From Actinomycetota bacterium (lineage in GTDB: Bacteria; Actinomycetota; Actinomycetes; Actinomycetales; Microbacteriaceae), in contig JAIUPK010000002.1 of assembly GCA_020160915.1 (NCBI GenBank), positions 186,001 to 250,000 of the forward strand: 64,000 nucleotides of DNA. Direction: 5' to 3'. Below, in pieces: positions 1 to 64,000 of this stretch (its first letter is position 1; every line of letters begins with the position of its first letter). The notes beneath the pieces are model-generated. The model saw nothing but the letters and a program-made list of their open reading frames with translations, did no database searches and was not told where the DNA came from. Both the position numbers and the translations under genes were made by a program.

Positions 1-124
1 CGGGCATCCGTCTGGCCTTCTGACCGAAGAGGTCGGAGCGCAGGGCGTAGACGATAGAGAAGACGAAGCCCCACAGCACGGCGAGGAATGCCAGCCGCAG
101 CAGGAGCAGTGTCAGTTCACTCAC
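1..124 (-). CDS. fhaB: FHA-domain protein FhaB/FipA, N-terminal fragment
   Basis: Only the first 41 codons are in the window; the gene runs off the left edge. The fragment starts with a GTG at 124 and reads SELTLLLLRLAFLAVLWGF, a single hydrophobic segment followed by RSDLFGQKARR. This N-terminal membrane anchor is characteristic of actinobacterial FhaB (FipA), whose C-terminal FHA domain lies outside. The start overlaps the fhaA stop in a GTGA, so the two are translationally coupled. In actinobacteria the fhaA-fhaB pair usually heads an operon with pstP, rodA, pbpA, pknA and pknB for phospho-dependent control of cell-wall growth and division; that continuation is inferred. Confidence 0.85.
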   Translation of the reverse strand, partial: MSELTLLLLRLAFLAVLWGFVFSIVYALRSDLFGQKARRMP

Positions 125-840
125 CGTGCACCACCCGGACGGTCGTTGCGCAGGTCGGCGAACTGGTCGACCTCGGCGGCCTGGGCGAGCACGCGGAACA
201 CGATGCGGGTGCGGCCGATGTCGATCACCGAGTCGGGGGCAAGCGGGGCCTTGGCCACCGGCGTGCCGTTGAGCAGCGAGCCGTTGGTCGAACCCAGGTC
301 GTTGACCTGTGCGCGGGTGCCGTCCCAGAGGATCTCGACATGCTTGCGCGAGATGCCGGTGTCATCCACGGTGATGTCGGCATCGCTGCCGCGTCCGATG
401 ATCGTGCGCGAGTGGGTGATCGGGTACCGCTTGCCACCGATGTCGAGCACCGGGGTCCACGCGACGGCACCCTTCACGTTGGTCGAGGTGACGTCGATCA
501 TTCCCTGGCTGAGCGAGGGGTCCTCGGCGAGAGCGATCGAGATGCCGCCCGCGAATGAGTAGTGCTGCGCGGCGGCGTGACGCTGCACGAGCTCGGTCAG
601 CTCATCGATGAGCGTCGGGCCGAGGGCGACCATGCGCTGGTAGTCGACCGAGCCGAGCCGCACGGTGAAGGAGTTCGGCACCAGGATGCGGTCGCGCGAG
701 ACGACCGCCGCCTTCGTGTCCAACTCGCGACGCAGGGCACTGGTGATCTCGACGGGCTGCAGACCACTCTTGAAGGTCTTGGCGAAAGCGCCGTTGACGG
801 CGCGCTCAAGACCCTTCTCGAAGCTGTCCAGAAGACCCAA
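121..840 (-). CDS. fhaA: FHA-domain protein FhaA (DUF3662 + FHA)
   Basis: A 239-residue phosphothreonine-reader. Residues 1-120 match the FhaA N-terminal DUF3662 domain (begins GLLDSFEKGLERAVNGAFAK). An FHA domain spans about 140-220, with the phosphopeptide-binding signature visible as IIGRGSD (R150), GISRKH (S164/H167) and GSTNG (183-187). FhaA is a cytoplasmic adaptor that binds phosphorylated partners of the PknA/PknB kinases in cell-wall synthesis. I place the start at TTG 840 because a strong GAGGAGAG sits just upstream. The protein is shorter than mycobacterial FhaA, which carries a long central linker; short versions are common in Microbacteriaceae. It is followed by fhaB with a 4-base overlap. 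Confidence 0.92.
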   Translation of the reverse strand: MGLLDSFEKGLERAVNGAFAKTFKSGLQPVEITSALRRELDTKAAVVSRDRILVPNSFTVRLGSVDYQRMVALGPTLIDELTELVQRHAAAQHYSFAGGISIALAEDPSLSQGMIDVTSTNVKGAVAWTPVLDIGGKRYPITHSRTIIGRGSDADITVDDTGISRKHVEILWDGTRAQVNDLGSTNGSLLNGTPVAKAPLAPDSVIDIGRTRIVFRVLAQAAEVDQFADLRNDRPGGAR

Positions 841-870
841 GACTCTCCTCGTGATTGCCCGTACTGGTTA

Positions 871-2061
871 TCACGATGTTAGCCGGTGGTCCCGGGCGGA
901 ACCTGTCCGCCACAGGGCGACCACCGCCGCGAAACCAACGAGTGCCATTCCCGCCAGCGCGAGGAAGCCCACGGTGAACGACCCCGTCGCATCCCGAAGC
1001 ACGCCGAGCAGCAGCGCCGAGGCGAACCCGCCGAGGTTCGCGCAGAAGTTGCCGAAGCCCGAACTGAGCCCCGCCACCCCCTGACCGAAGATGCGCGCGG
1101 GCACCGCGAAGAGCGGCCCGAAGTAGAGCTGGATGAACACCGCGAGCAGGGCGATGATCGCCAGCATGATCGGGATGCTGCTGACCTCGCCGAGCACGGC
1201 GAGCAGAAGCGTCATCGCCCCCAACGACACGGCGATCACCAGCAACGGCCTCTTCAGCCGGTCGGACAGGATGCCACCGCCGATGTTGGCCGGCGCCGTG
1301 ATCGCCGACGACACCGCGACGACGATGCCTGCAGCGCCGATCGCGAATCCGCGGTCCTCGATCAGGAAGGCGGGCAGCCAGAAGGTGAAGCCCGAGACGA
1401 TCCACAGTCGGGCGAACTGGATGACACCGAGCAGCCACCACGCCGCGGTGGACCACACCCACCGCGTCGGCGCGGACTTCGGCACCTCGCGGGGCGGGCC
1501 GTCGTCGCCGAGGAACCAGAACGCCACGAGCACGGCGAGCCCCAGCACCGACGACAGGATGATCACCCCGCGCCATCCGAGCGGGTCGACGAGCAGAGGC
1601 CCCGCGAGATTCACCACGATGTTCGACGAGAATCCGCCTGCGACGAAGAGTCCGAGGGCGGTGGCCCGCCGCGCCTCGGTGAAGTGTCGCGCGATCAGGA
1701 TCATGCCGGGGATGAACATGAAGGCACGGAAGATTCCGCCGATGGCCTGAGTGGCGAGCATCCAGCCGAAGTCGGTGCTGAGCGCGAAGGCGATGGCAAG
1801 AGCGTTGGCGCCGAGGATGCCGATGGCGAAGATGAGCTTCGGGCTCACGCGATCGGTGATGAGGCCCGCGGGTATCTGCATGAACGCGTACGACAGGGTG
1901 GCGACGGCGGCGAGCAGGCCGGCCTGCGAGAAGCTGAGGTCGAGTTCTGACCGGATCAGCGGCAGGAACAAGGCGATCGCGCCGACCGCAATCGCCTGCG
2001 TCGACTGTGCGACCACGATGAGCGTGCTGTTGAGCGCGACACCGCGCGTGGTCGAACCCAT
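871..2061 (-). CDS. MFS transporter
   Basis: A 396-residue membrane protein of the major facilitator superfamily with about 12 hydrophobic segments. The loop 2-3 signature is visible as PAGLITDRVSPK, and a large central cytoplasmic loop (around residues 190-210, GDDGPPREVPKS) separates two six-helix halves. The substrate cannot be read from sequence. The frame stays open to 2193, but that extension would run across the tRNA-Leu gene, so I use ATG 2061, which has GGGAG upstream. A TAGCAT about 10 bases upstream of the ATG may be its -10 box. The gene ends 30 bases before fhaA and points the same way, so read-through into fhaA is possible. Confidence 0.85.
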   Translation of the reverse strand: MGSTTRGVALNSTLIVVAQSTQAIAVGAIALFLPLIRSELDLSFSQAGLLAAVATLSYAFMQIPAGLITDRVSPKLIFAIGILGANALAIAFALSTDFGWMLATQAIGGIFRAFMFIPGMILIARHFTEARRATALGLFVAGGFSSNIVVNLAGPLLVDPLGWRGVIILSSVLGLAVLVAFWFLGDDGPPREVPKSAPTRWVWSTAAWWLLGVIQFARLWIVSGFTFWLPAFLIEDRGFAIGAAGIVVAVSSAITAPANIGGGILSDRLKRPLLVIAVSLGAMTLLLAVLGEVSSIPIMLAIIALLAVFIQLYFGPLFAVPARIFGQGVAGLSSGFGNFCANLGGFASALLLGVLRDATGSFTVGFLALAGMALVGFAAVVALWRTGSARDHRLTS

Positions 2062-2134
2062 GGGACTCCCGATGCTAGCGGGCGTTGCTCTGTGATAATC
2101 TCGCTCAGTTGACGCGTGCTGCGTCGGCAGGTGA

Positions 2135-2221
2135 GCGCGAGTGGCGAAATTGGCAGACGCGCACGGTTCAGGTCCGTGTGCCCGTGAGGGCATGGGGGTT
2201 CAAGTCCCCCCTCGCGCACCA
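2135..2221 (+). tRNA. tRNA-Leu(CAG)
   Basis: The acceptor stem GCGCGAG (2135-2141) pairs with CTCGCGC, followed by discriminator A and an encoded CCA (2219-2221). The anticodon stem CACGG/CCGTG encloses loop TTCAGGT, giving anticodon CAG. A long variable arm (GTGCCCGTGAGGGCAT region) and the T-loop GGTTCAAGTCC mark it as a class II leucine tRNA. It decodes CTG, a dominant leucine codon in this genome. Confidence 0.97.
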
Positions 2222-2224
2222 TGA

Positions 2225-2254
2225 AGAAGGCGTCACCCCCGGGTGGCGCCTTCT
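2225..2254 (+). terminator. Intrinsic terminator of tRNA-Leu
   Basis: A hairpin starts 3 bases after the CCA end. AGAAGGCG (2225-2232) pairs with CGCCTTCT (2247-2254), and the stem continues through TCACCC/GGGTGG with a very short loop at 2239-2240. The following bases CTGTTTG are only weakly T-rich, as is usual in high-GC actinobacteria. Confidence 0.75.
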
Positions 2255-2280
2255 CTGTTTGCCGGGCGCCGTCGCGAGCC

Positions 2281-3747
2281 TCAGTGCGAGGCGCGAACCC
2301 GCGCGACGAGTGGCCGTACGGTGCGCCGCACTCGCGAGCGCGCTCGCGTGACCAAGCTTCGGCGAGGCTTGGGCGGAACCTTCTCGGTCCACGCGGCGGT
2401 GAGTTCGACCAGCCAGCGGCGGGTGACCGCCTCGCCGCCGTACTGTTCGGCGGTGAGCCGCGCCGCGCGTCGCATCACGCGCAGTTCACGGTCGGAGCGC
2501 TCGCCGAGCCAGGCGATCGCATCCCGAAGACCGGATACGTCGCCGGACTTCACGAGCAGACCATCGACGCGATCCGTGATGATGTCGGCGGGGCCGTAGG
2601 GCACGTCGTACGCGATGGGGATGCAGCCGGCCGCCATCGCCTCGGTGAGTACGAGCGGCAGACCCTCCGACACCGACGCCAGAGCGAGGAAGCCGTGATC
2701 GGCGAGCCGGGAGCGGGCCTGCGTGTCATGCCCTCGCAGGTGCACCAGGCCGCCGGTCGTCTGGGCGAGTTCGGCCAGGCGGGAGCTCTCCACCCCGGTG
2801 CCGTAGACGTCGAGAGTGACGCCCGATCCGCGCACGGCCTCGATCGCGTGATCCACCCGCTTGCGGGCGATGAGAGAGGAGAGGATGATCCCGGAGGTCA
2901 TGGGTCGGGCGCGGCGGGCATCCGCAGCTCGGGGAAGATCGATCGACACGGGCACGACGATCACGTTCGGCGTCGCGCCGAGCAGGAGTCGGATGTCGTC
3001 GCGCTGGCGGGAGGAGAGCACGACCACGCGGTCGAACTTCTCGAGGGACTGGAAGGTCTCCGCCCTGGTCGCCCGTAGGGGTGCGAACGGGCGTTCGTCG
3101 CCCTGGAGGTGGGAGCCGTGTACGACGTGCACCGTGAGCACGTCCCGTCGGCGATAGGTGGCCATGAACCGCGCGCTGGTCTTGCTGTCGACGATCATGA
3201 TCGCCGGCTCTCCCGCCCGCAGTGCGTCGAGCCAGAAGCGGTAGAGACCCCAGATCGAGCCCCACGACTTCGCCGGTCGGCCCGCCGCATCGCACAGCAC
3301 GACAGATCGACCACCGTGGATGCCCGGCTCGTCGACATCGCGTCGGTCGCTGACGAGCAGGCTTCCGTCGTCGCGGAGGTGGTCGACCTGAAGCACGGTG
3401 GTGCCGTCGGCGGCGAGTCGGGTGCGCGTGCGGCCGACGATCGGAACATCGGACCCGAGTGGTGCGAACGCGGTGACGTCGGGTGCGGCATCCGCCACCG
3501 GGGTGGAGGCGCGCAGCCAATCCCAGAGGTTCACGAGCGACACCCCGTCAGCCAGTTCGCCGGTGCCGCGAAGCTCGGCCCCCACCCTGTCGTAGCCCTC
3601 GAACTCGTCGAAGGTCAGAACCTCGACCCCGGTCACCCCCGACCGCACGAAGTTGCGTGACCGCTGAAGCACAGCCCGCGTCATGCCCCCGTGCTGCGCT
3701 CGCACTTGCCACAGAACTGCAAAGTGCCGTGCCGGCAGTGTCCCCAT
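2281..3747 (-). CDS. Glycosyltransferase, TagE/poly(glycerol-phosphate) glucosyltransferase-like (GT4)
   Basis: A 488-residue GT-B glycosyltransferase. The N-terminal half carries HGGMTRAVLQRSRNF (about residues 19-33), a signature of TagE-like glucosyltransferases that decorate wall teichoic acid. The C-terminal half has the GT4 nucleotide-sugar motif EGLPLVLTEAMAAG (E-x7-E) and GCIPIAYDVPYGPADII. No signal peptide or transmembrane segment is seen, so it is cytoplasmic and probably uses a UDP-sugar. Start ATG 3747 has TAGCCT six bases upstream and no Shine-Dalgarno, so it is probably leaderless. It lies near a TagG/TagH-type exporter at 4813-6386, consistent with sugar decoration of an exported wall polymer. 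The acceptor is inferred. Confidence 0.8.
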   Translation of the reverse strand: MGTLPARHFAVLWQVRAQHGGMTRAVLQRSRNFVRSGVTGVEVLTFDEFEGYDRVGAELRGTGELADGVSLVNLWDWLRASTPVADAAPDVTAFAPLGSDVPIVGRTRTRLAADGTTVLQVDHLRDDGSLLVSDRRDVDEPGIHGGRSVVLCDAAGRPAKSWGSIWGLYRFWLDALRAGEPAIMIVDSKTSARFMATYRRRDVLTVHVVHGSHLQGDERPFAPLRATRAETFQSLEKFDRVVVLSSRQRDDIRLLLGATPNVIVVPVSIDLPRAADARRARPMTSGIILSSLIARKRVDHAIEAVRGSGVTLDVYGTGVESSRLAELAQTTGGLVHLRGHDTQARSRLADHGFLALASVSEGLPLVLTEAMAAGCIPIAYDVPYGPADIITDRVDGLLVKSGDVSGLRDAIAWLGERSDRELRVMRRAARLTAEQYGGEAVTRRWLVELTAAWTEKVPPKPRRSLVTRARSRVRRTVRPLVARVRASH

Positions 3748-3849
3748 GGTCGCAGGCTAGGCCGCGAGTCTGGGAGTCCGGTAAGGCGGTGCACCGCTTC
3801 CGCTGAGAGTTCTCACATGTGGGCGACGGGGACTGTCTACGCTGGGGGC

Positions 3850-4350
3850 ATGATCGACCTGCCTCCCGGGTACAGCATCCGCCACACCGTCGAGGGCGAC
3901 CACCTCACCGTGGTCGAGGCGATCGGGCGCTGGTGGGACACCCCCAACCGCGCGATGCTGGGCCTGCTCATGCCTCGGCTGTTCTTCCAGTTCTTCACCG
4001 GCACCAGCTGGATCGTGGATAACGAAGAGGGCGAGATCGGGGCGTTTCTCATCGGGTTCCGATCGCAGGACGATCCCCAGGTCTGCTACATCCACTTCGT
4101 GGGCGTCGACCCCGACCTGCGCCGAACCGGAATCGCGCGCCAGCTGTACCTGCTGTTCTTCGAGACGATGAAGGACCTCGGATGCTCGCAGGTGCGCGCC
4201 ATCACGGGGTCGTTCAACCGGCGCTCGCAGGCGTTCCACGCCGCACTGGGGTTCGAGGCCCACGGTGATCGCGAGATCGACGGGGTGTTGGCGTATCCCG
4301 ACTACGACGGTCCGGGCGAGCCGCGGGTTGCGTTCAGCCGCGGTCTTTAG
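3850..4350 (+). CDS. GNAT family N-acetyltransferase
   Basis: A 166-residue acetyltransferase. The acetyl-CoA binding motif A is visible in the middle as VGVDPDLRRTGIARQLYLLFFE, preceded by the beta-4 strand VCYIHFVGV. The tail has the usual NRRSQAFHAALGFEAHG motif B. The substrate is unknown. Start ATG 3850 follows TACGCT (3838-3843) by six bases with no ribosome binding site, giving a likely leaderless mRNA. The TAG stop (4348-4350) lies inside a weak terminator hairpin. It is divergent from the TagE-like gene. Confidence 0.85.
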   Translation: MIDLPPGYSIRHTVEGDHLTVVEAIGRWWDTPNRAMLGLLMPRLFFQFFTGTSWIVDNEEGEIGAFLIGFRSQDDPQVCYIHFVGVDPDLRRTGIARQLYLLFFETMKDLGCSQVRAITGSFNRRSQAFHAALGFEAHGDREIDGVLAYPDYDGPGEPRVAFSRGL

Positions 4351-4369
4351 ACCCCCCTCTTGGAGGTCT
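4349..4369 (+). terminator. Weak terminator hairpin
   Basis: AGACC (4349-4353) pairs with GGTCT (4365-4369), extended by CC/GG after one C-A mismatch, with a CTCTT loop and TTGTT following. It begins inside the stop codon of the GNAT gene. Confidence 0.4.
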
Positions 4370-4404
4370 TGTTCGCGTGATCCGCCGGCAGAATAATTAG
4401 CCGC

Positions 4405-4770
4405 ATGAAGAGCTTGAGGATCCTTGCGGCTGTGGTCGCCGTCTCCGCCGTCGTGGGCCTGTCGGCCTGCGCTCCCACCCAGCCCGTGGTGGCTCCCGTG
4501 ACCGTGAGTGTCGGAGACCTTCAGGGCGCGACCGTCGACGTGGCCCTGAACCAGGTGATCAACATCAACACCGGTGATCTGGCAGTCGACAGCTACACCG
4601 CGGAGATCGCAGACCCGAGCATCCTCGAGTTCGTGCAGGGCAAGGAGGAGGGCGGTGCCACCTTCAACCCCGGACTGAAGCCGCTCAAGGTCGGCACCAC
4701 CGAGGTGACGATGACGAACGCCCAGGGCGGGATTCAGCCGCTCACGTTCACCGTGAAGGTGACCGGCTAG
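4405..4770 (+). CDS. Small secreted lipoprotein, Ig-like
   Basis: A 121-residue protein with a lipoprotein signal: KSLR basic head, hydrophobic core, and lipobox LSAC with the lipidated Cys at 22. The mature part (about 95 residues) is rich in beta-strand residues and ends FTVKVTG, suggesting a single Ig-like beta sandwich. I do not recognise a characterised family; a chagasin/BIG-type fold is only a guess. ATAATT (4393-4398) lies six bases before the ATG with no ribosome binding site, so the transcript is probably leaderless. It ends 42 bases from the convergent tagH-like gene. Confidence 0.75.
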   Translation: MKSLRILAAVVAVSAVVGLSACAPTQPVVAPVTVSVGDLQGATVDVALNQVININTGDLAVDSYTAEIADPSILEFVQGKEEGGATFNPGLKPLKVGTTEVTMTNAQGGIQPLTFTVKVTG

Positions 4771-4781
4771 GCGCGATCGCA

Positions 4782-4806
4782 CGGCGCTGGCGGCAGGTAA
4801 GCGCCG
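4782..4806. terminator. Possible bidirectional terminator
   Basis: CGGCGCT (4782-4788) pairs with AGCGCCG (4800-4806) around an 11-base loop, between the convergent lipoprotein and tagH-like genes. The stem is modest and lacks a T tract in either direction. Confidence 0.35.
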
Positions 4807-4812
4807 CCGCCG

Positions 4813-5571
4813 TCACTCCTCGTTGGAGTCGACTTCGTCGGCGTCGATGTGCGCGAGGTAGGCGTCGACTACCTCGTCGGACGGTCCGATGGCTCGAACG
4901 CGGCCACCATCCAACCACACGACCTGATCACAGAGCGCGCGCACCTGAGGCATCGAGTGTGACACCAGGATGATCGTGCGCTTCTGGTCGCGGAACTCCG
5001 CGAACTTGCGCTTGGACTTGGTCTTGAATGCGGCGTCGCCCACCGCGAGAACTTCGTCGACGATGAGGATGTCGGGGCTGACGTGCACCGCTACGGAGAA
5101 TCCGAGCCGAACATACATGCCCGAGGAGTAGTTCTTCACAGGCTGATCGATGAACTTGCGCACCTCGCTGAAGTCGACGATCTCATCAAATCGGGAGTCG
5201 ATCTCCTTCCTCGACATGCCGAGAATCGAACCGTTGAGATAGATGTTCTCCCGACCGGAGAGCTCAGGGTGGAAGCCGGAGCCCACCTCCAAGAGCGACG
5301 CCACACGTCCCGACATCGTGATCTGGCCCTCATCAGGGTGAAGAATGCGGGCGAGAGTCTTGAGGAGCGTCGACTTGCCCGAGCCGTTCCTGCCGATGAG
5401 GCCGAGCGTGGTTCCCCGAGGAACGTCGAATGAGACATCCCGCACCGCCCAGAACTCCTCGTAGACGGATGCCCGGCCCCGCATGAGGGCGCTCTTGAGG
5501 GTGGCGTTGCGCTCCCGATAGAGACGGAAGCGCTTCGATACACCGTCGACGACGACTGCTGATTCGGTCAC
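4813..5571 (-). CDS. tagH: Polysaccharide ABC exporter ATPase (TagH/Wzt type)
   Basis: A 252-residue ABC ATPase of the TagH/Wzt/RfbE group, which powers export of lipid-linked teichoic acid or O-antigen-like glycans. Walker A is GRNGSGKST (60-68), the signature is YSSGM (148-152) in place of LSGGQ, as is typical for this subfamily, and Walker B is ILIVDEVL (168-175). FWAVRDVSFDVPRG and RENIYLNGSILGM are further subfamily hallmarks. There is no C-terminal carbohydrate-binding extension, so it is the short TagH form. The start is GTG 5571, which overlaps the permease stop as GTGA. The two genes form an exporter operon next to the glycosyltransferases. Confidence 0.9.
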   Translation of the reverse strand: MTESAVVVDGVSKRFRLYRERNATLKSALMRGRASVYEEFWAVRDVSFDVPRGTTLGLIGRNGSGKSTLLKTLARILHPDEGQITMSGRVASLLEVGSGFHPELSGRENIYLNGSILGMSRKEIDSRFDEIVDFSEVRKFIDQPVKNYSSGMYVRLGFSVAVHVSPDILIVDEVLAVGDAAFKTKSKRKFAEFRDQKRTIILVSHSMPQVRALCDQVVWLDGGRVRAIGPSDEVVDAYLAHIDADEVDSNEE

Positions 5572-6386
5572 AGTAGCTCGGCCAATCTCTTCTCGTTGTT
5601 CACGAAGACCACGTATCCGAGCAGGAATGCTCCGATCGCCCAAGCGAAGCACACGAGGCTGTCGTCAAGCGCGGGCCAGGTGTTGTCGTAGAGCAGGTTG
5701 CGGAATACCGCGATGAATCGCTCCATGGGGTTCAGCCGGTAGACCGTGAGGATCCAGTCGCCGCGCTGTGCCGCTGCGGTCTCGACGAGGGAGATCGGGT
5801 AGATCACCGGCGTGAGGTAGAACCACATTGAGATGACGATCGCGGTGAAGTGTTGGGTGTCGCGGAAGTGCACGTTCACGATCGCCAACAGCATGGCGAT
5901 ACCGGTCGCGAGTAGTCCCAAGAGCACCATGAAGACGAGGAGCAACGGGATCCACGGGATCGGGAATCCGCCGAACAGCCAGATCGCCGCGATGAGCACA
6001 CCGAGCTCGAAGAGCCAGTTGAACCCCGTGGACAGCGTGACCGCGAACGGCAGATGCATCCGAGGGAAATACACCTTCTTGATCAGCCCCGCATTCGACA
6101 CGATCGAGCTCAGACCACCGGTAACTGCACGGGTGAAGAAGCTCCACGCGAGAAGCCCGCTCATCAGCCAGAGCGGGTAGATGTCCAAGCCGGACGGGTC
6201 TCCCACCCGCGGACGCGCTTGGAAGATGAAGGAGAACACCACCGTGTACACGAGCATCGTGGCCAGAGGGTTGAGAAGTGACCAGAGCTGGCCCAGGACC
6301 GTGCGGCGGTACTTGCCCTTGATCTCGCGCTGCACCAAGTTGCCGAGAAGCTCTCGCGTGCGCAGCAAATCTCGGGCGTAGGACAT
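5568..6386 (-). CDS. tagG: Polysaccharide ABC exporter permease (TagG/Wzm type)
   Basis: A 272-residue ABC-2 type membrane protein with about six hydrophobic segments, the partner of the ATPase downstream. REIKGKYRRTVLGQLWSLLN near the N-terminus is the hallmark of the TagG/Wzm family; VNVHFRDTQHF and YRLNPMERFIAVFR are further conserved loops. I choose ATG 6386 (SYARDLLRTRELL) rather than the upstream ATG 6416 because AGAGAG lies at good spacing before it. It should form a channel that moves undecaprenyl-linked glycan across the cytoplasmic membrane. It is transcribed divergently from the glycosyltransferase at 6475. Confidence 0.92.
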   Translation of the reverse strand: MSYARDLLRTRELLGNLVQREIKGKYRRTVLGQLWSLLNPLATMLVYTVVFSFIFQARPRVGDPSGLDIYPLWLMSGLLAWSFFTRAVTGGLSSIVSNAGLIKKVYFPRMHLPFAVTLSTGFNWLFELGVLIAAIWLFGGFPIPWIPLLLVFMVLLGLLATGIAMLLAIVNVHFRDTQHFTAIVISMWFYLTPVIYPISLVETAAAQRGDWILTVYRLNPMERFIAVFRNLLYDNTWPALDDSLVCFAWAIGAFLLGYVVFVNNEKRLAELL

Positions 6387-6474
6387 CGTTACTCTCTGAT
6401 CAGGTGGACCGGCCAAGTCTACGTAAGGGTCCGAGGGTGTGCTCTCTCAGCGCCGCCCAATAGAGTGCTCAGTG

Positions 6475-7830
6475 ATGCTCGTCTACTTCGTCAATCACAG
6501 TTCAGCGCCCGATCATCTGGGTGGCGCCGAGCGGTCGATGATCAAGCTCGTCGAAGACTGGCGTGCCACGGACCCGAGTTTCGAGCCGTTCTTCATCACT
6601 AAGGCCCCGCACGGTCAGTTCGTGCGTGCTCTGGAGCGACGAGGGTGGAAGTACGCATCATTCCGGTTTCGGGGCTGGGCCATCTCGCTGAAGCATCCCA
6701 AACCGACCGAGTTGGCCTACTTCGCCAGGGATGACTACGCCGCGACCGCGGGCATCGTGCGCACGATGAGAAAGCGTCGCCCCGACCTGGTGGTGACCAA
6801 CACCGTGGTCGCCCCGTGGGGTGCGTTCGCCGCGAAGGCACTCGGAATACCGCACGCGTGGTTCGTTCGCGAGTACGGCGACCTCGACCACGGCCTGCAC
6901 TTCCAGCATGGGAGAGCCGACACGTTCCGAGACATCGGCCTGCTCTCGGAGGCTGTCTTCGCCAACTCCAGAGCGATCAGGGATCATGTCGCTCAGTACG
7001 TCGATGAGCACAAGATCTTCGTGTCATACCCTCAGCTGGACGTGCCGGATCTCCCCGAGAGGGCAGCGCAATCGCCCGACGTCGACCCGTTCCCGCAGCC
7101 GGAGCCGGGCCTCAAGATCACGGTCGTGGGCCGGTTGGCCCCATCGAAGGGCCAGTGGCGTGTGGTTGAGGCAATCGGTGAGCTGAGTGCGCGGGGAGTG
7201 GTGGCGAGTGTCTGCTTCGTGGGGGCGAAGATGGTGCCCGACCATGACGCCAAACTGCTGCGGCGCGCACGCGCGCTCGGGGTTGAGAGCCACATCGTGT
7301 TTGCTGGAGAGCAGCCGAATCCCTTTCCGTACATGGCCGCGGCGGACGTCTGCGTTACGCCGTCGGACAACGAGGCCTTCGGACGAACGACACTCGAATA
7401 CCTCACGATGGGCAAGCCGGTGCTGGCCACTCGCGCCGGCGGGAGCACCGAGCTGGTGGAGGACGGCACGAACGGCTTCCTGTTCGACGGCGCCAACCCA
7501 TCTGAGCTCGCCGATGGACTCGCGCGGTATGCGGCCAACCCCGCACTCATTGCCGAGCACGGGCGAGCCGCCGCACAGTCCGCCTCGATCACCCAATCCG
7601 GAGAGAACGGCAACCCGCAGACGATCCAGCGGCTCAAGCATGTTGCGGCGAGCACGGACGTGTATCGACTACCGAACGTAGCTCGATTCTGGTTCGAGCT
7701 CCCCACCCTCATCTCGGGAAACCCAGGCAACACGATCACGCTGTCGTATCTCATCAGCCGCCTCTTCACCCGCGGACGCAACTTCTTGCGCAACCCCGTG
7801 GCCGCGATCCGCCGCCGTCTGTCGCGGTGA
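6475..7830 (+). CDS. Glycosyltransferase family 4
   Basis: A 451-residue GT-B glycosyltransferase. The N-terminal acceptor domain opens with VYFVNHSSAPDHLGGAERS; GGAERS is the GT4 glycine-rich turn. The donor domain contains VVGRLAPSKGQWRVVEA and the catalytic NEAFGRTTLEYL (E-x7-E). A basic C-terminus (RGRNFLRNPVAAIRRR) may help membrane association. Start is ATG 6475 or the adjoining GTG 6472; TAGAGT (6461-6466) lies five to eight bases upstream and no ribosome binding site is present. The stop overlaps the following GT2 gene as GTGA. It probably adds one sugar of the exported polymer; donor and linkage are unknown. Confidence 0.85.
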   Translation: MLVYFVNHSSAPDHLGGAERSMIKLVEDWRATDPSFEPFFITKAPHGQFVRALERRGWKYASFRFRGWAISLKHPKPTELAYFARDDYAATAGIVRTMRKRRPDLVVTNTVVAPWGAFAAKALGIPHAWFVREYGDLDHGLHFQHGRADTFRDIGLLSEAVFANSRAIRDHVAQYVDEHKIFVSYPQLDVPDLPERAAQSPDVDPFPQPEPGLKITVVGRLAPSKGQWRVVEAIGELSARGVVASVCFVGAKMVPDHDAKLLRRARALGVESHIVFAGEQPNPFPYMAAADVCVTPSDNEAFGRTTLEYLTMGKPVLATRAGGSTELVEDGTNGFLFDGANPSELADGLARYAANPALIAEHGRAAAQSASITQSGENGNPQTIQRLKHVAASTDVYRLPNVARFWFELPTLISGNPGNTITLSYLISRLFTRGRNFLRNPVAAIRRRLSR

Positions 7831-9152
7831 CCGAAGTGGGTCAGCGCGCGCCGATTTGCGTGGTCGTGCCCGTCTACGGAGCGCGGGAGAGCGTTCTGCG
7901 CTGCGCTGTTGCGCTGATCTCCACCGTCGACCATGCGGTTGACAGTGTGATCTTCGTCAACGACTGCGGCCCCGATGCCGACGCGATCGAGCGCGACATT
8001 CTGAAGGTGATCGCCGCGCAACCGTCGTTCTCCTACGCCCGGAATGCCCGCAATCTCGGTTTCGTCGGAACGTGCAATCGAGCGGCGCTGGAGTTGGCAC
8101 CTCCGGGGTTCGATCTGCTTCTTCTCAACAGCGACGCGATACCGACAGCCGGCTGGATGGACGAGCTCGCCGCGGTTCTCGCACACTCACCCAGGCACGG
8201 GGTGGTGTGCGCTCGCAGTGACAACGCCACGATCGCGAGCTTGCCTTTCCGTCTCCGGAACCCGTCTCAGGCGCGGAGTCGGCAACGGACCGCAGAGGTG
8301 CATTCTGCGCTGGTCGATACCCTGCCGCAGTTCAGTGTCACGCCGGTCGCGATGGGCTTCTGCTTTCTCGTTCGGCGGAGCCTCATCGACCAGTTCGGAC
8401 TGTTTGACGAGGCGTTCGCGCCCGGATACGGCGAGGAGAATGACTTCTGCCTGCGAATGCGTGATCAGGGCTATCTCTCGGTGATGGCGCATCGAGCCCT
8501 GGTATTCCACGAGGTGGGTCAGAGCTTCCCCTCCCCCCAGCGAGTACGGCTGCGGTCACGGCACGAGCGCTTGTTGCGTGTGCGGCATCCCGAATACCCC
8601 ACGCTCGTGCAGCGTTACCTGCACGCCGACATCGATGCTGTGGATGCGTTCGCCGACTGCCTGGTGCTGCCTCACGGCGAGACACCCCGCATTCTCATTG
8701 CGGTGGGCGAGCATTCCGTCGGACGCGCCGAGCTGATCGCATCCCTTGAGAGGCGCGCTCAGCTGTCGGTGCTGGGCGCGCCGGCGGACGCGGTGGGTGT
8801 CGATCGGGTGCCAGACTCCCTGGGCAACCGCGTGTGGGATCTGTGCGTTCTTGTAGGAGACGTGCCGCGGCTCCGCACAGTGGTGGCCCTGGCGTCCTCG
8901 GCGCGCCAGCTGAACTTGGACAGCATCGACGGCACGAGCGCGGAGCGCGTTCTGCGGGCGGTCGAAGCTGGCATCGATGTGCAGGACCTCCGCTCCTCGT
9001 GGAAGTCACTCGTAGCAGCGAAGGAGGAGCTCGGATTATTGCGTCCACCCCGACAGCGCACCCGTGCCCGCGTTCTCGCTCGACTCGACGAGTACGTGCC
9101 GCGGGTCTCGACGAAGCTGCGCGAGTTCATCGCTCGGCGGAGCCGCGGCTAG
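7827..9152 (+). CDS. Glycosyltransferase family 2
   Basis: A 441-residue protein whose first 250 residues form a GT-A glycosyltransferase. Visible motifs are VVVPVYGARE (nucleotide binding), ARNLGFVGTCNRA, LLLLNSDAIPTAGW (the metal-binding SDA in place of DXD), and FDEAFAPGYGEENDFCLRM, typical of rhamnosyl- or galactofuranosyltransferase-like GT2 enzymes. The last 170 residues match nothing I know. Start is GTG 7827 overlapping the GT4 stop (GTGA), so translation is coupled. It is a cytoplasmic glycan-assembly enzyme. Confidence 0.85.
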   Translation: MTEVGQRAPICVVVPVYGARESVLRCAVALISTVDHAVDSVIFVNDCGPDADAIERDILKVIAAQPSFSYARNARNLGFVGTCNRAALELAPPGFDLLLLNSDAIPTAGWMDELAAVLAHSPRHGVVCARSDNATIASLPFRLRNPSQARSRQRTAEVHSALVDTLPQFSVTPVAMGFCFLVRRSLIDQFGLFDEAFAPGYGEENDFCLRMRDQGYLSVMAHRALVFHEVGQSFPSPQRVRLRSRHERLLRVRHPEYPTLVQRYLHADIDAVDAFADCLVLPHGETPRILIAVGEHSVGRAELIASLERRAQLSVLGAPADAVGVDRVPDSLGNRVWDLCVLVGDVPRLRTVVALASSARQLNLDSIDGTSAERVLRAVEAGIDVQDLRSSWKSLVAAKEELGLLRPPRQRTRARVLARLDEYVPRVSTKLREFIARRSRG

Positions 9153-9180
9153 TGTCCGAGATCACCGGTACGGAGATGCC

Positions 9181-10800
9181 GTGATCGATCCCTCTCCCGG
9201 CTCGGTCCTCGCGGCGAGCGATCAGGGCAAGCCGGACACAGCTCTTCACGGGTTCGCCTTTGACGGGCCGCATCTCATTCTCGGCGAAGCAGGACGACTC
9301 TGGTACGGAAACGCTCACGCCCGGGCAGTTCACCCCGGCAACGACGGTTCGTACATCGCCGTGAATCAGAGGGGTCGCGTCGCGGTGGTCGGCACCGACC
9401 ATGCGGGCTATCGCCGGCTCTTTCTGTACCGCAGTGACGGCAACTGGGCGATCTCCGACTCCTTCACCTGTCTGGCCGACTACGTCTCCGAGCGACGGTG
9501 GACGATGACGCCTGACCCGAGGATGCTCCAGTCGCTCGCCATGCAAGGCACCATCGGCAACCAGTTGGTGTCACACAGCACTGCCGTGCGGGAGATCGAG
9601 ATGCTACCGAGCTCTCGCGTGGCGCACATCCGCGATTCGGCCGGCGGCTCCGAGCTGGAGATCCGCGAGGCAGACTCCGACCGGGGTCTCCGCGGGCGCA
9701 GCTATCGATCACTCATGCGCGCCTACGTAGCCGAATGGCTTCCCCGAATCGCCACAGTGCTCGCCTCCCCGCTGCCGATCGTGAGCGACCTCACTGGCGG
9801 TCGCGACTCACGAACCGTGCTCGCCGCGATACTTCGAGCAGGCGAACTGACGGGAATCGACGTCAATGAGAGAGTGCGGTTCGCTAGTGATCCCCAGCTC
9901 GTGCGTGATCTCGCGGTGGCAGAGGAGATCGCTCGACGATACGGATTGCGCCTCAACACCACGGTGACCAACGCCGGCGGCCTGCTGCCGGGTGCGGAGA
10001 TCGTGCGGCAGTGGCGCACGGTCAATGCGGGCGTCTACTACCCGATCCATCTCGACGACGCGCAGGCTGCGGAAGTCTCGTTGGGTGGCTCGGGTGGCGA
10101 AAGCAATCGGAACTTCTATCCCGGTCCCGGACTTTCGCGTCTCTTTGACGTGCGCGCGAAGTACTTCTTCGACCGCGACTCGTTTGAGCATGTCAAGACC
10201 CGCGCCTTGGCGGATGCCGCCTCGCTTGCGGTGCGCTCGGAACGTCGGCTCGATCACATGATCGTCCACTATCGACACTTCAGGGATCGACTGCACGGAG
10301 GCCGTCGGGGGCACAGGAGCTTGTACTTGACGCCTCTGGCTTCGCGCCACCTGCGCTTTGCCACGACAGCACAGACACCCGAGCTGCGCGGACGCGGACA
10401 GATTCTCGCCGATCTGCTCATCAATCTGTCACCACAGTTGGCTCAGATGGAGTACGAGAGTAGCGCGAAGCAGCTCGACTCCCGGCACTTCGACGACGCC
10501 ATCGATCTCTCGTCGCGGGGTCGAGTCATCCCGGGCCGGGTCTTCGGCACCCTGACCGAGCCGGCGCCCACGTCAGGTCCGCGGTCTCCCTCGAGCATGG
10601 AGGCTCTCGCCGAGGAGTTCTTCCGCGTGCTGCCGGTCGCCCAGCAGCACGGACTGGTTCCGGATGACTTCGCTACGACAACCGCGGAATTGATGCGAGC
10701 ATCCTTGGGAGCCGGGCGGTTCGATCACCCCGAAGACGCACAGCCCGTCGCGCTGATCATGCTCGCAGGGGATCTCGTGCGCTACGGCGCGTCGCGCTGA
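9181..10800 (+). CDS. Asparagine-synthase-like protein in glycan locus
   Basis: A 539-residue protein with the layout of class B asparagine synthetase but altered. The C-terminal part has the PP-loop ATP-pyrophosphatase signature SDLTGGRDSRTVL (202-214), where asparagine synthetase has SGGLDSS. The N-terminal part resembles the glutaminase domain (GTDHAGYRRLFLYRSDG corresponds to its DPLGIRPLYY stretch) but the start VIDPSPGS has no Cys2 nucleophile, so glutamine hydrolysis is unlikely. Such paralogues occur in surface-glycan and antibiotic clusters as amide- or lactam-forming ligases; its substrate here is unknown. Start is GTG 9181, with GGAGA five bases upstream. Its 3' end overlaps the convergent methyltransferase gene by 19 bases. 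Confidence 0.7.
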   Translation: MIDPSPGSVLAASDQGKPDTALHGFAFDGPHLILGEAGRLWYGNAHARAVHPGNDGSYIAVNQRGRVAVVGTDHAGYRRLFLYRSDGNWAISDSFTCLADYVSERRWTMTPDPRMLQSLAMQGTIGNQLVSHSTAVREIEMLPSSRVAHIRDSAGGSELEIREADSDRGLRGRSYRSLMRAYVAEWLPRIATVLASPLPIVSDLTGGRDSRTVLAAILRAGELTGIDVNERVRFASDPQLVRDLAVAEEIARRYGLRLNTTVTNAGGLLPGAEIVRQWRTVNAGVYYPIHLDDAQAAEVSLGGSGGESNRNFYPGPGLSRLFDVRAKYFFDRDSFEHVKTRALADAASLAVRSERRLDHMIVHYRHFRDRLHGGRRGHRSLYLTPLASRHLRFATTAQTPELRGRGQILADLLINLSPQLAQMEYESSAKQLDSRHFDDAIDLSSRGRVIPGRVFGTLTEPAPTSGPRSPSSMEALAEEFFRVLPVAQQHGLVPDDFATTTAELMRASLGAGRFDHPEDAQPVALIMLAGDLVRYGASR

Positions 10801-11882
10801 TCGGCCGGATCGAAGACCTCGAGCACGGCGAGGCGCTCGCGCTCCTCAATCACCCGTACGCCGAGACCACCAAGACCCATCGACACCAGCTCGTCAACGA
10901 TGCCCTTCTCCTCAGCGCGATTCGCGTCATCGACCATGATCACGCTGCCGGGCTTCACCCGGGTGCGCAGGAAGTCGATCGCAGGCCGTCGAGCGTTCGG
11001 CCCGCTGGCGCCGGGCGGACCGTCGATGAAGGCGAGGTCGATCGCTCCCAGGTCGTCCCAGCCGTCGCTGGAGTACCACAGCACGTCACCAAGACTGGCC
11101 TCGGTCCGTAGTGGCGCCAGCCGCAGCTCGACGACGTCGGCGAGTCCGTTGAGCTCGAGAGCCCGCCGGGTCTGCTGCTCCCAGCGCTCCGAGTGCTCAA
11201 GCGCGATGACACGGATACCCGTGCCGGTCTGGGCCGCGAGCCCCGCCCAGACGGTACTCAACCCGCTTCCGGTTTCAAGGAACACCGATCCCGGCGGGAG
11301 GGCCTTAACCCGCTCCACTATGGCCAGCAGTGTGGAGGGCAGCGCCTCCCAGCCTGTGGTTGGCACCGAGCTGGCCGCCACATCCAGCATTGTGTGCAGC
11401 GTCGAGAAGGCGGCGGTGTCCCTGAGAACCGCCTGACGGATCTGCGCCGCCGCCGAGTTCGTGCCGTTGCCCAACCTCTCGCGGATCTTCGCCAGGTGAA
11501 CCTCCTGCGCGTCGAGGCGAACGCGGAGGTTCGCTGCGGTTGCGACGAACTCCCGCGCGTCGCGCTTCAGGGCGCTCTCGAAGGCGGCGCGTGCATCCTC
11601 GTGTTTCGTCATGGCGAGGGACTGCTGCTTCATAGCCGCAGAGTGCTGTTGCAGCATCGCCGCCACGGCGGCAGTTCTGCGCTCGCTCCGCAGCGTTGCC
11701 CGCAGCGTCAGCCCGGCTCCCAGAACGACGGTTGCCATCAGGATCGGCCAGAGAGCGGCCGCGATCAGCACTGTTACCCGGGCCCCCTCGTCGACCGAGG
11801 CAGCGACGACGATCAGCAGCACGGACGGGCCGGTGATGGCAAGCAGTGCAACGAGCGTGGCCAGAAGGGCGCGGGTCCTCAT
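10782..11882 (-). CDS. Membrane-anchored class I SAM methyltransferase-like protein
   Basis: A 366-residue protein built from three parts. Residues 1-60 form two transmembrane helices (RTRALLATLVALLAITG and the VLIAAALWPILMATVVLG segment). Residues 65-150 look like a coiled coil rich in Ala, Glu, Gln and Arg. Residues about 190-355 are a Rossmann-fold methyltransferase: FLETGSGLSTVWAG (SAM site), ALEHSERWEQQTRRALE, LAFIDGPPG and IMVDDANRAEE. The set resembles O-methyltransferases that act on sugars or lipids. It probably modifies the polymer at the inner membrane face. TACAGT lies six bases before ATG 11882 without a ribosome binding site. It overlaps the convergent neighbour by 19 bases. Confidence 0.7.
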   Translation of the reverse strand: MRTRALLATLVALLAITGPSVLLIVVAASVDEGARVTVLIAAALWPILMATVVLGAGLTLRATLRSERRTAAVAAMLQQHSAAMKQQSLAMTKHEDARAAFESALKRDAREFVATAANLRVRLDAQEVHLAKIRERLGNGTNSAAAQIRQAVLRDTAAFSTLHTMLDVAASSVPTTGWEALPSTLLAIVERVKALPPGSVFLETGSGLSTVWAGLAAQTGTGIRVIALEHSERWEQQTRRALELNGLADVVELRLAPLRTEASLGDVLWYSSDGWDDLGAIDLAFIDGPPGASGPNARRPAIDFLRTRVKPGSVIMVDDANRAEEKGIVDELVSMGLGGLGVRVIEERERLAVLEVFDPADQRDAP

Positions 11883-11924
11883 GACAACACTGTAACCTCG
11901 CGGCCCAATGCTTCGGTGGTCGGT

Positions 11925-14141
11925 CTAGGAACGCGAGGCCGTTCCCTCGATCAATGACCGTAGGGTCGCGTTCGCGACGATCGTCACGGTTTCCGGCTCA
12001 ACCCCGAACATGCTTCGAGCCACATCCACTACGTCGCGCTCGGTGAAGTTCTCGCCACGACGGTCACGACCCGACACGAGATCCTCGACGAGAATCACCC
12101 GTGAAGTCTTGATCGGGGAGGGACTGTCCGGGTAGCCGTGAAGGGCGCTGATCGTGCGGACGATGACGGTGCCCACCGTCAGGGTGTCGTCGAGACTGAC
12201 CCGCGTCACTCTCGACTGGCTCACGTGCTCCTGCAGGATGTCGGGAAAGACTCCCAGGGTGCTCCTGTCCGAGGTGAGCGAGTCGAGGTGCGCGACGGCG
12301 ACTCGTTGGCCACGCGAAGACAACTGCGCGAGTTCGGTCGCGATGCGACGAAGCGTTCCCCGGGGATTCGCTCCCTCACGCCCATCAAACATCACAACGA
12401 CATCGAACTCGGTGTCGGTGCGCTTCTCACCCAGCAGATAGGGGTGCACCGGGAACGGCCGATCGACCAGGGGATGAGGCAGGTAGGGGCTCATCGATCC
12501 CGCCCGAATGCCACGGTGCCACCGCTCGAAGGCGCTCCCGTAGCCGACACGCGCCGGATGCTTCCAGCCATCCCGGAAGTCGCTGCCGCTCAACGAGCCG
12601 GATGTGAAGCGGATGAGGGCAAGCGGCCCCCCGGTCTCCAGCAGCGGGATCTCCTGATCGAAGGCTGCCTCCAGTCTCTGTCGGTATTCGGAATCGGCGC
12701 CCTTGCGCACCGCGTCGTAGTAGCCGACACGTTCAATCACGCGCTTCTTCCTGAACATCAGTGATGACTCAGTCATGCGGATGCTGAGTCCCCGGGGCTG
12801 CACGAACCGCAGATTCTCGGTCACGCGCAGTGATTTGCTCGTGTTCGCGATCACTTCAGAGTTCGCGAGCAGATGGCGGGCCTGCACCTCGAGCCGTCGC
12901 GGGTGAACCCAATCGTCGGAGTCCTGCATCGTGACGAACTCTCCTCGGGCCGCGTCGATGCCATCGTTGCGCCTGACGTAGGTTCCCGCGTTGTGCTCAG
13001 CGCGGATGACTCGCACTCGACTGTCCATCTCAGCGACTTCGCCGAGAACCCCCGTGAACTCCTCGGGTGACGCGTCGTCCAGGATCAGCAACTCCCAGTT
13101 GGTCCAGGTTTGCGCGATCATCGAACGCACTGACGTGATGAGACCGCGGTCTGGCTTGAAACACGTCATGAGTACGGAGATCAGCGGGCCGTCGGTGACG
13201 CGGTCGTTCGAGTGCGCTGACAATCGGTCGTAGGGCGTCTCGCCCGTACCATCCAGGGCGACCGGCTCGAGCCCGTAGGGTCGATGGATCGAGTTGAACG
13301 CGGCCAGCCAGGTCGCCACAGACGCCTCGGTGGGGGACGGGCCGGTCTCGACCCACGGGTTGAGCAGGTCGGCCGCGAGTTGACGCTCGGTGAACCCCGA
13401 TGTCGCCCAGTCCTTGAGGACCTCGAAGGCCAGCGCGTCCCTGCCCGTGCGCACGAGCCGCTCGGCGAGCAGCACCCGGTTGCCGTAGGACATTCGCGAT
13501 TCAGGCAGTTTGCGTGCAATGTACTCGAGGATGGCGCCGGCGGTCTTCTCGTCGTCTTCGTCGGGAACCTGGGCGAGTACGAATCGCGCGAGGCCGATGA
13601 GGAGGTTCAGGTCGAGCTGTCCGAGAAGGAGGTGATCCACCTGCTCGCCATCGTTGCTGGCCCTGAGGCCGCGTTCGAGCTCCCCATAGGTGAGACGACC
13701 CTCTGTCAGCACGTGGGCGTAGACCTCCCGAGCCCACATCGATCTGCTGCGGGCTCCGAAGATATGCAGAGCACGCAGGTCGAGGCGTGCGGCGGCCGCA
13801 ATGACCCGGCGGGCTGAGATGTCGGGTGAGGTCGTGTCGATCCAGTCGGGCGCGGTGCCAGCGAGAGCTCCCGACGCCCTGACCTCCGCAGCGTCGGCCG
13901 CGGCCTGCTCGGCAACCAGTTGCCGGGTGCGGAATCTGAGTCGCAGGGTGACTGCGAGCACGATGACCATGATGGTTGCCAGATAGTAGAGACCGACGAC
14001 TACGAGGATGCCAGTCGATTCGGTCATCGCACTGATCGCGATGACAGTGCCGATCACCACCGGCGCGAGAAGAACGAGCGCGATTGCGGCGATCTCCACC
14101 GGCCGCAAGCGTGACGTCAGTTCGCGGATACGAGTGATCAT
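11925..14141 (-). CDS. Two-TM glycosyltransferase family 2
   Basis: A 738-residue protein. Two transmembrane helices lie near residues 17-37 and 44-66. Residues 70-310 are mostly helical and of unknown type. A GT2 domain occupies about 320-540, with PLISVLMTCFKPDRGLITSV, WELLILDDASPEEF and the metal site MQDSDDWVHPRR. About 190 residues follow with no recognised domain. An N-terminal hairpin anchor with the catalytic part in the cytoplasm fits assembly of a lipid-linked polymer. The 42-base gap to the methyltransferase gene downstream suggests co-transcription. No clear ribosome binding site precedes ATG 14141. Confidence 0.75.
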   Translation of the reverse strand: MITRIRELTSRLRPVEIAAIALVLLAPVVIGTVIAISAMTESTGILVVVGLYYLATIMVIVLAVTLRLRFRTRQLVAEQAAADAAEVRASGALAGTAPDWIDTTSPDISARRVIAAAARLDLRALHIFGARSRSMWAREVYAHVLTEGRLTYGELERGLRASNDGEQVDHLLLGQLDLNLLIGLARFVLAQVPDEDDEKTAGAILEYIARKLPESRMSYGNRVLLAERLVRTGRDALAFEVLKDWATSGFTERQLAADLLNPWVETGPSPTEASVATWLAAFNSIHRPYGLEPVALDGTGETPYDRLSAHSNDRVTDGPLISVLMTCFKPDRGLITSVRSMIAQTWTNWELLILDDASPEEFTGVLGEVAEMDSRVRVIRAEHNAGTYVRRNDGIDAARGEFVTMQDSDDWVHPRRLEVQARHLLANSEVIANTSKSLRVTENLRFVQPRGLSIRMTESSLMFRKKRVIERVGYYDAVRKGADSEYRQRLEAAFDQEIPLLETGGPLALIRFTSGSLSGSDFRDGWKHPARVGYGSAFERWHRGIRAGSMSPYLPHPLVDRPFPVHPYLLGEKRTDTEFDVVVMFDGREGANPRGTLRRIATELAQLSSRGQRVAVAHLDSLTSDRSTLGVFPDILQEHVSQSRVTRVSLDDTLTVGTVIVRTISALHGYPDSPSPIKTSRVILVEDLVSGRDRRGENFTERDVVDVARSMFGVEPETVTIVANATLRSLIEGTASRS

Positions 14142-14255
14142 TGCCCCATTCTCTCGTGCCTGGCGAGTCAGGGGCCAACGGGTCAGCTTTGCTCATCGGC
14201 TAGCCTGAACTCGAAGACGTCGAGGCTGGCATCGTGCCGCAAGTAGGGGACGAAC

Positions 14256-15509
14256 GTGAAGGCAGTCATTATCGGACAGGGCTACGTCGGCCTGCCTCTC
14301 GCACAGGCGGCGGTCGGTGCAGGCATATCGGTCGTGGGACTTGAGTCGAAGCCGGAGACGGTCGACGCCCTGAACGCGGGAAAGTCGCACGTCGGTGACA
14401 TCAGTGACAGTGCCCTCGTGGAGATGCTCAACAGCGGCTACGGCGCGACCGCGGATGTCACAACGATCGCCGATGCTGACGTGGTCGTCATCTGCGTTCC
14501 CACGCCCCTGGGCGATCAGGGCGTTCCTGACCTCACGTACGTCACCTCCGCGGCGACCCAGATCGCCGAGAACCTGACGGCTGGCACTCTGGTCGTGCTT
14601 GAGTCGACCACGTACCCGGGCACCACCGAGGAAGTTGTGCAACCGATCCTCGAGCAGTCGGGGCTCGCACTCGACACCGGCTTCCATCTCGCGTTCTCCC
14701 CGGAACGCATTGATCCCGGCAACCCGACCTTCGGGTTGAGGAACACTCCAAAGGTGGTCGGTGGTGCGACACCCGCATCGACTCGGGCGGCGGCCGAGTT
14801 CTACGGCACGTTCATTGAAACTGTCGTGACCACGCGGGGTACTCGTGAGGCCGAGACCGCGAAGCTTCTGGAGAACACCTATCGCCACGTCAACATTGCG
14901 CTGGTCAATGAAATGGCACGGTTCTGCCACGACCTGGGAATCGACCTGTGGAATGTCATCGACGCCGCAGCTACCAAACCCTTCGGCTTTCAGGCGTTCT
15001 ATCCGGGACCGGGAGTCGGCGGGCACTGCATCCCCATCGATCCGAACTACCTGAGTTACGAAGTCCAGCGCAAGCTCGGTTACCCGTTCCGCTTCGTCGA
15101 GCTCGCCGAGAGCATCAATGACTCGATGCCCGCCTACGTTGTCGATCGAGTTCAGGATGCGCTTAACGACGTGTCGAAGCCGATCAAGGGTTCATCGGTC
15201 CTCCTGCTCGGAGTGACCTACAAGGCGAACGTCAAGGATCAGAGGGAGTCGCCCGCTCGCCCCATCGCCGAGTTGCTCGCTGCGAAGGGCGCCCGCCTGA
15301 GCTACCACGACCCGCGGGTTGCGCGGTGGACGACGGAGATCGGCGAGTTGGAGTCGGAGACCGACTTGGAGGCTGCGGTGGCCGCTGCCGACGTCGTGAT
15401 GCTGCTGCAGGCGCACCGCGAGTACGACGTCGATGCGCTGGCGGAGTTGGCTCAGCTGTTCTTCGACACTCGCGGCAAGAGCACGATCGCCAAGGCGATC
15501 AGGCTTTAG
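14256..15509 (+). CDS. UDP-sugar 6-dehydrogenase (WecC/TviB type)
   Basis: A 417-residue NAD-dependent UDP-glucose/GDP-mannose dehydrogenase family enzyme. The N-terminal NAD site is GQGYVGLPLA (8-17), and the oxidised-intermediate Cys258 sits in GPGVGGHCIPIDPNYL. LAFSPERIDPGN is typical of UDP-N-acetyl-hexosamine 6-dehydrogenases (WecC, TviB, WbpA) more than of UDP-glucose dehydrogenase; the exact substrate is inferred. Product would be a UDP-N-acetyl-hexosaminuronic acid, giving an acidic building block for the surface polymer. Start is GTG 14256, preceded by AGGGGA. The last 11 bases overlap the convergent WsaF-like gene. Confidence 0.85.
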   Translation: MKAVIIGQGYVGLPLAQAAVGAGISVVGLESKPETVDALNAGKSHVGDISDSALVEMLNSGYGATADVTTIADADVVVICVPTPLGDQGVPDLTYVTSAATQIAENLTAGTLVVLESTTYPGTTEEVVQPILEQSGLALDTGFHLAFSPERIDPGNPTFGLRNTPKVVGGATPASTRAAAEFYGTFIETVVTTRGTREAETAKLLENTYRHVNIALVNEMARFCHDLGIDLWNVIDAAATKPFGFQAFYPGPGVGGHCIPIDPNYLSYEVQRKLGYPFRFVELAESINDSMPAYVVDRVQDALNDVSKPIKGSSVLLLGVTYKANVKDQRESPARPIAELLAAKGARLSYHDPRVARWTTEIGELESETDLEAAVAAADVVMLLQAHREYDVDALAELAQLFFDTRGKSTIAKAIRL

Positions 15510-16890
15510 GCCGCCGCGCTGACAGCGCCTGCGCAGCCTCAGCCGCGGCGAGTTCGGCGAGCAGGTCGCTCACGACCTCCGTCATCGGGCGTCCGAGCGA
15601 GTCGTCGGCCGTCGGCGTGAAACCCGCCCGACCTGAACCCGAGATCTGGTCGATGGCCCTGACCACCGCATCCCCCAAGACCATGGGATGCGCCTCGACG
15701 GCCCACAGAAGCGGGTGAAGACCCGCCCGAGTTCCTTCGAACTCGTTGGTGATGGAGATCGCGCCGGCAATGGCCGCCTCGAGCGGCGGATGGCTCGGGT
15801 GCGGGCTCGCCTGGAGAGACAGAGCGACGTCGGTTCGCGCCAGCAGCGCGAAGTATTCGTCCCAGTCGAGGGTGCCCACGCTTCGAAGGACGACACCGCT
15901 GGCGAGCGTGAGATCGGGGTGATGCTCGCCCGCGGAGATGAATTCGATGTTCTTGGCCCGTGCGCCGAGACGCAGTGCGGCGTGTTCGAGGGCCGCGACT
16001 CCGAGGTCGAACAGGTTGCGCGGCTTGCTGGGTCGGCCGTAGAAGAAGATGCGGATCGTGTCATCCCGCACCGCATGCGGCTCTTCGCGGATTCTGTCGA
16101 CCGCGAGATTGGGGGCGAAAACCCGGGACATGGGCACGTCGATACCGATGCGCTCAGCAAGGTAGCGCCACAGGGGCATCGAGTTCACGAGTATCTGGAA
16201 TCCTGCGTCGTACGTGTCGCGCGCGACTGTGGATGGGGTGGACCAACCGGCGAATCCGGGCTCGAAGTCCTGTACAAGGTAGATGACCTGGGCGGGTGAG
16301 ATCCTCCCGTCGTCAACCGCCACCTGCACCGGATGAGCTGTGGTCCAGTGAGTGGCTATCCAGAGGTCGGCGGGGTTGAACGAGGTCGCGACAATCGCAC
16401 CGCGGACGACGACCGACACGCCCGGTGCGCGCTCCTGCAGCTCCAACTGGATGTGTCGGCCGAGCTCCGGAGTGACCCGCTCACTGAGGAGGATGATGCG
16501 CAGGGCGACCCCCCGCCCTGTCGCGATGGCAACCGCGATGTCGAGGGCGGTGCTGACGCCCGCGAACAGGCGCGTGGTGTCGAGTTCGCTGAGAATCAGG
16601 TTCACCTTCGCGGGTTCGGCGGGGTCCTCCGTGATGGCGGCGAGCGCGAGAGCCGCCGAGCTGAGGCGACGGTGCACTCGAGTCTGTGGTCGCGCGCGAC
16701 GCGCCTCTCGACGCATCTGCGGGGTGTCCGTGATTGACTGCACGACCCGGGCGCTATTCACGGCGGCGCGGAAGGAGGAGGAGCTCACATACAGTGCAAC
16801 GAACCGCGTGAGCTCGACCGCACCGCGTACGACTCGTGACACTGCTCCGACCTTCCCCAGAGTGGGTGACTTCCCTTGGAATTCAATCAC
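15499..16890 (-). CDS. WsaF-like glycosyltransferase
   Basis: A 463-residue glycosyltransferase resembling WsaF, a rhamnosyltransferase of S-layer glycan synthesis. The characteristic donor-domain element FFYGRPSKPRNLFDLG is present, together with VIYLVQDFEPGF and the C-terminal SHPPLEAAIAGAISITNEF. I place the start at GTG 16890 (IEFQGKSP), which has GAGGGGGAC upstream; a GTG at 16911 is in frame but has no ribosome binding site. It suggests rhamnose or a related 6-deoxyhexose in the polymer, though no dTDP-rhamnose synthesis genes lie in the window. Confidence 0.75.
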   Translation of the reverse strand: MIEFQGKSPTLGKVGAVSRVVRGAVELTRFVALYVSSSSFRAAVNSARVVQSITDTPQMRREARRARPQTRVHRRLSSAALALAAITEDPAEPAKVNLILSELDTTRLFAGVSTALDIAVAIATGRGVALRIILLSERVTPELGRHIQLELQERAPGVSVVVRGAIVATSFNPADLWIATHWTTAHPVQVAVDDGRISPAQVIYLVQDFEPGFAGWSTPSTVARDTYDAGFQILVNSMPLWRYLAERIGIDVPMSRVFAPNLAVDRIREEPHAVRDDTIRIFFYGRPSKPRNLFDLGVAALEHAALRLGARAKNIEFISAGEHHPDLTLASGVVLRSVGTLDWDEYFALLARTDVALSLQASPHPSHPPLEAAIAGAISITNEFEGTRAGLHPLLWAVEAHPMVLGDAVVRAIDQISGSGRAGFTPTADDSLGRPMTEVVSDLLAELAAAEAAQALSARRPKA

Positions 16891-16944
16891 GTCCCCCTCA
16901 GACGCCCCCACCCGCGCGACTCCCGACCGTGTTAGGTTCGGGAA

Positions 16945-18000
16945 ATGTCACGCATAGCGGCGGTTGCCCCCGTCCTGCCCGCGTTCGCCTACACCCAGGC
17001 GGAGATCACCGCTGAGCTCGCTCCGCTGATATCGACGGTGCCGGGCAAGCGGGCCGTGCTTGAGCGGATGCACGCGTCATCAGGTATCGGCACCCGACAC
17101 ACAGCGCTGCCGCTGGAGCGCTACCGCGACCTCGGCGACTTCCGTCAGGCCAACGACACGTTCATCGAGGTCGCCACGGATCTCGCTGAGCGGGCTCTGC
17201 GCACGGCGCTCGCCGACGCGGGCCTCGAAGCGCCCGACGTGGACTTCGTCATGTTCACCTCGGTCACGGGAATCTCGGCGCCCAGCGTGGACGCCCTGCT
17301 CGTGTCGCGCCTGGGCCTTCGTCCCGATGTGAAGCGGTTGCCCTCGTTCGGCCTCGGCTGCGTGGGGGGAGCCGCGGGCATCGCACGGGTCAATGACTAC
17401 CTGGTGGGGCATCCGGATGAGGTGGGCGTTCTGCTGAGCGTCGAGCTGTGTTCGCTGACTCTGCAGCGCGACGACGAGACGATCGCCAACTTCGTGGCGA
17501 CGGGGCTGTTCGGCGATGGTGCGGCAGCGGTCGTCATGGTCGGCGAGGACCGCGCTGAGCCCGGCCCCCGCATCGTCGACACCCGCAGCTCGTTCTTCCC
17601 CGACACCCGCGAGGTGATCGGCTGGAACATCGGCGGCTCCGGCTTCGAGATCGTGCTGACCGCGGGCGTCGCGGACGTGATCGAGCGGCACTTCCCCGTC
17701 GAGGTCGCCGCCTTCCTGGCAGACAACGGTCGAGGCATCGCGGATGTCGCAGCCTGGGTCGCGCACCCCGGCGGCCCGCGCGTTCTGGACGCCTTCGCGC
17801 ACTCGCTCGACCTGCCGAAGGACAGGTTCGACCTGAGCTGGGCATCGCTCGATCGGGTGGGCAACCTGTCGTCGTCGGCCGTGCTGCACGTGCTCGCCGA
17901 CACGATCACGGCCGGCGTCACGCCGGGCGGTACCGGTCTGCTCTTCGCGCTCGGCCCCGGGGTGAGTGCCGAGTTCGTGCTGCTGGAGTGGCCGTCGTGA
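16945..18000 (+). CDS. srsA: Type III polyketide synthase (phenolic-lipid synthase, SrsA-like)
   Basis: A 351-residue chalcone-synthase-fold enzyme with the full catalytic triad: Cys139 in FGLGCVGGAAG, His274 in WVAHPGGPRVL and Asn307 in RVGNLSSS. It condenses a fatty acyl starter with malonyl-CoA units to alkylresorcinols or alkylpyrones. The three-gene order (synthase, ICMT-type methyltransferase, FAD hydroxylase) matches Streptomyces srsABC, which makes methylated phenolic lipids and quinones for membranes; this is why I prefer SrsA to a naphthalene-type synthase. TAGGTT (16933-16938) lies six bases before ATG 16945 with no ribosome binding site. The stop overlaps the next start (GTGA). 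Confidence 0.88.
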   Translation: MSRIAAVAPVLPAFAYTQAEITAELAPLISTVPGKRAVLERMHASSGIGTRHTALPLERYRDLGDFRQANDTFIEVATDLAERALRTALADAGLEAPDVDFVMFTSVTGISAPSVDALLVSRLGLRPDVKRLPSFGLGCVGGAAGIARVNDYLVGHPDEVGVLLSVELCSLTLQRDDETIANFVATGLFGDGAAAVVMVGEDRAEPGPRIVDTRSSFFPDTREVIGWNIGGSGFEIVLTAGVADVIERHFPVEVAAFLADNGRGIADVAAWVAHPGGPRVLDAFAHSLDLPKDRFDLSWASLDRVGNLSSSAVLHVLADTITAGVTPGGTGLLFALGPGVSAEFVLLEWPS

Positions 18001-18518
18001 GTGTCATCCTGTACATCGCCTTCGTGCTCGCGACCGGGGTCGAGCGGCTCTACGAGTTGCGGGTCTCGAAGCGCAATGCCGTGACCGCCTTCGCCCAGGG
18101 CGGCCGGGAGTACGGTCAGCGCCACTTCCCGTGGATGGTCGCACTGCACACGGGTCTGCTGCTGGCCTGCATCGCGGAGGTCGTGCTGCTCGATCGACCG
18201 TTCATCCCCTGGCTGGGCTGGCCCATGCTGGTGATCGCGGTGCTCTGCCAGGCCGCCCGGTACTGGATCATCTCCTCGCTCGGCTCGCAGTGGAACACCC
18301 GGGTGATCGTGGTGCCCGGTGCCGCCCGGGTCGTCGCGCGCGGACCGTACCGCTGGTTCACCCACCCCAACTACGTGGTCGTCGCCGTCGAGGGCATCGC
18401 ACTGCCGCTGGTGCACACCGCGTGGATCACCGCGATCGCGTTCACTGTGCTGAACGCGGTGCTGCTGCTCGGGTTCCGCATCCCCACCGAGAACCGTGCG
18501 CTGCGCGAACTGACATGA
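17997..18518 (+). CDS. srsB: Isoprenylcysteine-carboxyl-methyltransferase family protein (SrsB-like)
   Basis: A 173-residue integral membrane methyltransferase with four to five hydrophobic helices. The ICMT signature is visible as VARGPYRWFTHPNYVVV in the C-terminal half, where SAM binds. In srsABC clusters this protein methylates the hydroxyl of alkylresorcinols; that role is inferred from gene order. I choose GTG 17997, which overlaps the synthase stop (GTGA) and has GGAG eight bases upstream; GTG 17988 is an alternative three codons earlier. It ends in an ATGA overlap with the FAD gene. Confidence 0.85.
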   Translation: MSVILYIAFVLATGVERLYELRVSKRNAVTAFAQGGREYGQRHFPWMVALHTGLLLACIAEVVLLDRPFIPWLGWPMLVIAVLCQAARYWIISSLGSQWNTRVIVVPGAARVVARGPYRWFTHPNYVVVAVEGIALPLVHTAWITAIAFTVLNAVLLLGFRIPTENRALRELT

Positions 18519-19537
18519 CCGACGTCGATGTGCTGGTCGTCGGCGGTGGACCGGTCGGGCTCGCTTCGGCGATCGAGGCGCGGCTCGCCGGGCTCACGGT
18601 CGCACTAGTCGAGCCTCGCGACGGCGACGTCGACAAGGCCTGCGGCGAGGGACTGATGCCCGGCGCTCTGCCGTTGCTCGCCCGGCTCGGCGTCGACCCC
18701 GACGGGATGCCGCTGCGCGGGGTCTCGTATCGTACCGAGACGCGGCGCGCCGACCACCTGTTCCGCTCGGGTGAGGGCAGGGGGGTTCGCCGCACGACGC
18801 TGCACCGCGCGCTCGCCGATCGCGCAACGGAGCTGGGCATCACGCGCGTCGCGGCTCGCGTCGAGGCGGTGCTACAGACCAACAGCACCGTGACGGCCGC
18901 CGGGCTCACCGCCCGGTACCTGCTGGCCTGCGACGGGCTGCATTCGAGTGTGCGACGCCAGGTCGGGCTGGAGCGCGCCGTGCGCGGATCGCGCCGGTTC
19001 GGTCTGAGGCGACACTTCGCCGTTGCGCCGTGGAACGACCTCATCGAGGTGCACTGGACCCGCGAGGCCGAGGTGTACATCACGCCCATCGCCCCCGGCC
19101 TCACCGGCGTCGCCGTGCTCGGCCCGCCGCGAACCGACTTCGACACCGCCGTCGCGGCGGTTCCCGAGCTGGCCGAGCGGCTCGCGGGTGTTGACGCCGT
19201 CACCGAGGTACGTGGCGCGGGCCCGTTCCGCCAGCGGGCTGCAGCACGCACGGCCGGCCGGGTGCTGCTCGTCGGAGACGCGTCGGGCTACGTCGACGCG
19301 ATCACCGGGGAAGGTCTCCGACTCGGCTTCGAGCAGGCGCACGTCGCGGTGGCGGCGGTGGCCGATGACACTCCGACGCGCTATGAGAGGGAGTGGCGCA
19401 GGGTGACGCGCGACTTCCGCGTGCTCACGCACGGTCTGGTTGCGGCGGCAGGCTCGCCGCTGCGTGGTGGCATCGTGCCCGCGGCATCCGCTCTGCCCGG
19501 TCTGTATGGCGCGATAGTGGAGCGGCTCGCCCGCTAA
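18515..19537 (+). CDS. srsC: FAD-dependent monooxygenase (SrsC-like)
   Basis: A 340-residue flavoprotein of the geranylgeranyl-reductase/PHBH group. The FAD site is VVGGGPVGLASAIEARLAG near the N-terminus, the second flavin motif is LLVGDASGYVDAITGEGLRL near 260-280, and LLACDGLHSSVRR is the DG motif of aromatic hydroxylases. The CGEGLMPGAL element is typical of the geranylgeranyl-reductase-like branch. In the srs pathway the homologous enzyme hydroxylates the resorcinol ring on the way to quinones; that role is inferred from context. ATG 18515 overlaps the previous stop by four bases. Its TAA stop overlaps the stop of the convergent MarR gene by four bases. Confidence 0.85.
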   Translation: MTDVDVLVVGGGPVGLASAIEARLAGLTVALVEPRDGDVDKACGEGLMPGALPLLARLGVDPDGMPLRGVSYRTETRRADHLFRSGEGRGVRRTTLHRALADRATELGITRVAARVEAVLQTNSTVTAAGLTARYLLACDGLHSSVRRQVGLERAVRGSRRFGLRRHFAVAPWNDLIEVHWTREAEVYITPIAPGLTGVAVLGPPRTDFDTAVAAVPELAERLAGVDAVTEVRGAGPFRQRAAARTAGRVLLVGDASGYVDAITGEGLRLGFEQAHVAVAAVADDTPTRYEREWRRVTRDFRVLTHGLVAAAGSPLRGGIVPAASALPGLYGAIVERLAR

Positions 19538-19968
19538 CGGGTGGCCGCGGAGATGAGCGTCGTCAGGTCGTCGCGGATGCGTTCGAGTTCGCTGACCTGC
19601 ATGCCGAGCCGAGACACGATCTTCGCGGGCACCTTCTCGGCCTCGTCGCGCAGGGCGCGGCCAGCCGTGGTGAGCTCCACATCGAGAGTTCGCTCGTCGA
19701 CCGCGTTGCGCCTGCGCGTGAGGAGACCGGATGCCTCGAGCCGCTTGAGCAACGGAGAGAGCGTCGCGGGCTCCAGCAGCAGCGTCTCGCCGAGGTCGCG
19801 CACCGTGCGCGGACTGCGCTCCCACAGCGCGAGCATCACCAGGTACTGCGGGTGGGTCAGGCCGAGCGGCTCCAGCACCGGACGGTAGAGCCCGATCACG
19901 CTGCGCGACGCGGCGGCGAGGGCGAAGCAGACCTGGCGGTCAAGGGCGAGGGGGTCGACGGCGGCCAT
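19534..19968 (-). CDS. OhrR-type MarR family regulator
   Basis: A 144-residue winged-helix repressor. RQVCFALAAASRSVIGLYRP puts a Cys at position 14 in the context of the peroxidatic cysteine of OhrR (organic hydroperoxide sensor), followed by LGLTHPQYLVMLALWE and the recognition helix region PATLSPLLKRLE. OhrR normally represses ohr; no ohr gene is nearby, so the target here may be itself, the small divergent gene, or the convergent phenolic-lipid operon. A 16-bp palindrome begins two bases upstream of the start. TATACT lies six bases before ATG 19968, so the transcript is probably leaderless and directly autoregulated. Confidence 0.85.
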   Translation of the reverse strand: MAAVDPLALDRQVCFALAAASRSVIGLYRPVLEPLGLTHPQYLVMLALWERSPRTVRDLGETLLLEPATLSPLLKRLEASGLLTRRRNAVDERTLDVELTTAGRALRDEAEKVPAKIVSRLGMQVSELERIRDDLTTLISAATR

Positions 19969-19970
19969 TT

Positions 19971-19986
19971 AGTTAGTATACTAACT
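19971..19986. promoter_or_regulatory. Perfect palindromic operator with two facing -10 boxes
   Basis: AGTTAGTATACTAACT is a 16-bp perfect inverted repeat. On the minus strand its TATACT (19980-19975) sits six bases before the OhrR-like ATG 19968. On the plus strand its TATACT (19977-19982) sits eight bases before GTG 19991. The palindrome is therefore both the probable operator and the core of two divergent leaderless promoters that share their central TATA. MarR/OhrR family proteins bind palindromes of this size. Confidence 0.75.
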
Positions 19987-19990
19987 GTTT

Positions 19991-20197
19991 GTGAGCGATG
20001 TAAAAGTGCCGTGGTGGGATCGTCTGAACGACGCCCTCCTGCCCTACATCGGGCCGCCGCCGCTCGGCCCCTACGACGAGGAGCCGCTGCCGCCGACCGG
20101 CGCGAAGGCGTGCCCGCTCTGCGGCAAGCCGATGGAGGAGCACACCTTCGAGCGCAGCCAGGACCGCCACTCCACCCGGATGCACTGCCCGCGCTGA
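19991..20197 (+). CDS. Small zinc-ribbon-like protein
   Basis: A 68-residue protein with start GTG 19991. The N-terminus has a Trp/Pro-rich stretch (VPWWDRLNDALLPYIGPPPLG) and the C-terminus has CPLCGKP followed by a Cys near the end (RMHCPR), so CxxC...H...C could bind one zinc ion. It has no signal peptide and I do not recognise a characterised family. It starts at the palindrome of the OhrR-like gene, so it is probably expressed under the same control. It ends 12 bases before the convergent HAD gene. Confidence 0.65.
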   Translation: MSDVKVPWWDRLNDALLPYIGPPPLGPYDEEPLPPTGAKACPLCGKPMEEHTFERSQDRHSTRMHCPR

Positions 20198-20209
20198 CGG
20201 GCCGGGGGC

Positions 20210-20869
20210 TCAGCCCAGCAGCAACGGAAGCAGCTCGCGCGGGTGGCCGACCTGGGCGATGGAGCCCTGCTCCTCGCCCGGCTTGCCATAACCCCAGGTG
20301 ACGAAGATCGAGGGCATGCCGTTGGCCGCGGCACCCTCGACGTCGTAGTCGCGGTCTCCCACCATCACGGGGCGACTGGTATCGACCCCGATCATGCGGA
20401 ACCGGGTCAGCGCCTCGGCGATGACGTCTTTCTTGGCGCTGCGGATCTCGTCGATCGACGAACCGGAGATCACGCGGAAGTTCGCCGTGAGGTTGCCGTG
20501 GTCGAGGATGATCGACGCGGGGAACTCGGGCTTCGAGGTGGCCAGTGCGAGCGGGGTTCCCGACTGGTGGATCGTGCGCAGCACGTGGGGGATCCCCTCG
20601 AAGATCGGGGCACCGGTGCCGCCGTGCTCGAGGTAGTGGTCGCGGTAGATGGCCAGTGCCTGGGCGGCCTGCGCCGGCGTCATCCCCGCCCGGTCGCGGA
20701 ACGAATCGAGGATCGGCGGGCCGACCCACTCCCGCAGCTCCTCGGGGGAGGGCACCGGAAGCCCCAACTCCTCGAACATGTACCCGAGCGACGCCGTGAT
20801 GCCGGGAGCGGAGTCCGCGATCGTGCCATCCAGGTCGAACAGGATGCAGGTCCAATCGGGAGCGCTCAC
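20210..20869 (-). CDS. HAD-superfamily phosphatase, Gph-like
   Basis: A 219-residue haloacid-dehalogenase phosphatase of the phosphoglycolate phosphatase type. Motif I FDLDGT (11-16) holds the nucleophilic Asp, motif II is ALATSKP, motif III has SAKKDVIAEAL, and motif IV is MVGDRDYDVEGA. The helical cap lies between motifs I and II. The likely substrate is a small phosphate ester such as 2-phosphoglycolate, but this family is promiscuous. Start is GTG 20869, with TATTCT six bases upstream and no ribosome binding site. It lies just downstream of nucS on the same strand, with its own probable promoter. Confidence 0.87.
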   Translation of the reverse strand: MSAPDWTCILFDLDGTIADSAPGITASLGYMFEELGLPVPSPEELREWVGPPILDSFRDRAGMTPAQAAQALAIYRDHYLEHGGTGAPIFEGIPHVLRTIHQSGTPLALATSKPEFPASIILDHGNLTANFRVISGSSIDEIRSAKKDVIAEALTRFRMIGVDTSRPVMVGDRDYDVEGAAANGMPSIFVTWGYGKPGEEQGSIAQVGHPRELLPLLLG

Positions 20870-20873
20870 TGAA

Positions 20874-21567
20874 TCAGAATAGGCGGCTGTGCGAGTCGTC
20901 GAGTCCGCGCATGGCGTCGTAGTCGAGCACCAGACAGCGGATGCCGCGATCCTGGGCCAGCGTGCGGGCCTGCGGTTTGATCTCCTGGGCGGCGAAGACT
21001 CCCGCCACCGGCGCGAGCAATGGGTCGCGATTCATGAGTTCGAGGTAGCGGGTGAGCTGCTCGACGCCGTCGATGTCGCCGCGCCGCTTGATCTCGACGG
21101 CGATGCTGCCGCCCGCGGCATCCGTCGCCAGGATGTCGACCGGGCCGATGGCCGTCATGTACTCGCGACGCACCAGCCGGGTGCCCTCACCGAGCAGTTC
21201 GATCTGCGGCGAGCAGCTTCTGCAGGTGGGCCTCGACGCCGTCCTTCTGCAGCCCGGGGTCGTGGCCGAGCTCGTGGGCGCTGTCGTGGAGGATCTCGTG
21301 GATCGAGATCACGAGCAGGTCGGCGGTCTTTGCCTGGGCGACCTTCCAGACCTCGATGACGCCCGCCTCGGCCTGCTCGGCCTCAGGCTCGATGACGGCG
21401 ATCGTGCAGGGCGGGCTCATCCAGTTCAGCGGCTTGTAGCTCAGCGAGTCGCTGTGCACCAGCACGCTGCCGTCGGCCTTGACGAGCAGCAGGCGGGTGG
21501 CCAGCGGCAGGTGCGCGCTCAACCGTCCGGCGTAGTCGACCGAGCACTTCGCTACCACCAGACGCAT
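20874..21567 (-). pseudogene. nucS: Frameshifted endonuclease NucS (EndoMS)
   Basis: Two adjoining reading frames together make one NucS, the mismatch-specific endonuclease that replaces MutS/MutL in most actinobacteria. The first (21567-21187) gives the DNA-binding N-terminal domain ([44 protein letters not shown]) and then runs to a stop. The second, in another frame (to 20874), resumes at [17 protein letters not shown] and holds the nuclease motif [20 protein letters not shown] and the tail [15 protein letters not shown]. The break is at 21204-21210: family proteins have two residues between LLA and the following Ile (for example LLAEHI), and the sequence fits loss of two bases there. No slippery heptamer is seen. 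The catalytic Asp and ExK all lie after the break. TAGGCT lies six bases before ATG 21567. Confidence 0.85.
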
Positions 21568-21585
21568 GGGTCCAGCCTAGGAGGA

Positions 21586-22863
21586 CTACGACGACTGAGG
21601 GTCGCTGAAGGTGTCGACGGGAGCGGATGCCTCGCGAGACGGTTCGCGGGCCGCACCCGCGACGACCGCACCGATCGCGCAGAGCACGAGCACCACGAGC
21701 AGCGCGTCGAGCACGCCGACGTACTGGCCCAGGAGCCCGATGACCGGGGGACCCACGAGGAACGCGAAGTAGCCGATCGTGGCGACGGCACTCACGCGGG
21801 CCGCAGCCGTTCGCGGATCGTCGGCGGCGGCCGACATGCCCACGGGGAAGCCGAGCGCGGCTCCGAGGCCCCAGAGCACGGCGCCCGCGACGGCGATCAG
21901 CGGGATCGGAACGAAGATGACGATCACCAGTCCGATCGACGCGAGCAGGAACGATGCACGCAGCACCGCGACCCGGCCGAATCGGTCGAGCAGGAACACC
22001 CCGGCAAGCCGGCCGACGGTCATCGCGGTGACGAAGATGCCGAAGACGAGAGCGCCGTTCGCGTTGCTCACGTCGTGGCCGTCGACCATGGCGATCGCCA
22101 GCCAGTCGTTCGCCGAGCCCTCCGCGAATGCGGCGGCCAGCACGATCACGCCGATCAGGAGGGTGCGCGGGTCCTTCCAGATGCCGAGTCGTCCGCGCCA
22201 GCCCATCGACGAATCATCCGAGGCGACGGGTTCGCCGTTGGCCTCGATGACGGTCTCGGGCTGCACGAAGCGGGTGGCACCGAACGCGACAGCGACGATG
22301 GCGACGGCGACGAGCGCGAGGTGGATGACTATCGGCAGCCCGGCGAGTTCGGCGAGCGCTCCGAGCCCCGCACCCACCATGGTCCCGAAGCTGAAGAAGG
22401 CGTGGAAGATCGGCATGATCGACCGCTGCAGGGCGCGCTCGTTCGCGGCGCCCGACACGTTCATGGCGACGTCGGTGATTCCGGATGCCGCCCCGAAGAT
22501 CAGCAGACCGCCGAACGCGATGATGAAGTTGGGTGTCGTTCCACCGACGCCCGCGATCGCGAGACCGACGGCCGTCGCGGTGAGGCCGGCCGTGATCGCC
22601 GTGCGCGCGCCGATGCGCGCGATGAGGTGGCTGGAGACGATGAGGCCCAGGATCGAGCCGGCTGCCATGCCGAAGATGAGCAGCCCGACCTGAGCGGGCC
22701 CGATCTCGAGGGCGTCGCGCACGGCGGGCAGTCGGGAGACCCAGCTGGCGATGGCGACACCGGGCATGGCGAAGATCAGGAAGACGGCGTTGCGCCACGA
22801 GACGACCTGGCGACGGGTCAGTCCACCGGGGTAGCTGGTGGGGGCGGGCGACGTCTTCGACAT
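21586..22863 (-). CDS. MFS transporter, YbjJ-like
   Basis: A 425-residue, 12-TM major facilitator protein. The N-terminus has WRNAVFLIFAMPGVAIASWVSR and LPAVRDALEIGPAQVGLL, as in the YbjJ-like MFS group often found beside transcription regulators. LLDRFGRVAVLR is the second-half loop signature. Substrate unknown; a sugar or drug are both possible. ATG 22863 has AAGGAA upstream. It is divergent from a LacI-family gene, with a palindrome array between them, so it is probably the regulator's target. Confidence 0.85.
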   Translation of the reverse strand: MSKTSPAPTSYPGGLTRRQVVSWRNAVFLIFAMPGVAIASWVSRLPAVRDALEIGPAQVGLLIFGMAAGSILGLIVSSHLIARIGARTAITAGLTATAVGLAIAGVGGTTPNFIIAFGGLLIFGAASGITDVAMNVSGAANERALQRSIMPIFHAFFSFGTMVGAGLGALAELAGLPIVIHLALVAVAIVAVAFGATRFVQPETVIEANGEPVASDDSSMGWRGRLGIWKDPRTLLIGVIVLAAAFAEGSANDWLAIAMVDGHDVSNANGALVFGIFVTAMTVGRLAGVFLLDRFGRVAVLRASFLLASIGLVIVIFVPIPLIAVAGAVLWGLGAALGFPVGMSAAADDPRTAAARVSAVATIGYFAFLVGPPVIGLLGQYVGVLDALLVVLVLCAIGAVVAGAAREPSREASAPVDTFSDPQSS

Positions 22864-22902
22864 GGGTTCCTTGCGGGCTCGGGGCCGGTTCGGCGACAGA
22901 GG

Positions 22903-22937
22903 TCGAATCGATTCGATCGATTCGATTCGACTAAGCT
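22903..22937. promoter_or_regulatory. LacI-type operator array and lacI-gene promoter
   Basis: TCGAATCGATTCGA (22903-22916) is a perfect 14-bp palindrome with the AATCGATT core common in LacI-family operators. It is followed directly by TCGATTCGATTCGA (22917-22930), a partly degenerate second unit. TAAGCT (22932-22937) is the -10 of the plus-strand regulator gene, so the array covers its -35 and spacer. The site lies between the divergent MFS and LacI genes. Confidence 0.65.
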
Positions 22938-22945
22938 ACCAACCC

Positions 22946-24034
22946 ATGGACGCCGAGGCAAGCCAGACCAGGGGGCGCCCCAACCTCGCCGCCGTCGCGG
23001 CTCTCGCCGGCGTCTCGGCGTCGACCGCGTCGCTCGCCTTCAGCGGTGCCGGCCCGGTGTCGGAGGCGACTCGCGCCAAGGTGCTGGCGGCCGCGAAGAA
23101 GCTCGACTATGCCGGACCCGACCCCCGTGCCCAATCCCTGCGTCGCGGCCGGTCGGGAGTCGTCGGCGTCGTCATCGAGGATCGACTCCGAGACGCATTC
23201 CGCGACCCCATCAACGTGGCCATGCTCGACGGAATCGCCGATGCCCTCGGTGCGGAGAGCCTCGGCCTGCTGCTGCTCACGGACACCGGCGAGGGTGGAG
23301 CCGACATCTCGCTTGCGCCGATGGACGGCGTCATCCTCATCGGGTGCAGCACGGAGCTCGACAGGCCGGTCAGGGCTTTCCGCCAGCGGGGCATCCCGAT
23401 CGTCGCCATCGAGGCCGAGCCGATGGAGGGGGTACTGGCGATCGATCTCGACAACCGGGATGCCACGGCGCACGGAGCCCGGCACCTCCAGAATCTCGGC
23501 CACACCGCCGTGGGGCTCGTCACCCTGCCGCTCGAGGGATCGAGGCAGCGCGGCGAGCTCGAACCGCACCGCATCGCGGCCAGCCGGGCGCACACCACCC
23601 TGGAGCGCATCCGGGGTGCTCGTGATGTGTTCCCCGACGCGAGCGGTGTCGTCGCGGGGGGCAGCAGCGTGGAGGACGGCCTGGTCGCCGGTCGAGACCT
23701 CCTCTCGCGCACTCCGCGCCCGACCGCGATCATCGCGCAGAGCGACCTGCTTGCGCTCGGCGTCATCCGCGCGGCCGAGGAGTTGGGGCTCTCGGTGCCT
23801 GACGACCTCAGCGTGCTGGGCTTCGACGGAGTGCGCATCGAGGGTGCTGCGCCGCACGAACTGACGACGCTCGTGCAGCCCGCGGTGGACAAGGGACGCG
23901 CGGCGGGGGGTGCCGTCATCGCACTGCTCAACGGCGATCGACCCGAGCCGAGCCGGTTCACCAGTCAACTGCGCATCGGAACCACCACCGCGCCCGCGCC
24001 GAGCTCTGCGGCACCGTCCAGCGGGAGCGCTTAG
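22946..24034 (+). CDS. LacI family transcriptional regulator
   Basis: A 362-residue regulator. The N-terminal helix-turn-helix reads NLAAVAALAGVSASTASLAFSG with hinge helix DPRAQSLRRGRSGVVGVV. The periplasmic-binding-like effector domain follows, with AIIAQSDLLALGVIRAAEELG and DDLSVLGFDGVRIE near the C-terminus, as in GalR/LacI proteins. The effector, probably a sugar, is unknown. ATG 22946 lies eight bases after TAAGCT without a ribosome binding site. Divergent from an MFS carrier and separated from it by the palindrome array, it probably represses both genes. Confidence 0.9.
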   Translation: MDAEASQTRGRPNLAAVAALAGVSASTASLAFSGAGPVSEATRAKVLAAAKKLDYAGPDPRAQSLRRGRSGVVGVVIEDRLRDAFRDPINVAMLDGIADALGAESLGLLLLTDTGEGGADISLAPMDGVILIGCSTELDRPVRAFRQRGIPIVAIEAEPMEGVLAIDLDNRDATAHGARHLQNLGHTAVGLVTLPLEGSRQRGELEPHRIAASRAHTTLERIRGARDVFPDASGVVAGGSSVEDGLVAGRDLLSRTPRPTAIIAQSDLLALGVIRAAEELGLSVPDDLSVLGFDGVRIEGAAPHELTTLVQPAVDKGRAAGGAVIALLNGDRPEPSRFTSQLRIGTTTAPAPSSAAPSSGSA

Positions 24035-24044
24035 GCTGGCTCGC

Positions 24045-26009
24045 ATGACCGACAACGCCCTCAGCTCAGGCATTGACACCGACGAACTCGACACCAGCAT
24101 CCGGCCGCAGGACGACCTGTTCCGCCACGTCAACGGCAAGTGGATCGAGCGCACCGAGATCCCCAGCGACAAGGCGAGGTACGGCTCCTTCTACCTGCTC
24201 GCGGAGGAGGCCGAGAAGGCCGTGCGCGACATCATCATCGAGTCGCAGTCGGCTGACCCGGGCACCGAGGGCCGCAAGGTCGGAGATCTCTACGCGAGCT
24301 TCCTCGACGAGGCGCGCATCCAGGCGCTGGGGGCCGAGCCGATCGCTGAGGCGATCGCCGAGGCCGAGAAGGTGGACTCGATCGACTCCCTCCTCGAGAC
24401 CCTGGGGCGCCTCGAGCGCGGCGGTTCGAGCGGCTTCTTCCAGGTGTTCGTCGACAACGACCCGGGCCAGCCGGAACGCTACCTCGTGTTCCTCGAGCAG
24501 GGCGGCCTCGGGTTGCCCGACGAGTCGTACTACCGCGAGGAGAAGTTCGCGGAGATCCGCACCAAGTACCTGGCCTTCGTCGAGCGGATGCTCGGCCTCG
24601 CCGGTCTCGATGACCCCGCCGCGCGTGCCGCCCGCATCGTTGCTCTCGAAACCGAGCTCGCCACCCACCACTGGGACAACGTCGCCAACCGCGACAGCGA
24701 GAAGACCTACAACCCCATGCTCTGGTCGGCGGCGAACGACCTCGCTGGCGCGATCGACATGGATGTCTGGCTGAACGCCCTCGGCGTGCCCGACCACTCC
24801 TTCGACGAGGTCGTCGTGCGCCAGCCGAGCTTCATGTCGGGACTCGAGACGGTGTTGACGGCCGAGAACCTGCCCGCGTGGCGGGACTGGCTGGCCTGGC
24901 AGGTCATCCGCTCGAATGCGGCCTATCTGTCGAGCGACTTCGTCGAGACCAACTTCGACTTCTACGGCAAGACCCTCACCGGCACCCCGGAGCTGCGGGC
25001 GCGCTGGAAGCGCGGGGTCTCGCTGGTCGAGGGCGCCCTCGGTGAGGCCGTGGGTCGCATCTATGTTGAGCGGCATTTCCCGGAGGCGGCAAAGACCGCC
25101 ATGGATGTGCTCGTCGCCAACCTCGTGGAGGCCTACCGCCAGTCCATCACGGGCCTCGAGTGGATGGGCGAGGCGACCCGTGCGCGGGCCATCGACAAGC
25201 TGGAGAAGTTCACGCCGAAGATCGGCTACCCCGTGAAGTGGCGCGACTACTCGAGCCTCGAGATCGACGCATCCGATCTCATCGGCAACGTGCGGGCGAC
25301 CAACGAGTTCGAGTTCCAGCGCGAACTCGGCAAGATCGGCAAGCCGCTCGACCGCGACGAGTGGTTCATGACTCCGCAGACGATCAATGCCTACTACAAC
25401 CCGGGCTTCAACGAGATCGTGTTCCCCGCTGCCATCCTGCAGTTCCCGTTCTTCGATGAGACCCGGGATGCCGCGGCCAACTACGGCGCGATCGGTGCGG
25501 TGATCGGCCACGAGATCGGCCACGGGTTCGACGATCAGGGGTCGAAGTACGACGGCGACGGCCGCCTCACCGACTGGTGGACGCCCGAGGACCGCGCCGC
25601 CTTCGAGGAGCGCACCAAGAGCCTGATCGAGCAGTACAACGCGCTGGCTCCGCGCCAGGTTCCCGACCACCACGTCAACGGCGCGCTCACCATCGGCGAG
25701 AACATCGGTGACCTCGGCGGTTTGAGCATCGCCTGGAAGGCCTACCTGATCTCGCTGGACGGGCAGGAGCCTCCAGTGATCGACGGCCTCACCGGCGCTC
25801 AGCGGTTCTTCCTGTCGTGGGCCCAGGCCTGGCAGTTGAAGGCGCGCGACGAAGAGGTGGTGCGGCTGCTGTCCATCGATCCCCACTCACCCAACGAGTT
25901 CCGGTGCAACCAGATCGTTCGCAATATCGACGAGTTCTATGACACCTTTGAGGTAACCGAATCCGATGCACTATGGCTTGACCCGAAGGATCGCGTCACT
26001 ATTTGGTAG
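24045..26009 (+). CDS. M13 family zinc metallopeptidase (PepO/neprilysin-like)
   Basis: A 654-residue gluzincin. The zinc motif is H489-E-I-G-H493 within GHEIGHGFDDQGSKYD, with the third ligand Glu in GENIGDLGGL about 60 residues on. NAYYNPGFNEIVFPAAILQ and the C-terminal CNQIVRNIDEFYDTFEV are M13 hallmarks. There is no signal peptide or membrane anchor, unlike eukaryotic neprilysins, so this is a cytoplasmic PepO-type oligopeptidase. TAGGCT lies seven bases before ATG 24045, giving a likely leaderless mRNA. The next gene overlaps its stop by seven bases. Confidence 0.93.
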   Translation: MTDNALSSGIDTDELDTSIRPQDDLFRHVNGKWIERTEIPSDKARYGSFYLLAEEAEKAVRDIIIESQSADPGTEGRKVGDLYASFLDEARIQALGAEPIAEAIAEAEKVDSIDSLLETLGRLERGGSSGFFQVFVDNDPGQPERYLVFLEQGGLGLPDESYYREEKFAEIRTKYLAFVERMLGLAGLDDPAARAARIVALETELATHHWDNVANRDSEKTYNPMLWSAANDLAGAIDMDVWLNALGVPDHSFDEVVVRQPSFMSGLETVLTAENLPAWRDWLAWQVIRSNAAYLSSDFVETNFDFYGKTLTGTPELRARWKRGVSLVEGALGEAVGRIYVERHFPEAAKTAMDVLVANLVEAYRQSITGLEWMGEATRARAIDKLEKFTPKIGYPVKWRDYSSLEIDASDLIGNVRATNEFEFQRELGKIGKPLDRDEWFMTPQTINAYYNPGFNEIVFPAAILQFPFFDETRDAAANYGAIGAVIGHEIGHGFDDQGSKYDGDGRLTDWWTPEDRAAFEERTKSLIEQYNALAPRQVPDHHVNGALTIGENIGDLGGLSIAWKAYLISLDGQEPPVIDGLTGAQRFFLSWAQAWQLKARDEEVVRLLSIDPHSPNEFRCNQIVRNIDEFYDTFEVTESDALWLDPKDRVTIW

Positions 26010-26911
26010 ATAAGTCCCGCACCCGAGAGCGGCGTGAACGAGCCCAGCAGACCCGTGTGGCCCGTCACGCAGGAACTGGCGAAACCGAGAACTTCGCCAG
26101 TACCTTCAGCGCGCTGGGAAAGCTCGCCTACGAAGGAGCCCAGGTCTCCGCGAGCGTCGTCGACCTGAACTCCGGCAAGACGCTGCTCGCCATCGACGAC
26201 CGCATCGTTCTGCCGACCGCGAGCATCGGCAAGATCCTGCTGCTCATCGAGGTGTCTGCCCGGCTCACCAGTCGCGACTTCTCGGGCTACGGCATCCTCG
26301 ACAAGACTCCGCGTGACGCGGTAGGCGACTCGGGCATCTGGCAGCACCTCCAGGCGCCGTCGCTCCCGGTCGCCGACCTCGCGACGATCGTCGGTGCGAC
26401 GAGCGACAACCTCGCGACCAATGTGCTGCTCAGTCAGGTAGGACTCGCCGCCGTGCGCGCCCGCACCGAGTCGCTGGGGCTCATGCGCACCGCCCTGCTC
26501 GACCTTGTGCGAGACAGCCGGGGCCCGGATGACGCACCCCAGCTCTCAGTCGGATCGACCGCCGAACTCGCCTGGCTGTTCGGAGCGCTCGCCCGCAATG
26601 AGATCGTCGATCCGCTCACCAGCCAGCGCGTGATGGGTTGGCTCAGTCTCAACAGCGACCTGTCGCTGGTAGCCAGCGCATTCGGTCTTGACCCGCTCTC
26701 GCACCGCGGCGCCGACCACAACACCCTTCTCGTGAACAAGACCGGCACTGATCATGGTGTTCGGGCCGAAGCGGGTGCCCTGCGGGGCGCGAGCCGTGCC
26801 GTGTCGTACGCGGTCTCGATTCAGTTCAACGACGATGGACTGCAGGCGCGGCTCCGGGTGCTGGATGCCATGCGCACCGTCGGGTTCGACATCCTCGAGT
26901 ACGTGCACTGA
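26003..26911 (+). CDS. Beta-lactamase-fold serine hydrolase, no export signal
   Basis: A 302-residue protein with three class A beta-lactamase landmarks: S74-I-G-K77 (SxxK), S134-D-N136 (SDN) and K246-T-G248 (KTG). The omega-loop Glu166 with its following LN is not visible; that region reads LVRDSRGPDDAPQ. The N-terminus is charged (DKSRTRERRERAQQTR) with no signal peptide or lipobox. A cytoplasmic amidase or esterase of the beta-lactamase fold is therefore more likely than a resistance enzyme. Start is TTG 26003, overlapping the peptidase stop; GAAGGA lies about 13 bases upstream, which is loose, so the start is uncertain. Confidence 0.7.
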   Translation: MVDKSRTRERRERAQQTRVARHAGTGETENFASTFSALGKLAYEGAQVSASVVDLNSGKTLLAIDDRIVLPTASIGKILLLIEVSARLTSRDFSGYGILDKTPRDAVGDSGIWQHLQAPSLPVADLATIVGATSDNLATNVLLSQVGLAAVRARTESLGLMRTALLDLVRDSRGPDDAPQLSVGSTAELAWLFGALARNEIVDPLTSQRVMGWLSLNSDLSLVASAFGLDPLSHRGADHNTLLVNKTGTDHGVRAEAGALRGASRAVSYAVSIQFNDDGLQARLRVLDAMRTVGFDILEYVH

Positions 26912-26927
26912 GCGACACTCACTAGCC

Positions 26928-26957
26928 TTGTCCTCCTTGTGGGGGACGTGCTAGCGT
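26928..26957 (+). promoter_or_regulatory. Promoter of first LALTG surface-protein gene
   Basis: TTGTCC (26928-26933) and TAGCGT (26952-26957) are separated by 18 bases. The same -35, the same 18-base spacer beginning TCCTT, and a similar -10 (TAGCTT) precede the second surface-protein gene at 28946-28975. Confidence 0.65.
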
Positions 26958-27198
26958 GCCAGCACAGACAGGCCCCACCCAGGCCTTACCCCTGCTGTTT
27001 CCGAGAAGGTGATACCCCGAACCACCCCGCGAGAGCCATACCCGAAATAGGCCGCCTTCGCTTTCCCGTCTTCGTGCGTCGTTGCGTTCCCTGCAGTTCT
27101 GCTTACCCACATCCGCGTCCCGGGCGGAATCCCGTACACACCGCGCCACGGCGCGAGCTGATTCGCGCTGCCCGAAGACCCGGAAAGAAACCTCACTC
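26958..27198 (+). other. Long 5' leader of first surface-protein gene
   Basis: About 235 untranslated bases lie between the promoter and ATG 27199. The leader contains GAGCCATACCCGA (27033-27045), which recurs with one change in the leader of the next gene (29035-29047), and upstream ACCCCGAACC. I see no convincing known riboswitch. GGAAAGAAA before the ATG is the ribosome binding site. Confidence 0.5.
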
Positions 27199-28869
27199 AT
27201 GACCAAGAACAAGTTCTTGGCGACCCTGGCCGCAATCGGCCTGGTCGCTGGTGCTCTCTTCAGCACAACCGCCCCCGCATTCGCGGACAAACCCGCCGAC
27301 ACCGGCCACACCGAGATCGACCTGTGCCACGCCAAGGGTCCCAACCAGCCCGACAACGGCTGGACCATCACGCCCGTCGATGACAGTTCGGTCATCGACA
27401 CTGCGCACTTCACCAACCACGAGTACGACATCATCCCCATCACGGCCGGCACGCCGCAGGGCAAGAACCTCGACACAGTCTGGGGCGGATACACCGGCGC
27501 CGAGATCCTCGCCAACGGGTGCAGTCTGCCGACGCCGCCGCCACCCACCGACGTCTGCGCCAACATCGACGACGTGCAGACCGAGGTGCCCGAGGGTTAC
27601 ACAACGGACGGCACCAATTGCTATCCGCCGGTTGTCGACGTCTGCAGCAACATTGATGACGTGCAGACCGAGGTGCCCGAGGGTTACACCGAGGACGACG
27701 GCGAGTGCTTCGAGGACAACCCGGAGGTGACGAAGTACTCCATCTGTCATGCCACCGAGGTGGTTGATGCCAAGAACGGATGGCTTGCACTGGGTCCGCT
27801 CCCCGCGGTCGCGATCGTCTCGGGCCACGGCAACCACTCGGGTGACATCATCCCGGTGATTGACCCCGACTTCCCGAACGGTCAGAACCTCGACACCCTG
27901 TACCCGAACTACGGTCCGGGCGTGACGGGCGCGGACATCCTCGAAGAGGGATGCCCGGACTCCGTGGTGAAGCCCGACCTCGCCACGGCGAGCCTGACCT
28001 TCATCCCCGCCACCTGTGATGCTCCCGAGCAGCTCGACCTCGGCAACTCGCCGATCTCGAACGCCACCTGGGGCACCGACACCGACGTTTCAGCACTCGG
28101 CTACCACGTGGTGGCGACCGCTGACGACGGTGCCGAGTTCGCAGACGGTGACCCGGGGAATCTGACCAAGACCTTCAGCGGCACGCTCGATGACGTGCTC
28201 GACGACCCGTCGTGCGTCACGATCCCCGACCTCGCCACCGCGACACTCGCGTTCACGCCGGCGTCCTGCTTCGCTGCCGAGTCCCCGAACATCGGTGGCT
28301 CCGCGATCTCGCACGCGACGTGGGGTTCTGACACGGATGCCTCCCCGCTCGGATACTCGATCGTCGCGACCGCGACTCAGGGTGCCAAATTCACCGACGG
28401 CGATCCTGGAAACCTGACGAAGACCTTCACGGGAACACTGGATCCGGTCTTCGCCGATAACGATCCTCGCTGCACGCTCGGTCTCGTGCTGCCCTCGGTA
28501 GTCTTCACTCAGGCGACCTGCTTCGCTCCCGGTTCATACACCCTGGGTGTCGCCGACGGCTACGACCCGACCCACGTGACCTTCACCGTCAATGACGTCG
28601 CGGGAATCGTGGCGGGTACCTACCCGGTCGTCGGCGCCCAGAAGGTGACGGTCACGGTGCAGCCGGTCGCCCCGAACGGCCTCGAGATCGATTGGGTTGA
28701 CCCACCCGCTTTCTCGTTCCTGAGCCAGAGTGCCTGCGGCCAGCTGACCACCCTCGCCCTCACGGGTTCGGCCGTCTCCTACCTCGGCTGGACTCTGGGC
28801 GGTGGCGCACTGTTCCTCGGAGCTGCGCTGCTGTTCATGCGCCGACGCAGCGAGAAGGCCGGCGACTAG
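27199..28869 (+). CDS. Secreted LALTG-anchored surface protein
   Basis: A 556-residue cell-wall protein. A Sec signal peptide covers about residues 1-30 (TKNKFLATLAAIGLVAGALF, ending PAFA). Two LCHA/ICHA modules follow (CHA...GW...H...DIIP...NLDT...GC), known from actinobacterial surface proteins, separated by a 29-residue tandem duplication (VC-NIDDVQTEVPEGYT). Then come two copies of a module of about 75-80 residues (27982-28473) shared with the next gene. The C-terminus is a sorting signal: LALTG, a hydrophobic helix, and RRRSEKAGD. LAXTG is the recognition motif of class E sortases. No sortase gene is in the window. Codon use matches its neighbours. Confidence 0.85.
   Translation: MTKNKFLATLAAIGLVAGALFSTTAPAFADKPADTGHTEIDLCHAKGPNQPDNGWTITPVDDSSVIDTAHFTNHEYDIIPITAGTPQGKNLDTVWGGYTGAEILANGCSLPTPPPPTDVCANIDDVQTEVPEGYTTDGTNCYPPVVDVCSNIDDVQTEVPEGYTEDDGECFEDNPEVTKYSICHATEVVDAKNGWLALGPLPAVAIVSGHGNHSGDIIPVIDPDFPNGQNLDTLYPNYGPGVTGADILEEGCPDSVVKPDLATASLTFIPATCDAPEQLDLGNSPISNATWGTDTDVSALGYHVVATADDGAEFADGDPGNLTKTFSGTLDDVLDDPSCVTIPDLATATLAFTPASCFAAESPNIGGSAISHATWGSDTDASPLGYSIVATATQGAKFTDGDPGNLTKTFTGTLDPVFADNDPRCTLGLVLPSVVFTQATCFAPGSYTLGVADGYDPTHVTFTVNDVAGIVAGTYPVVGAQKVTVTVQPVAPNGLEIDWVDPPAFSFLSQSACGQLTTLALTGSAVSYLGWTLGGGALFLGAALLFMRRRSEKAGD
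27550..27723 (+). repeat. Tandem 87-base duplication inside surface-protein gene
   Basis: Two direct copies with an 87-base period (27550-27636 and 27637-27723) encode the 29-residue unit beginning DVC-NIDDVQTEVPEGYT. The core about 45 bases are nearly identical at the DNA level, indicating a recent duplication or selection for exact repetition. Confidence 0.8.
27982..28473 (+). repeat. Two copies of surface-protein repeat module
   Basis: Copies span 27982-28215 and 28234-28473. Each encodes a module with pattern ATA[ST]L-F-PA[ST]C, then ISNATWG or ISHATWG, LGY-[VI]VATA, DGDPGNLTKTF-GTL and a closing Cys. The paired Cys suggests a disulfide in a beta-sandwich. Two more divergent copies lie in the next gene. 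Confidence 0.75.
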
Positions 28870-28880
28870 CCACTGAGACC

Positions 28881-28916
28881 GGATGCCCGCCCGCTCGGGT
28901 AAGCGGGCGGGCATCC
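28881..28916 (+). terminator. Strong hairpin terminator
   Basis: GGATGCCCGCCCGCT (28881-28895) pairs perfectly with AGCGGGCGGGCATCC (28902-28916) around a six-base loop, 12 bases after the stop codon. There is no T tract, as usual in this GC range. Confidence 0.8.
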
Positions 28917-28945
28917 GCTCACGGCAAGAGCCCCCAAGGAGGGAC

Positions 28946-28975
28946 TTGTCCTCCTTTCGGCCGACATGGTAGCTT
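28946..28975 (+). promoter_or_regulatory. Promoter of second LALTG surface-protein gene
   Basis: TTGTCC (28946-28951), 18-base spacer, TAGCTT (28970-28975). The -35 sits in an imperfect inverted repeat, AAGGAGGGAC-TT-GTCCTCCTT (28936-28956). The arrangement duplicates that at 26928-26957. Confidence 0.65.
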
Positions 28976-29119
28976 TACCGAGCATTGCGCATGTTGGAAC
29001 CCGAAACTCCGGCGTGCAACCCCGAAGCAGTGTCGAGCCTTACCCGATCCACCCGTGCGCTCTCCCGAGGTGCGTGGTTGTTTGGTGCAGCCCGAACTCC
29101 GTTACCCAGGAGACGCACC
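28976..29119 (+). other. 5' leader of second surface-protein gene
   Basis: About 138 untranslated bases. It carries GAGCCTTACCCGA (29035-29047), matching 27033-27045 in the first leader at 12 of 13 positions, plus ACCCGAA elements. AGGAGA lies seven bases before ATG 29120. Confidence 0.5.
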
Positions 29120-32100
29120 ATGTTCAAGAAGTTCATTGCCGCTATCGGCACCCTGGTTCTCGCCGTAGGCCTGTCCGTTGTCGCGGTCGCCGCACCATCG
29201 TCGGCCCATACCGGCGATCTCAACGCGACGGCGGTGTGCAACACCACCACCGGCCAGTACGACGTGACCTACAAGCTGACGATCTCGAATACGTCGCTAG
29301 CGGGAACGACCTACTGGCGCACCGGTACGACCTCGTTCGAGGGCACTCCAACGAGCAACACCGGCCTCACCAACGGCCCGGTCGCGTCGACCGGCGCGGG
29401 GGTGTACACCTTGGGCACGATCTCGCTGCCGGGTACCTCCACCAGGGCGCCGTGGGCATACGCTTACACGACCTGGTCTGACAACTTCACGAAGGGCTCG
29501 GACGGCGGCGACATCAGGCTCGATGGCACCTGTACGATCCCGTTCGACTGGAACTGGCAGTACGCCGCTCCCACCTGTGATGCCCTGACGGTCACATACC
29601 CCGCGAACATTCCCGCTGGCCAGGCCAACGACGTCAACGTGCGCATCAAGTACGGATCGAACTACGGCACCGAGCTCACGCTGAACTTCCACAACAACGC
29701 AGGTACCTGGTCGGGTACTCAGGTGTTCACGTACTCCACGCATCCGAACTGGCCAGCGAACATCGGCCCGTTCAAGGTGGTCTGGACTCAAGTCGGAGGA
29801 ACGAACTACCACTGGGAGGGCGAGGTCGCCTGCAACCAGCCGGTTCCTGACGCCTCCGCTTCGGTCACCATCGTGCCGCCGACCTGTTCGGCCGGCGCCC
29901 AGCTCGTGCTGAACACCCCCGTCAACGCGACCTGGGGTTCGGTCACCGGCGCCTACTCCGTGACGGCGACCGCCGTCGCCGGCCACACCTTCTCGGGCGG
30001 CGCGCTCACGCAGACCTTCACGGGCAGCCTCGCCCCGAAGCTCTCGTCCACCGATCCCGCGTGTGCTCCGCCGGCCGTCTGCATCCCCCGCTCGGCAGTG
30101 AGCTACACCTACGACCCGGCGACCAACAGCGGCGTCATCACGGTGAGCAACGTGCCCAACTCCACGGGGCAGCTCTGCCAAGGCTTCTGGGTGACGGCAA
30201 CGAGCTGGAAGTACACCACCAACTCCCTGTGGCCGCAGGTGCTCGACGTCGTGCAGAAGCTTCCGAAGATCACCACCCCGGGCACGTACCCGTATGCTGC
30301 GGCCGTGACCTGCGGTCAGGGTGACATCTATGCGTCATTCGCTGGCGAGATCACGCCGACCGCGACGCTTTCGGGCCCCGCCGGGTGGGAGACCTTCCTG
30401 CACGGCATGGGCTTCACCGGGCCGAACCCGACGTGGGTGCAGCAGAGCCCCAGCTGCAATGAGGCACCGGTCGCTGTTCCCACCGCCACCAAGATCACTC
30501 AGTGCGGCACCTACGGTACGGTTCTGGTTCCTCAGGACACCGACAAGATCGACTACACGCTGACCGGCAACGGCACCACGGGCATCAACGTGGTGACCGC
30601 GGTCGCGAAGGCGCCGTACGTGCTGAAGAACTACCCCAAGGATGGCTGGACCTTCGATCTCGGCCAGTACGTCGACTGTGCGCACGAGTGCACGGCGACG
30701 GCCTTCGGCGGCAAGTCCACCAACCTCGACGCGAACGGCTGGGACTTCACTCAGTCGCGCTCCGGAGGACACCACGAGTATGTGGAGACCGGTCTGCGCA
30801 TCTACACGGACGCCGCTGACTCGAACGGCAAGTCGGCGGGCTATGTCGCCACCGACCTCAACCTCGAAGACGTGGGTACACCGGTTCTGAACTTCACCAA
30901 CACCAGCGGTGGAGCCGAGCCCGGCATCAACCTGTCGCTCATCGTGAACGGCGTGTGGCAGGGCAACCTGGTCAAGGAGCCCCTGTTCTCCCAGTGGTGG
31001 CTGAGCAAGGCAGTCCCCGGAATGCCGGCCGGCCCGAACCCGAGCTACCAGAAGTCCTACGGGTCGCTCAACGACTTCCTCTTCGCGTACGCGCAGCTGG
31101 GCTACACCGGCGACAAGGTGAAGGTCGTTGCGATCGGTTACTCGCTCGGCTCCGGTGCGAAGGGTGACGGCATCCTGACCTCGATCACGGCCGGGTGTGT
31201 GAACTACACGTTCGGTGCTGAGAAGGTCGAGCCGACCGTCGACTACCGTCTGGGCGTCTGCTACCCGAACGGCCAGGAGCCCGACCGCTTCTCGTCGAAG
31301 AACCTGTACATCATCCTCGACAACAGCGGTTCCACCGTGCCGGTGACCTTCACGGTCGTGGGCGCTCAGGATGTCACGAGCCTCGACGACCCGACGCCGA
31401 GCGACATCGTGCGCACCCTCGCCCCCGGTGAGGTGCTCGAGGTTGAGACAACGCCGATCTGGGATCAGGGCGGCGGCTACACCGTGACGTTCGCGGCCGA
31501 TGGGGCGACGATCCCGGATGGCGAGATCACGGTTCCCTCGTTCGTGGGCTGCCTCGACGGCAACCCGGGTGACCCGAGCCACACCAACCAGCAGTGTGTT
31601 GCTGGCGTGGTCAAGGGTGGAACCATCACGGTCGAGCTCAAGGAGGGCTTCACCTACACGATCACCGGTCCCAACGGCTTCAAGTGGGTCTCGGATGACG
31701 TCGCCACCGTGACCGACCTCGAGCCCGGCACCTACGAGGTGACGGTTGAGGCGGCACCCGGGTACGTCCTCACCGGACCGGACAAGTGGCCCTACGAAGT
31801 GCTGATCGAAGAGCCGGTGCACTGTGCGCTCATCCCGATCCCCGCGATCGTTCCTCAGGACATCGCCTGCGACGCTGACGGAAGCTTCACCCTCCCGACG
31901 ATCGAAGGCGTGACCTGGTTCGTCGACGGGGTTGAGACTGCCGGCAAGGTCGTCGTCACCTCGGCGAAGACCTACAAGCTCACGTACACGCTGAGCAGCG
32001 GCACCTACTGGGACGGCACCCCGCCCGACCCGTGGCAGCTGGTCTTCGCCGACCCGACGGACTGCGTGACCAACGACGCCAGTGCGTCGGTGGGCGTGCT

Positions 32101-32737
32101 GCCCGCGTCGTGCTTCGCCGACGGCACGTTCGACCCGGCCAAGACGAGCCTGACGAACGCGACCTGGTCGTCGCCACTGCCGACTGTTCCCGGCACGTAC
32201 ACGATCGTGGCGAACTCGGACAAGGGACACGCGTTCTCGGATGGGAGCACCTCGAGGACCTTCGTCGATGTGGTGATCGATGCGAAGATCCCGTCCACGG
32301 ATCCCAAGTGCGACCTGCCCACCGAGGGCCTGTCGGTTCCGACGTACACGTTCGTTCAGACGACGTGTACGGCCCCCGGCAGCTACACGGTCGGTGCGTC
32401 GATCAACCCCGAGTTCGTTGAGTGGCGCGAGCAGGGCTCGAACACGGTCATCCCGTTCAACACGAAGATCGTGGTGGACCCGGCACGCACGGTGACCCTG
32501 GAGGCCACCTCGACGGATCCGGTGAAGCACGGTCTGCAGGCGCCCGGCGGTGGCGATTGGACGAACCCGATCGTGCTGAAGTTCGTGGCGGCAACGGGCT
32601 GTGACCTGCAGCTCACCACCCTGGCCCTCACGGGTCTGGGGTCTGGCCTCGGGCTCACGCTCGCCGGTGGTCTGGTGTTCCTCGGTATCGGAGGCCTGCT
32701 GGTCTTCGCCCGCCGTCGCCAGCTGACCAACAACTAG
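29120..32737 (+). CDS. Large secreted LALTG-anchored surface protein
   Basis: A 1205-residue cell-wall protein. The signal peptide is FKKFIAAIGTLVLAVGLSVV through APSSA. Ser/Thr/Gly-rich beta domains follow, including a region of about 160 residues with GGHHEYVETGLRIYT and LNDFLFAYAQLGYTG that resembles a carbohydrate- or ligand-binding beta domain but that I cannot name. Two copies of the repeat module shared with the upstream gene lie at 29852-30064 and 32078-32311. Cys residues are frequent and mostly paired, consistent with extracellular disulfides. The C-terminus is LALTG, hydrophobic helix, ARRRQLTNN: a class E sortase signal. ATG 29120 is chosen because AGGAGA precedes it and the signal peptide starts there. 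Confidence 0.85.
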   Translation: MFKKFIAAIGTLVLAVGLSVVAVAAPSSAHTGDLNATAVCNTTTGQYDVTYKLTISNTSLAGTTYWRTGTTSFEGTPTSNTGLTNGPVASTGAGVYTLGTISLPGTSTRAPWAYAYTTWSDNFTKGSDGGDIRLDGTCTIPFDWNWQYAAPTCDALTVTYPANIPAGQANDVNVRIKYGSNYGTELTLNFHNNAGTWSGTQVFTYSTHPNWPANIGPFKVVWTQVGGTNYHWEGEVACNQPVPDASASVTIVPPTCSAGAQLVLNTPVNATWGSVTGAYSVTATAVAGHTFSGGALTQTFTGSLAPKLSSTDPACAPPAVCIPRSAVSYTYDPATNSGVITVSNVPNSTGQLCQGFWVTATSWKYTTNSLWPQVLDVVQKLPKITTPGTYPYAAAVTCGQGDIYASFAGEITPTATLSGPAGWETFLHGMGFTGPNPTWVQQSPSCNEAPVAVPTATKITQCGTYGTVLVPQDTDKIDYTLTGNGTTGINVVTAVAKAPYVLKNYPKDGWTFDLGQYVDCAHECTATAFGGKSTNLDANGWDFTQSRSGGHHEYVETGLRIYTDAADSNGKSAGYVATDLNLEDVGTPVLNFTNTSGGAEPGINLSLIVNGVWQGNLVKEPLFSQWWLSKAVPGMPAGPNPSYQKSYGSLNDFLFAYAQLGYTGDKVKVVAIGYSLGSGAKGDGILTSITAGCVNYTFGAEKVEPTVDYRLGVCYPNGQEPDRFSSKNLYIILDNSGSTVPVTFTVVGAQDVTSLDDPTPSDIVRTLAPGEVLEVETTPIWDQGGGYTVTFAADGATIPDGEITVPSFVGCLDGNPGDPSHTNQQCVAGVVKGGTITVELKEGFTYTITGPNGFKWVSDDVATVTDLEPGTYEVTVEAAPGYVLTGPDKWPYEVLIEEPVHCALIPIPAIVPQDIACDADGSFTLPTIEGVTWFVDGVETAGKVVVTSAKTYKLTYTLSSGTYWDGTPPDPWQLVFADPTDCVTNDASASVGVLPASCFADGTFDPAKTSLTNATWSSPLPTVPGTYTIVANSDKGHAFSDGSTSRTFVDVVIDAKIPSTDPKCDLPTEGLSVPTYTFVQTTCTAPGSYTVGASINPEFVEWREQGSNTVIPFNTKIVVDPARTVTLEATSTDPVKHGLQAPGGGDWTNPIVLKFVAATGCDLQLTTLALTGLGSGLGLTLAGGLVFLGIGGLLVFARRRQLTNN
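29852..30064 (+). repeat. Surface-protein repeat module, copy 3
   Basis: Encodes ASASVTIVPPTC, then NATWGSVTGAYSVTATAVAG, HTFSGGALTQTFTGSL and STDPAC. It matches the copies at 27982-28473 in order, in the NATW core and in the two closing Cys positions. Confidence 0.7.
32078..32311 (+). repeat. Surface-protein repeat module, copy 4
   Basis: Encodes ASASVGVLPASCFADGTF, then LTNATWSSPLP, YTIVANSDKGHAFSDG, RTFVDVV and STDPKC. It is closest to copy 3, with the same STDP-C end, and lies about 2 kb away in the same gene. Confidence 0.7.
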
Positions 32738-32751
32738 CAGCTCACTGACGG

Positions 32752-32789
32752 GTAGACCCCGGGTTTCCACACGGCAACCCGGGGTCTAC
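32752..32789 (+). terminator. Hairpin terminator after surface-protein gene
   Basis: GTAGACCCCGGGTT (32752-32765) pairs perfectly with AACCCGGGGTCTAC (32776-32789) around a 10-base loop, 14 bases after the stop. Confidence 0.75.
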
Positions 32790-32801
32790 AGTCGTATCAC
32801 C

Positions 32802-34037
32802 ATGACCGATATCCCGACGGCCCGACGTGGGTTCATCGCCCTCTACGCGCTGGGTTACGTCGGGGCGTACATCGCCCTGATCACCCCGGTCGCCACCACT
32901 CTCGCCCTGAAGGTCGGCGAGCTCGACCCCGAGGGCAAGGAGACCAGCCTCGGGTTGATCAGCGCGATCGGTGCGCTCGTCGCGATCGTCTCCAACGCCC
33001 TGACGGGAGCGCTCAGCGACCGTACGAGGTCGGGACTGGGTAGGCGGCGCCCGTGGATCATTGCGGGGTCGGCCGGCGGCGTCGTCGCCCTCGCCATCGT
33101 CGGCTTCGCACCCAACCTGGTCGTCGCCACCCTCGGCTGGATTCTCGCCCAGCTGACGCTCAACATGGTGCTCGCGGCGCTGCAGGCGCTGCTGCCCGAT
33201 CAGGTACCTCTCGAGCAGCGCGCCCGGGTCAGCTCGGTTCTGGGAATCTCGCAGCAGGTGTCACCGCTGCTCGGCATCGGGATCGCGTACGGCGTGCAGG
33301 CCGCCGGCGGCGGAATCGGCCTGATGTTCCTCATCCCCGGCATCATCGGCGCCCTCATGCTCGCACTGCTGGTGGCGAAGATCCGGGATGTGCCCCACGA
33401 ACAGGCGGGCCGGTTCACCTTCGGCGAGTTCGTGCGCGGGTTCCGCATCGACAAGGGCAAGGGCGCCGACTTCGGCTGGGCCTGGTTCGGTCGGTTCTTC
33501 GTCATCCTCGGCTTCGCCGTCTACACGACCTATCAGGTGTACTTCATCGGCGATCGACTCAAGGTGACCGGTCCTGATGTCGTGCTGACGCAGCTGTACG
33601 CCCTCCTGATCTTCTCCGCGGTGCTCACGGTGAGCGCGATCGTGTCGGGTCGCATCTCAGACCGCACCGGCCGTCGCAAGATCTTCGTGTTCCTCGCCGC
33701 CGCGATAGTCGGCGTGGGGCTCACCCTGCTCGCCCTCACGAGTTCGTTGCCGATGTTCTTTGTCGCGGCATCCGTCATGGGGGTGGGTATCGGGGCGTTC
33801 TTCGCCGTCGACCTCGCGCTGATCACCGACGTGCTGCCCGACAAGGAGCACAAGGCCGCCAAGGATCTCGGCATCTTCAATATCGCCAACTCGCTTCCCC
33901 AGTCGGTGGCGCCGGCGATTGCACCGCTGTTCCTCGCCATCGGCGGGGGTGGCAACTACACGGCGCTGTTCATCGCCGGAGGCGTCTTCGCGGTGATCGG
34001 CGCCGTGCTGATCGCGCCCATCCGCGCGGTGAAGTGA
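32802..34037 (+). CDS. MFS transporter, probably for glycosides
   Basis: A 411-residue MFS protein with about 12 TM helices. The loop 2-3 signature is GALSDRTRSGLGRRRPWII, a form typical of sugar carriers near the GPH/MelB and maltose-type MFS groups; GRISDRTGRRK is the matching loop in the second half. The gene ends four bases before a GH3 beta-glucosidase, so a beta-glucoside or other oligosaccharide substrate is inferred. No ribosome binding site is obvious; TACAGT lies nine bases before ATG 32802, overlapping the upstream terminator hairpin. Confidence 0.82.
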   Translation: MTDIPTARRGFIALYALGYVGAYIALITPVATTLALKVGELDPEGKETSLGLISAIGALVAIVSNALTGALSDRTRSGLGRRRPWIIAGSAGGVVALAIVGFAPNLVVATLGWILAQLTLNMVLAALQALLPDQVPLEQRARVSSVLGISQQVSPLLGIGIAYGVQAAGGGIGLMFLIPGIIGALMLALLVAKIRDVPHEQAGRFTFGEFVRGFRIDKGKGADFGWAWFGRFFVILGFAVYTTYQVYFIGDRLKVTGPDVVLTQLYALLIFSAVLTVSAIVSGRISDRTGRRKIFVFLAAAIVGVGLTLLALTSSLPMFFVAASVMGVGIGAFFAVDLALITDVLPDKEHKAAKDLGIFNIANSLPQSVAPAIAPLFLAIGGGGNYTALFIAGGVFAVIGAVLIAPIRAVK

Positions 34038-34041
34038 TCCG

Positions 34042-36312
34042 ATGGATGCCGCGCTGAGCCTGGAGCAGAAGGCTGCCCTCGTGGCGGGCGGCGGCTTCTG
34101 GTCGACCGTCGGGGTGCCCGAGGCGGGCATCCCGTCAGTCGTGCTCACCGACGGCCCCCACGGGGTTCGCAGGCAGACGGGTGGCGATGATCATCTCGGC
34201 ATCGGGGAGAGTGCACCCGCGACCTGTTTCCCGCCGGCCGCGGGCATCGCCTCGAGCTGGAACCCCGACCTCGTGGAGCGCGTGGGCCGCGCCCTCGGTG
34301 AGGAAGCACGCGCGCAGGGCGTCGGGGTGCTTCTCGGCCCGGGAGTGAACATCAAGCGGTCGCCCCTGTGCGGTCGCAACTTCGAGTACTTCTCCGAGGA
34401 TCCGCTGGTCAGCGGGGTGCTGGGCGCGGCCTGGGTTCGCGGCATCCAGTCGACCGGTGTGGGCGCATCGCTCAAGCACTTCGCGGTCAACAACCAGGAG
34501 ACCAACCGCATGACGGTGAGCGCGGAGGTGGACGAGCGCACGCTGCGCGAGATCTATCTCCCCGCCTTCGAGCGAGTCGTCGTTCAGGAGCAGCCGTGGA
34601 CGGTCATGTGCTCCTACAACCGCATCAACGGCGTCGCGGCGGCCGAGAACCACTGGCTGCTGACCGAGCTGCTGCGCGACGAGTGGGGCTTCGAGGGCCT
34701 CGTCGTTTCCGACTGGGGTGCCGTGGATGCCCGGGTGCCGGCCCTCGCCGCAGGTCTCGACCTCGAGATGCCCGGCCCGCAGGCCGACAGCGTGCAGGCG
34801 ATCGTCGCAGCCGTGAAGGCGGGTGAGCTCGACGAGGCGGTGCTGGATACCGCGGTTGAGCGGGTGCTCGCGCTCGCGGCTCGCGCCTCCGGAGATCGAG
34901 CCGGCCCAGATCATGGCGCAGACGATGCGGATCTCGACGAGCTCGATCACCGGATCCCGGCGGCCCATCACGTGCTCGCGCGCGAGGCAGCCACCGAATC
35001 GATCGTGCTGCTGCGCAACGAGGGCGCGATTCTGCCGCTCGAGACCGCTCAGGCGATCGCCGTGATCGGTGAGTTCGCCCGCACCCCGCGGTTCCAGGGG
35101 GCGGGCAGCTCGCAGGTCAACCCGACCCGGGTCGACACCGCCCTCGACGCCGTCTCGAGCATCGCCCCGGTGGAGTTCGCGCCCGGCTACAGCTTCGACC
35201 GGCACGTCGATGCTGCGCCGTTGATCGCCGAGGCGGTGGCGGTCGCACGTCTGTCCGATACGGTGCTGCTGTTCGTCGGGCTTCCCTCCGGTGACGAATC
35301 GGAGGGCTACGACCGTACCCATCTGAGCCTGCCGGCCGCCCAACTGGCCCTCATCGAGGCGGTCAGCGCCGCGAACCCCCGCACGGTCGTCGTGCTCACC
35401 AACGGGGCCGTCGTCTCGCTGGAGCCGTGGCATGATTCCGTGCCCGCGATCGTCGAGGGGTGGTTGCTCGGCCAGGCCGGTGGGTCGGCCGTCGCGGAGG
35501 TGCTGTTCGGCATCGTCGAGCCGTCCGGGCGACTTGCGGAGAGCATCCCGTATCGACTGCAGGACACCCCGTCGTACCTGAACTTTCCCGGCGAGAACGA
35601 TGTCGTGCGCTACGGGGAAGGCGTGTTCGTCGGCTATCGGTACTACGAGTCCGTCGACCTGCCCGTGCGCTACCCCTTCGGCCACGGCCTCAGCTACACC
35701 GTGTTCGCGCTCTTCGACCTCGAGGTCTCGCGCGATGGCTCGCGGGCGAGCGTCACCGTGACCAACACGGGCGAACGCCCGGGCGCGCATGTCGTGCAGC
35801 TGTACGTCTCTCCAGCGCCGTCGGAGGTGGCCAGGCCGCGCCGCGAGCTTCGGGCGTTCGAGAAGGTCTGGCTCGAGCCCGGCGCGTCGACGCGTGTCGA
35901 GTTCGAGCTGGATGCCCGCGCCTACGCCCACTGGGACACGCGCACCTCGGGGTGGGTGGTACCGGGTGGCGAGTACCTCGTCGAGGTCGGACACTCCGCG
36001 CACGACATCGCGCTGACGGCGCCCGTGCGGCGGCATCCGCCCGCACCGGGCAAGCTCACGCTCGAGTCCCGGGTGGCTGAGTTCCTCGCGCATCCTGTGA
36101 CCGGCCCGCTGTTTGCCCGTGCCGCAGACGGTGCGGGTGCCGACGGCGGCATCAACCTGCTCGACATGGTCGCGTCGATGCCGATGCGGCGACTCATGCG
36201 CTTTCCCGGGGTCGGCGATGCGTTCAAGCGCATCGGACCGCTCATCGCCGTGGCGAACAACCCCGTGGTGCGCGGTGTCGCGGGGTGGTGGCAGCGGCGC
36301 AAGCGGCGGTAG
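34042..36312 (+). CDS. Glycoside hydrolase family 3 (beta-glucosidase type)
   Basis: A 756-residue enzyme. The GH3 N-terminal barrel contains VVLTDGPHGVR, LLGPGVNIKRSPLCGRNFEY, SLKHFAVNNQE, and the nucleophile Asp224 in LVVSDWGAVDAR. The C-terminal alpha/beta domain follows (ESIVLLRNEGAILPL), then a fibronectin-III-like domain (NTGERPGAHVVQLYVS). A basic tail of about 80 residues beyond the Fn3 domain ends GWWQRRKRR. There is no signal peptide, so it is intracellular and should act on imported beta-glycosides together with the MFS carrier four bases upstream. Family specificities vary (beta-glucoside, beta-xyloside). Confidence 0.92.
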   Translation: MDAALSLEQKAALVAGGGFWSTVGVPEAGIPSVVLTDGPHGVRRQTGGDDHLGIGESAPATCFPPAAGIASSWNPDLVERVGRALGEEARAQGVGVLLGPGVNIKRSPLCGRNFEYFSEDPLVSGVLGAAWVRGIQSTGVGASLKHFAVNNQETNRMTVSAEVDERTLREIYLPAFERVVVQEQPWTVMCSYNRINGVAAAENHWLLTELLRDEWGFEGLVVSDWGAVDARVPALAAGLDLEMPGPQADSVQAIVAAVKAGELDEAVLDTAVERVLALAARASGDRAGPDHGADDADLDELDHRIPAAHHVLAREAATESIVLLRNEGAILPLETAQAIAVIGEFARTPRFQGAGSSQVNPTRVDTALDAVSSIAPVEFAPGYSFDRHVDAAPLIAEAVAVARLSDTVLLFVGLPSGDESEGYDRTHLSLPAAQLALIEAVSAANPRTVVVLTNGAVVSLEPWHDSVPAIVEGWLLGQAGGSAVAEVLFGIVEPSGRLAESIPYRLQDTPSYLNFPGENDVVRYGEGVFVGYRYYESVDLPVRYPFGHGLSYTVFALFDLEVSRDGSRASVTVTNTGERPGAHVVQLYVSPAPSEVARPRRELRAFEKVWLEPGASTRVEFELDARAYAHWDTRTSGWVVPGGEYLVEVGHSAHDIALTAPVRRHPPAPGKLTLESRVAEFLAHPVTGPLFARAADGAGADGGINLLDMVASMPMRRLMRFPGVGDAFKRIGPLIAVANNPVVRGVAGWWQRRKRR

Positions 36313-36325
36313 TCGAGGCGGGCCG

Positions 36326-36385
36326 GGTTTCGATACGCAGCTTCGCCGCTACTCAACCGGCGGTTGGGCCGCTACTCAACCAGCG
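36326..36385. repeat. Dispersed palindromic intergenic repeat
   Basis: GGTTTCGATACGCAGC (start 36326), TTCGCCGCTACTCAACC (to 36358), then a partial second unit CCGCTACTCAACCAGCGG. The same element occurs three times at 58050-58182. The partial unit supplies the stop codon of the GNAT gene on the minus strand (GGT TGA, 36376-36378). Confidence 0.8.
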
Positions 36386-36924
36386 GCGAGCTTGGCCATC
36401 ACGATCACGTCGCTCCACTCGCCGTCCCAGTACCAGGCGTCGCGCAGGATGCCCTCCGGGTGGAATCCCGCCTTCGTGTACACCCGCTGGGCGCGTGTGT
36501 TGAAGTCGACGACCTCCAGGCTGATGCGGTGGAGCCCGACGACTTCGAGGCCGTAGTCCACGACAGCCTTGGTCGCCTCCGAACCGTAGCCCTTGCCGAA
36601 CACGCCCGCACTCGACAGTGCGATGCGGAAGCCCATGGACAGGTTGTGCGGATCGAGATCGTTCAGCACGACCTCACCGACATACGAGCCATCCTCCTTG
36701 CGCACGATCGCCCAGTCCGCGCGATCGTGGGCATCGGCCCGTGAGGCCAGCCACTCGCGGATCTGCTCCTCGGTGAACGTCTCGTGCGTGCCGGTCATGC
36801 GACGGGACTCCTCGTCGTGAAGGGCTGCCCAGCTGCCCTCGAAGTGCTGAGGGCCGAGGGGTTCCAGCCGCAGACCGGGGGTCTCGAGGCTGACCTGATC
36901 GCGGAAGTAGTCGACGGGGATCAT
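36376..36924 (-). CDS. GNAT family N-acetyltransferase (RimJ/RimL type)
   Basis: A 182-residue acetyltransferase of the RimJ/RimL group (acetyltransferase_3). The CoA-binding loop is SSAGVFGKGYGSEATKAVVD and the end has RISLEVVDFNTRAQRVYTKAGF. Start ATG 36924 overlaps the stop of the upstream GNAT gene (ATGA); ATG 36933 is a possible alternative. The last codons and the stop lie within a dispersed repeat element, so the C-terminus may have been reshaped by it. The substrate is unknown. Confidence 0.85.
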   Translation of the reverse strand: MIPVDYFRDQVSLETPGLRLEPLGPQHFEGSWAALHDEESRRMTGTHETFTEEQIREWLASRADAHDRADWAIVRKEDGSYVGEVVLNDLDPHNLSMGFRIALSSAGVFGKGYGSEATKAVVDYGLEVVGLHRISLEVVDFNTRAQRVYTKAGFHPEGILRDAWYWDGEWSDVIVMAKLAAG

Positions 36925-37478
36925 GGTTTCCATTCTCGGGCCAGCAGGCCGTAGATGCCCGTGTCGGCCCACTCACCCTTGAACATCATGTGCTCGACGA
37001 AGTGGGCCTCGCGACGCATCCCCAGCCTCAGACACAGGGCGACGGATGCCGCGTTCCGCGGGTCGAGCTCCGCATACACCCGGTGCAGTCCCATCTCGCC
37101 GAAGGCCACCGAGAGCATCGCGCTGGCCGCTTCGAACGCGTACCCCTTGCCCTGGTGCGCCCGACCCAGGACCCATCCGATCTCAGCGGTGAGGTCGTCG
37201 ACGCTGGAGAGTGTGAAGTAGATCGCTCCGACCACTTCGCCGTCGACGACGATCGCGGGCTGCACATAGTCGCCGTTGCTCTCCAGTCGGCTCGCGAGGG
37301 CGTACTCGGCGACCTTCTCGGCGACGGTGGCGCGGTCGCGCACGTCGTAGAGCTGGTAGCGCACGACCTCGGGGTCCGACATCCAGTCGTGCACCGCATC
37401 CACATCGCCCTCGTTCATCAGCCGCAGGCTGAGGCGCTCGGTCACCAAGGGTTCATCGAAGGAAAACGGAAGTGACAT
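36921..37478 (-). CDS. GNAT family N-acetyltransferase
   Basis: A 185-residue acetyltransferase_3 family protein and a distant paralogue of its downstream neighbour. Visible are ERLSLRLMNEGDVDAVHDW, the CoA loop VLGRAHQGKGYAFEAASAML, and HRVYAELDPRNAASVALCLRLGM. TACGCT lies six bases before ATG 37478 without a ribosome binding site. The frame stays open far upstream, but that part lies over the divergent small genes and lacks this family's start. The pair is probably one transcript. Confidence 0.85.
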   Translation of the reverse strand: MSLPFSFDEPLVTERLSLRLMNEGDVDAVHDWMSDPEVVRYQLYDVRDRATVAEKVAEYALASRLESNGDYVQPAIVVDGEVVGAIYFTLSSVDDLTAEIGWVLGRAHQGKGYAFEAASAMLSVAFGEMGLHRVYAELDPRNAASVALCLRLGMRREAHFVEHMMFKGEWADTGIYGLLAREWKP

Positions 37479-37583
37479 TGGCGTAGCGTACATTCCCTGT
37501 GAGGCATGGTCTACCGGGCGACAGCATCTGCGGGCGCGGCTAGGGTTGGGAGCACCACACACTTTCAGGGAACGGAGCACCTC

Positions 37584-37889
37584 ATGAAGGGCAAGATCCT
37601 CTTCGTCGTAGGGCTGGGCGTAGGTTACGTGCTCGGCACCCGCGCGGGTCGCGAGAAGTACGACCAGATGAAGTCCGCAGCGCTCAAGCTGTGGAACGAC
37701 CCACGGGTGCAGAAGCGTGTCGACGACGCGGGTGATTTCGTGAAGGACAAGGCGCCCGAGGTTGCCGAGTTCCTCGCCGACGGTGCGAAGAAGGTCGTAT
37801 CGCAGGTGTCGGGCTCCAAGGCACCGACCGCGGCTCCCGCGAAGCCCGCGACCCGTACGTCCACCTCGAAGTCCACCCCAGCGAAGTAG
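37584..37889 (+). CDS. YtxH-like small membrane protein
   Basis: A 101-residue protein with an N-terminal hydrophobic segment (KGKILFVVGLGVGYVLGTRAG) followed by a charged, amphipathic helical part and an Ala/Pro/Thr/Lys-rich tail. LGTRAGREKY is the hallmark of YtxH-like envelope proteins. GGAG precedes ATG 37584. It begins a three-gene cassette with a Holin-X protein and a DUF3618 protein, an arrangement common in Microbacteriaceae, whose function is not established; an envelope-stress role is inferred. Confidence 0.75.
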   Translation: MKGKILFVVGLGVGYVLGTRAGREKYDQMKSAALKLWNDPRVQKRVDDAGDFVKDKAPEVAEFLADGAKKVVSQVSGSKAPTAAPAKPATRTSTSKSTPAK

Positions 37890-37895
37890 TCGGCG

Positions 37896-38324
37896 ATGAC
37901 CGACACGTCGCGCGGCACACCCCGGCGGTCCCTGTTCGCCCTCATCGGCGACATCCCGCGCCTGCTCATGGACCTCGTGCGCTCCGAGATCGAGGGGCTC
38001 CAGAAGGAGCTTCTCGACAAGGTCAAGCACGCGGGCGTCGGTATCGGCCTGATCGTGACGGCCCTCTCCTTCGCATTCTTCGCGCTCGGAGTGCTCGTGG
38101 CGGCAGCGGTGATCGCGCTCGCGCAGGTGCTTCCGGGCTGGGCCGCAGCACTCATTGTGGCGGGCTCGCTATTGGTGATCGCGGCACTGCTGGTGGCCAT
38201 CGGCGTGCAGCAGATCAAGAAAGGCACGCCCCCCACACCCACGAAGACAATCGACAGCATCAAACAGGATGTCCGGGTTCTGAAGGGAACCAACAGTTCG
38301 GGCACCGGAAGGCGAGCATCATGA
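37896..38324 (+). CDS. Holin-X family membrane protein (phage holin superfamily III)
   Basis: A 142-residue protein with two transmembrane helices (GLIVTALSFAFFALGVLVAA and the AALIVAGSLLVIAALLVAIG segment) after an amphipathic head (LRSEIEGLQKELLDKV-like). It matches the Actinobacterial Holin-X/DUF1469 family. Despite the family name nothing else phage-like is nearby, so it is a chromosomal envelope protein. Its stop overlaps the next ATG (ATGA). Confidence 0.8.
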   Translation: MTDTSRGTPRRSLFALIGDIPRLLMDLVRSEIEGLQKELLDKVKHAGVGIGLIVTALSFAFFALGVLVAAAVIALAQVLPGWAAALIVAGSLLVIAALLVAIGVQQIKKGTPPTPTKTIDSIKQDVRVLKGTNSSGTGRRAS

Positions 38325-38551
38325 GTGCAAAACCGATCGAGACCCGCATCGCCGACGCGCGGAGCGAACTGGAGCAGACACTCGAGGCGATCGAGGACAA
38401 GCTCAACGTGCCCAAGCAGGTCGGCGAGCTGACCACCCGCGTGCGTGCTTCCTACGAGCGCAACCCGCTGCCGTGGATCATCGGCGCCGTGGGTGCTGCG
38501 GTGGCCGTGGCGGCAGTGGTGGCTTGGGCCATCCTGAGCGACGACGACTGA
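38321..38551 (+). CDS. DUF3618 family protein
   Basis: A 76-residue protein: an N-terminal helix with IETRIADARSELEQTLEAIE, the DUF3618 core, and a C-terminal transmembrane helix (PWIIGAVGAAVAVAAVVAWA). The function of the family is unknown. It is translationally coupled to the Holin-X gene by a four-base overlap. Confidence 0.8.
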   Translation: MSAKPIETRIADARSELEQTLEAIEDKLNVPKQVGELTTRVRASYERNPLPWIIGAVGAAVAVAAVVAWAILSDDD

Positions 38552-38602
38552 TCACCACCCCTCGATTCGTCAGCCCGACCTTCCACAGGGGAGGATAGGC
38601 AC

Positions 38603-39355
38603 ATGGCAGCCAAACCACTGGGCGGCCTCCGCGTACTGGTTCCCCGCGGCGGGAAGTGGGGGGACGGCATCGCGGCGACCCTCCGAACCCTCGGTGCGAC
38701 CCCCGTCATCGCACCGATGATCAATTTCGCGAGCGCGGACGACGGCGCAGCTCTCGCGAATGCACTCCACGAACTCCAGGACGGTCAGTTCGACTGGATC
38801 GTCATCACCAGCGCGACGACCGTCGACGTGTTCGTCGGGCACCGCGTGAGCATCCCGTCGACGACCCGCATCGCTGCCGTCGGTGAGACGACCGGTGCCG
38901 CACTGCAGCTGGCGGGCTATCGAGTCGACTTCACGCCGAGCGACAACTCCGCGCGGGGCCTCGTCGCCCAGTGGGGCACCTCCGAGATCTCCGGCCGCGT
39001 GCTGGTGCCGCAGTCCGACGTAGCCGAGCCCACGCTCGTGTCCGGGCTCGGCGGGCTCGGCCTCGATGTGCAGTTCGTCTCGGCGTACCGCACGGTCGGG
39101 GTTCCGGTCTCCGACGCTGTTCGGGCGGATGTCGCATCCGGTCGCATCGCCGCGATCATGGTCAGCTCGGGCTCAGTGGCCCGTCAGATCGCGGCCCAGC
39201 TCGCACCGCTGCCCGAGGGAACCGTTGTCGCATGCATCGGCCCGCGCACCGCCTTCGACGCGCGCGCCGCAGGACTCGCCGTCGACGTCATTGCCGAGGA
39301 GCGGTCGGCCGACTCACTGGTGGCCGCGCTCCTCGAGCACGTCGTGCAGCCCTAG
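38603..39355 (+). CDS. hemD: Uroporphyrinogen-III synthase
   Basis: A 250-residue HemD-fold protein: GLRVLVPRGGKWGDGIAATL, DWIVITSATTVDVF, RIAAVGETTGAAL, GRVLVPQSDVAEPTLV, IMVSSGSVARQI, VVACIGPRTAFDARAAGL. It would close and invert ring D of hydroxymethylbilane to give uroporphyrinogen III. The sequence is divergent and no other heme gene is adjacent, so a paralogous role cannot be excluded. GGAGGA precedes ATG 38603. Its TAG stop and the stop of the convergent gene share one CTAG (39352-39355). Confidence 0.82.
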   Translation: MAAKPLGGLRVLVPRGGKWGDGIAATLRTLGATPVIAPMINFASADDGAALANALHELQDGQFDWIVITSATTVDVFVGHRVSIPSTTRIAAVGETTGAALQLAGYRVDFTPSDNSARGLVAQWGTSEISGRVLVPQSDVAEPTLVSGLGGLGLDVQFVSAYRTVGVPVSDAVRADVASGRIAAIMVSSGSVARQIAAQLAPLPEGTVVACIGPRTAFDARAAGLAVDVIAEERSADSLVAALLEHVVQP

Positions 39356-39756
39356 CCGACGAGCAGCGCGAGGCCCAGCAGCACGACGCCGACGAGAGGT
39401 GCGAGGCCCTGGATCGCGGCGGCCCGCGCGAGCTTGGGCGACGAGATGATGAGCACCAGAGCGGCCGCGACCATCGACCCGGCCGCGAACAGGGCGATCG
39501 CGAGTCCGGCGGCCGTGTGCGAGGTCGCGATCAGCAGGAGACCGGCCACCACACCCAGGGCGAGGAACAGGTTGTAGAACCCCTGGTTGAACGCCATGGG
39601 CTTGACCACGTCGGCGTCGGCCTGCGACTTCAGCCCGAAGGTCTTCCAGGTCGCGGGCCGCGACCAGCGCAGGCTCTCCAGAACGAAGATGTAGACATGG
39701 ATGAGGGCGGCGATCGACACGAAGACAGACCCGGCCACGAGCAGCGCAGTGTTCAT
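39352..39756 (-). CDS. DUF1304 family membrane protein
   Basis: A 134-residue protein with four transmembrane helices. LIHVYIFVLESLRW near the start and MAFNQGFYNLFLALG match the DUF1304 family, of unknown function. I choose ATG 39756, which fits the family's usual start (NTALLVAGSV); ATG 39768, with AAAGGTGG upstream, is also possible. It is probably co-transcribed with nothing else: the upstream gene at 39777 points the same way at short distance, so a two-gene operon is possible. Confidence 0.78.
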   Translation of the reverse strand: MNTALLVAGSVFVSIAALIHVYIFVLESLRWSRPATWKTFGLKSQADADVVKPMAFNQGFYNLFLALGVVAGLLLIATSHTAAGLAIALFAAGSMVAAALVLIISSPKLARAAAIQGLAPLVGVVLLGLALLVG

Positions 39757-39776
39757 GCCCGCCAGCATGCCACCTT

Positions 39777-40523
39777 TCAGCCGATGAGTGTGGTCTGCTC
39801 CACGTTGATCATGCGGGCATAGAGCACCTGCTCGTTGACGTCGAGGTTGTTGATGATGGTCAGCGCAGCGATGATTCCGTTGCCCACGAGCTCGTCGGCG
39901 GTCTCGCCGAACTGCACCTCCAGCACGACGTTGTCGGCGCGCTCGTCGTTGGAGACGCTGTCCGGATCCTGCCAGGTACCCGCGGCCGCGAGCTCGGTCG
40001 AGGCGCGCATGAAGTCCAGGGCCGAGGCCTTGAAGCGCGGCAGAGCGAAGGTCAGCAGCTCCTGCTGCATGCGCTCCAGCTGCGTGTTGGTCTGCTCGTC
40101 TCCGAACAGCAGGGCGTAGAGCACGTCCTTGGCCCGGCGCAGCAGCTCCTCACCGGCGGGGCTGCGGTGCTCGGCGGTCAGCTGCGCTGTGCCCTTGGCC
40201 GGGGCATCCGGTGACAGATGACCGGATGCCTGCAGCGTCTCCCGCGACACCGTCGCGTGCTCGGCGGTGAACGCCGCGAGCGACTCATGTGTCAGCGCCA
40301 TGGCCTTCACGCGCTCGATGCGCTCGGCGCGCGCCCGGGCCTTCGCGTCGCGCTCGACCTTGCGGTCGATCTCCGCGAGGCTGTGCGCGTCGAGCGTCAG
40401 ACGCACGATCTGGTCGATGAGCCACTCGCGGTCGGCGGTCGCGAGCTGTGCGCGCAGGCGTTCCTCGAACTGCGGCGTGAGGTCAGCCTGGATGGCCCTG
40501 ACGACGGCATCGATGTTCTGCAT
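39777..40523 (-). CDS. Hypothetical protein, helical
   Basis: A 248-residue cytoplasmic protein I do not recognise. It is rich in Ala, Glu, Leu and Arg and looks almost wholly helical. Landmarks are REWLIDQIVRLTLDAHSLAE, RAKDVLYALLFGDEQTN, and a C-terminal segment DNVVLEVQFGETADELV-GNGIIAAL. No signal peptide or membrane helix is seen. CATACT lies six bases before ATG 40523. It is preserved as an intact frame between pfkA and a DUF1304 gene. Confidence 0.6.
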   Translation of the reverse strand: MQNIDAVVRAIQADLTPQFEERLRAQLATADREWLIDQIVRLTLDAHSLAEIDRKVERDAKARARAERIERVKAMALTHESLAAFTAEHATVSRETLQASGHLSPDAPAKGTAQLTAEHRSPAGEELLRRAKDVLYALLFGDEQTNTQLERMQQELLTFALPRFKASALDFMRASTELAAAGTWQDPDSVSNDERADNVVLEVQFGETADELVGNGIIAALTIINNLDVNEQVLYARMINVEQTTLIG

Positions 40524-40577
40524 GCGCAGAGTATGCCCAGTGCCCGGGCGGGTCGGCAAGCGCCAGCCGAAGAGCCG

Positions 40578-41603
40578 CTACCCGAAGAGAACGGCGGCCT
40601 CGTCGTAGCGGGACTGCGGCACAGTGTTGAGCCTGCCGAGGGCATCCTCGAAGGCGACGTGCGTGATCGACGTTCCGCTCAGCGACACCATGCGGCCCCA
40701 GCGGTTGTGCACGACCGAATCGATGGCCGCCATGCCGTAGCGGGTGGCGAGAACGCGATCGTAGGCGGTGGGGGTACCGCCGCGCTGGATATGGCCGAGG
40801 GTGGTGGCCCGGGTCTCGATGCCCGTACGTGCCTCGATCTCGGGAGCCAGCACATCCCCGATGCCGCCGAGGCGGGGGCGACCAAACGCATCGAGGCCGC
40901 GTTCGGAGTGGGCATCATCCATCGTGTCGAGCTTGAAGCCCTCGGCGACGACGATGAGCGGGGCGCGGCCGCGCGAGTGTGCCGACTGCACCCACTCGAT
41001 GAGCTGGTCCATGCTCGTCTTCTGCTCGGGGATCAGGATCGCGTGCGCGCCCGCGGCCATGCCCGAGTGCAGCGCGATCCAGCCGACGTGACGTCCCATC
41101 ACCTCGGCCACCATGCACCGTCCGTGTGAGTCGCCCGTGGTGCGCAGCCGGTCCATCGCCTCGGTGGCGATCTCCACGGCGGTGTCGAAACCGAAGGTGT
41201 AGTCGGTGGCCGAGAGGTCGTTGTCGACGGTCTTGGGCACGCCGACGATCTTGATGCCGGCATCGGTGAGGCGCTTCGCGGCCGCGAGGGTGCCTTCGCC
41301 GCCGATCGCAATGAGCGACTCGATGCCGAGGCGATCCATATTCTCGCGTACGCGCTCGGCGCCGCCGTCGCCCTCGAACGGGTTGGTGCGGCTCGTGCCG
41401 AGAATGGTGCCGCCCTGCTTGGCGATGCCCTGGATGTCCTTGCGCTCGAGGGGCATGATGTCGCCCTGCACGACCCCGCGCCAGCCATCCTTGAACCCGA
41501 CGAACTCCTTGTCGTAGACCTTGATGCCCTTGAGTACGGCCCCGCGGATGACCGCATTGAGGCCGGGGCAGTCGCCACCGCTCGTCAGGATTCCGATGCT
41601 CAT
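40578..41603 (-). CDS. pfkA: 6-phosphofructokinase
   Basis: A 341-residue phosphofructokinase. GILTSGGDCPGLNAVIRG is the nucleotide-binding start, GVPKTVDNDLSATDYTFGFD the substrate site, and MGRHVGWIALHSGMAAGA and THVAFEDALGRL later conserved parts. The donor-determining positions read IGGEGTL (Gly where E. coli PfkA has Gly104, pointing to ATP) and PKTVDND (Lys where E. coli has Gly124, as in PPi enzymes). This mix is found in the actinobacterial group III enzymes such as that of Streptomyces, which use ATP. ATG 41603 opens the family-typical start; upstream in-frame sequence is not conserved-looking. Confidence 0.93.
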   Translation of the reverse strand: MSIGILTSGGDCPGLNAVIRGAVLKGIKVYDKEFVGFKDGWRGVVQGDIMPLERKDIQGIAKQGGTILGTSRTNPFEGDGGAERVRENMDRLGIESLIAIGGEGTLAAAKRLTDAGIKIVGVPKTVDNDLSATDYTFGFDTAVEIATEAMDRLRTTGDSHGRCMVAEVMGRHVGWIALHSGMAAGAHAILIPEQKTSMDQLIEWVQSAHSRGRAPLIVVAEGFKLDTMDDAHSERGLDAFGRPRLGGIGDVLAPEIEARTGIETRATTLGHIQRGGTPTAYDRVLATRYGMAAIDSVVHNRWGRMVSLSGTSITHVAFEDALGRLNTVPQSRYDEAAVLFG

Positions 41604-41716
41604 GCCTCTATCTTGCCGTGTCGCCGAGGCGGCCGTGGTGCGCACCCCCCTCCCGGCACTAGAGTCGTGCCGACGCGGCTCAAACGTGAGTCCGCGCACA
41701 CCTTCTAGGAGCATCC

Positions 41717-42052
41717 ATGACTGACGCTGCACCCGCACCCGTTCCTCCGGTTCCGGCCGCGCCCGCGGCATCCGACGGCAAGACGCTCGGTATCGTCGCG
41801 CTGATCGTCACCTTCTTCTTCTCCCTCGTCGGGCTGATCCTGGGCTTCGTCGCCCGCGGCCAGTCGAAGCGCGCTGGAGTCAAGAACACCCCGGCGACCG
41901 TCGCGATCGTTCTCGGCTTCATCTTCCTCATCGGCACGATCATCGCGATCATCGTCGCGATCGCCGGCGGCGCAGCCCTCATCAACGCGTGCGCGGGCCT
42001 CGAGCCCGGCCAGTACACGCTCGACAACGGCGCCACGCTCACCTGCGGCTAG
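41717..42052 (+). CDS. DUF4190-like membrane protein
   Basis: A 111-residue protein: an Ala/Pro-rich head, then two transmembrane helices (TLGIVALIVTFFFSLVGLIL and TVAIVLGFIFLIGTIIAIIV) with GFVARGQSKR between them, as in DUF4190. The tail of about 25 residues carries two Cys (INACAGLEPG, LTCG) and should be extracytoplasmic. GGAG precedes ATG 41717. The next gene is a paralogue broken by a frameshift. Confidence 0.75.
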   Translation: MTDAAPAPVPPVPAAPAASDGKTLGIVALIVTFFFSLVGLILGFVARGQSKRAGVKNTPATVAIVLGFIFLIGTIIAIIVAIAGGAALINACAGLEPGQYTLDNGATLTCG

Positions 42053-42067
42053 GCACTCGTGTGACGC

Positions 42068-42094
42068 GGCGCCCGGGGGTCACCCTCGGGCGCC
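42068..42094 (+). terminator. Hairpin terminator
   Basis: GGCGCCCGGGGG (42068-42079) pairs with CCCTCGGGCGCC (42083-42094), one G-T pair, three-base loop TCA. It follows the DUF4190-like gene by 15 bases; GTTTAA follows at a short distance. Confidence 0.8.
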
Positions 42095-42120
42095 GTGCCG
42101 TTTAACGGAAGGATCGGATC

Positions 42121-42499
42121 GTGACGCTACTCATTGGCAAGCCGATCGGTGACCCAGCAGCGTCCGGTGGGCAAACGGCGCCGCAGCATCCGGTGGCGTC
42201 GGCTCAGTCCCAGCAGGTTGGTCTCGTGGTGGGCATCATGTCGATCATCTTCGCCTTCGCGTTCCCACTCGCGGGGGCGATCCTCGGCGGTGTTGCCGTC
42301 GCACAGGCGCGTCAAGGCGGTTACGCCAAATCGGCTGGCGCTCGCTGGCCTGATCCTCGGAGCGGTCTTCACGGTGCTCATCGTGGTGATCGTCGTGGTC
42401 TCCATCGTGCTCGGCGTCGGGTTCTTCACCCAGCTGCTCGGCGCCTGTCAGGACTCCCCCGAGGGCATCATCTGGGGCATCCCCTACACCTGCAATTGA
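42121..42499 (+). pseudogene. Frameshifted DUF4190-like paralogue
   Basis: Reading from GTG 42121 (AAGGA eight bases upstream) gives QQVGLVVGIMSIIFAFAF and GAILGGVAVAQARQGGYA, the first helix and loop of the same family as the gene before it. The frame then leaves the family. A second frame continues it as NRLALAGLILGAVFTVLIVV and ends [21 protein letters not shown], mirroring the Cys-bearing tail of the paralogue. Removing one A from AAA at 42328-42330 restores one 125-residue protein. This is either a true mutation or a homopolymer sequencing error. Its end overlaps the convergent trhO gene by 16 bases. Confidence 0.75.
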
Positions 42500-43368
42500 G
42501 CCGCGTGCTCGTCGCAGTGAATGACGGATGCCGCAGCGCACGCCTCGCACACGACCAGCTGCACGCGGCAGGCCGGGTCGGCGCAGTTCTGCATGTGACG
42601 GGATGACTCGCCGCACGCCACGCACGCGCCGACCACCGCGGCGTGATCGCTGAACTCGACAGACATGCGCTTGTCAAAGACGTAGAGCGCACCCTCCCAT
42701 AGGCCGTCGTCGCCGTACGCCTCTCCATAGCGCGCGATGCCGCCGTCGAGCTGGTACACCTCGCTGAAGCCGCGGGAGATCATGAGCGATGACAGCACCT
42801 CGCACCGCACACCGCCGGTGCAGTAGGTGACCACTGGTCGATCCTTGAGGTGGTCGTAGCGACCGCTGTCGAGCTCGGCCACGAACTCGCGGGTGTTCGA
42901 GACCGGCGGGATGACGGCATCCTTGAAGTGACCGATCTGCGCCTCGAACGCGTTTCGGCCGTCGAAGAAGGTGACCTCCTTCTCGGCCACCAGTTCGTGC
43001 AGCTGCTCGGGCGTCAGCCGTGCGCCACCGCCGACGACTCCGGTCTCGTCGACCGTGAGCTCGTCGGGTGCGCCGAAGCTGACCAGCTCATCGCGCACGC
43101 GCACGCTGAGCCGAGGGAAGTCGTCGCCGGTGCCCTCGCTCCACTTGACGTCGATGTCTCTGAACGGGGCGTACTCGCGGGTCTTGCGCAGGTACATCTT
43201 GACGGCCCGCACGTCGCCACCGACGGTTCCGTTGATGCCGTGCTTCGACAGGATGATCCGCCCGCCCAGCCCCAGCGACTGGCCCAGGTCGCGCTGCCAG
43301 AGCCGCACCGCCTCGGGGTCCACGAGGGGTGTGAACGCATAGAACAGCAGGATCTTGGGCACGGTCAC
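42484..43368 (-). CDS. trhO: tRNA uridine(34) hydroxylase TrhO (rhodanese family)
   Basis: A 294-residue rhodanese-related protein of the TrhO/YceA family, which makes 5-hydroxyuridine at tRNA position 34. The N-terminal part has [18 protein letters not shown]; the rhodanese loop is [10 protein letters not shown] with catalytic Cys183; [17 protein letters not shown] follows. A C-terminal Cys-rich stretch ([19 protein letters not shown]) probably binds zinc, as in longer family members. TAGCAT (43380-43375) lies six bases before GTG 43368 with no ribosome binding site. It shares a 23-base intergenic region with the divergent alkA-like gene. Confidence 0.9.
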
Positions 43369-43391
43369 ACGGCAATGCTACGTTTCACGGC
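43369..43391. promoter_or_regulatory. 23-base divergent promoter with overlapping -10 boxes
   Basis: The whole space between GTG 43368 (minus) and ATG 43392 (plus) holds both -10 boxes: TAGCAT on the minus strand (43380-43375) and TACGTT on the plus strand (43379-43384), overlapping by two bases. Gaps to the start codons are six and seven bases. A plus-strand -35, TTGGGC (43355-43360), lies inside the trhO coding sequence, 18 bases upstream of TACGTT. Confidence 0.6.
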
Positions 43392-44303
43392 ATGCCCGCC
43401 TCGACGCTGTACTCGCCCGCCGAGCCGGTGAGCCTGTCGGCGACGTTGCGGCCGTTGCGACGCGGCTATGGCGACCCGACCTTCCGCACCGATGTGAGCG
43501 GGGCCTGGCGCACGCTGCAGACCCCGCACGGCGGGGCTACGCTGCATCTGGCCCGTACCAGCGAGGGCATCTCCGCCACAGCATGGGGTGATGGCGCCGC
43601 CTGGGTCATCGAGGGAGTTCCGGAGCTTCTCGGCTCGGGCGACGACTGGTCCGAGCTGGATGTCTCGTCCGCTCCTCTGCTCGCCGACTCCCTGCGACGC
43701 AACCCCGGGCTGCGCCTCACCCGCACGCGACAGGTTTTCGAGATGTTGGTCGCCGCGATCCTCGAGCAGAAGGTGACGGGCAAGGAGGCCCGGGCGGGCT
43801 GGCGTTGGCTCGTCAGTCGGCACGGTGAGCCAGCACCCGGCCCTGCGCCGGAGGGGATGCGCGTCTTCCCGACGGCGGAGGTGTGGCGGCGCATCCCGTC
43901 GTGGGAGTTCCATCGCGCCGGTGTGGGCCCGCAACGCTCGGCCACGATCATGCGCGTGGCGGCGGTTGCGGCATCCCTCGAACGCACACTCGACCTCGGT
44001 CGTGGTGGGCCCGAGGTCGAGCGTGCGTTGCGCAGCGTCGCGGGGGTCGGGGTGTGGACGGCCGCGGAGACGATGCAGCGCGCCCACGGCGACCCCGACT
44101 CGCCGAGCGTCGGGGACTATCACCTTCCCGCACTGGTCGGGCTCGCTCTGACAGGCGAGCCTGTCGACGATGACGGGATGCTCGAACTGCTCGCCCCGTG
44201 GGCGGGGCACCGCCAGCGCGTCGTGCGCCTGATCGAGTCGAGCGGCTTCGTGAAGCCCCGGCACGGCCCACGCGCGACCGTGCAGGACCACCGCGGGCAC
44301 TAG
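43392..44303 (+). CDS. DNA-3-methyladenine glycosylase II-like (AlkA family)
   Basis: A 303-residue HhH-GPD base-excision glycosylase. The helix-hairpin-helix is LRSVAGVGVWTAAETMQRA and the catalytic Asp lies 10-20 residues on in PSVGDYHLPALVG. An upstream ILEQKVTGKEA element matches the AlkA/DNA-3-methyladenine glycosylase branch. It lacks the Cys cluster of MutY/Nth enzymes. It would excise alkylated purines. The start ATG 43392 follows TACGTT by seven bases. Its TAG stop shares a CTAG with the convergent ROK gene stop (44300-44303). Confidence 0.87.
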   Translation: MPASTLYSPAEPVSLSATLRPLRRGYGDPTFRTDVSGAWRTLQTPHGGATLHLARTSEGISATAWGDGAAWVIEGVPELLGSGDDWSELDVSSAPLLADSLRRNPGLRLTRTRQVFEMLVAAILEQKVTGKEARAGWRWLVSRHGEPAPGPAPEGMRVFPTAEVWRRIPSWEFHRAGVGPQRSATIMRVAAVAASLERTLDLGRGGPEVERALRSVAGVGVWTAAETMQRAHGDPDSPSVGDYHLPALVGLALTGEPVDDDGMLELLAPWAGHRQRVVRLIESSGFVKPRHGPRATVQDHRGH

Positions 44304-45451
44304 GGCGAGTTGGTCCCCAGCACATAGGTCTGGATCGCCAGAACGGCTGCCCCCCGACACCACTCCGTGTCGTCGCCCGAGGTTGCGACGATCGGGATGC
44401 GGCGAGTTCGCGCGTCACGGTCGAGGCTCAAGCCCTCCTCGATGCCCGCGACCGCCACCTGAGCCAAGCGCACACCCTCCCCTCCGAGAATGATGATCTC
44501 GGGCATGGTGAGGTTCGCGACGGCGGCCATCAGTCGGCCAAGACCTCGACCCGCGTCATCGACGACCCGACGAGCTCCCTCGTCTCCCTCCTCGGCGAGC
44601 GTCAGCGCCTCGTCGTAGGTCACGGCCCGACCCACCGCGGCGGAGACTCCTTGGATGATCGCCGACGTCGTGAGCACGCTCTGCGCGCATCCGCGGTGGC
44701 CCGCTCCGCAGACCGGTCCGTAGGGGTCGAGCGGCCAGTGACCGACCAGACCGATACCGGCGTCAGCGTCGGCGACGACTTCACCTCCTGCGACGAGGCC
44801 GTAGCCCACGCCGGCGCCGAGGGTGATGACCGCGAAGCGGTCGAGGTTGCGCCCGGCACCGAACCACCGTTCGTACTCGGTGAAGGCCGTCAGGTCGTTC
44901 TCGATGACGGTGGGCAGGCCCGTCGCCCGCTCGACTGCCGCCCCGAGGTCGACGTCCGACCAATCCAGGAACGGAGCGCTTCGCACGACCTGCCGGTCGG
45001 CAACGAGCCCGCCGACTCCCAGGCCGAGCGCCGTAACCCGAGGGACGCGGCTCGCCAGATCACTCACGAGCATCTGGATGACCGCGACCACGTCGACCGG
45101 GTCGCGACGCTCGAGGGGCGAGAACGCCGTGGCGATCACCGTGGCTCGAAGATCGGTCACCACACCGAGCACGCCGTCGCCGGTGAGTTTGAGTCCGATG
45201 AAGTGCCGGGATTCCGGAATGACATCGAGAGGGCGGGTGGGTCGTCCGGGGCTGCCATCGACGCGCTCGCCCACCTCGACGAGCAGACCCGACTCGATGA
45301 GAGGTGTGCTGAGGCGGGTGAGTGATCCGGCCGACAGCCGGAGCTTGCGCGCGATCTCGCTGCGCGAGATGGGACCGTTGAGCAGCACCTCGAGTGCGAC
45401 GGCGTGGGAGGGCCCGGGCCCGGAGGCCCACGGTGGTGTTGAGATGCGCAT
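44300..45451 (-). CDS. ROK family transcriptional repressor
   Basis: A 383-residue NagC/XylR-type regulator. The N-terminal winged helix includes ISRSEIARKLRLSAGSLTRL. The ROK sugar-kinase-fold domain follows, with GLGVGGLV, IENDLTAFTEYERWFGAG and ITLGAGVGYGLV. The zinc motif is altered: GPVCGAGHRGCAQS in place of the usual CxCGxxGCxE. Kinase activity is not expected. A strong AAGGAGG precedes ATG 45451. It is divergent from a sugar ABC-transport and GH15/GH66 operon and is probably its repressor, with a gluco-oligosaccharide or glucose derivative as inducer. Confidence 0.88.
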   Translation of the reverse strand: MRISTPPWASGPGPSHAVALEVLLNGPISRSEIARKLRLSAGSLTRLSTPLIESGLLVEVGERVDGSPGRPTRPLDVIPESRHFIGLKLTGDGVLGVVTDLRATVIATAFSPLERRDPVDVVAVIQMLVSDLASRVPRVTALGLGVGGLVADRQVVRSAPFLDWSDVDLGAAVERATGLPTVIENDLTAFTEYERWFGAGRNLDRFAVITLGAGVGYGLVAGGEVVADADAGIGLVGHWPLDPYGPVCGAGHRGCAQSVLTTSAIIQGVSAAVGRAVTYDEALTLAEEGDEGARRVVDDAGRGLGRLMAAVANLTMPEIIILGGEGVRLAQVAVAGIEEGLSLDRDARTRRIPIVATSGDDTEWCRGAAVLAIQTYVLGTNSP

Positions 45452-45513
45452 CCGGCCTCCTTAAGTTTCGGCGCTGAATAAACAACACCCTAGTGTCTCT
45501 CAGGATTGCCATA

Positions 45514-45543
45514 TTGACATGCAATTACTTTTGCTGCAAAACT
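45514..45543 (+). promoter_or_regulatory. Promoter and operator of isomalto-oligosaccharide operon
   Basis: A consensus TTGACA (45514-45519) is followed at 18 bases by AAAACT (45538-45543). TTTTGCTGCAAAA (45529-45541) is a perfect inverted repeat around a central T and overlaps the -10, where a bound repressor would block RNA polymerase. The surrounding 45452-45614 is AT-rich compared with the window. The ROK gene is the obvious candidate regulator. Confidence 0.6.
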
Positions 45544-45614
45544 AACCCCGAGCACACTCCGAGGCATGCACAGCAGCATGCCGGACAAAGAAGTTCGAGT
45601 GAAAGGCAATACAC

Positions 45615-46904
45615 GTGAAAGCACTGAAGTTCCTCGCCGTCACGGCGTGCGCGGCTACCGCGCTCGCCCTGACCGGATGCTCGACGGGCGGTGGCGACGC
45701 AACGAGCGCCATCGGCGCACCGGGTGCCACCGACATCTCGGGCACCGTCACCTTCTGGCACGCCTACAGCGCCGACTCCCCGGAGGTTGCGACGCTCGAC
45801 GACGTACTGATTCCGAAGTTCGAGAAGATGTACCCGGATGTCACGGTCAAGTCGGTTCCCGTTCCCTACGACGATCTGCACCAGAAGCTGATCACGGCCG
45901 TCGCCGGCGACCAGCTCCCTGATCTGGTTCGCGCCGACATCGGCTGGGTTCCCGAGCTGGCGGACCTGGGAGTGCTGGCACCGCTCAGCACCGATATGCC
46001 CGACTTCCAGGACCTCGCGGACCAGATGTATCCCGGCACGCTCGCTACGAACCTCTGGAAGGGCACCTACTACGGGCTCCCGCTCGACACCAACACCCGG
46101 GTGATGCTCTACAACCAGAAGGCACTGGATGCCGCGGGCGTCACGGCCCCGACCACTGTGGACGAGCTGTTCGCCATCGCTCCGAAGCTGAAGGCCGCCG
46201 GTTCGTACGCCTTCGCCGACAACGGCGCGAGCGGCTGGAACGTGCTGCCCTGGATCTGGAGCGCGGGCGGCGACCTGACCGACCCTGACGTCACGAAGGC
46301 GAGCGGCTACATCAACAGCCCCGAGTCGGTTGCTGGCGTGCAGGAGCTGGTCGACCTTCACGCGAACGGTTACCTCCCGGACATCATCCTCGGTGACTCG
46401 GGCGGTCTGGCCACCAGCGATGGTCTGGCCGACGGCACCTACGCCACGATTCTCGACGGCCCCTGGATGTACCCGATCTTCGCCAGCCAGTTCCCCGACT
46501 TCGAGCTGTCGGCGACACAGGTGCCGGCAGGCGCGGGCGGAAGCATCTCCGTGGTGGGTGGCGAGGACATCGTGCTGACCCAGTCGTCGGAGAACAAGGC
46601 TGCCGCGGCAGAGTTCCTGCGCTTCCTGGTCTCCGAGGAGGCTCAGCTCGAGATGGCGAAGGTCGGCCAGATGTCGGTGCTGTCGTCGCTCGGTAGCAAG
46701 CTGACCGACATCAACGCCTACTACGCACCGTTCGTGGAGCAGCTGGCCACAGCACGCCCGCGCCCGGTGACCCCGGCGTGGAGCGAGATCAACAGCATCC
46801 TCGAGAACGAGATCCGCGCAGCGATGCGCGGGGAGAAGAGCGTCCAGGAGGCGCTCGACTCAGTCGCCACGCAGTCTGACGCTCTCCTCGCGAAGTTCAA
46901 CTAG
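45615..46904 (+). CDS. ABC sugar-binding lipoprotein
   Basis: A 429-residue extracellular solute-binding protein, family 1. The signal has a lipobox LTGC with Cys22. Mature motifs include GTVTFWHAYSADSPE, KLITAVAGDQLPDLVRADI, YGLPLDTNTRVMLYNQKAL and the hinge region NKAAAAEFLRFLVSEEAQ, as in maltose- and isomaltose-type binding proteins. Start is GTG 45615 with GAAAGG upstream. It is the first gene of the operon with two permeases and two glycoside hydrolases, so the ligand is probably an alpha-glucan oligosaccharide. Confidence 0.9.
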   Translation: MKALKFLAVTACAATALALTGCSTGGGDATSAIGAPGATDISGTVTFWHAYSADSPEVATLDDVLIPKFEKMYPDVTVKSVPVPYDDLHQKLITAVAGDQLPDLVRADIGWVPELADLGVLAPLSTDMPDFQDLADQMYPGTLATNLWKGTYYGLPLDTNTRVMLYNQKALDAAGVTAPTTVDELFAIAPKLKAAGSYAFADNGASGWNVLPWIWSAGGDLTDPDVTKASGYINSPESVAGVQELVDLHANGYLPDIILGDSGGLATSDGLADGTYATILDGPWMYPIFASQFPDFELSATQVPAGAGGSISVVGGEDIVLTQSSENKAAAAEFLRFLVSEEAQLEMAKVGQMSVLSSLGSKLTDINAYYAPFVEQLATARPRPVTPAWSEINSILENEIRAAMRGEKSVQEALDSVATQSDALLAKFN

Positions 46905-46917
46905 GAGATAGTCGGTC

Positions 46918-47874
46918 ATGTCCACTACGACGGTCCTGCCTCCGGCAGCCTCGCCGTCGTCCATCCCCCGGCGGCGGCGTGCCGCCGCCGGGGCGGGGCG
47001 GCGGGCGGCCCTCACCGGCTACGCATTCGTCCTCCCCGGGTTCAGTCTCTATGCCCTGGTCATGCTCTACCCGGCGGTGCAGACCTTCCTCCTCAGCCTG
47101 CGCGATTGGAAGATCACCCCCGGTGTCGATAGTCCGTGGGTCGGACTTGACAACTACATCCGCGCCTTCTCCGATCCGGTCTTCCTCAACTCGCTCGTGA
47201 ATTCCGTGATCTACACGGTCGGCACGGTGCCGCTGCAGATTGCCATCGGCCTTGGGCTGGCGGTGCTGCTCGACTCCAAGCTGCCCGGTCGCACCGCCTT
47301 CCGGGTGCTGTTCTACCTTCCCGTCGTCACGAGCTGGGTCGTCGTGTCCCTGCTCTTCCAATACATCTTCTCGTCGGGCGACGGCCTCGCGAACTTGGTG
47401 GTCGTCGACGTCTTCCATCTCGCCCAGGAGAACGTCAGCTGGTTCCAGGACCGCTGGACGGCGTTCATCGCCATCTGCGCGCTCGGCGTCTGGAAGGGCG
47501 TCGGATGGTCGATGCTGATCTTCCTCGCGGCGCTCACAGCCGTGCCCCGCGAGCTCCACGAAGCGGCAGCCATCGATGGCGCCGGCGCGTGGGGGCGCTT
47601 TCGCCACGTCTCACTTCCGTCGATCCGCGGTGCCCTCTCCGTCATCGTCATCCTCCTCGTGATCGGCGGCTTCAACGTGTTCATCTCCGTGCTGCTCATG
47701 ACCGGAGGCGGCCCGGGCAACGCGACCCAGGTGCCCCTCACCTACATGTACGACCAGGCGTTCACGTTCCTCGACTTCGGCTACGGCAGCGCGATCTCCT
47801 TCTCACTCACCGCCTTCGTACTCGTGGTGTCCGCCGCGCAGTACTGGTGGACTCGCCGAGCGATGAGGAGCTGA
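46918..47874 (+). CDS. ABC sugar permease, MalF/UgpA type
   Basis: A 318-residue membrane protein with six TM helices after a basic head (SIPRRRRAAAGAGRR). The EAA loop that contacts the ATPase is ELHEAAAIDGAGAWGRF. FVLPGFSLYALVMLYPAVQT is the usual first helix of this family. It begins 14 bases after the binding-protein stop. No ATPase gene is in the operon; many actinobacterial sugar systems share one MsiK/UgpC-type ATPase encoded elsewhere. Confidence 0.92.
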   Translation: MSTTTVLPPAASPSSIPRRRRAAAGAGRRAALTGYAFVLPGFSLYALVMLYPAVQTFLLSLRDWKITPGVDSPWVGLDNYIRAFSDPVFLNSLVNSVIYTVGTVPLQIAIGLGLAVLLDSKLPGRTAFRVLFYLPVVTSWVVVSLLFQYIFSSGDGLANLVVVDVFHLAQENVSWFQDRWTAFIAICALGVWKGVGWSMLIFLAALTAVPRELHEAAAIDGAGAWGRFRHVSLPSIRGALSVIVILLVIGGFNVFISVLLMTGGGPGNATQVPLTYMYDQAFTFLDFGYGSAISFSLTAFVLVVSAAQYWWTRRAMRS

Positions 47875-47876
47875 CC

Positions 47877-48719
47877 ATGGTTGTCTCGCCCACCCGTCGA
47901 CGGGTGATCACCGCGGTTCGCTATCTGCTGCTCGCGATCGCAGCGTTCCTGCTCGTCTACCCGTTCCTGTACATGCTGTCGACCTCGTTCAAGCCGAGGT
48001 CGCTGGTACTGGGAGACCCCACCTCGCTGATCCCCGAGGACCCGACACTGGACAACTACATCCAGGTGCTCGGTGCCGACAATTTCGCCCGGTACTTCCT
48101 CAACTCGGCCATGGTGGCCGTGGTGTCGACGGTGCTCATCGTCGCTCTCTCGTCAATGATGGCCTACGGCTTCACCCGTCTGTCATTCCCCGGCCGGCGC
48201 ATCCTCTTCGGCCTGATCATCGTTGGCCTGACAATCCCCACGATGATGCTGATCATCCCGCAGTTCCTCCTGGCCAGGGATCTCCACCTGCTCAACTCGC
48301 TGCAGGGCCTCGTGCCGTTCTACGTGGGCACGGCGCTGGGCTTCAACACCTTCCTGCTCTCAGGCTTCTTCGAAACCCTCCCCAAGGAGCTCGATGAGGC
48401 GATGACGATCGATGGTGCCGGCGCGTGGCGGCGCTACTGGAGCCTGGCTCTTCCCCTCTCGCGGCCGGCACTGGCCACCTGCGTCATCTTCGCCTTCCTC
48501 GGAACGTGGGACGAGTTCGCGTGGGCATTGACCGTACTCAACGACGTGGAAGTACGCACACTGCCCATCGCGATCGCCCTGTTCCAGGGGCAGCACAGCA
48601 CCAGTTGGGGACTGGTCTTCGCGGCCTCCATGCTTGCGATCATCCCGGTCCTCATCGTCTACATCGTGTTCCAGCGCCACTTCGTCGCTGGCCTGACCTC
48701 CGGAGCAGTCAAGAGCTGA
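47877..48719 (+). CDS. ABC sugar permease, MalG/UgpE type
   Basis: A 280-residue partner permease with six TM helices. Its EAA loop is ELDEAMTIDGAGAWRRY. FLLVYPFLYMLSTSFKP is the typical first helix of MalG-like permeases. It starts three bases after the first permease (TGACCATG) and its TGA overlaps the GH15 ATG by one base. The two permeases should form a heterodimer. Confidence 0.92.
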   Translation: MVVSPTRRRVITAVRYLLLAIAAFLLVYPFLYMLSTSFKPRSLVLGDPTSLIPEDPTLDNYIQVLGADNFARYFLNSAMVAVVSTVLIVALSSMMAYGFTRLSFPGRRILFGLIIVGLTIPTMMLIIPQFLLARDLHLLNSLQGLVPFYVGTALGFNTFLLSGFFETLPKELDEAMTIDGAGAWRRYWSLALPLSRPALATCVIFAFLGTWDEFAWALTVLNDVEVRTLPIAIALFQGQHSTSWGLVFAASMLAIIPVLIVYIVFQRHFVAGLTSGAVKS

Positions 48720-49813
48720 TGACCACCACCACCCAGACCCCTGACCTCGTCGCCGACAGCGTGCGCGTCATCCTCGACGGGCAAGCTGCCAGTGGCGCCT
48801 ATGTCGCCAGCCCGAACTTCTCGCAGTACCGCTTCGGCTGGCTGCGCGACGGTGCCTTCGTCGCGCTGGCCATGGATGCCGCCGATCGCCACGACTCCGC
48901 ACGCGCATTCCACGAGTGGGTGCGGCGGGTGCTCGAGACGCAGTCCGGCCGCATCGAGCGTGTGCTCGAGGCTGTGACCGCGGGTCGCGAGCCCGCGCCG
49001 GAGGATCGCCTGCCGACGCGGTACACCCTCGACGGCGCAGAGGAGCCTGAGGCCGACGAGGCCTGGCCCAACTTCCAGCTCGATGGCTATGGCACATGGC
49101 TGTTCGCGCTCAATGCTCACCTCAACGGCGCACTGCCGCCGGAGTTCGAACCTTCTGTGCGCTCGGCGGCGCGGTACATCGCGGCAACGTGGCGCCTGCC
49201 CTGCTACGACTACTGGGAGGAGTTCGGCGATCGCGTGCACACGTCGACCCTCGCCGCGCTCGCGGCTGGCCTCAGGTCGGCGGCCGAACTGCTCGCCGAG
49301 AATGAGTGGCTCGACGCGGCCGACGACATCGTCGCCTTCATCCGCTCCGAGTGCGTGGCCGACGGTTCGTTCGTGAAGGGTCCCGAGGATGCCCGCGTGG
49401 ACGCCAGCCTGGTATCGCTGGCCACGCCATTCGGGGTGATCCCTTCGACCGACCCCGTCATGGCCGCCACGATCGAGCGCATCAGGACCGAGCTGTCGAG
49501 CCCGAGCGGGGGCATCCGTCGGTATCTCGGCGACTCCTACTTCGGCGGCAACCCCTGGCTGCTGTTGACCGCCTGGCTCGGATGGCACGATCGACTCACC
49601 GGGAACGCCGCCGGCGCGCAACGGGCGCGCGAATGGGTGCTCGCGCACCGGTCCGAGGGCAACAACCTCGCGGAGCAGATCCTCGACGAACCGCAGGTGC
49701 CCGAGGCGGTGGCCGAGTGGACCGAACGCTGGGGACCGGTGGCCGACCCGCTGCTGTGGTCGCACGCCAAGCTGATCCTGCTCGAGCGCGGCGGGGTGCG
49801 CACATGGAGTTGA
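48719..49813 (+). CDS. Glycoside hydrolase family 15 (glucoamylase/glucodextranase-like)
   Basis: A 364-residue alpha/alpha-barrel enzyme. QYRFGWLRDGAFVALAM is the GH15 substrate-site motif; DYWEEFGDRVHTSTLAAL holds the probable general-acid Glu; GDSYFGGNPWLLLTAWLGWH and PLLWSHAKLILL are family C-terminal motifs. It should release glucose from non-reducing ends of alpha-1,4- or alpha-1,6-glucans. It is shorter than fungal glucoamylases and has no signal peptide, so it acts on imported oligosaccharides. It is coupled to the upstream permease (TGATG) and overlaps the GH66 gene by 10 bases. Confidence 0.87.
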   Translation: MTTTTQTPDLVADSVRVILDGQAASGAYVASPNFSQYRFGWLRDGAFVALAMDAADRHDSARAFHEWVRRVLETQSGRIERVLEAVTAGREPAPEDRLPTRYTLDGAEEPEADEAWPNFQLDGYGTWLFALNAHLNGALPPEFEPSVRSAARYIAATWRLPCYDYWEEFGDRVHTSTLAALAAGLRSAAELLAENEWLDAADDIVAFIRSECVADGSFVKGPEDARVDASLVSLATPFGVIPSTDPVMAATIERIRTELSSPSGGIRRYLGDSYFGGNPWLLLTAWLGWHDRLTGNAAGAQRAREWVLAHRSEGNNLAEQILDEPQVPEAVAEWTERWGPVADPLLWSHAKLILLERGGVRTWS

Positions 49814-51405
49814 CCCCGAGCGCGGCAAGCTATCGGCCGGGTGAGGCGGTCATGGTGCAGCTGGCCGCCGCTGCGCCATCCGACTCGTCGATCACCGTCT
49901 ACAGTCTCGGGCGCACCGAACGGATCGTGCCCGTCGTCCAGGGCGACCGGCGGGTCGATCTCGGGTCGTTCGAGGTCGGGGGCTACGGCGTCGAGCTCGA
50001 GGGGTCGACGACGGCATTCGACGTGCTCGCCTCGCCGTTCGATCGGCCGCGCTATGGATTCGTCGCCGCCCTCGACGAGCAGGTCGACATCGCGGGAGTC
50101 ACGTCCAACTTCCGTCGCCTGCATCTCAACCTCGCGCAGTTCTACGACTGGGCGTACCGTCACTCCACCCTGCTTCCGCCCGAGGATCGGTATCTCGATC
50201 CCCTCGGCCAGGAGCGCACCCTCTCGACAGTCAACGCCATGGCAGAAGCGCTGTCTGCCGTGGGCACCGCACCTCTCGGCTATTCGGCTGTGTACGCGGT
50301 GGGCCACGATGAGCTCGACACCTGGGGTGCCTCGGTCATCCACCGCAGCGACGGCGAGGCCTATCGGCTGGGGGAGAACTTCCTGGTGCTCGTGGACCCT
50401 GCTGAGCCCCGCTGGCTCGAGCACTACCTCGGGCAGCTCGAGGCAGTGCTGGAGACCACCAAGCTCTCGGGTTTCCACCTCGACCAGTACGGCTGGCCGA
50501 AGTTCGCGCAGCGCGAGGACGGCACCGTGGTCGATCTTGCCGAGAGCTTCGTGACGCTTCTCGCGGCCATCCGCGAACGGATGCCGGCGGTCGCCATGAT
50601 GTTCAACAACGTCAACGACTTCCCCACCTGGGCGACCGCGACGAGCCCCCAGGACGCGAGTTACATCGAGGTCTGGCCGCCGCACTCCGGGCTGCAGGAT
50701 CTCGCAGACCTGGCGAGCCGAACCAGGGCGCTCCGCCCGGAGCATCCGCCGATCCTGTCGGCCTATCTCAGCTGCTACAACGACGACGAGCGCCGCGCCA
50801 ACACGGCCGCCGAACTGGTGATGGCCACGGCCTTCTCCCACGGCGCATCCCACCTTCTGCTCGGTGAGCACTCCAGTGTGCTCACCGGTCCGTACTATCC
50901 GGACAATCACGTGCTCACCGAGCAGAGCCTGTCGGGCTTCGTGCCCTGGTACGACTTCGCCGTCAGGTACGGCGACCTGCTCTACGACCCCAAGCTGGTC
51001 GACGTCACCGAGACCTACACGGGCGGCATCAACGGCGACGTGGTCTTCTCCGGCCTGCCGGTGTCGACGAAGGCCGACGCCGGCACCATCTGGACGCGGG
51101 TCGTGCGCACCGGCGAAGGTCTCGTGCTTCACCTCATCAACCTCACCGACCAGGCGAGCACCGAATGGGACGAGGGCAAGAACGACCTCACGGTTGTCAG
51201 CGGCCTGACCGTGACCCTGTCGCTGGTGGGTAGTGATGCGGTGCTCGGGTTCGCCTCGGTGGAGGAGCCGACCATGGTCGATCTCGTGTCACACGCCACC
51301 AGCGCGAGCGAGCAGCACGACGCGCTGTCCGCGGCCCAGGCCGGCGCGGTGTTCGCCGTTCCGCCGTTCCGAGCGTGGGCTGTGGTACTCGTACCGCTGA
51401 GCTGA
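49804..51405 (+). CDS. Glycoside hydrolase family 66 (dextranase/CITase type), intracellular
   Basis: A 533-residue GH66 protein. The catalytic nucleophile is Asp227 in GFHLDQYGWPKF and the acid/base Glu289 in YIEVWPPHSG; the barrel begins with RLHLNLAQFYDWAYRH. GH66 enzymes cut alpha-1,6-glucan (dextran) or cyclise isomalto-oligosaccharides. Known members are secreted and longer; this one starts ELTPSAASYRPG, an N-terminal beta domain, with no signal peptide or lipobox and no extra binding modules. With GH15 it should degrade isomalto-oligosaccharides in the cytoplasm. ATG 49804 overlaps the GH15 end. Confidence 0.9.
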   Translation: MELTPSAASYRPGEAVMVQLAAAAPSDSSITVYSLGRTERIVPVVQGDRRVDLGSFEVGGYGVELEGSTTAFDVLASPFDRPRYGFVAALDEQVDIAGVTSNFRRLHLNLAQFYDWAYRHSTLLPPEDRYLDPLGQERTLSTVNAMAEALSAVGTAPLGYSAVYAVGHDELDTWGASVIHRSDGEAYRLGENFLVLVDPAEPRWLEHYLGQLEAVLETTKLSGFHLDQYGWPKFAQREDGTVVDLAESFVTLLAAIRERMPAVAMMFNNVNDFPTWATATSPQDASYIEVWPPHSGLQDLADLASRTRALRPEHPPILSAYLSCYNDDERRANTAAELVMATAFSHGASHLLLGEHSSVLTGPYYPDNHVLTEQSLSGFVPWYDFAVRYGDLLYDPKLVDVTETYTGGINGDVVFSGLPVSTKADAGTIWTRVVRTGEGLVLHLINLTDQASTEWDEGKNDLTVVSGLTVTLSLVGSDAVLGFASVEEPTMVDLVSHATSASEQHDALSAAQAGAVFAVPPFRAWAVVLVPLS

Positions 51406-51428
51406 CGACAGTGGGTTAGCCTGACGCG

Positions 51429-51977
51429 GTGAACCTGATCTTCCGCACCATCATCCGAATGTTCCGCAGCAAGCGGGCGCCGAAGCTCACGATGAGCGAT
51501 GTCGGTCGCATGGAGTTCCGCGTGGTGCCGACGGATATCGACGTGCTCGGGCACATGAACAACGGCGTGTACTTCTCGATCATGGATCTCGGCCGCATCG
51601 ACCTCATGATCCGCTCGGGGGCGTGGGCCAAGCTTCGCGCGAAGGGCTACTACCCGGTGATGGCGAACGAGACCATCAGCTTTCGCAGGTCGCTCAACCT
51701 CTGGACGAAGTTCACACTCGAGACCAAGATGGCCGGTTACGACGAGAAGGCCGTCTACTGCGAGCAGCGCTTCGTCGTCGATGGCGAGATCTACGCGGTT
51801 GCGATGACGCGCGCCCGATTCCTGAAGTCATCGGGCGGGGTCGTCAGCACAGCCGAACTCGCCGAGGTGGTGGGGGTGGATGTCACGAGCCACGAGCCCG
51901 ACGCCTGGGTCGCCGAGTGGGCCGCGCACGTGGCCCTCCCGAGCACGCGGGAGCCAGCCCCGAGCGTCTGGGACTGA
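51429..51977 (+). CDS. Acyl-CoA thioesterase-like (hotdog fold, 4HBT)
   Basis: A 182-residue thioesterase of the 4HBT group. TDIDVLGHMNNGVYFSIMDL is the hotdog signature (D..GH.NN..Y), followed by ETISFRRSLNLWTKFTLETK. The N-terminus is basic and hydrophobic (NLIFRTIIRMFRSKR), perhaps a membrane-proximal helix. TAGCCT (51417-51422) lies six bases before GTG 51429 with no ribosome binding site, so it has its own leaderless promoter and is not part of the sugar operon. Confidence 0.85.
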   Translation: MNLIFRTIIRMFRSKRAPKLTMSDVGRMEFRVVPTDIDVLGHMNNGVYFSIMDLGRIDLMIRSGAWAKLRAKGYYPVMANETISFRRSLNLWTKFTLETKMAGYDEKAVYCEQRFVVDGEIYAVAMTRARFLKSSGGVVSTAELAEVVGVDVTSHEPDAWVAEWAAHVALPSTREPAPSVWD

Positions 51978-51994
51978 ACGACTGACTGAGCCAG

Positions 51995-52432
51995 CTAGCT
52001 CGGCGGCCAGCTGGCCGGGTCGCCGTCCATGGCGAGCCGCTCGTAGTAGGGCCGTTGCGAGGGCAGGTAGCCCGCGGCATCCGGAGCCCTCTCGCCCAGC
52101 ACGGCGGCGCGCAGGCGATCCAGCGCGTACTCCCAGCGCGGCCCGGCGGCACCCGCAGCCCGCCAGTCGCTCACGCGCTCGCCGACGAAGAGCATGGTCA
52201 CGCCGTCGACCTCCGCGAGGGAGATCACGACCGGGGCGCCGTCGTCGAGCACGATGCGCATCGGGGAGTCGCCGTCGGTGACCGGCACGGCCGCGCCGAG
52301 CCACTTGCGCTGGTGGTGGGGCTTCGTCAGCCAGTTGCGCACGGTCGCGGCATCCGCGGGGATGCGTCGCTCGAGCAGAAGCTCGAGTCCGCGCCGATCA
52401 CGCACCACGCGGCCCGTCGGTTGCACTGCCAT
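51995..52432 (-). CDS. SRPBCC/START-like domain protein
   Basis: A 145-residue protein with an SRPBCC (AHSA1-like) pattern: LELLLERRIPADAATVRNWL, then KWLGAAVPVTDG and DGVTMLFVGERV with a closing helix DYALDRLRAAV-like. Such domains bind small hydrophobic ligands or help protein folding; the ligand here is unknown. TAGTCT lies six bases before ATG 52432. It is next to an FAD oxidoreductase gene on the same strand. Confidence 0.65.
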   Translation of the reverse strand: MAVQPTGRVVRDRRGLELLLERRIPADAATVRNWLTKPHHQRKWLGAAVPVTDGDSPMRIVLDDGAPVVISLAEVDGVTMLFVGERVSDWRAAGAAGPRWEYALDRLRAAVLGERAPDAAGYLPSQRPYYERLAMDGDPASWPPS

Positions 52433-52445
52433 GTCCTGAGACTAG

Positions 52446-53999
52446 TCAGGATGCCTCGAGCACCGCCATCGCCGCATTGTGCCCGCCGATCGCGCTCACC
52501 GCACCCCCGCGCTGAGCGCCCGAGCCGCAGAGAAGGATGCGTGGGTGGCGCGTGGCGACGCCCCAGCGCTCGGCCGGTGTGGCGAGAGCAGCGTCATCCT
52601 CGACGAACGGCCACGAGAGCGGACCGTGGAAGATGTTGCCGCCGGGCATGTGCAGGGCGTGCTCGAGGTCGAGGGTGGTCTTCGTCTCGATCGTGGGGTG
52701 GCCAGCGGCATCCGTCAGCAGCAGGGCTTCGACCGGCTCGGCCAACACCGAGTTGAGGGAGGCGAGCACGGCGGCCTGAAGCTCGGCGCGGCGTGCATCG
52801 TTGTTCTGCTCGGACACGAGCCGGTCGGGGGTGTGCAGCCCGAACACGGTCAGGGTCTGGGCGCCCGACGCCTGTAGCTCGGGCGACAGGATGCTCGGAT
52901 CGGTCAACGAGTGGCAGTAGATCTCGCACGGCAGCGGCTCGGGCACGGCTCCCGCGGCGGCAGTGTCGTAGGCGGCGGAAAGCTGGGTCCACGTCTCGTT
53001 GATGTGGAACGTGCCCCCGAACGCCGCGGCCGGGTCGACCGCAGGATCGAGGAGGCGCGGCAGGCGCGACAGCAGGAGGTTGACCTTGACCTGGGCGCCC
53101 TCCGGCCGCGCGGTGGTCGAGGGCGCGCCCAGCAGCCGCTCCAGCTCGTACGGCGCAACGTTCGCCAGCACCCACGTCGCCGCGAGGGTGCGCTCGGTGT
53201 CCCCACTGCGATAGCTGACCTCGCCGTCCGGTGTGATCGCGGTCACCTCGGCGCCCGTCAGCAGCTCGGCTCCCGCGAGGCGCGCCGCACGCGCCAGCTC
53301 GCCCGTGACTGCACCCATGCCGCCCACGGGAACGTCCCAGTCCCCGGTGCCGCCGCCGATCACGTGGTACAGGAAGCAGCGGTTGGCCGCGAGCGATTCG
53401 TCGATGTTGGGTGCGAACGTTCCGATCAGGGCATCAGTCAGCACGACTCCCCGCACGAGGTCGCCGCCGAAGGTGTCGGCGATCGTCTGCCCGACCGGAC
53501 GCTCGATCAGGTCGCGCCACAACCCGTCGTCGCCGACCGCGGCGCGGGCCTCGGTGCGGGTGAGAAGCGGTTGGGTGACGGTGGGGAAGAGCGCCTGCGC
53601 GAGCCGCGCCGTGCCCGAGTAGAACGACTGCCAGGCGGCGGCGTCGGGGCCGAGCGCTGTGGCGGTGGCCGCGGCATCCGCGTTGTCGATCAGCAGGCCG
53701 CGGGTGCTGCCCGGCTCGGGGGTGTAGCTGGAGTACCGGCGGCGTCGCAGCGTGATGTCGAGACCCAGGTCGCGGATGACGCGCTCCGGCAGCAACGACA
53801 CCAGGTACGAGTAGCGCGACAGCCTGGCGTCCACGCCCTCGAACGCGGTCGCGGAGACGGCGGCCCCGCCGAGCCCATCGAGGCGCTCCAACACGGTCAC
53901 GCGCTTGCCCGCGAGAGCGAGGTAGGCGGCGGCCGCGAGCCCGTTGTGGCCGCCACCGACGATGACTACGTCGCGACGGTCATCCCGCGACGTCGACAC
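52446..53999 (-). CDS. FAD-dependent oxidoreductase (CrtI/PYROXD2-like)
   Basis: A 517-residue flavoprotein. The dinucleotide site is VVIVGGGHNGLAAAAYLALAG (about 12-32) with ERLDGLGGAAVS, the pattern of phytoene-desaturase-related enzymes; the C-terminal flavin motif is ILLCGSGAQRGGAVSAIGGHN. It resembles the PYROXD2-like branch rather than carotenoid desaturases, and no carotenoid genes are adjacent. The substrate is unknown. Start is GTG 53999; the first 20 bases overlap the upstream MarR gene, so the two are probably one transcript. Confidence 0.82.
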   Translation of the reverse strand: MSTSRDDRRDVVIVGGGHNGLAAAAYLALAGKRVTVLERLDGLGGAAVSATAFEGVDARLSRYSYLVSLLPERVIRDLGLDITLRRRRYSSYTPEPGSTRGLLIDNADAAATATALGPDAAAWQSFYSGTARLAQALFPTVTQPLLTRTEARAAVGDDGLWRDLIERPVGQTIADTFGGDLVRGVVLTDALIGTFAPNIDESLAANRCFLYHVIGGGTGDWDVPVGGMGAVTGELARAARLAGAELLTGAEVTAITPDGEVSYRSGDTERTLAATWVLANVAPYELERLLGAPSTTARPEGAQVKVNLLLSRLPRLLDPAVDPAAAFGGTFHINETWTQLSAAYDTAAAGAVPEPLPCEIYCHSLTDPSILSPELQASGAQTLTVFGLHTPDRLVSEQNNDARRAELQAAVLASLNSVLAEPVEALLLTDAAGHPTIETKTTLDLEHALHMPGGNIFHGPLSWPFVEDDAALATPAERWGVATRHPRILLCGSGAQRGGAVSAIGGHNAAMAVLEAS

Positions 54000-54468
54000 G
54001 GTCCTCTTCGTCCACGCAGATCGGTGGGTTGATCACGTCGAGCACCCGCCGCGAGGCATTCAGCAGGGCGGTCTTGTGCTCGTCGTCGAGCACGTCGAAG
54101 AAGTACTCGCGGATCGCGTCGGTGTGATCCCGCATTGCCGTCGCGACGGCGCGGCGTCCCTCGGCGGTGAGCACGACCCACACGCCGCGGGCATCGTCGC
54201 CGCACTCGACCCGCTCGATGAGGCCGCGCTGCTCCATGCGGCCGAGCTGGTGCGAGACCCGACTCTTCTCCCAGCCGATGATGTCGGCAATGCGACCGGC
54301 CCGCAGTTGCGTGCTGGACTCCTCGGAGAGTGCGGCGAGAATCTCGAAGTCCGCGGAGGAGATGCCGGAGTCGGCCTGCAGCCGCCGCTCAAGGGTGAGT
54401 TCGAGCTGACGACGCATCACGAAGAAGGTCCGCCAGAGCTCGCGCTCCTCGGCGGTCGTCGTTGTCAT
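53980..54468 (-). CDS. MarR family transcriptional regulator
   Basis: A 162-residue winged-helix regulator: SSADFEILAALSEESSTQLR, GRIADIIGWEKSRVSHQLGRME (helix-turn-helix) and the wing GLIERVECGDDARGVWVVLT. No sensing Cys is in the OhrR position. TACAAT, a near-consensus -10, lies six bases before ATG 54468, so the mRNA is probably leaderless. It overlaps the downstream FAD oxidoreductase gene by 20 bases, suggesting it controls that gene, and is divergent from putA. Confidence 0.87.
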   Translation of the reverse strand: MTTTTAEERELWRTFFVMRRQLELTLERRLQADSGISSADFEILAALSEESSTQLRAGRIADIIGWEKSRVSHQLGRMEQRGLIERVECGDDARGVWVVLTAEGRRAVATAMRDHTDAIREYFFDVLDDEHKTALLNASRRVLDVINPPICVDEEDRVDVAG

Positions 54469-54597
54469 CCCGCAATTGTACGGATCGTGCCCTCCTGGCA
54501 GCTAGGGCGCTGCAAAGCGTCGTCTGCGCCCTCTCTCACGCAAGAGTTGTGCGTCAGTATGCGCTCTTCGCTGGGATGCCGCGGTTAAGCTCGATGC

Positions 54598-57500
54598 ATG
54601 CTGCCCGAGTCCGATCTCGCCGACGAGGCCGTCGCCACCGTGCGCCGTTGGCTCACCGAGAGCGCCGACATTCCGGCGTCGCCCAGTGCGGCCCGTCTGG
54701 CCGGCCTGCTCAAAGACCCGAAGGGTCTCGACTTCACCCTCGGATTCGTCGACCGGGTGGTGCGGCCCGAGGATCTGCGGGTCGCCGGCCGCAACCTTGA
54801 GCGTCTCAGCCACTCGGTGCCGTCGTTCCTGCCGTGGTACCTGCGCTTCGCCATCCACGCCGGCGGCGGATTCGCTCTTCTCGTTCCGTGGCCGATCGTG
54901 CCGATCGCGCGGTGGGTGCTGCGGCGGATGGTCGGCCATCTGGTCATCGACGCGACGCCGGAACGCCTCGACAAGACTCTGGCGCGATTGCGGGGTCGTG
55001 GCATCCGGCTCAACCTGAACCTGCTCGGCGAGGCGGTGCTCGGCCAGGACGAGGCGAACGCCCGACTCGACGGCACCCGCGACCTGCTCGCGCGGGCCGA
55101 CGTCGACTACGTCTCCATCAAGGTGTCGTCGGTGGCCGCCCAGCTGTCGATGTGGGCCTTCGACGACATGGTCGAGACGGTCGTCGCTCGGCTGACCCCG
55201 CTCTACGAGCTGGCTGCCGACAGCGAGACCACCAAGTTCATCAACCTCGACATGGAGGAGTACCGCGATCTCGACCTCACCATCGCGGTGTTCACGAAGC
55301 TACTCGACCAGCCGCGGTTGAAGAACCTCGAGGCCGGCATCGTGCTGCAGGCGTACCTGCCCGACGCCCTCGGCGCTCTTCAGCGGCTGACAGCCTGGGC
55401 GACCGAGCGTCGCCAGTCCGGCGGCGCCGGCATCAAAGTGCGCGTCGTCAAGGGCGCCAACCTCGCCATGGAGCACGTGGATGCGGCGATCCACGGCTGG
55501 CCCGTCGCGACCTACTCGACCAAGCTCGAGTCGGACACCAACTACAAGCGAGTACTCAACTGGGCGCTGACCCCCGAGCGCACGGATGCGGTGCGCATCG
55601 GCGTTGCCGGTCACAACCTCTTCGACGTCGCCTGGGCGTGGCTGCTCGCGACCGAACGCCACGTCGACAACCGGGTCGAGTTCGAGATGCTGCAGGGAAT
55701 GGCGACCGCCCAGGCGGATGTCGTCAAGCGTGACGTGGGCGGCCTGCTGCTGTACACGCCGGTAGTGCACCCTCGCGAGTTCGACTCGGCGATCAGCTAC
55801 CTCGTGCGCCGCCTCGAGGAGAACGCGTCGAGCGAGAACTTCATGAGCGGGCTGTTCGAGCTCGAGTCGAACGGCGCCGTGTTCGCGCGCGAGGAGGGCC
55901 GCTTCCGGGCGTCGCTCGCCGCGCTCGACGACCGGGTGCCCGGGCCGAACCGCACCCAGAACCGCTCGAAGACCCTCGAGGTGGCCCCCAACGTCGACCC
56001 CGCGGACCAGCGCTTCCGCAACGAGCCCGACACCGACCCGTCGCTGAGCATCAACCGCGCCTGGGCCGCTCGGGTGCTCGACCGCAGTGACCAGTCGCGT
56101 CTCGGCGCCGGCACCATCGCGGCCTCGCGCGTGACCGAGGCCGAGGCTCTGGACCGACTCATCGTCGCGGCGGTGCGCGCGGGTGAGGGCTGGGGCGCCC
56201 GCTCGGCGGCCGAGCGCGCGCGTGTACTGCACGACGCGGGCGACGTGCTCGCGGCCTTCCGGGGTCGGCTCATCGAGGTCATGGCCAACGAGACGGGCAA
56301 GACGATCGCGGAGGGCGACGTCGAGGTCAGCGAAGCCATCGACTTCGCGCACTACTACGCCGAGCGTGCCCTCGAGCTCGATCAGCTCGACGATGCCACC
56401 TACGTGCCGCCGCGCCTGACAGTCGTCACCCCGCCGTGGAACTTTCCGGTCGCCATCCCCGCCGGCTCGGTGCTGGCGGCGCTCGCCGCGGGCAGTGCCG
56501 TCGTCATCAAGCCCGCTCCGCAGTCGCGTCGCAGTGGCGCGGTCATGGTGGAGGCGCTGTGGGAGGCGGGGGTGCCGCGGGATGTCCTCACCCTCGTCGA
56601 TCTCGAGGAGGGCGACCTCGGCCGCCAGCTGGTGTCGCACCCGGGCGTCGACCGCGTCATCCTGACCGGCGGGTGGGAGACGGCGGCGCTGTTCCGCTCG
56701 TGGCGGGCCGACCTGCCGCTGCTGGCGGAGACCAGCGGCAAGAACGCCATCATCGTGACCCCGAGCGCCGATCTCGACCTCGCTGTCGCCGATGTGGTGC
56801 GCAGCGCCTTCGGTCACGCCGGCCAGAAGTGCTCCGCCGCCTCGCTCGTGATCCTGGTCGGATCGGTCGCCCGCAGCGAACGCTTCTCGCGCCAGCTCGA
56901 GGATGCCGTGCGCACCCTGCGGGTCGGCTATCCGCAGCAGGCGAGCGCGCAGATGGGTCCGCTGATCGAACCACCGTCGGGCAAGCTGCTCGGCGCCCTG
57001 ACAGTGCTCGGCGACGGCGAGGAGTGGCTCGTGGCCCCGCGCTCGCTCGACGAGTCGGGCCGCCTGTGGTCGCCGGGGGTGCGCACGGGGGTCGCGGCAG
57101 GCAGTGAGTTCCACCTCACGGAGTACTTCGGTCCCGTGCTCGGCGTGATGACAGCGGCGACACTCGACGACGCGATCGCGCTGCAGAATGCCGTCGCCTA
57201 TGGCCTCACGGCGGGCATCCACTCGCTGGAACCGCGCGAGGTCGCGCACTGGCTCGACCGGGTCGAGGCGGGCAACCTCTACGTCAACCGCGGCATCACG
57301 GGCGCCATTGTGCGTCGCCAGCCGTTCGGCGGCTGGAAGCGCTCGACGGTCGGCACGGGCGCGAAGGCCGGCGGCCCCAACTACGTGCTGACGCTCGGCT
57401 CCTGGCAGGCCATCGAGCGCGAGCCTTCGGGAAACATTCTGGTCGACGGCCTCAGTCGCCGAGTCGCCTCGGTGGTCAAGCGGGGTCAGTCGGGCATCTC

Positions 57501-58050
57501 GTTCGAGGAGTTCGACCGGGTTCGTCGCGGTGCGCTGAGCGACGAGGCCGCGTGGGCGAGCGAGTTCGGTGTCAGCCGGGATGTCTCGGCTCTCGAAGTC
57601 GAGCGCAACGTGTTCCGCTACCGGCCCGCCGCCGTGACCATTCGGCTCTCGGAGGGACAGCCGCTCGGGCACCTCGTGCGGCTCATCGCGGCGGGATCCC
57701 TCACGGGCGCGGAGTTGACCATCAGCTCGGCGCAGCCGCTACCAACCGCCCTGGTCGAGTCGTTCAGCGAACCGATTCCGACGGCCAACGTGCGCGCGAT
57801 CGTCATCGAGACGGATGCCGCGTGGCTGGCCCGAGCGCCGCAGCTCACCGGTCGCGTGCGTCTCATCGGAGGCGACCCGCTCGCCCTCGCAACCGCCGTC
57901 GGTGGCAACCCGGACGTCGCGATCTACTCGGCTCCCGTCACCACCGAGGGGCGCGTCGAGCTGCTCCCGTTCCTGCGCGAGCAGAGCGTGTCGATCACCG
58001 CTCACCGCTTCGGTAACCCGGATCGGGCGATGGCGGGCCTGGTCGTCTAG
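54598..58050 (+). CDS. putA: Bifunctional proline dehydrogenase / L-glutamate gamma-semialdehyde dehydrogenase
   Basis: A 1150-residue bifunctional enzyme that oxidises proline to glutamate. The FAD-binding proline-dehydrogenase barrel lies at about 110-440 (GIRLNLNLLGEAVLGQDEA, KFINLDMEEYRDLDLT, VRVVKGANLAMEH). The aldehyde dehydrogenase part lies at about 500-960: PPWNFPV (W614), Glu711 in AETSGKNAIIV and catalytic Cys745 in GHAGQKCSAASL. A C-terminal domain of about 190 residues resembles that of long PutA types. There is no N-terminal DNA-binding domain, so it is not autoregulatory. TAAGCT lies six bases before ATG 54598 without a ribosome binding site. It is followed at once by a cluster of dispersed repeats. 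Confidence 0.95.
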   Translation: MLPESDLADEAVATVRRWLTESADIPASPSAARLAGLLKDPKGLDFTLGFVDRVVRPEDLRVAGRNLERLSHSVPSFLPWYLRFAIHAGGGFALLVPWPIVPIARWVLRRMVGHLVIDATPERLDKTLARLRGRGIRLNLNLLGEAVLGQDEANARLDGTRDLLARADVDYVSIKVSSVAAQLSMWAFDDMVETVVARLTPLYELAADSETTKFINLDMEEYRDLDLTIAVFTKLLDQPRLKNLEAGIVLQAYLPDALGALQRLTAWATERRQSGGAGIKVRVVKGANLAMEHVDAAIHGWPVATYSTKLESDTNYKRVLNWALTPERTDAVRIGVAGHNLFDVAWAWLLATERHVDNRVEFEMLQGMATAQADVVKRDVGGLLLYTPVVHPREFDSAISYLVRRLEENASSENFMSGLFELESNGAVFAREEGRFRASLAALDDRVPGPNRTQNRSKTLEVAPNVDPADQRFRNEPDTDPSLSINRAWAARVLDRSDQSRLGAGTIAASRVTEAEALDRLIVAAVRAGEGWGARSAAERARVLHDAGDVLAAFRGRLIEVMANETGKTIAEGDVEVSEAIDFAHYYAERALELDQLDDATYVPPRLTVVTPPWNFPVAIPAGSVLAALAAGSAVVIKPAPQSRRSGAVMVEALWEAGVPRDVLTLVDLEEGDLGRQLVSHPGVDRVILTGGWETAALFRSWRADLPLLAETSGKNAIIVTPSADLDLAVADVVRSAFGHAGQKCSAASLVILVGSVARSERFSRQLEDAVRTLRVGYPQQASAQMGPLIEPPSGKLLGALTVLGDGEEWLVAPRSLDESGRLWSPGVRTGVAAGSEFHLTEYFGPVLGVMTAATLDDAIALQNAVAYGLTAGIHSLEPREVAHWLDRVEAGNLYVNRGITGAIVRRQPFGGWKRSTVGTGAKAGGPNYVLTLGSWQAIEREPSGNILVDGLSRRVASVVKRGQSGISFEEFDRVRRGALSDEAAWASEFGVSRDVSALEVERNVFRYRPAAVTIRLSEGQPLGHLVRLIAAGSLTGAELTISSAQPLPTALVESFSEPIPTANVRAIVIETDAAWLARAPQLTGRVRLIGGDPLALATAVGGNPDVAIYSAPVTTEGRVELLPFLREQSVSITAHRFGNPDRAMAGLVV

Positions 58051-58182
58051 GCCGGTTGAGTAGCGGCCGGAGGTCGCGTATCGAAACCTCACGGTCCTGG
58101 CCGGTTGAGTAGCGACCGGAGGTCGCGTATCGAAACCTCACGCTCGGTTTCGATACGCGGCTTCGCCGCTACCCAACCGGCC
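58050..58182. repeat. Cluster of three dispersed palindromic repeats
   Basis: Two direct copies (58050-58093 and 58099-58142, 49-base period) begin GGCCGGTTGAGTAGCG and end GCGTATCGAAACCTCACG, differing at one position. An inverted copy follows (58141-58182: CGGTTTCGATACGCGGC through GCTACCCAACCGGCC). Copies two and three could form a long hairpin. The first copy begins at the last base of the putA stop codon, and the inverted copy ends one base before the -10 of the next gene. The same element is at 36326-36385. Confidence 0.85.
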
Positions 58183-58194
58183 TACGCTGGACGC

Positions 58195-59013
58195 ATGAAC
58201 ATTCCCACTCTCGCCCTCAACGACGGAACGAGCATCCCGCAACTGGGCCTGGGCACGTACGGCCTCTGGAACGATGAGGGGTCGGAGGTGATCGCCCGGG
58301 CGATCGGCCTCGGCTACCGTCACGTCGACACCGCGGCCCGGTACGAGAACGAGGTCGCGGTCGGGGAGGGCCTGCGCCGTTCGGGCGTCCCCCGCGGCGA
58401 GCTGTTCGTGACGACGAAGCTCGACGGTGAGTGGCAGGGCGAGGACCGCGCCGTCGCGGGGTTGGCCGCGTGCCTGGATCGCCTCGGGCTCGACTACGTC
58501 GACCTGCTCCTCATCCACTGGCCCGTGCCGAAGCGGGACGAGTACGTGTCGACCTGGCGCACCTTCGAGCGACTCAAGTCCGAGGGCCTCACGCGCTCGA
58601 TCGGGGTGTCCAACTTCAAGCCCGCGCACCTCGAGCGCCTCGCCGCCGAGACCGCGACGGTACCGGCGGTCAACCAGATTCAGCTGACGCCGGTGATCCA
58701 GCGGCACGAGCAGCGGGCATACGACGCCGCGCACGGCATCGTCACCGAGTCATGGAGCCCACTGCGGGGAGTTCTCGAGCGGGAGCAGGTGGTGAGGGTC
58801 GCCGAGATCACCGGCCGGACTCCCGCCCAGGTCGTGCTCCGGTGGCACCTGCAGAACGGACTCGTCGCTATCCCGAAGTCGTCGAACGTCGACCGCCTCG
58901 CCGACAACCTCCTCGCACTCGACTTCACGCTCGACGACGAGTCGATGGTGATTCTCGACACCCTTGACGAGGGGCCGCACGCGGGCGTCGACTCCGACAC
59001 GGACGGGCACTAG
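58195..59013 (+). CDS. Aldo/keto reductase
   Basis: A 272-residue AKR5-like enzyme with the full catalytic tetrad: Asp45 and Tyr50 in HVDTAARYENE, Lys75 in TTKLDG and His108 in LIHWP. SIGVSNFKPAHLERL and VAIPKSSNVDRLADNL (NADPH site) are family motifs. It resembles 2,5-diketogluconate reductases; the substrate is open. TACGCT (58183-58188) lies six bases before ATG 58195, immediately after the repeat cluster. Its TAG stop shares a CTAG with the convergent GntR gene. Confidence 0.92.
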   Translation: MNIPTLALNDGTSIPQLGLGTYGLWNDEGSEVIARAIGLGYRHVDTAARYENEVAVGEGLRRSGVPRGELFVTTKLDGEWQGEDRAVAGLAACLDRLGLDYVDLLLIHWPVPKRDEYVSTWRTFERLKSEGLTRSIGVSNFKPAHLERLAAETATVPAVNQIQLTPVIQRHEQRAYDAAHGIVTESWSPLRGVLEREQVVRVAEITGRTPAQVVLRWHLQNGLVAIPKSSNVDRLADNLLALDFTLDDESMVILDTLDEGPHAGVDSDTDGH

Positions 59014-59366
59014 AGCCCGAGCGCGGCCCGGACATAGGCGAGCGCGTCGGCGGGCGGCAGCCCGAGTTCGCGTGCGCGTGCGGCGAAGGCCGTGGCATCC
59101 CGCTGCAGAAGCTCGACTGAGCTGCCCTCCCTCGCCTTCACGAGGGTGCCGTTGCGGCCGAGGGTCTCGACGAAACCGTCGGCCTCGAGCGCGCGGTAGA
59201 CCCGGGCGACGGTGTAGGGCGCGACTTCCAGTTCGGTCGCCAGGGCGCGCACGGTCGGCAGCTTCGTGCCCACGATCAGCTCGCCCGACTCGATCTGCTC
59301 GATGATCTGGCGGTACAGCTGCTCGTAGAGCGTGGTCGCTGAGCCGGGGTCCACGGCGAACTGCAT
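59010..59366 (-). CDS. GntR family regulator, YtrA-type
   Basis: A 118-residue protein with an N-terminal GntR winged helix (LYEQLYRQIIEQIESGEL, LPTVRALATELEVAPYTVAR) and only a short helical tail, as in the YtrA subfamily. YtrA-type regulators usually control ABC transporters or their own operon. ATG 59366 overlaps the AsnC gene stop as TGATG, so the two regulators are translated from one mRNA, which is an unusual pairing. Confidence 0.88.
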   Translation of the reverse strand: MQFAVDPGSATTLYEQLYRQIIEQIESGELIVGTKLPTVRALATELEVAPYTVARVYRALEADGFVETLGRNGTLVKAREGSSVELLQRDATAFAARARELGLPPADALAYVRAALGL

Positions 59367-59803
59367 CAGTCGTGGGTCCTGTGGATGAGCCGTGACAACA
59401 CGATCGCGCTGCGGGTGTGATCGACGTTGGGAGCGATCCGCACCTTCTCGAGCGCGATCTCCAAGGAGGGGATGTCGCGTGACCGCATGTGCACTATCGC
59501 GTCGGCAGAGCCGGTCACGGTGCCGGCATCGACGACCTCGGGAACTCCGGACAGGATGCGCTTGAGCTCCTCCGGCGCGACGGTGCCCCGGCAGAACAGT
59601 TCGACGTAGGCCTCGGTGCCGAGCCCGTCGACGGCCGGGTCGACCTGAATGGTGAAGCTGCGGATGACGCCATCAGACACCAACCGGTCCACCCGACGCT
59701 TGACGGCCGACGCCGACAGGCCGATGACCTCGCCGATGTCTCCGTATCCGGCGCGGGAATTGAGGCGCAGGAGGTCGATGATGCCGTAGTCGAGACTGTC
59801 CAT
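59366..59803 (-). CDS. Lrp/AsnC family transcriptional regulator
   Basis: A 145-residue regulator: an N-terminal helix-turn-helix (LDYGIIDLLRLNSRAGYGDI, GLSASAVKRRVDRL) and a C-terminal RAM amino-acid-binding domain (PEVVDAGTVTGSADAIVHM). TAGGAT lies six bases before ATG 59803, so it is probably leaderless. It is divergent from the arginine-modifying enzyme/rocD operon; Lrp-type regulators next to these genes usually activate arginine or ornithine catabolism. It is co-transcribed with the GntR gene downstream. Confidence 0.92.
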   Translation of the reverse strand: MDSLDYGIIDLLRLNSRAGYGDIGEVIGLSASAVKRRVDRLVSDGVIRSFTIQVDPAVDGLGTEAYVELFCRGTVAPEELKRILSGVPEVVDAGTVTGSADAIVHMRSRDIPSLEIALEKVRIAPNVDHTRSAIVLSRLIHRTHD

Positions 59804-59906
59804 CCGGGCATCCTATGACGAATAGTTGTGCTGCGATAGCGTCAGACGCAGGTTCGGTGCGCTCCAAGCTCTGACATTGCGGATAGGTGCGTGAAACACT
59901 GGACGA

Positions 59907-60743
59907 ATGACGATGACCGACGCCGCTACGGCCACGCCCGCCCGCACTGCCCGCAAGCGCACCGTGCTCATGTGCCGGCCCGAGTACTTCACTGTGAGCT
60001 ACCGCATCAACCCGTGGATGCACCCCGAAGACCCCACCGACACGAGCCTCGCCGTGCGGCAGTGGGATGTGCTGTACCGCACCTACCTCGACCTCGGGTT
60101 CGAGGTGCACCTCATCGACCCGATCGCGGGTCTCCCCGACATGGTCTACGCGGCCAACGGCGGCTTCGTGATCGACAACATCGCGTACGGCGCGAGCTTC
60201 ACCTACCCCGAGCGCCAGCCCGAGGGCCCGGCCTACATGGACTGGTTCCGTGAGGCGGGCTTCGACGTGCGCGTTCCCGAGGAGATCAACGAGGGCGAGG
60301 GTGACTTCCTGCTCGTGAACGGGATGATCCTCGCTGGTACGGGCTTCCGTACCGCAAGCAACAGCCACGAGGAGATCGCCCGCATCTACGGTCGCGAGGT
60401 GGTGTCCCTCAATCTGATCAACCCGAGCTTCTACCACCTCGATACCGCCGTCGCGGTTCTGGATGACACGAACATCGCGTACCTCCCGAGTGCCTTCGAC
60501 GAGGCATCCCTCGCCACCCTGCGCAGGCTCTTCCCCGATGCCGTCATCGTCACCGAGGAGGACGCGGCAGTGCTGGGCCTCAACTCGTTCAGCGACGGCT
60601 ACAACATCGTGATCGCCTCGCGCGCCAAGGACTTCGAGCGGCAGTTGCGCGAGCGCGGCTACAACCCCATCGGCGTTGACCTCTCCGAGCTTCTGCTCGG
60701 CGGCGGAGGTGTGAAGTGCTGCACGTTGGAGCTTCGCCGGTGA
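59907..60743 (+). CDS. Guanidino-group modifying enzyme (DDAH / arginine dihydrolase-like)
   Basis: A 278-residue GME-superfamily enzyme with catalytic His177 in PSFYHLDTAVAVL and Cys271 in GGGGVKCCTLELRR. Annotation pipelines call such proteins dimethylarginine dimethylaminohydrolase. However, DMVYAANGGFVID (Asn84) resembles the FTANAG stretch of cyanobacterial arginine dihydrolases (ArgZ/AgrE), where an Asn in this region is reported to be needed to take arginine to ornithine. A downstream rocD fits an ornithine product. Which reaction applies is inferred. AACACT, a weak -10, lies six bases before ATG 59907. Confidence 0.8.
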   Translation: MTMTDAATATPARTARKRTVLMCRPEYFTVSYRINPWMHPEDPTDTSLAVRQWDVLYRTYLDLGFEVHLIDPIAGLPDMVYAANGGFVIDNIAYGASFTYPERQPEGPAYMDWFREAGFDVRVPEEINEGEGDFLLVNGMILAGTGFRTASNSHEEIARIYGREVVSLNLINPSFYHLDTAVAVLDDTNIAYLPSAFDEASLATLRRLFPDAVIVTEEDAAVLGLNSFSDGYNIVIASRAKDFERQLRERGYNPIGVDLSELLLGGGGVKCCTLELRR

Positions 60744-61972
60744 CCGGTGCCGCGACTGATCTCGACAAGCTCGATCACCGGGCGCTGGAGGACGAGCACG
60801 TCGCCCACAACTACCACCCGCTGCCCATCGTGGTGGGGTCCGCGGCCGGCGCCTGGGTCGTCGACGTGGAGGGGCGGCGCTACCTGGACTGCCTCGCGGC
60901 GTACTCCGCGGTCAACTTCGGCCACGGGCATCCGGAGCTCATCGCGGCGGCCAAGGCCCAGCTCGACCGGGTGACACTGACCAGCCGGGCGTTCCACAAC
61001 GACCAGCTCGGCCCGTTCGCGACCGCGCTCGCCGCCCTCGCCCGCAAAGACATGGTGCTGCCCATGAACACCGGTGCCGAGGCCGTGGAGTCGGGCATCA
61101 AGGTCGCTCGCGCCTGGGGCTACCGCGTCAAGGGGGTCGCCCCCGATCGCGCGACGATCATCGTGGCCGACGGCAACTTCCACGGCCGCACGACCACCAT
61201 CATCAGCTTCTCGAACGACGAGCAGGCTCGGGCCGACTTCGGTCCATTCACCCCTGGCTTCGTGAGTGTGCCCTATGGGGATGCCGCAGCCATCGAAGCG
61301 GCGATCGACGACAACACCGTGGCCGTGCTCATCGAGCCGATCCAGGGTGAGGCGGGCATCATCGTTCCGCCGGACGGGTATCTCGCTGCCGTGCGGGACA
61401 TCACGTCGCGCAACAACGTGCTCTTCATCGCCGACGAGATCCAGTCCGGCCTGGGGCGCACCGGCTCGACCTTCGCCTGCGATCTCGCGGGAGTCGTGCC
61501 CGACCTCTACCTTCTCGGCAAGGCGCTCGGCGGCGGAATCGTGCCGGTGAGCGCGGTCGTCGGCAACCGCGACATCCTCGGGGTGCTACGTCCGGGCGAG
61601 CACGGCTCGACCTTCGGCGGCAACCCGCTCGCAGCGGCCGTCGGTCATGCCGTGGTCGACCTTCTCGCGACCGGTGAGATGCAGGAGCGCGCGGGCGTGC
61701 TCGGCGAGCGCCTGCAGGCGCGGCTGCGCACCCTCGTCGGTCGCGGCGTGGTCGCCGTGCGCGGCGCGGGATTGTGGGTGGGCATCGACATCGACCCCGC
61801 CATCGGAACCGGTCGGCGGGTGTGCGAGCTGCTGATGGAGCGCGGGGTGCTCGCGAAGGACACCCACGGGTCGACCATCCGGCTCGCCCCGCCGATCGTT
61901 GTCACTGCTGAGGAACTCGACTGGGCTGTCGACCAGCTCGAGGCGGTGCTCGAGGAGTTGCGCACCGGCTGA
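60740..61972 (+). CDS. rocD: Ornithine-oxo-acid aminotransferase
   Basis: A 410-residue class III PLP aminotransferase. The PLP lysine is Lys261 in LLGKALGGGIVPVSAVV; VLFIADEIQSGLGRTG and LPMNTGAEAVESGIKVAR are the cofactor and family motifs, and the latter matches ornithine aminotransferases closely. It converts ornithine and 2-oxoglutarate to glutamate semialdehyde and glutamate. Start is GTG 60740, overlapping the previous stop (GTGA). Its product is the substrate of the PutA dehydrogenase half encoded at 54598-58050. Confidence 0.93.
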   Translation: MTGAATDLDKLDHRALEDEHVAHNYHPLPIVVGSAAGAWVVDVEGRRYLDCLAAYSAVNFGHGHPELIAAAKAQLDRVTLTSRAFHNDQLGPFATALAALARKDMVLPMNTGAEAVESGIKVARAWGYRVKGVAPDRATIIVADGNFHGRTTTIISFSNDEQARADFGPFTPGFVSVPYGDAAAIEAAIDDNTVAVLIEPIQGEAGIIVPPDGYLAAVRDITSRNNVLFIADEIQSGLGRTGSTFACDLAGVVPDLYLLGKALGGGIVPVSAVVGNRDILGVLRPGEHGSTFGGNPLAAAVGHAVVDLLATGEMQERAGVLGERLQARLRTLVGRGVVAVRGAGLWVGIDIDPAIGTGRRVCELLMERGVLAKDTHGSTIRLAPPIVVTAEELDWAVDQLEAVLEELRTG

Positions 61973-61989
61973 CGGTCTAGATTCGGGGG

Positions 61990-62748
61990 ATGACCGAACA
62001 GCAGCTCGTGGAGCGCCTGAGGGCGGCCGGCTGCGTGTTCGCCGAGGATGAGGCGCGCGTGCTGCTGGAGTCCGCGTCATCCGCCGCCGAGCTGGAGGCC
62101 ATGACTGCCCGTCGCGTCGAGGGCGAGCCGCTCGAGTACGTCGTCGGCTGGGCCGAATTCTGCGGGCTTCGCATCGGCGTGGATGCCACGGTCTTCATCC
62201 CCAGGCCGCGCACCGAGTTCCTCGTGGCCGTCGCCGTGGAGCTCACGCCACCTTCCGCAGTGGTCGTCGACCTGTGTTGCGGATCCGGCGCGCTCGGACT
62301 CGCGCTCGCGGCATCCGTGCCGGACATCGAGCTGCTGGCCAGCGACATCGACGACGCTGCCGTCGCCTGCGCCCGGCGCAACGGGGTCGCGGCGGTGCAG
62401 GGTGACCTGTTCGACGCGCTGCCCGATCGGCTGCGCGGTCGGGTCGACGTGCTCCTCGCCAACACTCCCTACGTGCCGACCGACGAGCTCGATCTCATGC
62501 CCCGCGAGGCGCGGCTGTACGAGGCGGCGGTGACGCTCGACGGCGGGTCGGATGGCCTCGACCTGCAGCGCAGGGTGGCCGGGGGTGCGGCGCACTGGCT
62601 GGCGCCGGGCGGCAGCGTGCTCGTCGAGGCGAGCGAGCGGCAGGCGTCGACCGCCGCAGCCGTCTTCGAGGCTGCGGGCCTGAGTGCGCGGGTGCACTAC
62701 GACGACGACCGGGATGCGACCGTGATCGTGGGCACCCGGCCGCAGTAG
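61990..62748 (+). CDS. Putative protein N5-glutamine methyltransferase (PrmC/HemK-like)
   Basis: A 252-residue class I methyltransferase. The N-terminal helical domain leads to GEPLEYVVGWAEFCGLRI and FIPRPRTEFL, as in HemK/PrmC. SAM site: VVDLCCGSGALGLALA. The catalytic tetrapeptide, NPPY in PrmC, reads NTPY (ANTPYVPTDEL). This variant marks the actinobacterial paralogue usually present besides true PrmC, so release-factor methylation should not be assumed. TAGATT lies six bases before ATG 61990, with no ribosome binding site. Confidence 0.85.
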   Translation: MTEQQLVERLRAAGCVFAEDEARVLLESASSAAELEAMTARRVEGEPLEYVVGWAEFCGLRIGVDATVFIPRPRTEFLVAVAVELTPPSAVVVDLCCGSGALGLALAASVPDIELLASDIDDAAVACARRNGVAAVQGDLFDALPDRLRGRVDVLLANTPYVPTDELDLMPREARLYEAAVTLDGGSDGLDLQRRVAGGAAHWLAPGGSVLVEASERQASTAAAVFEAAGLSARVHYDDDRDATVIVGTRPQ

Positions 62749-62757
62749 ATTCGTTCC

Positions 62758-63783
62758 ATGACCCTCACGAGCCTGCCCGACGCCGACCACGAACCACTGC
62801 GCGGCGGTCCCACGTTGCGCTGGGGTGTCCTCGCGCCGGGGCGCATCGCGGCGTCGTTCGTGGGGTCGCTGAACAAGTCCACCGACCAGAAGGTCGTGGC
62901 CGTGGCATCCCGAAGCCAGGAACGTGCGCAGCAGTTCGCGAGCGAGCACGGCATCGACACCGCCTATGGCAGTTACGACCAGCTGCTCGCCGACGACTCG
63001 GTCGACATCGTGTACGTCGCCGCACCCCACAACGAGCACGCGCGGCTCGCACACGCTGCGATCGCTGCGGGCAAGCATGTGCTCATCGAGAAGCCGATCG
63101 CAACAACGGTCGCTGAGGCTCGTGGCATCGCCGACGCCGCCGCGCACGCCGGCGTCTTCGCGATGGAGGCGATGTGGAGCCGGTACCTGCCTCAGGCGAC
63201 CATCGTCGCCCAGCTGTTGGCTGACGGAGCCCTGGGAGAGCCCCGGTTCGTCGAGGCTGACTTCGGATTTCTCGCGCGCTTCGATCCGGCTTCCCGGCTC
63301 TACAATCCCGAGCTGGCGGGCGGAGCGCTGCTCGACCTCGGCGTCTACTCGGCGTGGTTCGCCCACTTCGTACTGGGAGCACCACGATCAGTGCACGCCG
63401 TGGGGTCGCTCGCAGTGACCGGGGTCGACCAGCAGTCGACCGTCACCCTGACCTACGACTCGGATGCCCTCGCCGTCGTCTCGAGCAGCATCATCGTCGA
63501 GACTCCCGTGGCGGCGCGGGTGAGTGGTACCGAGGCGTTGCTCCAGTTTCCGGCCAGCTTCCCCGGACCCAGTGCGTTCCGGCTCGCGGTCCACGGCGGT
63601 GAGACACTCGAATGGCGCGACACGAGCGGCCTCAACTGGAACGAGGGGCTCTGCTACCAGGCGGTGGCTGCGGCTCGGTACGTCAGTGACGGGCTGAAGC
63701 AGTCGCCGCTTCACGGTCTCGGCGACTCGATCGCCGTGCTCTCGGTGCTCGAACAGGCACGGGCGCAACTCGGGGCGCTATGA
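62758..63783 (+). CDS. Gfo/Idh/MocA family oxidoreductase
   Basis: A 341-residue NAD(P)-dependent oxidoreductase. The nucleotide fold includes RWGVLAPGRIAASFVGSL, and the EKP motif with the conserved Lys is KHVLIEKPIATTVAEA. The C-terminal sheet domain carries LLDLGVYSAWFAHFVLG. Substrates in this family are sugars, inositols and dihydrodiols; this member is unassigned. TAGATT lies six bases before ATG 62758. Its stop overlaps the kynureninase start by four bases (ATGA), which is an unexpected pairing. Confidence 0.9.
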   Translation: MTLTSLPDADHEPLRGGPTLRWGVLAPGRIAASFVGSLNKSTDQKVVAVASRSQERAQQFASEHGIDTAYGSYDQLLADDSVDIVYVAAPHNEHARLAHAAIAAGKHVLIEKPIATTVAEARGIADAAAHAGVFAMEAMWSRYLPQATIVAQLLADGALGEPRFVEADFGFLARFDPASRLYNPELAGGALLDLGVYSAWFAHFVLGAPRSVHAVGSLAVTGVDQQSTVTLTYDSDALAVVSSSIIVETPVAARVSGTEALLQFPASFPGPSAFRLAVHGGETLEWRDTSGLNWNEGLCYQAVAAARYVSDGLKQSPLHGLGDSIAVLSVLEQARAQLGAL

Positions 63784-64000
63784 ACCCGCTCGACGCGAAC
63801 GATCCGCTGGCACGATACCGCGAGCGCTTCCTGCCGACACCCGGGCTGATCTCCTACCTCGACGGCAACTCCCTCGGACGGCCCCTCGCGGCCTCAGTCG
63901 AGCGGGTCGAGACGTTTCTGCGCGAGGAGTGGGCCGGCAAGCTGATCCGCGGCTGGGACGACGGCTGGATGAGCCAGCCCCTCACCGTCGGTGACGAACT
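63780..64000 (+). CDS. kynU: Kynureninase, N-terminal fragment
   Basis: The first 73 codons only; the gene leaves the right edge. YLDGNSLGRPL followed by VERVETFLREEW and LIRGWDDGWM is the characteristic start of kynureninase, a PLP enzyme that cleaves kynurenine to anthranilate and alanine. ATG 63780 overlaps the upstream oxidoreductase stop (ATGA). No other tryptophan-catabolism gene is in the window; they may lie to the right. Confidence 0.88.
   Translation, partial: MNPLDANDPLARYRERFLPTPGLISYLDGNSLGRPLAASVERVETFLREEWAGKLIRGWDDGWMSQPLTVGDE

Follow-up and report, generated by a model that had tools for sequence, protein, structure and literature searches.

The window analysed here, i.e. 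the whole stretch of 64,000 nucleotides, belongs to the genome GCA_020160915.1 (hereafter the analysed genome; G-numbers such as G007 denote comparison genomes, and congeners are genomes of the same genus). It carries a gene for the endonuclease NucS/EndoMS that is broken in frame between its two domains, with one gene on each side. The features of this locus are as follows:

20210..20869, minus strand: HAD-family hydrolase, directly downstream of nucS (PF13419, 5.8e-25)
20874..21567, minus strand: nucS (endonuclease NucS/EndoMS), frame-broken, two halves of NCBIfam NF002876, 694 bp compared to 696 bp
20874..21173, minus strand: C-half ORF of 99 aa with a GTG start, nuclease domain (PF01939, 7.3e-34; 2vld alignment)
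21187..21567, minus strand: N-half ORF of 126 aa, NucS N-terminal domain (PF21003, 6.2e-27)
21204..21210, minus strand: frame break, net loss of 2 bases compared to congeners (alignment columns 361-362)
21586..22863, minus strand: MFS transporter, directly upstream of nucS (PF07690, 6.6e-23)

The N-terminal domain (Pfam NucS_N) and the C-terminal domain (NucS_C, with its D-E-K residues) are both present, and the gene shares these domains, the active-site residues and the neighbourhood with actinobacterial NucS/EndoMS (NF002876; PF21003 and PF01939), but its two domains lie in different frames. Indeed, the single continuous frame of about 231 codons by which NucS/EndoMS is recognised is replaced by two frames: the N-half ORF goes out of frame and then meets a stop at 21187-21189, and the GTG of the C half begins 14 nt beyond the last base of this stop, preceded by a purine-rich stretch. 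The halves match complementary parts of NF002876 (1-115 and 126-224), each of them singly staying under the cut-off of the model. D13, E27 and K29 of the C half pair by alignment with D160, E174 and K176 of the archaeal structure 2vld, which we take to be its catalytic (active-site) residues, and all of them fall past the break. The initial annotation had placed the two halves in different frames, the break at 21204-21210 and the catalytic residues behind it, and this is borne out by the alignment gap described below, the domain matches and 2vld. In the structure search with the C half, a designed ankyrin protein (6mol, 4.2e-9) scored best among the solved chains, which we regard as a chance resemblance to repeats; NucS and EndoMS came after it at 6e-4 and 7e-4.

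The order MFS transporter, nucS, HAD hydrolase is that of the intact copies in most congeners, a relative of the HAD gene being found in the 1.5-kb downstream flank of nucS in 22 of 26 congeners and a relative of the MFS gene in the upstream flank in 19 of 26. nucS is intact in each of the 26 congeners searched, with 696 bp and a single stop, at its end. The only gap in the whole nucS DNA alignment of these genomes and the analysed one is made of the two columns 361-362 in the latter, which is also alone among the 27 genus genomes searched (itself included) in having no match over the family cut-off. The comparison with relatives that had been called for at first reading therefore sets one broken gene against 26 continuous ones, and the proposal that two added bases would restore the family length agrees with the 694 bp found. 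The closest nucS is that of G007 with 86.7% identity, so that the comparison is one between species within the genus. Two further partial matches were seen among the congeners. G017:C40 32826-32987 (L031 1501-1662) is a partial NucS N-terminal stretch with an internal TAG, some 1.6 kb ahead of that genome's intact nucS, and in the fragmented genome G021, which also has a full copy, an additional partial nucS sits at a contig end (G021:C41, L029 9-575).

No homopolymer is found at the break, where runs do not exceed two bases, the longest run in the surrounding 40 nt being of three; the bases are missing outside a homopolymer, as had been stated, and homopolymer slippage is ruled out on these grounds. 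An inverted repeat acting as a deletion hot spot was set aside as well; a perfect short repeat (arm of at least 6) occurs at the break position in 3 of 26 congeners and is absent in the analysed genome.

The analysed genome (2.93 Mb in 8 contigs, completeness 99.75%, contamination 0.03) displays one place matching NucS_C. A second NucS, MutS (MutS_V) and MutL (MutL_C) were not found in it by searches that do find each family in control genomes, which answers the question of a backup raised by the initial annotation. As sequenced, the nucS of this genome would be a loss-of-function allele of a gene whose identity, role and effect of loss are already known.

Other frameshifts were sought by setting the analysed genome against the syntenic G007 over 568,924 bases of contig C2 and 320,000 of C1, i.e. 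889 kb or 30% of the genome. The ORFs tested had at least 110 aa and at least 60% identity; after a codon-position filter, 232 G007 ORFs on C2 (62,627 codons) and 266 on C1 (75,281 codons) were retained, that is 498 ORFs and 137,908 codons, counts in which some shadow ORFs remain. In the filtered runs, two-frame matches were observed for nucS and one more ORF on C2 and for three on C1. The further C2 case proved on alignment to be an indel outside genes, the three C1 cases were classed as shadow ORFs only on how neighbouring ORFs overlap them and score, and the reverse direction gave one case per contig, judged spurious. The first run, made with no codon-position filter, had displayed eight two-frame cases of G007 ORFs against the analysed genome, nucS included, and more in the other three directions; two of the eight were inspected besides nucS, one being a wrong-frame ORF and the other an indel that lies between two genes for ribosomal proteins. 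Over the 889 kb set against G007, no frameshift besides nucS was confirmed.

The age of the break was approached through the constraint on nucS and through the substitution pattern. The broken gene displays two private residues at otherwise invariant NucS positions, both of them I/V exchanges, compared to 0-4 for the 26 relatives (each against the other 25), and its branch length of 0.114 is near that of G007 (0.100). Both halves look as constrained as in the relatives, in keeping with the earlier view that they are otherwise intact and the break recent. At fourfold sites (28 genes, 4,493 sites), changes polarised with G002 as outgroup amount to 161 transitions and 766 transversions on the side of the analysed genome (927 changes) and to 53 transitions and 729 transversions on that of G007 (782 changes). 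This contrast was not accepted because it tracks GC content, the fourfold GC being 0.873 in the analysed genome, 0.955 in G007 and 0.765-0.864 in four of nine relatives, these four having an intact nucS, and because G002 is not placed outside the analysed genome and G007 in a 10-gene tree. The unpolarised test, which relies on 1,236 fourfold columns and whose power is uncalibrated, gives a ratio of transitions to S/W transversions of 1.01 (95% 0.89-1.15), the lowest value, compared to 1.02-1.19 in nine relatives. Hence no raised transition share at fourfold sites is seen by the unpolarised measure against these nine, and the polarised excess was rejected as a mutator footprint on the combined grounds of GC content, tree and unpolarised test. 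The unpolarised ratio speaks against an old loss but leaves a recent one untouched. With nothing pointing to an old loss, we are left with a break of very recent origin or an error in the sequence.

Between the two, a real and very recent loss-of-function mutation in nucS is favoured over a sequence error, with a probability of roughly 0.55. We lean to it because the break lies outside a homopolymer and because nucS is the only frameshift confirmed over the 30% of the genome set against G007. The strain or culture that was sequenced would have lost two bases between the two nucS domains; ribosomes translating the N half would then read a few wrong residues and reach the stop, and the mismatch nuclease would not be made. 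With neither MutS/MutL nor a second NucS found, transition mismatches would go unrepaired and the strain would be a mutator. We infer that the break exists in the cells and that no active protein is made, and a mutator phenotype is predicted, if the break is real, by analogy with NucS deletions in other actinobacteria. Against a real mutation it counts that one error in one gene may occur even with a clean background, seen here over 30% of the genome, that all 26 congeners keep nucS and selection should remove mutators, and that there is no mutational footprint. The initial annotation had put a natural mutator and a sequence error side by side. The broken gene, the lack of any backup found and the recent appearance of the break stand, and the choice between the two now leans to mutation.

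A sequencing or assembly error, in which the nucS of the living strain is intact and reads, consensus or polishing dropped two bases, is possible at somewhat less than even odds. It would fit the 26 intact congeners and the constraint apparent in both halves, as for a working gene, and two-frame nucS genes elsewhere in the family count for it too. A NucS match is present in 381 of 398 sampled Microbacteriaceae genomes (the analysed one included), in 373 of them over the cut-off. Follow-up was confined to the nine genomes, besides the analysed one, whose best match was clearly weak (worse than 1e-90), and left out those with extra matches beside a strong one. Four of these nine show two adjacent NucS matches within a contig in different frames, which meet at a run of 4-5 C or G:

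G306:C1 929589-929601: junction of a two-frame nucS, run of 4-5 C or G
G383:C1 1182938-1182950: junction of a two-frame nucS, run of 4-5 C or G
G404:C1 1104600-1104615: junction of a two-frame nucS, run of 4-5 C or G
G035:C1 1689458-1689464: junction of a two-frame nucS, run of 4-5 C or G

G383, G404 and G035 are single-contig assemblies with a completeness of 86-90%, so that errors of this kind at homopolymers probably do reach the collection, while G306, in 4 contigs, is 100% complete. The remaining five weak cases correspond to contig ends (G139), an N stretch (G405) and single partial matches (G124, G201, G362). The analysed genome differs from the four two-frame cases in that it loses two bases with no run at the break, and this difference leans to a real mutation; a loss of two bases outside a homopolymer is not the usual sequencing error. 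Completeness and contamination of the assembly, together with nucS being the only confirmed frameshift in the part compared, likewise speak against an error. As a control, rplA, a gene of similar length, was matched in 389 of 398 genomes, and its nine weak cases all lack a second match in the same contig, though the single partial matches among them are not all assignable to contig ends. The contrast between nucS and rplA speaks against sequence error but is only indicative, rplA being less dispensable.

Functional rescue of the broken gene, by two polypeptides made when translation stops at 21187 and resumes at the GTG at 21173, or by ribosomal frameshifting, appears improbable. The GTG at 14 nt past the stop with its purine-rich stretch, the D, E and K residues and the C terminus retained by the C half, and the absence of visible decay in either half would suit it, but the continuous frame of the 26 congeners leaves no known selected signal for it, a slippery run is absent at the break, and the N domain of archaeal NucS has a part in dimerisation and mismatch recognition (PMC8228993). 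A split enzyme, i.e. a small deletion that turned the one-chain NucS into a DNA-binding subunit and a nuclease subunit by restart past the stop, we consider less probable still. That the lineage has long been without NucS, as the polarised counts could suggest, is hardly credible given that these counts follow GC content, with G002 not placed as an outgroup by the 10-gene tree, that the unpolarised ratios display no excess, and that an old pseudogene would have decayed, which this nucS has not.

What a real, recent loss of nucS would mean can be set against known systems. In archaeal NucS/EndoMS the N domain serves mismatch binding and dimer formation and the C domain cutting (PMC8228993). In NucS-null Mycobacterium smegmatis and Streptomyces coelicolor, resistance mutations arise at rates 86- to 197-fold higher, and the mutations detected in the former were all transitions (PMC5290159). 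The analysed genome shares with these deletion mutants a predicted lack of the only mismatch-repair nuclease, but they are laboratory-made with a measured phenotype (PMC5290159), whereas the present allele is known from sequence alone. Deletion of nucS in Mycobacterium tuberculosis raises the rate of rifampicin resistance only 2.83-fold (PMC12892979), so that a strong mutator phenotype is not guaranteed. Nine natural missense SNPs of nucS are described among about 1,600 M. tuberculosis strains (PMC5290159); the present change would be natural too, but a frame break. The word "frameshift" is absent from the main text of that report, and no report of a natural nucS frameshift in Microbacteriaceae was found among the NucS/EndoMS papers searched, as judged by titles and abstract openings. 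A real break would be a natural null allele affecting the one mismatch-repair gene that the searches detected in this environmental actinobacterium, and would open mutator behaviour to study with no need for an engineered mutant; an erroneous one would caution against calling mutators from a single gene of an assembly until reads have been checked.

In the family sample, 17 of the 398 Microbacteriaceae genomes are without a NucS match and none of these 17 has a MutS_V match, some of the nine outside genus g14 being incomplete. In g14 itself, all 8 sampled genomes (G039, G120, G181, G230, G274, G311, G342 and G369), of 1.3-1.7 Mb and 98-99% completeness, are without NucS. Known mismatch repair may be absent from these small NucS-less genomes, as judged from NucS and MutS_V alone.

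Elsewhere in the window, inspection of the translations by eye suggests a putative type III polyketide cluster at 16945-19537, where genes for a chalcone/stilbene-synthase-like protein, a small membrane protein and an FAD oxidoreductase stand in a row.
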